Source of the DNA: Ruminococcus sp. AF31-8BH
Lineage (GTDB): Bacteria; Bacillota; Clostridia; Lachnospirales; Lachnospiraceae
Reading direction: 5' to 3'
NCBI RefSeq assembly: GCF_003460605.1
Contig: NZ_QTVN01000018.1
Span: forward strand, 81,518-101,947
DNA length: 20,430 nucleotides
Below the pieces are notes generated by a model. That model was not told the DNA's origin. It worked only from the letters and a program-made list of their open reading frames with translations, and made no database searches. Made by a program: the position numbers and the translations under genes. Shown here in pieces: positions 1 through 20,430 of the stretch (positions within the stretch are counted from its first letter, which is position 1; each line of letters starts with the position of its first letter).

Positions 1-23
1 CGGTTGTTACCGGTTGGTGGTAG
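1..23 (+). CDS. 3' end of a further tandem Cys-rich peptide gene (partial)
   Basis: Only the last six codons and the stop fall in the window. They read VVTGWW followed by TAG. The same C-terminus closes the peptide at 182-319 (AVVTGWW) and, slightly changed, the one at 36-173 (AIITGWR). This is therefore the tail of at least one more copy of the same peptide family to the left. The rest of the gene lies outside the window. Confidence 0.6.
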
Positions 24-35
24 AAGGAGGCTATT

Positions 36-173
36 ATGAAGGAATTAGAAAAAGTAGTACAGGAAGAAGCTTTTGAAATTGAAGTGCAGTATTGTGATCC
101 AGATGAGTGTCTGCATGATTGTATACACTCAGGAACAAATAATTGTGATGCAATCATCACTGGTTGGAGATAG
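36..173 (+). CDS. Putative RiPP precursor, tandem copy (45 aa, four Cys)
   Basis: A 45-residue peptide with an acidic N-terminal half (about residues 1-19) and a C-terminal half with the pattern C20-x4-C25-x3-C29-x7-C37, ending TGWR. A strong AGGAGG ribosome site lies just upstream of the ATG. It is identical to the next peptide at 31 of 45 positions, and FEIEVQYCDPD and all four Cys are conserved. A small multicopy peptide with a conserved leader-like half and a Cys-containing tail suggests a precursor of a ribosomally made modified peptide. The class is not recognised: there are few Ser/Thr, so a typical lanthipeptide is doubtful. A thioether or other Cys-based product is possible. Any modification enzyme must lie to the left of the window. 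A non-RiPP small protein cannot be excluded. Confidence 0.7.
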   Translation: MKELEKVVQEEAFEIEVQYCDPDECLHDCIHSGTNNCDAIITGWR

Positions 174-181
174 GAGTTATT

Positions 182-319
182 ATGGAGGAATTAAAAAGAA
201 CAGTACAGGAAGAAATGTTTGAAATCGAAGTACAGTACTGTGATCCTGATGATTGTTTACAAGATTGTATGGAGAGTGGATACAATAACTGTACAGCAGT
301 AGTAACTGGTTGGTGGTAA
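182..319 (+). CDS. Putative RiPP precursor, tandem copy (45 aa, four Cys)
   Basis: Second full copy, starting 8 bases after the stop of the first, with a weaker GGAG site before its ATG. It has the same length and the same C-x4-C-x3-C-x7-C spacing. Changes cluster between the cysteines (for example IHSGTNN becomes MESGYNN) and at the end, where TGWR becomes TGWW as in the copy truncated at the window edge. Conserved cysteines and leader with variable loops suggest copies diversified under selection for related but distinct products, as in multi-precursor RiPP clusters. The family is not recognised. A hairpin (351-397) follows and probably ends the abundant precursor transcript. Confidence 0.7.
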   Translation: MEELKRTVQEEMFEIEVQYCDPDDCLQDCMESGYNNCTAVVTGWW

Positions 320-350
320 AACTTGCAAATGCAGGCAAAGGCAGTTTAGA

Positions 351-397
351 AAAAGGCACTAGGTAAGAATAAAATTTTCTGTTATCTAGTGCCTTTT
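351..397 (+). terminator. Hairpin after the tandem peptide genes
   Basis: AAAAGGCACTAGGTAA (351-366) pairs with TTATCTAGTGCCTTTT (382-397) over 16 positions with one G-T pair, and the right arm ends in TTTT. It lies 32 bases after the last precursor and 20 bases before the next gene. It probably acts as an intrinsic terminator, perhaps leaky, keeping the precursor mRNA more abundant than the downstream genes. Confidence 0.75.
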
Positions 398-416
398 AAT
401 GTGAGGGAGAGAAACT

Positions 417-1073
417 ATGTATCCACTTCTAGTTGAAAATATGACAGATGAGGAAGGCTATATACAAAATTTAAACATTGAGGTAAATTCCAAAGAAGTT
501 TGCTATTTTATGTGTGGGGAAAAGTTTGGACGGATACTTTTTGAAATCTTTTGCGGATATAAAAAACCGAAAACAGGAGAGATATTTGTATGTAATAAAG
601 ACTGGCTTGATTTGGACGAAAATAGTCGTTCTCTTTTAAACAGGCGCTTGTTTGGAATAGCGGCAGAAGAGTTTCCGCTGATTGAATTTATGACGATTGA
701 AGAAAACATTTCTATGCCAAGTCTGTTAGATGGAGATAAATCCAATATAGAGGAATTGGTTAAGGCTTTTGACATAGGGCACTTATTACAAAAATATCCT
801 TCGGATCTTAATCATAGAGAAAAAATGAGATGTATCTGTGCGCGTGCCTTTTCCGGAGGCAGGAAGGTTGTTGTGATATTCGATTTATTCAAAAGAATGC
901 AAGAGCAGAGCAAGGCAGAACTTGCAATACTTACTTATCATGCAGCAAAAAGTTTGGAAATATCTGCTCTTTACATAAGTGAAGATTTAGACGAAAATTA
1001 TGGCGCTTATGATCTTATATACAAATACCGACCGGAGAAAAAGGAAATTTCTATTATTGATTATCGTGCATGA
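417..1073 (+). CDS. Degenerate ABC transporter ATPase-like protein (218 aa)
   Basis: The length and layout are those of a single ABC nucleotide-binding domain, but every catalytic motif is eroded. The Walker A region reads GEKFGRILFEIFCG (from residue 34), two residues short and without the GKS/T core. The signature region is LNHREKMRCICARAF instead of LSGGQ-xx-R. The Walker B region is VVVIFDLF without the catalytic Glu. There is no H-loop His (YISEDLD). The surrounding fold (TGEIFV, FPLIEFMTIEENI, KYPSDL) still matches LolD/BcrA/LanF-type ATPases. It probably cannot hydrolyse ATP and may serve a regulatory or scaffold role. A GAGGGAGA site precedes the ATG and the stop overlaps the next gene by 4 bases. 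No permease partner is seen. It sits after the Cys-rich peptides, where LanF-like immunity ATPases often lie. Confidence 0.7.
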   Translation: MYPLLVENMTDEEGYIQNLNIEVNSKEVCYFMCGEKFGRILFEIFCGYKKPKTGEIFVCNKDWLDLDENSRSLLNRRLFGIAAEEFPLIEFMTIEENISMPSLLDGDKSNIEELVKAFDIGHLLQKYPSDLNHREKMRCICARAFSGGRKVVVIFDLFKRMQEQSKAELAILTYHAAKSLEISALYISEDLDENYGAYDLIYKYRPEKKEISIIDYRA

Positions 1074-1456
1074 ATGGAGCTGTAGAAATGGAACGTGATA
1101 GAGAATGTAGACTGCTGTTAAATGATTTGAACGATATTCTTTCTGAACAATGTTTGGAACAAAGAGTTAGGTGCAGGTATTTGAATGATCCGGTGCAAGA
1201 GTTGGCAGAGTGTATCAATCAACTGCTGGATATTTGTGAGAGGGCAGTAACAATGACACTGGATATAGAAAATGATTATCGTACTATGCGGGCGGAACTG
1301 CAGAGCAATATCCGAAATCCGCTAAGCTGCATAAAAACAAGTTGTTTTCTAATCAATTCACTTGCAGAAAAGGAAAATATCCAATCTGAAAAGCTCCAGG
1401 AGTATCTTCAAATTATAGAAACGGCAGCGGAGGATATAGAGAGTACATTAAAATAA
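1070..1456 (+). CDS. Histidine-kinase DHp-like protein lacking His and catalytic domain (128 aa)
   Basis: A short, largely helical soluble protein. Its C-terminal third resembles a HisKA dimerisation helix: AELQSNIRNPLSCIK aligns with the usual SHxLRTPLxxIK box, with Ser in place of the phospho-accepting His. The second helix (KLQEYLQIIETAAEDIESTL) has the typical heptad form. No transmembrane sensor and no HATPase domain are present, and the reading frame stops there. It overlaps the ATPase-like gene by 4 bases (ATGA), so the two are translationally coupled. It may be a pseudokinase that dimerises with, or competes with, a true kinase. The match is by motif only; a generic coiled-coil protein is the alternative. 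Confidence 0.55.
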   Translation: MNGAVEMERDRECRLLLNDLNDILSEQCLEQRVRCRYLNDPVQELAECINQLLDICERAVTMTLDIENDYRTMRAELQSNIRNPLSCIKTSCFLINSLAEKENIQSEKLQEYLQIIETAAEDIESTLK

Positions 1457-1552
1457 CTGATAATTGAAGAAGTGCTGGGCGGGAAGTTTTCGTCCAGTAT
1501 TTCTTTCTGGAATGAGAAAAGTTGAATTTACAAATCAAGAGGAGGCATACAC

Positions 1553-1882
1553 ATGAAGTATGTTTTTCCAGAATATAAAGAGAATGTAGTGTTGGGCAAT
1601 GGGAAATTACAGTTAAATCCAATGTCCTATCAGGTTATCTACGAAGGAAAGGAGATAGACCTGACACCCAGGGAATTTGAAGTTTTATACCTACTGGCTT
1701 TAAAGCCAAACTGGGTAATGCCAAAGACAAATATTTATCATTCTGTATGGGGGATTCATTATCATGATGATCAGATACCATACAGAACAGTAGAATATGT
1801 GATATGGAAGATAAGAAAAAAGATGGGATATGATATTATCGAAACGTTGGTCAATGTGGGGTATAGACTGAAGAAGTTATAA
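1553..1882 (+). CDS. OmpR-type winged-helix DNA-binding protein without receiver domain (109 aa)
   Basis: Almost the whole protein is a Trans_reg_C winged helix: IDLTPREFEVLYLLALKPN, then the recognition helix region RTVEYVIWKIRKKM and the wing ending ETLVNVGYRLKK. This is the C-terminal half of an OmpR/PhoB response regulator. The phosphorylated receiver domain (about 120 residues, with the Asp) is missing. Only a 97-base gap with a good AGAGGAGG site precedes the ATG, so the domain is not merely mis-started. It may be a constitutive or partner-controlled DNA-binding protein. With the two preceding genes it forms a set of LanF-, LanK- and LanR-like proteins, each stripped of its catalytic or phospho-signalling part, and it likely regulates the neighbouring peptide genes. 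Confidence 0.8.
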   Translation: MKYVFPEYKENVVLGNGKLQLNPMSYQVIYEGKEIDLTPREFEVLYLLALKPNWVMPKTNIYHSVWGIHYHDDQIPYRTVEYVIWKIRKKMGYDIIETLVNVGYRLKKL

Positions 1883-1964
1883 GTATATATATATCATGCA
1901 TACAATTTTGACTTTCCTATAAATGTAATAAAGTAGATGATAATTATAGAATTATAAAAAGTTT

Positions 1965-2000
1965 AGGAGCTTTAAATCTGTAGTTCAGATTTAAGCTCCT
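1965..2000 (+). terminator. Hairpin after the winged-helix gene
   Basis: AGGAGCTTTAAATCTG (1965-1980) pairs with CAGATTTAAGCTCCT (1986-2000), a 15-bp stem with one bulged T and a 5-base loop. The following run (ATTTCCGTTTT) is only moderately T-rich. It probably terminates the 417-1882 operon and insulates the sigma-factor operon. Confidence 0.65.
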
Positions 2001-2007
2001 ATTTCCG

Positions 2008-2054
2008 TTTTGAAATTTTTATACAAGTAGGATATAGATAAAAGAATTTCAAAA
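2008..2054. repeat. Inverted repeat upstream of the ECF sigma gene
   Basis: TTTTGAAATT (2008-2017) and AATTTCAAAA (2045-2054) are perfect 10-bp inverted arms 27 bases apart, in the non-coding stretch just before the sigma-factor gene. The TGAAA in the left arm resembles the -35 element used by many ECF sigma factors, so the region may hold an autoregulated promoter. No convincing -10 was identified. Confidence 0.4.
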
Positions 2055-2140
2055 TTAAATATTAAAGTTAAAGGGACTTTTTGAAACCAAATTCCATTTT
2101 TATACGTATTGATAAAAAACAGGCAGATGGGATTTGGACA

Positions 2141-2701
2141 ATGGATGAAATTATTTTAATGAGAAAACTAAAGAAGAAAGATGAGAGGGCATTAGGGAAA
2201 ATCATTGATTTATATAGTGCTTATATTACATGTATTGTCTGGGAATTGCTGCACAAAAAGGGAACTAAGGAAGATATAGAGGAGGTGGTTGCTGATACCT
2301 TTATTTCCCTATGGCTAACAGCAGAGCGCATTAATTATAAACAGTATAGCAGTATTAAATCTTATTTGGCTATGATTGCAAGAAACAAGGCAAAAGATTG
2401 GTTACGTTCATATCGTGGGGGAATTTTGGAGCTTAATGATGATATTCTTTTGATCGATGGTGATGTAGAAAGATTGATTTTACAAAAGGAGCAGCAGTTG
2501 ATTATTGGAAGAACATTGGAAAAGCTGAAAGAGAAAGATAAAGCAATTTTTATTATGTACTATTATCGGTATAAAAAAATAGAAGAGATTGCAGAAATAT
2601 TAAAAATGAATCCTCAAACAGTAAAGACCCGTCTGCGGAGAGGAAGAGAAATTCTGAAAAGGATTCTTCTGGAGGAGGGATATGATGCCAGTGAAATTTA
2701 A
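2141..2701 (+). CDS. ECF-type RNA polymerase sigma factor
   Basis: A 186-residue sigma-70 family protein with only regions 2 and 4. Region 2 spans about residues 10-85 (DERALGKIIDLYSAYI, VVADTFISLWL, SSIKSYLAMIARNKAKDWLR). Region 4 spans about residues 125-175 (YRYKKIEEIAEILKMNPQTVKTRLRRGREIL). It should redirect core polymerase to a small regulon. The ATG at 2141 (MDEIILMRKLKKKDERAL) matches the usual family start. A TTG at 2081 with an AAGGGA site would add 20 residues and cannot be ruled out. The gene overlaps the membrane protein gene downstream by 20 bases, the usual arrangement with an anti-sigma factor. Activity is probably controlled by that protein. Confidence 0.9.
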   Translation: MDEIILMRKLKKKDERALGKIIDLYSAYITCIVWELLHKKGTKEDIEEVVADTFISLWLTAERINYKQYSSIKSYLAMIARNKAKDWLRSYRGGILELNDDILLIDGDVERLILQKEQQLIIGRTLEKLKEKDKAIFIMYYYRYKKIEEIAEILKMNPQTVKTRLRRGREILKRILLEEGYDASEI

Positions 2702-3425
2702 AATAAGTGAAATGTTTGATAATTCCTGTGAACTATTTGAAAATGAAATGCAACATAAAAATATTGAAAGTGAGAAGCGAATAAAAGAAATTGTTTTTCT
2801 TGAGATAGGTCACACCAAAGCCAAAAGAAATCGCAGGAGATATATAGCTGTTTTGGTAGCGGCAATGGGAATTGGAGGAATCACTGTTGGGGCACATGAA
2901 GTTTTAAAATCTGCAGGTGAAATCAAAAATAATGAGGAAGTGGTTTTAGAAAATCAGAATGGACTTGCTTTATATGAAAAGGAAAACAGCGGAGCTATAC
3001 AAATGGAAGTGGAAACGGACATGATTTTACCAGAAAATTTATATAAAGATGGAATTCCTATTGCAAAATATATTATGGAATTCAAAACAGAGCGTAATGG
3101 ATCAGTGCCAGAGTGTTATTTGGATAACGGAACCATGATTGTTCTTACAGATTTTGATGGAGATACTTGGAATATGAAAACAGGGGATACTTTTATATTA
3201 GATTTCATACAGTCTGATAGTGATGAGAGAGGTAAAGCAAGAACATTGGAGATTGGATATATTTTTAATGGAGAGGTGATAGATGAGAAGGTTATATCAG
3301 AAACAGAAAATAAGATAATCCTGGATATTCCTAAATCAGGACAATATGGTGTATATTTAAAAAATGTATCTAGTGACAGAGTAACGATTTCGCAAGGAAT
3401 ATTGACTGTAGAAAGGGGAAAGTGA
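2682..3425 (+). CDS. Membrane anti-sigma-like protein with extracytoplasmic sensor domain
   Basis: A 247-residue single-pass protein: a charged cytoplasmic segment (about 1-53, ending KAKRNRRRY), one membrane helix (IAVLVAAMGIGGITVGA, about 54-72) and an ectodomain of about 170 residues. It follows the ECF sigma gene with overlap and a GGAGGAGG site, so it is likely the anti-sigma factor, although no zinc-binding HxxxCxxC motif is present. The ectodomain from about residue 110 resembles the secreted protein encoded next: ENLYKDGI against EDLYKDQI, IPKSGQYGVYLKNVSSDRVT against IPSSGYYRFYVTNSGSKTVK. This suggests that it senses by swapping or competing with that protein. The start could be either of two adjacent ATGs (2682 or 2685). 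Confidence 0.7.
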   Translation: MMPVKFKISEMFDNSCELFENEMQHKNIESEKRIKEIVFLEIGHTKAKRNRRRYIAVLVAAMGIGGITVGAHEVLKSAGEIKNNEEVVLENQNGLALYEKENSGAIQMEVETDMILPENLYKDGIPIAKYIMEFKTERNGSVPECYLDNGTMIVLTDFDGDTWNMKTGDTFILDFIQSDSDERGKARTLEIGYIFNGEVIDEKVISETENKIILDIPKSGQYGVYLKNVSSDRVTISQGILTVERGK

Positions 3426-3428
3426 AAG

Positions 3429-3872
3429 ATGAAAAAAACAAGAATATTTTTGGGAATATTAGGGCTTATTTGCCTGGTTGCTATGCCAGTTTCAGCAGCC
3501 GATAATGTAAGAAATATAACAACTTATAGTATTTGTAGAGAAGATTTATATAAAGATCAGATAGAGGATAGAATGGGACTACAGCAAATTAGTATTGAAA
3601 GTGGGAAAACGGTATCCTTTTATGACTCCAATGGCTCTATGTTTTATGTGAGTGGAGGTACTACTGTTACTTTTCGGGTAAACTTGAATGTATCTTCCTC
3701 TGTAAAGATGGGGTATATCAATCAGAATGGAAGTAGAACCCAAAAGTATAGCGGTTCAGGAACTTCCCATAAAACATCATTTACAATACCGTCTAGTGGA
3801 TATTATAGATTCTATGTAACCAATAGTGGATCTAAAACAGTGAAAGTAACGGGAGGTGAAATTAGTTTCTAA
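3429..3872 (+). CDS. Small secreted beta-rich protein
   Basis: A 147-residue protein with a clear signal peptide (KK, then a hydrophobic core IFLGILGLICLVAMP, cleavage near SAA|DN). The mature part is rich in Ser, Thr, Gly, Tyr and Val and looks like a beta sandwich, with no catalytic motif or Cys pair seen. Its C-terminus (IPSSGYYRFYVTNSGSKTVK) and the DLYKDQI segment are matched in the ectodomain of the anti-sigma-like protein encoded 3 bases upstream. It may be the exported ligand, surface component or output of this signalling operon. The biochemical function is unknown. Confidence 0.75.
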   Translation: MKKTRIFLGILGLICLVAMPVSAADNVRNITTYSICREDLYKDQIEDRMGLQQISIESGKTVSFYDSNGSMFYVSGGTTVTFRVNLNVSSSVKMGYINQNGSRTQKYSGSGTSHKTSFTIPSSGYYRFYVTNSGSKTVKVTGGEISF

Positions 3873-3876
3873 AATT

Positions 3877-4845
3877 ATGAGAAGGAAAATATTTAAAATA
3901 ATAAAGTGGTTGGTTATTGTAATTCTGATTCTATGCTGCATGGGGATCACATGGAACTATTTTTGTAAAAGGAGAGAAATACCAAAGATACAAGCTGCTT
4001 ATGGCAAGGCAGTTAAAGTCAATGGGAAAAAGATGACTGTGGAAATTGCTGGTTTGCAAGCAGAAGAAACTCCAGTTATTGTATTACTCCCAGGACTGGG
4101 ATCTCCTTCTCCGGTATTAGAGTTTAGACCTTTAGCTGAGGAATTAGGAAAGACATGTAAAGTGATTACAATGGAGCCTTTTGGTTATGGACTGTCTGAT
4201 CCCGCAGATACAGAAAGAAGCATAGAGAATATCGTAGAGGAATTACATGCCTGTTTAGAGAAGATTGGAGTTCGCCGATATTATCTGATGGCTCATTCTA
4301 TTAGCGGATTGTATTCCCTGTATTATGCTAATACTTATCCAGAGGAAGTTCGTGGTTTTATAGGGATAGATTCTTCTGTACCAAAGCAAAATGAGAATGA
4401 ACCCTTTGATACAACAAAATTAAATCTTCTGATGGCCTATTTAAGTAAAACAAAAAATGTGTTGGGAATTAGCCGGATATTTTCAATTGGAAATCCGGAA
4501 AAGGCTATCTATGCAGACCAGAATTATTCTTATTCACAGGAAGACTTAGAAGTTTTTCGGATACTTTCCCTTGATACTTCTTATAACAAGACTGTAATGA
4601 ATGAATTAAAACAGGTAGAAAATAATCTGAAGATAGTGCGGAACATGAAATTTCCGAAAGAAGTGCCAGTGCTAAACTTTGTTTCAAAAGACAATTGTGA
4701 AATTTTTCCAGAATGGGAAAAGCTACATAAAAGTGTGATGGGCGATAATCAAGAGAGTGAATTAATAACGTTAACAGGGGGACATTATCTGCATTTTGAG
4801 CAGAAAGAGATGATAGTAGACCTTACATGTAAATTTGCAAGGTAG
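3877..4845 (+). CDS. Membrane-anchored alpha/beta hydrolase
   Basis: A 322-residue protein with a basic N-terminus and one membrane helix (WLVIVILILCCMGITWNYF), then an alpha/beta-hydrolase domain. An oxyanion-loop-like LLPGLGSPSP is followed by the nucleophile elbow MAHSISGL (Ser141; the final Gly of GxSxG is Ser) and a C-terminal GGHYLHFE with the probable catalytic His303. It likely acts outside the membrane on an ester, amide or peptide substrate; proline iminopeptidase-like folds are similar. The start is uncertain: ATG 3877 lies 5 bases after the previous stop, while a GTG at 3856 overlaps the previous gene. It is the last gene of the sigma-factor operon and could modify what the sensor detects. 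Confidence 0.8.
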   Translation: MRRKIFKIIKWLVIVILILCCMGITWNYFCKRREIPKIQAAYGKAVKVNGKKMTVEIAGLQAEETPVIVLLPGLGSPSPVLEFRPLAEELGKTCKVITMEPFGYGLSDPADTERSIENIVEELHACLEKIGVRRYYLMAHSISGLYSLYYANTYPEEVRGFIGIDSSVPKQNENEPFDTTKLNLLMAYLSKTKNVLGISRIFSIGNPEKAIYADQNYSYSQEDLEVFRILSLDTSYNKTVMNELKQVENNLKIVRNMKFPKEVPVLNFVSKDNCEIFPEWEKLHKSVMGDNQESELITLTGGHYLHFEQKEMIVDLTCKFAR

Positions 4846-4904
4846 TATAAAAAAATTCTATCAATCCGGGAATGGAGGTAGATATATTTTATATTAAAAA
4901 TGTA

Positions 4905-4933
4905 TTGACAATTATAAAATAGGTGCATATAAT
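4905..4933 (+). promoter_or_regulatory. Consensus vegetative promoter for the sdpR-type operon
   Basis: TTGACA (4905-4910), a 17-base spacer and TATAAT (4928-4933): both hexamers match the housekeeping consensus exactly at ideal spacing. Transcription would start near 4940, about 45 bases before the ArsR-type start codon. A promoter this strong normally needs a repressor, consistent with the operator-like repeat just downstream. Confidence 0.85.
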
Positions 4934-4943
4934 GAAGAAAAAG

Positions 4944-4967
4944 ACATTTAGAAAAAAATCGAAATGT
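4944..4967. promoter_or_regulatory. Possible operator of the ArsR/SdpR repressor
   Basis: ACATTT (4944-4949) and AAATGT (4962-4967) form an inverted repeat 12 bases apart, located right after the -10 element at the expected transcription start. ArsR-family repressors bind AT-rich dyads in such positions and often repress themselves. Assignment is by position and symmetry only. Confidence 0.45.
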
Positions 4968-4983
4968 AAATGTGGTGATAAAG

Positions 4984-5274
4984 ATGGGCTTACCCAATGT
5001 ATTTAAAGCATTAAGTGATCCAATACGTCGAGACATATTGATAATGTTAAAAAAAAGAGGAGAACTGTCTGCAGGAGAAATTGCAGCAGAATTTGATATT
5101 TCCAATGCGACAATTTCATATCATCTGTCTTTGTTAAAAAAGGCTGATTTGATATTCGAAAATAGACAACAAAAGTATATATATTACAAGCTGAATGTGT
5201 CTGTATTCGAAGATATTGTGCTCTGGTGTATGCAATTTAATGAAGGGGATGTTGATAATGAGAAAAAAAGATAA
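4984..5274 (+). CDS. sdpR: ArsR-family autorepressor (SdpR type)
   Basis: A 96-residue winged-helix protein: VFKALSDPIRRDILIMLKKRG, then the recognition helix DISNATISYHLSLLKKADLI and a wing (RQQKYIYYKL). The LSDPxRRxIL opening and the S(N)ATISYHL helix are hallmarks of SdpR-like ArsR proteins. No metal-binding ELCVC motif is present. The ATG at 4984 gives the typical family start; an upstream GTG at 4972 would add only four residues. The gene overlaps the SdpI-type gene by 17 bases. In Bacillus subtilis the homologous pair forms a switch in which SdpI, on binding the SDP toxin, sequesters SdpR at the membrane and so induces the operon. The same logic is likely here. Confidence 0.85.
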   Translation: MGLPNVFKALSDPIRRDILIMLKKRGELSAGEIAAEFDISNATISYHLSLLKKADLIFENRQQKYIYYKLNVSVFEDIVLWCMQFNEGDVDNEKKR

Positions 5275-5866
5275 AAATACACTATTAATAACTACTTTAA
5301 TATGTGCCTGTACGGTAATTATTTATGGGATATTTTGTCATTTTTATTTAGCAGAGAGAATATTAACTCAGGATTTTTATGTTGGATTATTTTTATTAGC
5401 TATAATTATTTTTAATATTATTTTGAATATAGGATTAAATTTTACAGTTTGTAAAAAAAGGGGAGCAAAATTTTTAGTTAGATTAGGAAAATGGATTATG
5501 CCGTTTACATCACTTTTTTTTGTGATAATATCCATTCATTCTAGAATTTTTCCTGATTCTTTATTTACAGACAGTGCTGTTTATGTTTTTGTAGGCTTGG
5601 TTTTTATAGTAAGTGGAAACTATTTTCCTAAAAATCAAATGAATCCGTATATAGGTTTAAAGTTCCCCTGGTTATTGCATGATGAGAAAAGTTGGGATAA
5701 AACACATCGGTTAGCAGGTTATACATGGATATTAGCAGGTTTTTTATGTATTTTTCAACTTTTTATTAGTCCGTTAAAAATAGTGATCATTCCATTAGTT
5801 ATTATACTGGTTGGGATTCTGCCATTAGTGTATTCTCTAATGTTAGTATATATGAAAAGGAGGTAA
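5258..5866 (+). CDS. sdpI: SdpI-family membrane immunity/signalling protein
   Basis: A 202-residue protein with about six membrane helices. The conserved SdpI block is clear near residues 110-155: FIVSGNYFPKNQMNPYIGL, then KFPWLLHDEKSWDKTHRLAG. SdpI proteins give resistance to SDP-type peptide toxins and hold their ArsR-type repressor at the membrane. Start chosen at ATG 5258 because an AAGGGGA site precedes it; this places the gene in overlap with the repressor gene. The DUF1648 domain usually fused at the N-terminus of SdpI is absent here and is encoded by the next gene instead. No SDP toxin gene was recognised in the window. Confidence 0.88.
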   Translation: MRKKDKNTLLITTLICACTVIIYGIFCHFYLAERILTQDFYVGLFLLAIIIFNIILNIGLNFTVCKKRGAKFLVRLGKWIMPFTSLFFVIISIHSRIFPDSLFTDSAVYVFVGLVFIVSGNYFPKNQMNPYIGLKFPWLLHDEKSWDKTHRLAGYTWILAGFLCIFQLFISPLKIVIIPLVIILVGILPLVYSLMLVYMKRR

Positions 5867-5871
5867 ATGAA

Positions 5872-6168
5872 ATGAAAAAACATGTGATTATTGGAAGTGC
5901 AATTTGTCTTGCAACAGTGTTGATTTTAGGCCTTTTTTGGGGGAAACTCCCTATGGATGTACCAATTCATTTTGATTCCGCTGGTAATGTGGATTCTACA
6001 TTGCCAAAACCTATTGTTGTGTTTGGAATTCCCGTTATTTGTGCATTGATTAATGGAGTAGCTAGTTTTTCTTTGCTTCATAAGCAGGAAAAACGCAAAT
6101 TTATGTTTTATTTAATACCTGTAATTGCAGTTGTTTTGGCAGTTGCAGTAATCGTACTGGCAATTTAG
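5872..6168 (+). CDS. Stand-alone DUF1648 membrane protein
   Basis: A 98-residue protein with three hydrophobic segments and the DUF1648 signature LPMDVPIHFDSAGNVDSTLPK between the first and second. DUF1648 is normally the N-terminal part of SdpI-like proteins. Here it follows the SdpI gene by 5 bases with a strong AAGGAGG site, so the two halves of the usual protein are encoded separately and in reversed order. It probably works in complex with the SdpI-type protein. Confidence 0.85.
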   Translation: MKKHVIIGSAICLATVLILGLFWGKLPMDVPIHFDSAGNVDSTLPKPIVVFGIPVICALINGVASFSLLHKQEKRKFMFYLIPVIAVVLAVAVIVLAI

Positions 6169-6220
6169 AAAAGTACCAAAAAGCAATGTTAATGGTAGAA
6201 AATGGAATGATAATTTTTTT

Positions 6221-6254
6221 GCCCATCATTTTGAAAATTTTCAAAATGATGGGC
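6221..6254. repeat. Perfect 34-bp palindrome
   Basis: GCCCATCATTTTGAAAA (6221-6237) is followed directly by its exact reverse complement (6238-6254). Seven T residues precede it, but only GAGTTT follows, so on the plus strand it lacks the T-run of an intrinsic terminator; on the minus strand it is followed by A residues. It ends 6 bases before the ribosome site of the ABC ATPase gene. It may be an operator, an mRNA-processing hairpin or an atypical terminator. Confidence 0.8.
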
Positions 6255-6274
6255 GAGTTTAAAGGAGAGTTTTT

Positions 6275-6985
6275 ATGCTTGAAATTAGAAATTTAACAAA
6301 AACATATCCAAATGGAAAACAAGCAGTGAAAAATTTAAGTATAACTATAGAAGATGGAGATTTGTATGGATTTATAGGGAAAAATGGTGCAGGAAAAACA
6401 ACTACATTAAAGGCTTGTCTTACTATTCACGACTTTGATTCCGGAGATATTCTTCTAAATGGAATATCAATTAAATCAAATCCGATAGAATGTAAAAAAA
6501 GAATGGCCTATGTTCCTGACTCGCCTGTGTTGGAAACATACTTAACAGGTCTGCAATATTTAAATTTTGTATGTGATATTTATGATGTATCAACACATAC
6601 TAGGAAGAATAAAATTATTGAATTATCGGAGCGATTAGGTATGAAAGATAAGTTAAATGACTTAATAGGCTCTTATTCACATGGTATGAAACAGAAAATT
6701 AGTTTAATAGGCGCTTTGGCTCATGAACCGCTTTTATTAATTTTAGATGAACCATTTGTAGGTCTAGATCCTGAAGCATTTGTTGAATTAAAGCTGCTTA
6801 TGAAAGAACTCTGCAATTCTGGTGGCTCTGTTTTATTTTCAAGTCATATTCTTGATGTTGTAGAGAAGACGTGCAATAAAATTGCTATTATTCAAAATGG
6901 ACAACTGCTTAGATGTGGCGAAATAAGAGAGATTTTAGGAACAAGTGATTTGGAAGATATATTTATGGAGTTGAATAGGATATGA
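6275..6985 (+). CDS. ABC transporter ATP-binding protein
   Basis: A 236-residue, complete nucleotide-binding domain: Walker A GKNGAGKTTT (35-44), Q-loop region in CLTIHDFDSG and VPDSPVLETYLTG, signature SHGMKQKIS, Walker B LLLILDEPFVGLDP and H-loop SSHIL. All catalytic residues are present, in contrast to the ATPase-like protein at 417. It belongs to the ABC-2 exporter group (CcmA/BcrA-like). An AAAGGAGAG site precedes the ATG and the stop overlaps the permease gene by 4 bases. Substrate unknown; its place after the SdpI genes and before two regulators and a RiPP cluster suggests peptide export or self-protection. Confidence 0.93.
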   Translation: MLEIRNLTKTYPNGKQAVKNLSITIEDGDLYGFIGKNGAGKTTTLKACLTIHDFDSGDILLNGISIKSNPIECKKRMAYVPDSPVLETYLTGLQYLNFVCDIYDVSTHTRKNKIIELSERLGMKDKLNDLIGSYSHGMKQKISLIGALAHEPLLLILDEPFVGLDPEAFVELKLLMKELCNSGGSVLFSSHILDVVEKTCNKIAIIQNGQLLRCGEIREILGTSDLEDIFMELNRI

Positions 6986-8556
6986 AAATATTTAAAATTC
7001 TTATTTTTAAACAGGCACAAGAAATATTTAAATTCAACACTTTATTTTATGGAGATAAAAAAGAAAAAAAAAGATATTTATTAATTTTTTGTGCAGTTGT
7101 TTTGTGCATAGGAGTATGTGGTACATATTTATTTGGAAATATGTATCAGGTTTGTATGGAATTTGAGAAGCCACAAGAAATTCTAGAATATTTAATTAAT
7201 CCATTAGGTTTACTTGCTTTTCTTATTATATTTTTTTCTTCACTTTTGAAGGGCAGTGGAATGTTATATTCGGATAGAAGTAGTGATATATTATTTTCTT
7301 ATCCCGTAAAGACTATTTGTATAGTTTTAGCAAAAATTTTTTTTCTATACTTATGGGGAGTCATTATATCTTTAGCTTTTTTGATTATTCCGATTCTTCG
7401 ATATACGATATTGCTACATAGTATATTATTTGGAATTTTGGATTGCCTTCAAATATTTATTTTTCCAATTATTCCAATGCTACTAGGGGTAATATCAGGA
7501 TATATTTTATATAAACAGATTGTAAATATTTATAAATCACAAGTTTTTGTCCGTAGTATTTTGTACATGGTAATACTTTTTGCTTTTATGTTTTTTATGT
7601 TTTTTTTCTTTGGAAAGGTAGATTTGAATAGCATTTATAGGCATATCCTTACAAAAGTAGATATTACTTATTTGGTTGGAGGAGTATTTTTTACATATAA
7701 AGTAGGTGCTGCATTGGCATCTGTGGTTGCATTAATAAGTGGCACTGTGCTAATTATTTACATCTCTAAAAACTATAAGAAAAGATATATAAATTTGCAA
7801 ATAAATCAACAGAAAGGAAGTTCACTGAATTTATCATTCAAAAAAAATAGAAAAATATATTCCCTCTGGAAACGTGAAATAAAGAGGTATCTTTCAATTC
7901 CTATTTATTTGATAAATACAATGTTGGGAAATGTTTTGCTTCTACTGTTTGTAATATATTCATCTATAGCGTCAGAAAAGGTAACTGCATATTTTAATTT
8001 AATTAGTGAGCTTCTGGAAATTCAAGATCCTATGGTTTTATACAGTTACGCTATGAGCCTTATGATCATTTTAACTAATGTAAGTTATGCAAATATATCT
8101 ATTGAGGGAAAGAATAGAGAAGTATTAAAATCCTTTCCTGTATCGATAAAAGAGTTACTTACTGCAAAATACTTATTTCATCTTTCTTTAACAGTACCGA
8201 TGATATGTTTAGCAACGATTATTTTAGGGATTACTTACCATATGAATAGCTATGAATATTTTTTGTGCTTTATTTTGCCACTTTCATTCTCCGCCTTTGC
8301 CGGAGCATTGGGATTATTTATAAACCTATTATTTCCTAACTATGAATGGGAAAATATAATCTATATTGTTAAACAAAGCATACCGGCTATTTCTACAATA
8401 TGTTTGAGCTGTCTGATTGGAGTTGGTATGATATGGTGTATTATAAAAATATTTGGACATAGTATTTGGAGCGCATCGTACATAGTGGCTTGTATTTTAT
8501 TTGCTTTTGCCTTTTTAATAATACAGTTTATGAAGAAGATAAGTAATAACTTTTAG
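6982..8556 (+). CDS. ABC transporter permease (about 12 membrane helices)
   Basis: A 524-residue membrane protein with a short cytoplasmic N-terminus (FNTLFYGDKKEKKRY) and two halves of about six hydrophobic segments each, separated by a charged linker near residues 255-310. It starts inside the stop codon of the ATPase gene, so the two form one transporter. The size and layout fit ABC-2 type permeases that work with a single ATPase gene. Sequences such as YSDRSSDILFSYPVKT and EGKNREVLKSFPVSIKELL form a pair of similar cytoplasmic elbows, one per half, as expected from internal duplication. Substrate unknown; a bacteriocin immunity role is an inference from context. Confidence 0.88.
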   Translation: MKIFKILIFKQAQEIFKFNTLFYGDKKEKKRYLLIFCAVVLCIGVCGTYLFGNMYQVCMEFEKPQEILEYLINPLGLLAFLIIFFSSLLKGSGMLYSDRSSDILFSYPVKTICIVLAKIFFLYLWGVIISLAFLIIPILRYTILLHSILFGILDCLQIFIFPIIPMLLGVISGYILYKQIVNIYKSQVFVRSILYMVILFAFMFFMFFFFGKVDLNSIYRHILTKVDITYLVGGVFFTYKVGAALASVVALISGTVLIIYISKNYKKRYINLQINQQKGSSLNLSFKKNRKIYSLWKREIKRYLSIPIYLINTMLGNVLLLLFVIYSSIASEKVTAYFNLISELLEIQDPMVLYSYAMSLMIILTNVSYANISIEGKNREVLKSFPVSIKELLTAKYLFHLSLTVPMICLATIILGITYHMNSYEYFLCFILPLSFSAFAGALGLFINLLFPNYEWENIIYIVKQSIPAISTICLSCLIGVGMIWCIIKIFGHSIWSASYIVACILFAFAFLIIQFMKKISNNF

Positions 8557-8582
8557 ATTTTATTCAAATTTTATGAGGTGTT

Positions 8583-8855
8583 ATGATGGGAAACAGTGAA
8601 GAAAAATTAGATTACTATTTTAAAGTATTATCTAATAGAATAAGGAGAAATATACTTCTTTTACTGGAAGAGGAGAGCTTGTGCGCTGGAGATATAATAA
8701 AACATTTTGATTTAACGGGAGCTACTATATCGTATCATTTAAAGGTATTGACTAAAAGTAAAATACTGGTGCGAAAGAAGCAAGGGCTTACTGTGTATTA
8801 TTCACTTAATCAACCAGAATGGGAATATATAAAGAACTGGTTTAAATGTGGATAG
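8583..8855 (+). CDS. Second ArsR/SdpR-type regulator
   Basis: A 90-residue winged-helix protein clearly related to the repressor at 4984: FKVLSNRIRRNILLLLEEE, LTGATISYHLKVLTKSKIL and a wing QGLTVYYSL. No cysteine metal site is present apart from two isolated Cys. It starts 27 bases after the permease stop, behind a GAGGTG site, and may begin at either of two adjacent ATGs. Its position at the end of the ABC operon suggests that it controls this transporter. No second SdpI partner is present. Confidence 0.85.
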   Translation: MMGNSEEKLDYYFKVLSNRIRRNILLLLEEESLCAGDIIKHFDLTGATISYHLKVLTKSKILVRKKQGLTVYYSLNQPEWEYIKNWFKCG

Positions 8856-8877
8856 TAAGTATTAGAGGTGAATTCTT

Positions 8878-9225
8878 ATGGGAAAATATATAGAAATTTC
8901 AAAGAAACTTAAAGAGGATATATTTAATGGAAAATTCAAAGAAGATGAAAAGCTACCAAGTGCAAGAAAATTAGCACAGAATTATGAGATTAATGTTGCA
9001 ACAGTTCTTCGAGCTTTACATGTTTTAAGAGAACAGCAAATTATATGCAAAAATAGAACAAGCAGATTTTATGTATGCCATAATATTTCCTGCATTCGTC
9101 AAAAATGTGTAAGACAAGAAATACAAAATTTCTTTGATAAAATGAGTTTGCTGGGATATTCTAAGATAGAGGTTCAAAACTTATTAACGAAACAGTTGAA
9201 AAAAGAAAGTGTTTTTAAAAGATAA
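8878..9225 (+). CDS. GntR-family regulator (YtrA-like, short)
   Basis: A 115-residue protein with an N-terminal GntR winged helix (ISKKLKEDIFNGKFKEDEKL, PSARKLAQNYEINVATVLRALHVLREQQII) and a short helical C-terminal tail (about residues 80-115) instead of a large ligand domain. YtrA-type short GntR proteins usually control ABC transporter operons linked to antimicrobial peptides. It begins 22 bases after the second ArsR gene behind a GAGGTG site and is followed by a terminator, so it closes this operon. It may regulate the ABC genes to the left, the RiPP promoter to the right, or both. Confidence 0.85.
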   Translation: MGKYIEISKKLKEDIFNGKFKEDEKLPSARKLAQNYEINVATVLRALHVLREQQIICKNRTSRFYVCHNISCIRQKCVRQEIQNFFDKMSLLGYSKIEVQNLLTKQLKKESVFKR

Positions 9226-9228
9226 AAG

Positions 9229-9277
9229 AAATCGTATTACTAATAATATTTTGTATTGTTGGTAATGCGATTTTTTT
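9229..9277 (+). terminator. Intrinsic terminator before the RiPP cluster
   Basis: AATCGTATTACTAA (9229-9242) pairs with TTGGTAATGCGATT (9259-9272) over 14 positions with two G-T pairs, followed by a run of seven T. It lies directly behind the GntR gene and separates the transporter-regulator operon from the radical-SAM operon. Confidence 0.85.
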
Positions 9278-9323
9278 ATAAATAAAAATTTTGTCTGATT
9301 TATTACAGATAAAGGCCAGATTA

Positions 9324-9362
9324 TGACAGGTTGTCAGAATATAAAAAGTGTCATGATATAAT
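9324..9362 (+). promoter_or_regulatory. Likely promoter and operator of the radical-SAM RiPP operon
   Basis: An extended -10 element TGATATAAT (9354-9362) has a full TATAAT. The best -35 match, TTGTCA (9331-9336), is 20 bases upstream, which is too far, so the TGn extension probably compensates. TGACA (9324-9328) and TGTCA (9332-9336) form a short dyad with a 3-base centre, and TGTCA recurs at 9349-9353. This could be a binding site, for example for the GntR protein encoded just upstream. The first gene starts about 67 bases downstream behind an AGGGGGAGA site. Confidence 0.6.
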
Positions 9363-9429
9363 AAGTCAACAAGTGAGAGAGAATTTTAGTGATTTGTATA
9401 TGAATAAGTAGAAGTTAGGGGGAGATGTA

Positions 9430-10251
9430 ATGGCAGGGTATTTAAAAGAACCAGTTGTATTACAATGGGATATGAAAACAGGATCTTATGGCAAAATTGT
9501 ACAGCATATTATCGAAAAAAAAGTATGTGAATTAGATCCCATTAAAATAAGGTACATAAATCCTAAAGATGTAGATGATTTTTCTACTATTGATAGGATT
9601 AAGAAGCAAATACTTGTTCAGTGTTCTCAGATTGAAATGGACTTTTTTGAAATAACTGAAGAACAAATAGAAAAATTGAATATTGATCAGACATTTCAAT
9701 ATTTTTTAAAATTTGATAGTTTTAATCTTGAAATCTCAATGTATTCAAAACTAAAATTCCTATTACAAAAAATCGAAGATTTGAACGTAATAGTATATAT
9801 TACGGATAAAAATTTTTATCAAAGTGTTGAATTAATAAAATGGATATATAATGAAAATTCCAATATTTCCTTTTATATATATCCGGATAAAAAGAAAGAA
9901 AATTTTTTGGTTCATGTACCTAAATTACATAATGCAATATTAGAAATTATATCGTTATGTAAAGTATATAAAAATATTAAATTATCTATATACGATAAAG
10001 AAAAAATAATAAAAGATATACTTCCTTTAAATTATTATAGACATGGTAATTTTTGTATTACGGAGACAGGAACAGTTGCATTGTATGATTTTCTTCCTGA
10101 TTACGAATACGGACTAATTACAACTGATAAAACTATTAAGGAAATATGGAGGGATATCTTAATAGAGCATGGTGATAGTGACTTATGTAAAATCCTTGAA
10201 GAACAGAGATACTGGTTCAAAAAGAGGAATGGAAATGGAGACCAGCTATGA
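9430..10251 (+). CDS. Radical-SAM-like protein that has lost its cluster cysteines
   Basis: This 273-residue protein aligns at both ends with the radical SAM enzyme at 11813. Near the N-terminus PVVLQWDMKTGSYGKIVQH matches PLNIMWDMTNKCNLCCMHC, but the three [4Fe-4S] cysteines are replaced by Ser19, Ile23 and His26. Near the C-terminus ITETGTVALYDFLPDYEYG (from residue 210), then KTIKEIW, matches IRCNGDIVVSPYLPFLYG and NTLNQLW. It is about 40 residues shorter between these points. It cannot hold the radical SAM cluster and is probably a pseudoenzyme that binds the precursor or supports the active radical SAM proteins. It is the first gene of the operon and overlaps the next by 4 bases. The homology is read by eye; it would otherwise pass as hypothetical. 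Confidence 0.7.
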   Translation: MAGYLKEPVVLQWDMKTGSYGKIVQHIIEKKVCELDPIKIRYINPKDVDDFSTIDRIKKQILVQCSQIEMDFFEITEEQIEKLNIDQTFQYFLKFDSFNLEISMYSKLKFLLQKIEDLNVIVYITDKNFYQSVELIKWIYNENSNISFYIYPDKKKENFLVHVPKLHNAILEIISLCKVYKNIKLSIYDKEKIIKDILPLNYYRHGNFCITETGTVALYDFLPDYEYGLITTDKTIKEIWRDILIEHGDSDLCKILEEQRYWFKKRNGNGDQL

Positions 10252-10469
10252 AAGTGTTTTTTACAGAAATTTTTGCATTATATAAGAAAAATAAAAAATT
10301 TTTTCTTATAAATAAAAAATTGGATACAATTATTCCAATTGAAGAAACGTTATATTTTATGCTTAATCAAATAATCCTGAACGGAGAAATGGATATTAAT
10401 GCTATAAGGATACGGGCAGATACACTAGATATATTGTTGTATAACCGTATATTGGGGGTGAAAAATTGA
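10248..10469 (+). CDS. Small protein of the RiPP operon, possibly a divergent PqqD-like domain
   Basis: A 73-residue protein coupled by ATGA overlap to the pseudo-radical-SAM gene and by TTGA overlap to the B12 radical SAM gene, so it is surely part of the pathway. The pattern FALYKKNKKFFLINKK, then PIEETLYFMLNQIIL, then DINAI and DTLDILLYNRILG loosely follows a PqqD/RRE fold: a beta hairpin, a helix, and a closing helix leading to a strand. No catalytic motif or membrane helix is visible. Function unknown; the RRE idea rests on pattern only. Confidence 0.6.
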   Translation: MKVFFTEIFALYKKNKKFFLINKKLDTIIPIEETLYFMLNQIILNGEMDINAIRIRADTLDILLYNRILGVKN

Positions 10470-11776
10470 AGGTTATTTTGATTAATACAGATTTTATGCA
10501 TGATGTAGATACTACAGTGCAGCCATTAACAATGTACACTATTGCAGGAATTATTTCACCATTTGTTGATCAAGTAGAAGTTATTGAACCTATGAAATAT
10601 AGAATTGCAAATCTACAGGAAGATATATTAACTGTAATACTCAAAAAAATAAGAGATGCTGATCTTTTGGCATTTACAGTAAATACGTTTTCTTGGGCAG
10701 AAATTTTACGGTTGATTAAAAAAGTGAAAGATAATAATAAACAAATAAAAATTGTTATTGGCGGAATTCATATATCATATTTTTATAAGGAAATTATGTT
10801 GAAAACTCCCCAAATTGACTATGCTTTAGTAGGAGAAGCAGAAATTGCCTTTCCAAAGTTTATTCAATATCTTAAAGGTGAATTGCGCATTGAGGAAGTG
10901 CCAAATTTAAAGTATGTTCAACATGAAAAACTAATAGAGAATGCAAAAGCACCGTTAATAGATTTCGAACATGAAATAGTTCCTATGCCTCGTTATGATT
11001 TGGCAGAAAAAAATTTTTTTGACAGATTTACATTTGAAGCATCGAGAGGATGTCAAGGAAACTGTAGGTTCTGCTCTATATTTTATAAAAGATGTTGGAG
11101 AAAATATTCGGAAGATACGGTATTAAATCGTTTGTCTATATTTAAAAAATATTTGGATTCTCTATGCAAAAACAAAGATTTTATATTTACAGATGATTGT
11201 TTTACTACGGATCAGCAATGGGCCAGAAATGTTTTAGGTGGAATGTTAAACTTAGGATACAAAGATTATAATATTTTAATTGAAGCTCGGGCAAAACATT
11301 TATGGGATGAGGCATTGCTTGATATGATTAAATCTTATGATAATTTGCATATACAAATCGGTATAGAAAGTGGCTATGACGAGGGATTGAAAAAGATTAA
11401 CAAGGAAATAAGAGTAGAAGATGTATTAAAAACGGTTTCATTACTAGAAAAGTACGACTTATGCAAAAGAGTATTTACATCGTTTATTATTGGATTTCCA
11501 TGGGAGTCTAAAGAAGAATGTATGAAAACAATAGAATTTGCAGCTTTTTTAAATGATTGCTATTCAATCACTGTGAATGTAGCGTGGTGGATGCCGCTAC
11601 CTTCAAACTTGTTTTCAAAATATTTTAAAGATACAAGTATATTTACGCAGGATAATTTTGCAACAAATAAAGAAATTTTTTATCAAGCACACCCGAAAAT
11701 TGGAGTTAATGATGTTATGGATATTGATAGGTGTGATTCAATTTACAAAAATCTTGGGATTTGCTGGAGATTATGA
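10466..11776 (+). CDS. B12-binding radical SAM enzyme (probable peptide C-methyltransferase)
   Basis: A 436-residue class B radical SAM protein. The N-terminal part (about 1-150) has the cobalamin-binding Rossmann form (LLAFTVNTFSWAEIL, IVIGGIHISY, YALVGEAEIAFPKF). The radical SAM domain begins with SRGCQGNCRFCS, Cys196, Cys200 and Cys203 forming CxxxCxxC, followed by FTDDCFTTD and IQIGIESGYDEGLKKINK. Enzymes of this type methylate unreactive carbon atoms; PoyB and PoyC do so on polytheonamide. Here Val, Leu or Ala residues of the 58-residue precursor are likely targets. It starts at TTG 10466 behind a GGGGGTG site, overlapping the previous stop. At 436 residues it is short for the family. 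Ring formation or another radical reaction is the alternative. Confidence 0.88.
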   Translation: MKVILINTDFMHDVDTTVQPLTMYTIAGIISPFVDQVEVIEPMKYRIANLQEDILTVILKKIRDADLLAFTVNTFSWAEILRLIKKVKDNNKQIKIVIGGIHISYFYKEIMLKTPQIDYALVGEAEIAFPKFIQYLKGELRIEEVPNLKYVQHEKLIENAKAPLIDFEHEIVPMPRYDLAEKNFFDRFTFEASRGCQGNCRFCSIFYKRCWRKYSEDTVLNRLSIFKKYLDSLCKNKDFIFTDDCFTTDQQWARNVLGGMLNLGYKDYNILIEARAKHLWDEALLDMIKSYDNLHIQIGIESGYDEGLKKINKEIRVEDVLKTVSLLEKYDLCKRVFTSFIIGFPWESKEECMKTIEFAAFLNDCYSITVNVAWWMPLPSNLFSKYFKDTSIFTQDNFATNKEIFYQAHPKIGVNDVMDIDRCDSIYKNLGICWRL

Positions 11777-11812
11777 ATTACAAGAAGGGAGGATGCCAAT
11801 AGGCGGAAGTAT

Positions 11813-12835
11813 ATGAACAAAACAAAAACGATAGGAAAAATTGATAAAAAAACAATTCAAACAGAATATGGAAAATTAAGCGGACCTCTTAACATTATGT
11901 GGGATATGACAAATAAATGTAATTTGTGTTGTATGCATTGTTATAACAAAAGCGGAAAAGATGCACATTACAAGGATTTAGATGATGAAGATATGATGAA
12001 AATTGCTCATCATATTGCAGAAGCAGGCATACCGATAGTGTGTTTTTGCGGTGGAGAGCCATTATTGAGATATCCATTACTTCTGAAGGCAGCAAAAGTT
12101 TTGTCGAGCAGAGGAATAGTGGTAAATATGGTGACAAATGGATTATTACTGACGACAGAGAAAGTAAAAATGCTACGAGAAAGTGGTGTAAATGGTATTC
12201 AGATTAGCCTTGACTCATATTCACCGGCTATACATGACAAATTTAGAGGGAAAGATGGAGCTTATGACAAAGCCTTGGAAGCAATAAAAATAATTCTCAA
12301 TTCGGGGATCGTTCCTGAGGTTACATTTATTCCAACAAAGCAGACTTATCAAGGGATAGGGAAGGTTATTGATATTTTGATTGAAATGGGAATTAAATCT
12401 CTTAATTCCATGCCTTTTATACCAATAGGAAGAGGATATGATAATAAAGAGCAGTTAAAGATGTCAGTAGCAGAAAAATGGGAATTTGAATGGCTTGTTC
12501 GGAAAAAACTTTATGAATACCCAGATTTTTCCTTTAATAATGGTGATCCTTTAGAGCATATTTATTTGTTTTCGCAGAATCCAGATGCAAAAACTATTAC
12601 ATACGAAATTAGATGTAATGGAGATATTGTAGTAAGTCCATATTTACCGTTCTTATATGGCAATGCTGTAAGTAATACATTAAATCAACTGTGGGAAGAT
12701 GGGCTAAAAGATGTATGGAAGATACCTGAGGTTAATAATGCAGCAAAAAGAATTGTTTCATTAGATGATATTGAGCAACAGAAAAATAGACCTTGGAATA
12801 ACCAGGATATACAATTATATAGTGAAAGGAAGTGA
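11813..12835 (+). CDS. Radical SAM enzyme with vestigial SPASM-like tail (RiPP maturase)
   Basis: A 340-residue radical SAM protein: MWDMTNKCNLCCMHCYN with Cys36, Cys40 and Cys43 as CxxxCxxC, the SAM-binding FCGGEPLLR (GGEP at 80-83), VTNGLLL and the ISLDS strand. It is PqqE/MftC-like, but the C-terminal region carries only one Cys (Cys268 in IRCNGDIVV), so no auxiliary SPASM clusters can form. Peptide epimerases of the PoyD/OspD/EpeE kind need a lone Cys as hydrogen donor; Cys77, Cys79 or Cys268 could serve. Epimerisation of alternate residues of the Asn-Ala precursor is therefore a reasonable inference, with cross-linking as the alternative. The PqqD-like partner gene follows with 1-4 base overlap or a 5-base gap, depending on its start. 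Confidence 0.9.
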   Translation: MNKTKTIGKIDKKTIQTEYGKLSGPLNIMWDMTNKCNLCCMHCYNKSGKDAHYKDLDDEDMMKIAHHIAEAGIPIVCFCGGEPLLRYPLLLKAAKVLSSRGIVVNMVTNGLLLTTEKVKMLRESGVNGIQISLDSYSPAIHDKFRGKDGAYDKALEAIKIILNSGIVPEVTFIPTKQTYQGIGKVIDILIEMGIKSLNSMPFIPIGRGYDNKEQLKMSVAEKWEFEWLVRKKLYEYPDFSFNNGDPLEHIYLFSQNPDAKTITYEIRCNGDIVVSPYLPFLYGNAVSNTLNQLWEDGLKDVWKIPEVNNAAKRIVSLDDIEQQKNRPWNNQDIQLYSERK

Positions 12836-12840
12836 AAAAA

Positions 12841-13116
12841 ATGATTTTTAACAAGGTTGAAAATAGTTATATCGGTCTGTTACGTGAGGAAACAGATGGT
12901 ACACGTTTATTTTATCCCAGAGCACATTCAAAACCTCATTTTATGAATAAGACTGTGTATGAAATTTGGGATCTTATTGATAATCGTTCTGCACAAGAGA
13001 TTGTAAACATATTGAAACATAAATATCCTGGTGTATCAGAACAGAGATTATTAAATGATGTAAATCATACAATAGCTTATTTATTAAATTTAGAAATGAT
13101 TAGGGAGGTAAAGTAA
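12841..13116 (+). CDS. PqqD-like peptide recognition protein (RRE)
   Basis: A 91-residue PqqD-family protein. A strand pair (YIGLLREETDGTRLFYP) leads to HFMNKTVYEIWDLIDN, the helix SAQEIVNILKHKYPG and a final helix NDVNHTIAYLLNLEMI. Proteins of this fold bind the leader of a RiPP precursor and present it to radical SAM enzymes; the gene directly follows one, as pqqD does with pqqE. The ATG at 12841, 10 bases after AAAGGA, is preferred over the GTG at 12832 that would overlap the previous stop. It most likely binds the leader part (residues 1-23) of the peptide at 15064. Confidence 0.88.
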   Translation: MIFNKVENSYIGLLREETDGTRLFYPRAHSKPHFMNKTVYEIWDLIDNRSAQEIVNILKHKYPGVSEQRLLNDVNHTIAYLLNLEMIREVK

Positions 13117-13117
13117 A

Positions 13118-13621
13118 ATGGGAAAAAAGAATTGCTTTGTATCTTTGTTTGAAGAAAAAGATTTTTTAGAAGCATCAAAATTTATTATCGAAGAAAAAGA
13201 ACACTGTCATGATGGATACTTATTTTTTCCAGAACAATACGAAGGAAAAAATTTTCCGGAGTATTATCGGGCAATAAATATGAGAACAAATCATTTCCAT
13301 GAAGCAGAAGTATACCTGAATGTAATTGATAAAGTGACAAAAGAAAGAATTGGTGTAGTGGGAATTTATATTTGCCCCAACAATTACGTAGTATATATAA
13401 CTACAATGGTATTACAGAATAAAGGATATTTGGAAGTGGCACTTGCTCAGTTAAATGCACAATTAAAAGCACAATCTGTTGAGTACGTAAAAGTTAAATT
13501 TACAGATCAAAGTGAAAATATTGCACATACATGGCAGGAGAATGGATTTGAAAGAGAATGCGTTATTCGCGCAGAAGGAATCAAGAAAAGCGATTTTTGG
13601 ATATATTCAAAAAAACTGTAA
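13118..13621 (+). CDS. GNAT-like acetyltransferase
   Basis: A 167-residue protein resembling GNAT N-acyltransferases: strands EVYLNVIDKV and IGVVGIYICPNNYVVYITTMVL, then a helix (YLEVALAQLNAQLKAQ), the strand YVKVKFTDQSENIAHTWQ and the typical ending ENGFERECVIR. The acyl-CoA loop LQNKGYLEVAL is a weak form of the usual RxxGxG/A motif. Because the precursor has no lysine, the likely acceptor would be the N-terminal amine freed by leader removal; N-terminal caps are common on beta-helical peptides. Acylation of a different molecule, for self-protection, is the alternative. The gene starts 1 base after the PqqD stop behind GGGAGG. Confidence 0.6.
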   Translation: MGKKNCFVSLFEEKDFLEASKFIIEEKEHCHDGYLFFPEQYEGKNFPEYYRAINMRTNHFHEAEVYLNVIDKVTKERIGVVGIYICPNNYVVYITTMVLQNKGYLEVALAQLNAQLKAQSVEYVKVKFTDQSENIAHTWQENGFERECVIRAEGIKKSDFWIYSKKL

Positions 13622-13635
13622 AGTGAGGAGAAAAA

Positions 13636-15003
13636 ATGTTAAATTCGAATATCAGTAATGAAAGCGCTCAAGGATTTGGAGAATGGTTAAGAGAAAGTAA
13701 TTATGCTTTCATTTACAAAACTATGGCTGGAATATTCAATACGGTAGAGCCATGGATTGATGAAAAAATTATAAATGAAATGCTGAAAGATGTAACAGAA
13801 ATTGATAGGCATATAACAGAGTTTTTCTTATTGGGATATGCAAAAGATAAAAAACTGTTGAAAAAAATATTAGGAGATAGGAACCTGGAATTTTTATGTG
13901 AAACAGGATTTGCATCAGACGTGGAGGGGCTAATTGAACCTCAAGGATTTGTAATTTTACCCGTTGATGATTTGTTTTTGATCGTAAGTTTACCTAGCTG
14001 CTATAGTAATGCCAAAAAACGAATGTCGGATATTTATATAGGATCGGATTCTACAAAATTAATGAAATATATCAAGAGAGATTCTTATGATAGTGTTTTG
14101 GATTTATGTGCAGGTTCTGGAGTTCAAGGATTAAACATTATAGAAAACGCTGAAAAAGTGGTTGAAGTAGAGTTGAATGATGTGGCATATAATGCTGCCA
14201 TATTAAATGGAAAAATCAATGGAATATCTCCAAAGAAATACGAAGTGAGGAAAAGTAATCTGTATCAAATGGTACCTGAACAATTTGACTGTATTATTAG
14301 CAATCCACCATTTGTTCCAGTTCCAGAAAATATTGTTTTTCCATTGTGTGGAGATGGAGGCGAGGACGGACTCGATTTGGTAAGAAAGATTATTAGCGGC
14401 TATACACAACATTTAAAACCTTTTGGAAAAGCATATATGGTTTTGGAATGTATAGGAGATGAAGAAGGTCCTTATGTAGTAAAATGCATGAAGGAAATTT
14501 TGAAAAGTGGAAGTATCAATGTATCATTAATCAATAGACAGCAGATAGAATTTCAGGCAGACGCATCTGCCAAAATTGCAATTGAGATATATAAAGATCC
14601 AGAAAATTATAACAATTACTATAATGCATGGATGGATATGTTCAATAGAACAGGAGCTACTTATATTTATCCTGTTGTTGTGGAATATATCAATAATGGA
14701 AAACCTTTAGAAATAAATATTATCAGAAATTATAATAAATGGGCTTTAGATTCTAAATTTGAATTAGCACCAGATGTGGCAATAGTAAAAAAAGAAAAGG
14801 ATTTTTATGAAGTTACAGTTAATGGAGTAGGTAGAGCTGCGTTTGATGAGGAAGTTAAACACTTAATAGAAGATATGCCAGGGAAGAAATTACGAGAATA
14901 TCTGGATACGGAGGATAATCCCAGAATTAATATTTCGAAGATTAAGAGTTTGTTGAATACAGTGAACGGTTTAGAGGCCAAAGGGATTATCATTCCTAAG
15001 TAA
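13636..15003 (+). CDS. SAM-dependent N-methyltransferase with NPPF motif
   Basis: A 455-residue protein. An N-terminal helical domain (about 1-130) is followed by a class I methyltransferase domain: motif I VLDLCAGSGVQG (154-165), the acidic VEVELND and the catalytic NPPF (223-226). A C-terminal domain of about 150 residues of unknown role (residues 300-455) follows. The (N/D)PP(F/Y) motif marks enzymes that methylate planar nitrogen, including the Gln side-chain amide in PrmC/HemK. The adjacent precursor carries 14 Asn in its core, so side-chain amide N-methylation of Asn, as PoyE does in polytheonamide, is the natural inference. The gene lies 15 bases after the GNAT gene behind GTGAGGAG and 60 bases before the precursor. 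Confidence 0.85.
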   Translation: MLNSNISNESAQGFGEWLRESNYAFIYKTMAGIFNTVEPWIDEKIINEMLKDVTEIDRHITEFFLLGYAKDKKLLKKILGDRNLEFLCETGFASDVEGLIEPQGFVILPVDDLFLIVSLPSCYSNAKKRMSDIYIGSDSTKLMKYIKRDSYDSVLDLCAGSGVQGLNIIENAEKVVEVELNDVAYNAAILNGKINGISPKKYEVRKSNLYQMVPEQFDCIISNPPFVPVPENIVFPLCGDGGEDGLDLVRKIISGYTQHLKPFGKAYMVLECIGDEEGPYVVKCMKEILKSGSINVSLINRQQIEFQADASAKIAIEIYKDPENYNNYYNAWMDMFNRTGATYIYPVVVEYINNGKPLEINIIRNYNKWALDSKFELAPDVAIVKKEKDFYEVTVNGVGRAAFDEEVKHLIEDMPGKKLREYLDTEDNPRINISKIKSLLNTVNGLEAKGIIIPK

Positions 15004-15063
15004 AATTTGATATATTGTATATTTATTACGATATATAAAATAATGGGAAAGGAGGAATATATT

Positions 15064-15240
15064 ATGGAGTTATTAACTAATGGTTATGATAGCCCTGAAA
15101 TCGTATCTGATGATGGAAGCATTCAGCCAAGAGCATTAGTTTTAGTAAACGTTAATGTCTTGGTAAATGCAAACGCAAACGCAAATGCGAATGCAAATGC
15201 GAATGCAAATGCAAATGCGAATGTAAATGCAAATGTGTAA
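15064..15240 (+). CDS. RiPP precursor with strictly alternating Asn/Ala-Val core
   Basis: A 58-residue peptide. ATG 15064 is chosen because AAAGGAGG lies 9 bases upstream; the longer open frame from 15007 lacks a site. Residues 1-23 form an acidic leader-like part (MELLTNGYDSPEIVSDDG, then SIQPR). From Leu25 to Val58 residues alternate: Asn at 29, 31 and every odd position 35-57 (14 in all), Leu at 25, 27 and 33, with only Val or Ala at even positions. Nine Asn-Ala pairs run in a row. This mirrors the NVNANV-type end of the polytheonamide core, where alternate residues are epimerised and Asn are N-methylated to form a membrane-spanning beta helix. It contains no Lys, Cys or Trp. It lies between the modification genes and an exporter. 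The product class is inferred. Confidence 0.85.
   Translation: MELLTNGYDSPEIVSDDGSIQPRALVLVNVNVLVNANANANANANANANANANVNANV
15166..15237 (+). repeat. Hexanucleotide (AAY GCN) repeat encoding Asn-Ala
   Basis: Twelve consecutive 6-base units AAY-GYN encode the Asn-Ala/Val run; the first nine are AAY-GCN, with only third-base variation (AAT/AAC, GCA/GCG). Such short in-frame repeats can gain or lose units by slippage, changing the peptide by two residues at a time without disturbing its alternating phase. Confidence 0.9.
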
Positions 15241-15261
15241 ATGTAAGGGACTAAAGTAATG

Positions 15262-15315
15262 AAAAGAGCTGCATGGTACATAGAGGTAAACTGTATGTCA
15301 TTATGTAGCTCTTTT
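15262..15315 (+). terminator. Hairpin between precursor and exporter genes
   Basis: AAAAGAGCTGCAT (15262-15274) pairs with ATGTAGCTCTTTT (15303-15315) with one mismatch, and inner CATA/TATG arms extend the stem. The right arm runs into TTTTT. It sits 21 bases after the precursor stop and 27 bases before the exporter gene: a probable leaky terminator giving excess precursor transcript, as in many RiPP clusters. Confidence 0.75.
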
Positions 15316-15342
15316 TAAATAGAAAGTTTTGATGGGTAAAGC

Positions 15343-16959
15343 ATGAAAAAAATATTTATGAGTATATTTGGTAAAAGTAAGAATAAATTTATAATTCTTA
15401 CTGTAATTAGTCTATTGCTTGCAGCTATTGGGATTGTATTACCATATTTAAATGGTGAATTTATAGATTATTTGGCTACAGGAGTGGGATATAGTTTTAT
15501 ATTAAGAATGTGTATTTTCATTTTGTTATTGGGATTGATAAATGTTACTCTATATTATGTGAAGCAAATTTTGAATGCAAAAATTAAATTGGAATCCTCC
15601 TATTTATTAAAACTAGAAATTCTTAAACATCTTAGAGATATTCCAATATTGTCATATAAGAAATTCACCCCGTCTTATTTGAATCAGAGAACCGAACAAG
15701 ATATAGGAGATATTGTTTCCTTTATTATATCAAATTATCCGGCAATTATATTGAATGCTATTCAGATTATAGGATTATTTATTATAATTAGTAGAGTTAG
15801 TAAAGGGGTTGTTATACTGATGCTGATTTTTCTTCCGGTGTATTATGTTATGTACGTATTTCTTAGAAAACCATTATACACGAAAAGTTATGCATCAAAA
15901 GAGGCACATAATTTATATTTTAATACATTGAATGATCAATTAGCTTTCATGGAGGAAATAAAAACTAATGCAAACTATGAATACAATAATCTATATATTG
16001 ATAAATACTATAGAAAATACTATAGAAATTATTTAGAGTTTGTAAAAATAAGTGGAAAGTCAATTTCAATAGAAGGAATTATATCAGCCTTATTTCAAGT
16101 GGCTACATTTTTATATGGTGGTTGGCAAGTTTTAAATCATAACATGTCCGTAGGACAATTGACTGTTATGTGTACATATTTTTCTATGATGCTTCAATTG
16201 ATAAAATATTATTTTGAACTTGGAAATTCATTTCAAAATGTAAAAACATCACTACACAGACTAGAAGCTATTTTTCATATTGAAGTAGAAAAAGAAGGAA
16301 ATATTCTGTTGGAAAAAATAGAGAATATTTCAGCATCAATTACATTTGGATATGATTCAAATAACTTTATTCTAAAGGAGTTACCATTAGAGTTGTGTAG
16401 AGGAAAAATCTATTGCGTAGTGGGAAAGAATGGAGAGGGAAAATCAACACTTACCAAAATATTAATTGGGATTCTACATGCAAAATCAATATTAGTCAAT
16501 GGAATTAATATTGATTGTTTAAATATGGAGGAACTGAGAAAAAATAGTATTCTTTATATTTCTCAAGCATTAAACTATCCAAATAGGACTATAAAAGAAA
16601 TATATCAGGAGTACAATTCTAATATTCGGTTGGAAGATGTTATTAGAAAGATTAAGGAACATGATCTGAATGAGGAACAATTAATACCTTTATATCAAGA
16701 AAACTGGAATAAGAATATAAATACTTTATCAGGAGGAGAAAAACAGATAGTCTCTATTCTAAAGTGTTTAGTAAAAGAAGCTGATATGATTATTTTTGAT
16801 GAACCGACCTCTAATTTAGATATAAAAAGAATAAATGCTTTATTAAGATTAATTGAACGATTGAAAATGGAAAAGAAAATACTATTAATAGTGTCACATG
16901 ATTCAGAAATAATACAAGCAAGCGATATTATTATTAGACTTGGAAACATTCAGCATTAA
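15343..16959 (+). CDS. ABC exporter, fused membrane and ATPase domains
   Basis: A 538-residue half-transporter with about six membrane helices in residues 1-300 and a C-terminal nucleotide-binding domain: Walker A GKNGEGKST (361-369), signature NTLSGGEKQ, Walker B MIIFDEPTSNLD (Asp486, Glu487) and H-loop VSHDSE. It would act as a homodimer. There is no C39 peptidase domain before the membrane part, so it exports but does not cleave the leader; the protease must be elsewhere. It is the last gene of the RiPP cluster, after the precursor and a hairpin, and is followed by a terminator. The substrate is most likely the mature Asn-Ala peptide. Confidence 0.92.
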   Translation: MKKIFMSIFGKSKNKFIILTVISLLLAAIGIVLPYLNGEFIDYLATGVGYSFILRMCIFILLLGLINVTLYYVKQILNAKIKLESSYLLKLEILKHLRDIPILSYKKFTPSYLNQRTEQDIGDIVSFIISNYPAIILNAIQIIGLFIIISRVSKGVVILMLIFLPVYYVMYVFLRKPLYTKSYASKEAHNLYFNTLNDQLAFMEEIKTNANYEYNNLYIDKYYRKYYRNYLEFVKISGKSISIEGIISALFQVATFLYGGWQVLNHNMSVGQLTVMCTYFSMMLQLIKYYFELGNSFQNVKTSLHRLEAIFHIEVEKEGNILLEKIENISASITFGYDSNNFILKELPLELCRGKIYCVVGKNGEGKSTLTKILIGILHAKSILVNGINIDCLNMEELRKNSILYISQALNYPNRTIKEIYQEYNSNIRLEDVIRKIKEHDLNEEQLIPLYQENWNKNINTLSGGEKQIVSILKCLVKEADMIIFDEPTSNLDIKRINALLRLIERLKMEKKILLIVSHDSEIIQASDIIIRLGNIQH

Positions 16960-17019
16960 CAGCAGAAGATAACAGAATAAAATAGTCACGTGAAAATTTT
17001 AAAAGTTAAAATACGAATA

Positions 17020-17059
17020 AAAAAATGGTTCCAAACTATAAAGGAATGGAGCCATTTTT
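17020..17059 (+). terminator. Terminator closing the RiPP cluster
   Basis: AAAAATGGTTCC (17021-17032) pairs with GGAGCCATTTTT (17048-17059) over 12 positions with one G-T pair, followed by ATTTTATT. It lies 62 bases after the exporter stop. Confidence 0.8.
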
Positions 17060-17155
17060 ATTTTATTGCTATATTCCGTTATTATAGGTATTTGTTTGAT
17101 TCCTAACTTTCTATGAGCCGGGCATAACAGGTTGCCATGAAAAGGGAAGCTGGAT

Positions 17156-17371
17156 TTATATTTGGTAGTATTTCTTATATCCTATGTAATTGTCACCCAC
17201 TTCTAGAGTACCGAACAGCATGAAATCTAAGACCGGAATATTTACACGCTGAGGACAATGGAAGCTGCCATTGTCTAGAACCTTATGGCATAGGATAAAT
17301 TTATTATCTTCCCAGAGTAAAGCGTTAATCTGTAAATGTTTAGTTGAATAATCCGGGGTGAAATCCATCAC
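17156..17371 (-). pseudogene. Gene fragment abutting the IS element
   Basis: An open frame of 71 codons on the minus strand (FTPDYSTKHLQINALLWEDN, then KVLDNGSFHCPQRVNIPVLD, ending YIGYKKYYQI) with balanced codon use and higher GC than the RiPP genes. Its apparent start falls 2 bases from the left end of the IS21-type element, and no good ribosome site precedes it. It is therefore probably the 3' part of a gene cut by the insertion or rearrangement. The family is not recognised. The rest of the 17060-17372 stretch shows nothing else. Confidence 0.35.
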
Positions 17372-17509
17372 CTGTCCGATGCTTGGAAATCATCATTACG
17401 TTTTGCAGGAAATCACGATTCCGTCAAAAAGGAAATCATTTTATTACTAAATCCTTATAATGAAGATATGCACCCTATGGTGTAAATTCATTACAAGGAG
17501 GTCACGATT

Positions 17510-18045
17510 ATGACCAAATATCGAGAAATCATCCGTCTTACTGGATTGGGCTTCTCTCAACGTAACATCATGGCAAGTTGTGGTGTTGCTCAGAAAACTG
17601 TAGTCAAGGTTCAAAAACGTGCCAGAGAATTAAATCTTTCTTGGCCTCTTGATGAATCTATGACGGATACTGAACTTCAAAGACTTATGTTTGCTAAGAC
17701 CACCAGAAATATCTGGAATGGAATGGTGACCGTTTTCGCAAATGGGCTGAGCGGATTGGCATAAATACGTACACTGTGGTCAATGCAATACTGACCTCCA
17801 AGCGTGTGGAACAACAGACTTATAGAAGCTGCATGGGACTTCTAAAGCTTACTGATAAATATTCAGAAGTTTTGCTTGAAGCCGCCTGTAAAAAGGCATT
17901 ATCCTATACAGCTTCGCCCAGTTACAAGAGTATCAAAAACATCCTCGTAACGGGTTCTGTAAAAACGGAACTAGAATCATCTGGATCCAAGACCACACAT
18001 AAAGCACACGGCATCACAAGGGGTGCCGACTACTATCGGAGGTAA
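17510..18045 (+). pseudogene. istA: istA transposase, catalytic core deleted and frame-shifted
   Basis: The first part (from ATG 17510) is the N-terminal helix-turn-helix of an IS21 IstA transposase (YREIIRLTGLGFSQRNIMAS, then VAQKTVVKVQKRA), running to about TTRNIW. The frame then leaves the protein and stops at 17762-17764. In another frame EWNGDRFRKWAERIGINTYT reads on into NAILTSKRVEQQTYRSCMGL and the C-terminus at 18045, which is the IstA tail. IstA normally has about 400-500 residues with a DDE core; here that core is missing and the junction is out of frame. No functional transposase can be made. An AAGGAGG site precedes the start. Confidence 0.8.
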
Positions 18046-18051
18046 TCACAT

Positions 18052-18828
18052 ATGACAAATCAGAGTATAATAGATAAACTTATTGAAATGCGCCTAACCA
18101 CAATGGCAGATGCATTCCGTAACCAGCTTAACGATTCTAAATTCAAGGAAGTTCCTTTTGAAGACCGCTTTGGAATGCTGGTAGACATCGAATACAGCAA
18201 TCGCAAGAATAACCGCCAGAAGCGTCTTATCCACAATGCCGGATTCGACCAGCCGGAAGCAAGTATCATGGATATCAACTATACTTCCGGACGCAAGCTG
18301 AACAAGGAGCTGATAAACAGACTCGCCACCTGCGAATATATATCTGAACACCGGAATCTATTTATTACCGGTGCAACAGGCTGTGGTAAAACATACATGG
18401 CATGTGCCTTTGGTATGGAAGCCTGCAAGCAGTATTACAATACCAGGTATGTCCGTATGCCAGACTTACTCATGGATTTGGACATTGCACGAACTGAAGG
18501 GAACTACCGCAAAGTTATGGCAAAATATTCCAATCCAGTGCTTCTCATTCTGGATGAATGGATGCTTCTCAAACCAACTGATACAGAGCAGAAAGATATC
18601 TTCGAACTTCTTCATCGGAGACGCAAGAAATCATCAACCATCTTCTGCTCTCAGTATGTATTCGAAGAATGGTACGATCAGCTTGGAGGAGAAGCAAGTC
18701 CTCTGGCTGATGCAATCATTGACCGTATTGCCCATGACAGCTATCAGATCAACATCACAAGTATTGATGCTGAGCATGACAAGTCCATGCGGGAGGTGTA
18801 TGGCCTAGATAAAACACTGCGCGAGTAA
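18052..18828 (+). CDS. istB: IstB transposition helper ATPase
   Basis: A complete 258-residue IstB/DnaC-like AAA+ protein: an N-terminal helical segment (LIEMRLTTMADAFRNQL), Walker A TGATGCGKTY, Walker B VLLILDEWML and sensor region STIFCSQY, ending in DRIAHDSYQINI. IstB binds ATP and DNA and directs the IstA transposase to its target. It starts 6 bases after the istA remnant behind GGAGGT. Its partner is destroyed, so it can act only with an IstA from another copy in the genome. Base composition is nearer 45% GC, unlike its AT-rich neighbours. Confidence 0.93.
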   Translation: MTNQSIIDKLIEMRLTTMADAFRNQLNDSKFKEVPFEDRFGMLVDIEYSNRKNNRQKRLIHNAGFDQPEASIMDINYTSGRKLNKELINRLATCEYISEHRNLFITGATGCGKTYMACAFGMEACKQYYNTRYVRMPDLLMDLDIARTEGNYRKVMAKYSNPVLLILDEWMLLKPTDTEQKDIFELLHRRRKKSSTIFCSQYVFEEWYDQLGGEASPLADAIIDRIAHDSYQINITSIDAEHDKSMREVYGLDKTLRE

Positions 18829-18996
18829 ACTCGCATAGATGATTTCCACTTTCGGACATCTGATTTCCAAATTTCCGGAAGTGCGATTTCATCGCACAAG
18901 AATATTCAGTTTAGTTTTATGGTAATTACAAATTTATCTTTTTCATTCATAATGATAGCAAATAGTTTTTTACTCCATCATTTTGAGAGAAAGTAG

Positions 18997-19160
18997 ATTT
19001 TTACTACAATTGGAGATTTCATTATAAATGGTAAATGTGCTCCAGGTCCATTCCTAGTTGAATGGCTAGAAATGATGATACCTTGCAGACAAGGGAAGCT
19101 CTTGCCGGTGTTGCATGGCATCATGAAAGAGCGCTAATAGATTTACATACATATATATAG
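18997..19160 (+). pseudogene. Probable frameshifted gene remnant
   Basis: No start codon or ribosome site is present, but two frames in series read like one protein: TTIGDFIINGKCAPGPFLVE ending WLEM, then, after a shift of one base near 19073, DDTLQTREALAGVAWHHERA ending in LIDLHTYI and TAG. Adding one G near 19073 would join them. It is likely a decayed fragment; its family is not recognised. The surrounding stretch 18899-19341 contains nothing else I can support. Confidence 0.3.
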
Positions 19161-19341
19161 ATTATATATACGTAAAAGGCATAATGTATTGTTTGTTTTC
19201 AAGAGTTGTATTGAGAAACTGTATGATAACGGACGATTTTGTGTTTAGTAAAGGTAGAGTGATTATTACCTTTTGAATGCTATGTTTTTTAGAAAAGTTT
19301 ATGGGGTAATGTATACGGTTTAAGATGTGTATAGTCTAGAA

Positions 19342-19387
19342 ATAAAAAAAGGATATAGTCTATTCCAAAACTGAAATATCTATATCC
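19342..19387 (-). terminator. Terminator of the agr operon
   Basis: Read on the minus strand, GGATATAG (19387-19380) pairs with CTATATCC (19358-19351) around a 21-base loop, followed by a run of seven T (19350-19344). It lies 12 bases after the agrB stop, so nothing further is transcribed with agrB. Confidence 0.75.
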
Positions 19388-19398
19388 TATGTGATTTC

Positions 19399-19974
19399 TT
19401 ATGAAAATGAAAAAAATTTTTTCATCTCGTTTAAAATAAGAAGAAACGCTACTAGAATTATTGAACACATTATTACTATTGCATAATTAATTTTATGTAA
19501 TAACAACAATACAGCAATTATGAAAAATAGAATAATAAGAATATTTTTTTTGACTTTGCTGTAATATAGGATCTCTTGATTATCAAGAGTGCGATTATCA
19601 CTATTGGATATTTTATTGAAAAAAATGTATATGCCACTTATTAATGTGATACATAAAAGAAATAGAGGAAATTTCAAAAAATAGTTTTGGGCTATAAGTA
19701 AAATAAGAATTATTATGTTAGAAATCATATAACAAGCTGTTTTACTTTTGCAATGCATACCACCGCTAAATGATCTCAGTGGAATAAAAGATAATAACAT
19801 TATTATGGCAATATCTATTTTTTCAATGAGGCAAGCAAATAATAAGGTGGTCAATATATTTGCAATTATTATAAACCCATTTGTTAGTCCATAAGTATAT
19901 ATTTCGATATCCTCAGGTTCAATAATATGATAATCAATCATTTTTTCAGTCAAATACTTATTAATAGAGCACAT
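19399..19974 (-). CDS. agrB: AgrB-family autoinducer-processing membrane protease
   Basis: A 191-residue membrane protein of AgrB type. The core FIPLRSFSGGMHCKSKTAC holds the catalytic pair His74 and Cys81 with the six-residue spacing seen in Staphylococcus aureus AgrB (His77/Cys84). Several membrane helices follow. AgrB cuts the AgrD propeptide and closes the thiolactone ring of the autoinducer. Its start lies 2 bases after the agrD stop with no clear ribosome site, so translation is probably coupled to agrD. In most clostridia agrB precedes agrD; here the order is reversed. No agrC kinase or agrA regulator lies in the window. Confidence 0.93.
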   Translation of the reverse strand: MCSINKYLTEKMIDYHIIEPEDIEIYTYGLTNGFIIIANILTTLLFACLIEKIDIAIIMLLSFIPLRSFSGGMHCKSKTACYMISNIIILILLIAQNYFLKFPLFLLCITLISGIYIFFNKISNSDNRTLDNQEILYYSKVKKNILIILFFIIAVLLLLHKINYAIVIMCSIILVAFLLILNEMKKFFSFS

Positions 19975-19976
19975 GG

Positions 19977-20150
19977 TTAAAAATGGGATTTTTTTAATTT
20001 TTCGTGCCCTTCAGGTAGCGTATCTTCATACATTACATACCAACAACGCTGATTAGAAGCGATTGTTGTGATTAGCAGTGCAAAACTGGCTACTGAAGAT
20101 AGTAATTTGACATTTGTATTTTTTTTGATAAGTTTGATTTTTTTTAACAT
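19977..20150 (-). CDS. agrD: AgrD cyclic-lactone autoinducer propeptide
   Basis: A 57-residue peptide on the minus strand with the three AgrD parts: a basic amphipathic N-terminus (MLKKIKLIKKN) leading to a hydrophobic helix (KLLSSVASFALLITTIA), the signal segment SNQRCWYVMY, and a charged tail EDTLPEGHEKLKK. The LPE...KLKK tail is the AgrB recognition element found in many clostridial AgrD. Cys36 would form a thiolactone with residue 40, giving a ring CWYVM with a short exocyclic tail; the exact N-terminal cut is unknown. AAGGAAGG lies 10 bases before the ATG, and the promoter is just upstream. Confidence 0.9.
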   Translation of the reverse strand: MLKKIKLIKKNTNVKLLSSVASFALLITTIASNQRCWYVMYEDTLPEGHEKLKKSHF

Positions 20151-20181
20151 ATTTTGTAACCTTCCTTTTTTATTTTGGATG

Positions 20182-20218
20182 ATTATAGCATAGGAATGGC
20201 AATTACCTATGAAACTGT
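20182..20218 (-). promoter_or_regulatory. Likely agr promoter with AgrA-like half site
   Basis: On the minus strand TGCTATAAT (20190-20182) is an extended -10 with full TATAAT. Upstream lies ACAGTT (20218-20213), the core of the known staphylococcal AgrA box, and a dyad CATAGG...CCTATG (20189-20194 and 20206-20211) covers the spacer. A feedback-controlled promoter for agrDB is plausible. The remaining bases to 20430 show no supported feature. Confidence 0.5.
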
Positions 20219-20430
20219 AATAAAAGGTATGTTATATGTAATAAATGGCACTTAGGAGTAAAATAAAAGAGACTATCTAATCTAACAGGATATGGATATA
20301 TCAAGAAGAAATTAAGAATGAATTAAATTAGAGGGAAAGGGAACAATAATATTCTATGAACGAGTGTTCTCAGTAGATAAAATACCATAAAGAACAGCAC
20401 TTACTTCAAAGGAGTCACCTAGATCCAAAA

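What the first reader, a model, noticed from the sequence alone, without database searches (positions are those of the whole stretch)
15064..15240. Precursor with perfect Asn phase: a candidate beta-helical RiPP of a new family
Seen: from Leu25 to Val58 all even positions are Ala or Val and odd positions are Asn (14) or Leu (25, 27, 33), including nine Asn-Ala pairs in a row. Known: polytheonamide ends in an NVNANV-type stretch whose alternate residues become D and whose Asn are N-methylated, giving an ion-conducting beta helix. Inferred: this is a simplified, almost crystalline version. If cut after Arg23, a 35-residue core at gramicidin-like rise (about 0.78 angstrom per residue) would be near 27 angstrom, roughly the width of a bilayer core. 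The leader is short and does not look like the nitrile-hydratase leader of proteusins.
Basis: partly seen in the sequence, partly recalled or inferred. Interest (0 to 1): 0.96.

Follow-up and report, generated by a model that had tools for sequence, protein, structure and literature searches.

The report
Asparagine-ladder membrane-channel peptide
A small bacterial gene encodes a peptide in which every second residue of the tail is asparagine (or leucine), beside genes for radical-SAM enzymes and a methyltransferase; these would likely flip and methylate the chain into a narrow tube predicted to leak ions through the membranes of rival bacteria.

Summary
In detail: in residues 25-58 all 14 Asn stand on odd positions (exact p 9.8e-7), and the 7 base differences among the nine Asn-Ala pairs are all synonymous. 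The gene lies in an operon with two radical-SAM enzymes (one B12-binding), a PqqD-type protein, a GNAT-like protein, a methyltransferase and an exporter. The methyltransferase's best solved relative is 7rc2 (E 8.6e-28), recalled to be AerE, the Asn N-methyltransferase of the channel peptide aeronamide. Relatives keep the phase: 493 Asn in, 1 out, over 40 related rows. In 17 of 18 longer relatives Asn recur at spacing 6, about one beta-helix turn, as in polytheonamide. SdpI/DUF1648-type genes flank 5 of 5 precursor clusters. Best reading: a polytheonamide-like L/D, N-methyl-Asn beta-helical channel with a non-proteusin leader. Against it: three distant loci keep the methyltransferase without the peptide, and the radical-SAM enzyme is nearer to crosslinkers than to a known epimerase. 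A cut after Arg23 and a bilayer-matched length are not conserved. All chemistry and pore activity are inferred.

The parts
15064..15240 (+). Precursor peptide, 58 aa: leader with YxxPxI motif (Y8-P11-I13), core 25-58 of alternating Asn/Leu and Ala/Val
   Evidence: relatives
15260..15317 (+). Strong RNA hairpin with a U-rich 3' side between precursor and exporter genes; possible terminator/attenuator
   Evidence: -32.6 kcal/mol, z -6.95, 0 of 200 shuffles as stable; not among the 4 terminator-like sites of the consensus scan
13636..15003 (+). HemK-like methyltransferase, 455 aa (YIGxDS, DLCxGSG, NPPFVPxP, GGEDGL); predicted Asn side-chain N-methyltransferase
13118..13621 (+). GNAT-like protein, 167 aa; its counterpart is fused to the PqqD-like protein in L001, L002, L003, L093, L094; role unknown
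   Evidence: 8a9n E 4.5e-4 for the fused profile; weak model
12832..13116 (+). PqqD-type RiPP recognition element, 94 aa
   Evidence: PF05402 E 7.5e-9
11813..12835 (+). Radical-SAM enzyme, 340 aa, CxxxCxxC plus invariant CxCGGE; tail SPASM-like on reading; predicted peptide epimerase
10466..11776 (+). B12-binding radical-SAM enzyme, 436 aa; predicted C-methyltransferase; not seen among the ORFs listed for L002 and L003
   Evidence: 25, 26
10248..10469 (+). Small conserved protein, 73 aa, unknown
9430..10251 (+). Conserved 273-aa protein whose C-terminal part weakly resembles the tail of the radical-SAM enzyme
   Evidence: hhalign E 0.0069, probability 5.5
15343..16959 (+). ABC exporter (membrane + ATPase); no peptidase domain found
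9229..9273 (+). Terminator-like hairpin upstream of the operon
8878..9225 (+). GntR-type regulator
8583..8855 (+). ArsR/SdpR-like repressor
   Evidence: (NF033789 E 3.6e-22, below its cut-off)
6982..8556 (+). Membrane protein of an ABC pair
   Evidence: PF16949 E 6e-4, below cut-off
6275..6985 (+). ABC ATPase, partner of 6982-8556; a like pair stands in L093
5872..6168 (+). DUF1648 membrane protein (in L003 fused with SdpI)
   Evidence: PF07853 E 4.2e-14
5195..5866 (+). SdpI-family membrane protein; likely immunity
   Evidence: PF13630 E 5.4e-16
4972..5274 (+). ArsR-type regulator before the SdpI gene
   Evidence: PF12840 E 4.9e-15

Best explanation
The 58-residue product of 15064-15240 is likely the precursor of a RiPP that the neighbouring enzymes are predicted to turn into an alternating L/D beta helix with N-methylated asparagines, which would act as an ion-conducting pore in the membranes of competing bacteria. 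Steps: the PqqD-type protein would bind the YxxPxI leader; the 340-aa radical-SAM enzyme would invert alternate residues, most likely the Asn; the HemK-like methyltransferase would then methylate the Asn side-chain amides; the B12-radical-SAM enzyme would add C-methyls to some Val/Leu; leader removal by an unidentified protease and export by the ABC protein would follow. With Asn on every second residue, each Asn of a helix of six residues per turn would lie above another, giving three Asn ladders on the outside; the N-terminal Leu/Val part would enter the membrane. SdpI/DUF1648 proteins would protect the producer. Shown by calls: sequence pattern, its conservation, operon, homologies and flanking SdpI-type genes. 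Inferred: all chemistry, helix, pore, immunity.
For: Methyltransferase profile A1 hits 7rc2-7rc6 best in the PDB (E 8.6e-28), then MJ0882 (2.4e-16) and HemK (7.6e-12), sharing YIGxDS, DLCxGSG, NPPFV and GxGxDGL with 7rc2; these entries are recalled to be AerE. In polytheonamide one radical-SAM enzyme introduces 18 D residues and PoyE methylates eight D-Asn (PMC9505594, passages); methylated Asn 16, 22, 28 form a ladder, reverting the methylation loses the helix, and AerE acts on Asn 25, 31, 37, 41, 43 (PMC11285071, section 13). Relatives: 493 Asn in phase, 1 out, in 40 rows; lag 6 enriched in the longer class, 17 of 18 rows at fraction 0.02 or less, lags 2, 4, 8 not; lag 6 highest in polytheonamide B too (7 against 4.9 expected, fraction 0.053). 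Trp in the phase opposite to Asn 43 times against 1, at -3, -5, (-7), -9 in the streptococcal-type forms. The window core holds only Asn, Ala, Val, Leu, which leaves few radical reactions other than inversion and methylation. Syntenic operons in L001 and L093, reduced ones in L002 and L003. SdpI/DUF1648 genes at 5 of 5 precursor clusters, although the four genomes searched hold only 1-4 such loci each.
Confidence: 0.62

Rival explanations
1. The radical-SAM enzyme does not epimerise but makes another bond (for example cyclopropane rings on Val, Asn-centred links, or desaturation), and the methyltransferase only methylates Asn of an otherwise L peptide.
For: Fold and profile nearest to SkfB and SuiB. 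A radical-SAM enzyme that makes repeated cyclopropylglycine from Val in a repeat peptide is known (PMC9062424, abstract and passages).
Against: The core has only Asn, Ala, Val, Leu, so usual crosslink partners are missing; Ala, at 10 of 17 even positions, cannot form such rings; PoyE methylates D-Asn; six-residue spacing in relatives fits a beta helix.
Confidence: 0.2
2. The peptide stays all-L and forms a flat beta strand or amyloid with an Asn face, as a surface or adhesive material; modification is minor.
For: Strict alternation is also what an amphipathic beta strand would show.
Against: Leader motif, PqqD-type protein, radical-SAM enzymes, methyltransferase and exporter kept with it; spacing of 6 in relatives is not required by a flat strand; SdpI-type genes beside it.
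Confidence: 0.07
3. The product is a beta helix but not a pore: a signal, cofactor or metal-binding peptide, with SdpI-type genes beside it by chance or as sensors.
For: Core length varies from 20 to about 60 residues; SdpR/ArsR-like and GntR regulators nearby.
Against: Uncharged core in the window; C-terminal Trp in streptococcal-type forms as in gramicidin (gramicidin recalled); closest solved methyltransferase is recalled to be from a channel-peptide pathway.
Confidence: 0.1
4. A decaying or inert simple repeat that happens to be an open frame.
For: Repeat number varies between near-identical copies (P0130, P0131, window).
Against: 7 of 7 differences inside the Asn-Ala pairs synonymous; leader, phase and operon kept across loci whose methyltransferases share only 26-67% identity with the window's (also 65% for P0015).
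Confidence: 0.01

Closest known systems
Polytheonamide / aeronamide (proteusin channel peptides)
   Same: Asn on one parity and spacing of 6, methyltransferase related to 7rc2 (recalled AerE), radical-SAM and B12-radical-SAM enzymes.
   Different: Short YxxPxI leader with separate PqqD-type protein instead of the nitrile-hydratase-like leader; no dehydratase or oxygenase match among the operon proteins scanned; relatives in Bacillota; far more regular core.
Epipeptide YydF/EpeX with epimerase EpeE
   Different: EpeE is not the closest structure; YydF is short and non-repetitive, without Asn methylation (recalled).
Gramicidin A
   Same: Alternating L/D beta helix with alternate Trp at the C-terminus (recalled), as in streptococcal-type relatives.
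   Different: Non-ribosomal, 15 residues, no Asn (recalled).
Streptococcal RaS-RiPPs
   Same: Radical-SAM peptides in streptococci; P0151 and P0157 carry the names S. suis and S. pyogenes.
   Different: None of the 16 subfamily names listed in the review (TQQ, WGK, KxxxW, GGG and so on) points to this core, and it has no mention of 'asparagine' or 'NWN' (PMC13361665, passages); whether the streptococcal peptides have a radical-SAM neighbour is unknown here.
Lasso and LPP peptides with YxxP leaders
   Same: YxxPx[V/I] leader bound by a small recognition element (PMC13381572, abstract and passages).
   Different: No lasso or LPP enzyme match among the operon proteins scanned; core unrelated.
SDP cannibalism toxin with SdpI immunity
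   Same: SdpI, DUF1648 and SdpR-like genes beside the cluster.
   Different: No SdpC, SdpA or SdpB match shown for the 22 window proteins scanned.

Membership tests
Proteusins | Nitrile-hydratase-like (NHLP) leader on the precursor | tested here: not met
   No NCBIfam leader family on the window precursor or on P0163, P0145, P0151, L003 precursor; Pfam gave only a sub-threshold DUF2807 match; leader about 23 residues
PoyE/AerE-type Asn N-methyltransferases | Sequence homology over the catalytic domain with the shared motifs | tested here: met
   Profile A1 against 7rc2: E 8.6e-28, positions 130-291, YIGxDS, DLCxGSG, NPPFV, GxGxDGL; that 7rc2 is AerE is recalled, the file names it only 'Methyltransferase family protein'
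PoyE/AerE-type Asn N-methyltransferases | N-methylates Asn side-chain amides of the precursor | not testable with these tools
   needs enzyme assay or mass spectrometry
Radical-SAM peptide epimerases (PoyD, EpeE) | Belongs to an epimerase sequence family | tested here: inconclusive
   EpeE found at E 7.6e-11 but SkfB at 2.3e-35; no PoyD model among 25 shown of 90
Radical-SAM peptide epimerases (PoyD, EpeE) | Conserved extra Cys as hydrogen donor | tested here: inconclusive
   Cys77 and Cys79 invariant in 72 sequences; their place relative to SAM and their role were not measured
Polytheonamide-like beta-helical channel peptides | Asn of one parity with spacing of six | tested here: met
   Parity met in window; spacing met in 17 of 18 longer relatives, uninformative in the window
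Polytheonamide-like beta-helical channel peptides | Alternating L/D backbone and ion conduction | not testable with these tools
   needs product
RiPPs | Precursor with leader beside conserved modifying enzymes and exporter | tested here: met
SDP-type toxin systems | SdpC precursor with SdpAB | tested here: inconclusive
   No such match shown for 22 distinct window proteins scanned over; not every ORF was scanned

The most novel reading that the evidence does not exclude
A broad Bacillota class of gene-encoded gramicidin/polytheonamide analogues, from Clostridia to Streptococcus: the Asn register is a readable helix code (one ladder slot per six residues, filled in one, two or all three columns), Trp at the C-terminus anchors the tube, a radical-SAM enzyme outside the known epimerase families writes the L/D pattern, and SdpI-type proteins give immunity.
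Probability: 0.5. Interest if true: 0.93.

Novelty: new variant of a known kind. Interest (0 to 1): 0.85.

Why it matters
The Asn-methylated, D-residue channel peptides named in the papers seen (polytheonamide from Entotheonella, aeronamide from Microvirgula) are proteusins. Here the same design appears with another leader in Bacillota, including a single-contig genome whose length matches Clostridium sp. BNL1100 and proteins named streptococcal. The near-crystalline core would be an ideal substrate to ask how one radical-SAM enzyme writes an alternating L/D pattern and how many Asn ladders a beta helix needs. It also predicts that SdpI-type proteins protect against pore peptides. In ten searches of open-access full texts I saw no paper that, by title or abstract listing, describes this family; most subscription papers were not searchable.

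Tried and rejected
Own genome: not held. Viral contigs with the methyltransferase, the radical-SAM enzyme and the long precursors gave nothing useful; the bare (Asn-Ala/Val)6 DNA pattern gave 103 viral stretches; among their ORFs of 25-140 aa 22 had at least 4 N.N, 6 of these a YxxP-like match, and on reading none of the 6 is alike (longer ORFs were not examined). Phages and plasmids: no precursor match, with the low-complexity filter on; 4 plasmid records with distant methyltransferases covering 44-53% of the query. Streptococcal neighbourhoods could not be fetched: the phylum search found only G596, 1 of 299.

Dropped rows: of 45 hits, 35 were counted; 10 dropped (P0136, P0144, P0148, P0150 truncated or chimeric; P0167, P0169, P0170, P0172, P0173, P0174 without the leader or chimeric). 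Their phases: P0136 and P0148 none counted, P0150 2/0, P0144 2/1, P0169 5/5, P0170 15/3, P0172 10/2, P0167 10/0, P0173 6/0, P0174 12/0. The 'window' row was read from a gapped alignment and is void; redone. A second recognition element for 10248-10469 was tried and not supported. The PqqD-GNAT model is weak (pLDDT 58), so Foldseek's GNAT hits are only a hint beside the profile hit. EpeE as nearest fold was rejected. Core lengths were entered by hand from the sequences; they agree less one leading residue.

Full report
Observation. The ORF at 15064-15240 is as described. All 14 Asn of residues 25-58 stand on odd positions (exact p 9.8e-7; 0 of 200,000 shuffles). Between the nine Asn-Ala units all 7 base changes are synonymous; the 5 non-synonymous ones are Ala/Val changes in the last units.

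Operon. After a terminator-like hairpin at 9229-9273 come: a 273-aa conserved protein, a 73-aa protein, a B12-radical-SAM enzyme, a radical-SAM enzyme, a PqqD-type protein (PF05402 E 7.5e-9), a GNAT-like protein, a HemK-like methyltransferase, the precursor, a strong hairpin (z -6.95; not listed by the scan) and an ABC exporter without a peptidase match. Upstream lie an ArsR-type regulator, SdpI and DUF1648 membrane proteins, an ABC pair, an SdpR-like and a GntR regulator.

Conservation. The methyltransferase was seen in few genomes: 3 of 397 and 3 of 391, the seed genomes included and with at most 4 candidates scored per genome; 1 of 11 and 1 of 22 in two smaller families, the seeds again. 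Of the 8 loci studied with it, L094-L096 lack the peptide; the matches in L095 and L096 carry stops.

Precursor family. A profile of five precursors found 45 proteins at E up to 10, 19 at E 0.001 or less. Those kept mostly share a [Y]xxPx[V/I]-like motif and an Asn-alternating core; P0151 and P0157 bear names of Streptococcus suis and S. pyogenes. In 40 rows (35 of the 45, the window and four loci; L002 repeats P0132) 493 Asn are in phase and 1 is not; 39 rows have none out. Selection by an alternating profile and relatedness inflate this, but core lengths differ and the phase does not.

Six-residue code. In the 18 rows that belong to the longer class, with slots partly filled, Asn pairs at lag 6 exceed what random filling of same-parity slots gives: 17 rows at fraction 0.02 or less, P0135 at 0.092; lags 2, 4 and 8 do not. 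The other 15 rows, the window's close kin among them, are full or nearly full and uninformative (the window row was void and redone: 11 against 10.4, 0.40). For polytheonamide B (Asn positions among residues 8-46 shown for PDB chain 2rqo, itself the best though insignificant PDB hit of P0163, E 1) lag 6 is the one most raised (7 against 4.9, 0.053). A beta helix of about six residues per turn explains this; Asn ladders at i, i+6 stabilise polytheonamide (PMC11285071, section 13).

Function. SdpI/DUF1648 genes lie at 5 of 5 precursor clusters: window, L001, L002, L003 and G596, where the single DUF1648 match of the genome is next to the cluster. The four genomes hold 1 to 4 such loci each. SdpI is recalled as immunity to a toxin that collapses proton motive force. 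Streptococcal-type cores carry Trp at -3, -5, -9 (some also -7) opposite to Asn, as gramicidin does near its end (recalled).

Verdict. A candidate polytheonamide-like beta-helical channel RiPP with a new leader type, best called a new variant of a known kind. The cut after Arg23 and the bilayer-length match are not conserved.

Noticed in passing
P0014, P0022 (protein hits); window 18052-18828: Two methyltransferase hits identical to the window's over 69% and 64% of it also carry another domain, in P0014 an IstB domain; the window holds an IS21 IstB gene, so the element may insert in the cluster in some strains.
   Followed up: no
P0148, P0144: The window-type leader joined to unrelated sequence (P0148 ends, on reading, like a lantibiotic synthetase fragment), either recombination or assembly chimera.
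   Followed up: no
P0170: ABC ATPase start joined to a P0164-type core, hinting that such precursors lie near an ABC ATPase gene as in the window and L093; could be a chimera.
   Followed up: no
L001 2073-4941 (-): On reading, agr-like genes (membrane protease, histidine kinase, LytTR-type regulator) just upstream of the cluster, possibly quorum control.
   Followed up: no
L094 6825-15068: A related radical-SAM enzyme, PqqD-GNAT fusion and distant methyltransferase sit with carrier-protein-like and adenylating-enzyme-like genes and no Asn peptide: possibly a hybrid pathway using the same enzymes.
   Followed up: partly
P0147, P0149, P0154, P0159, P0160, P0162, P0163: Longer precursors carry a Gly-Gly at or just before the YxxP motif, so a second, N-terminal cut by a double-glycine peptidase is possible.
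   Followed up: no
P0143 with P0026; P0145 with P0208; P0168 with P0232: Precursor and enzyme hits share an identical longest-contig length and source (2422, 9641, 10559), which suggests that they lie on the same contigs.
   Followed up: no
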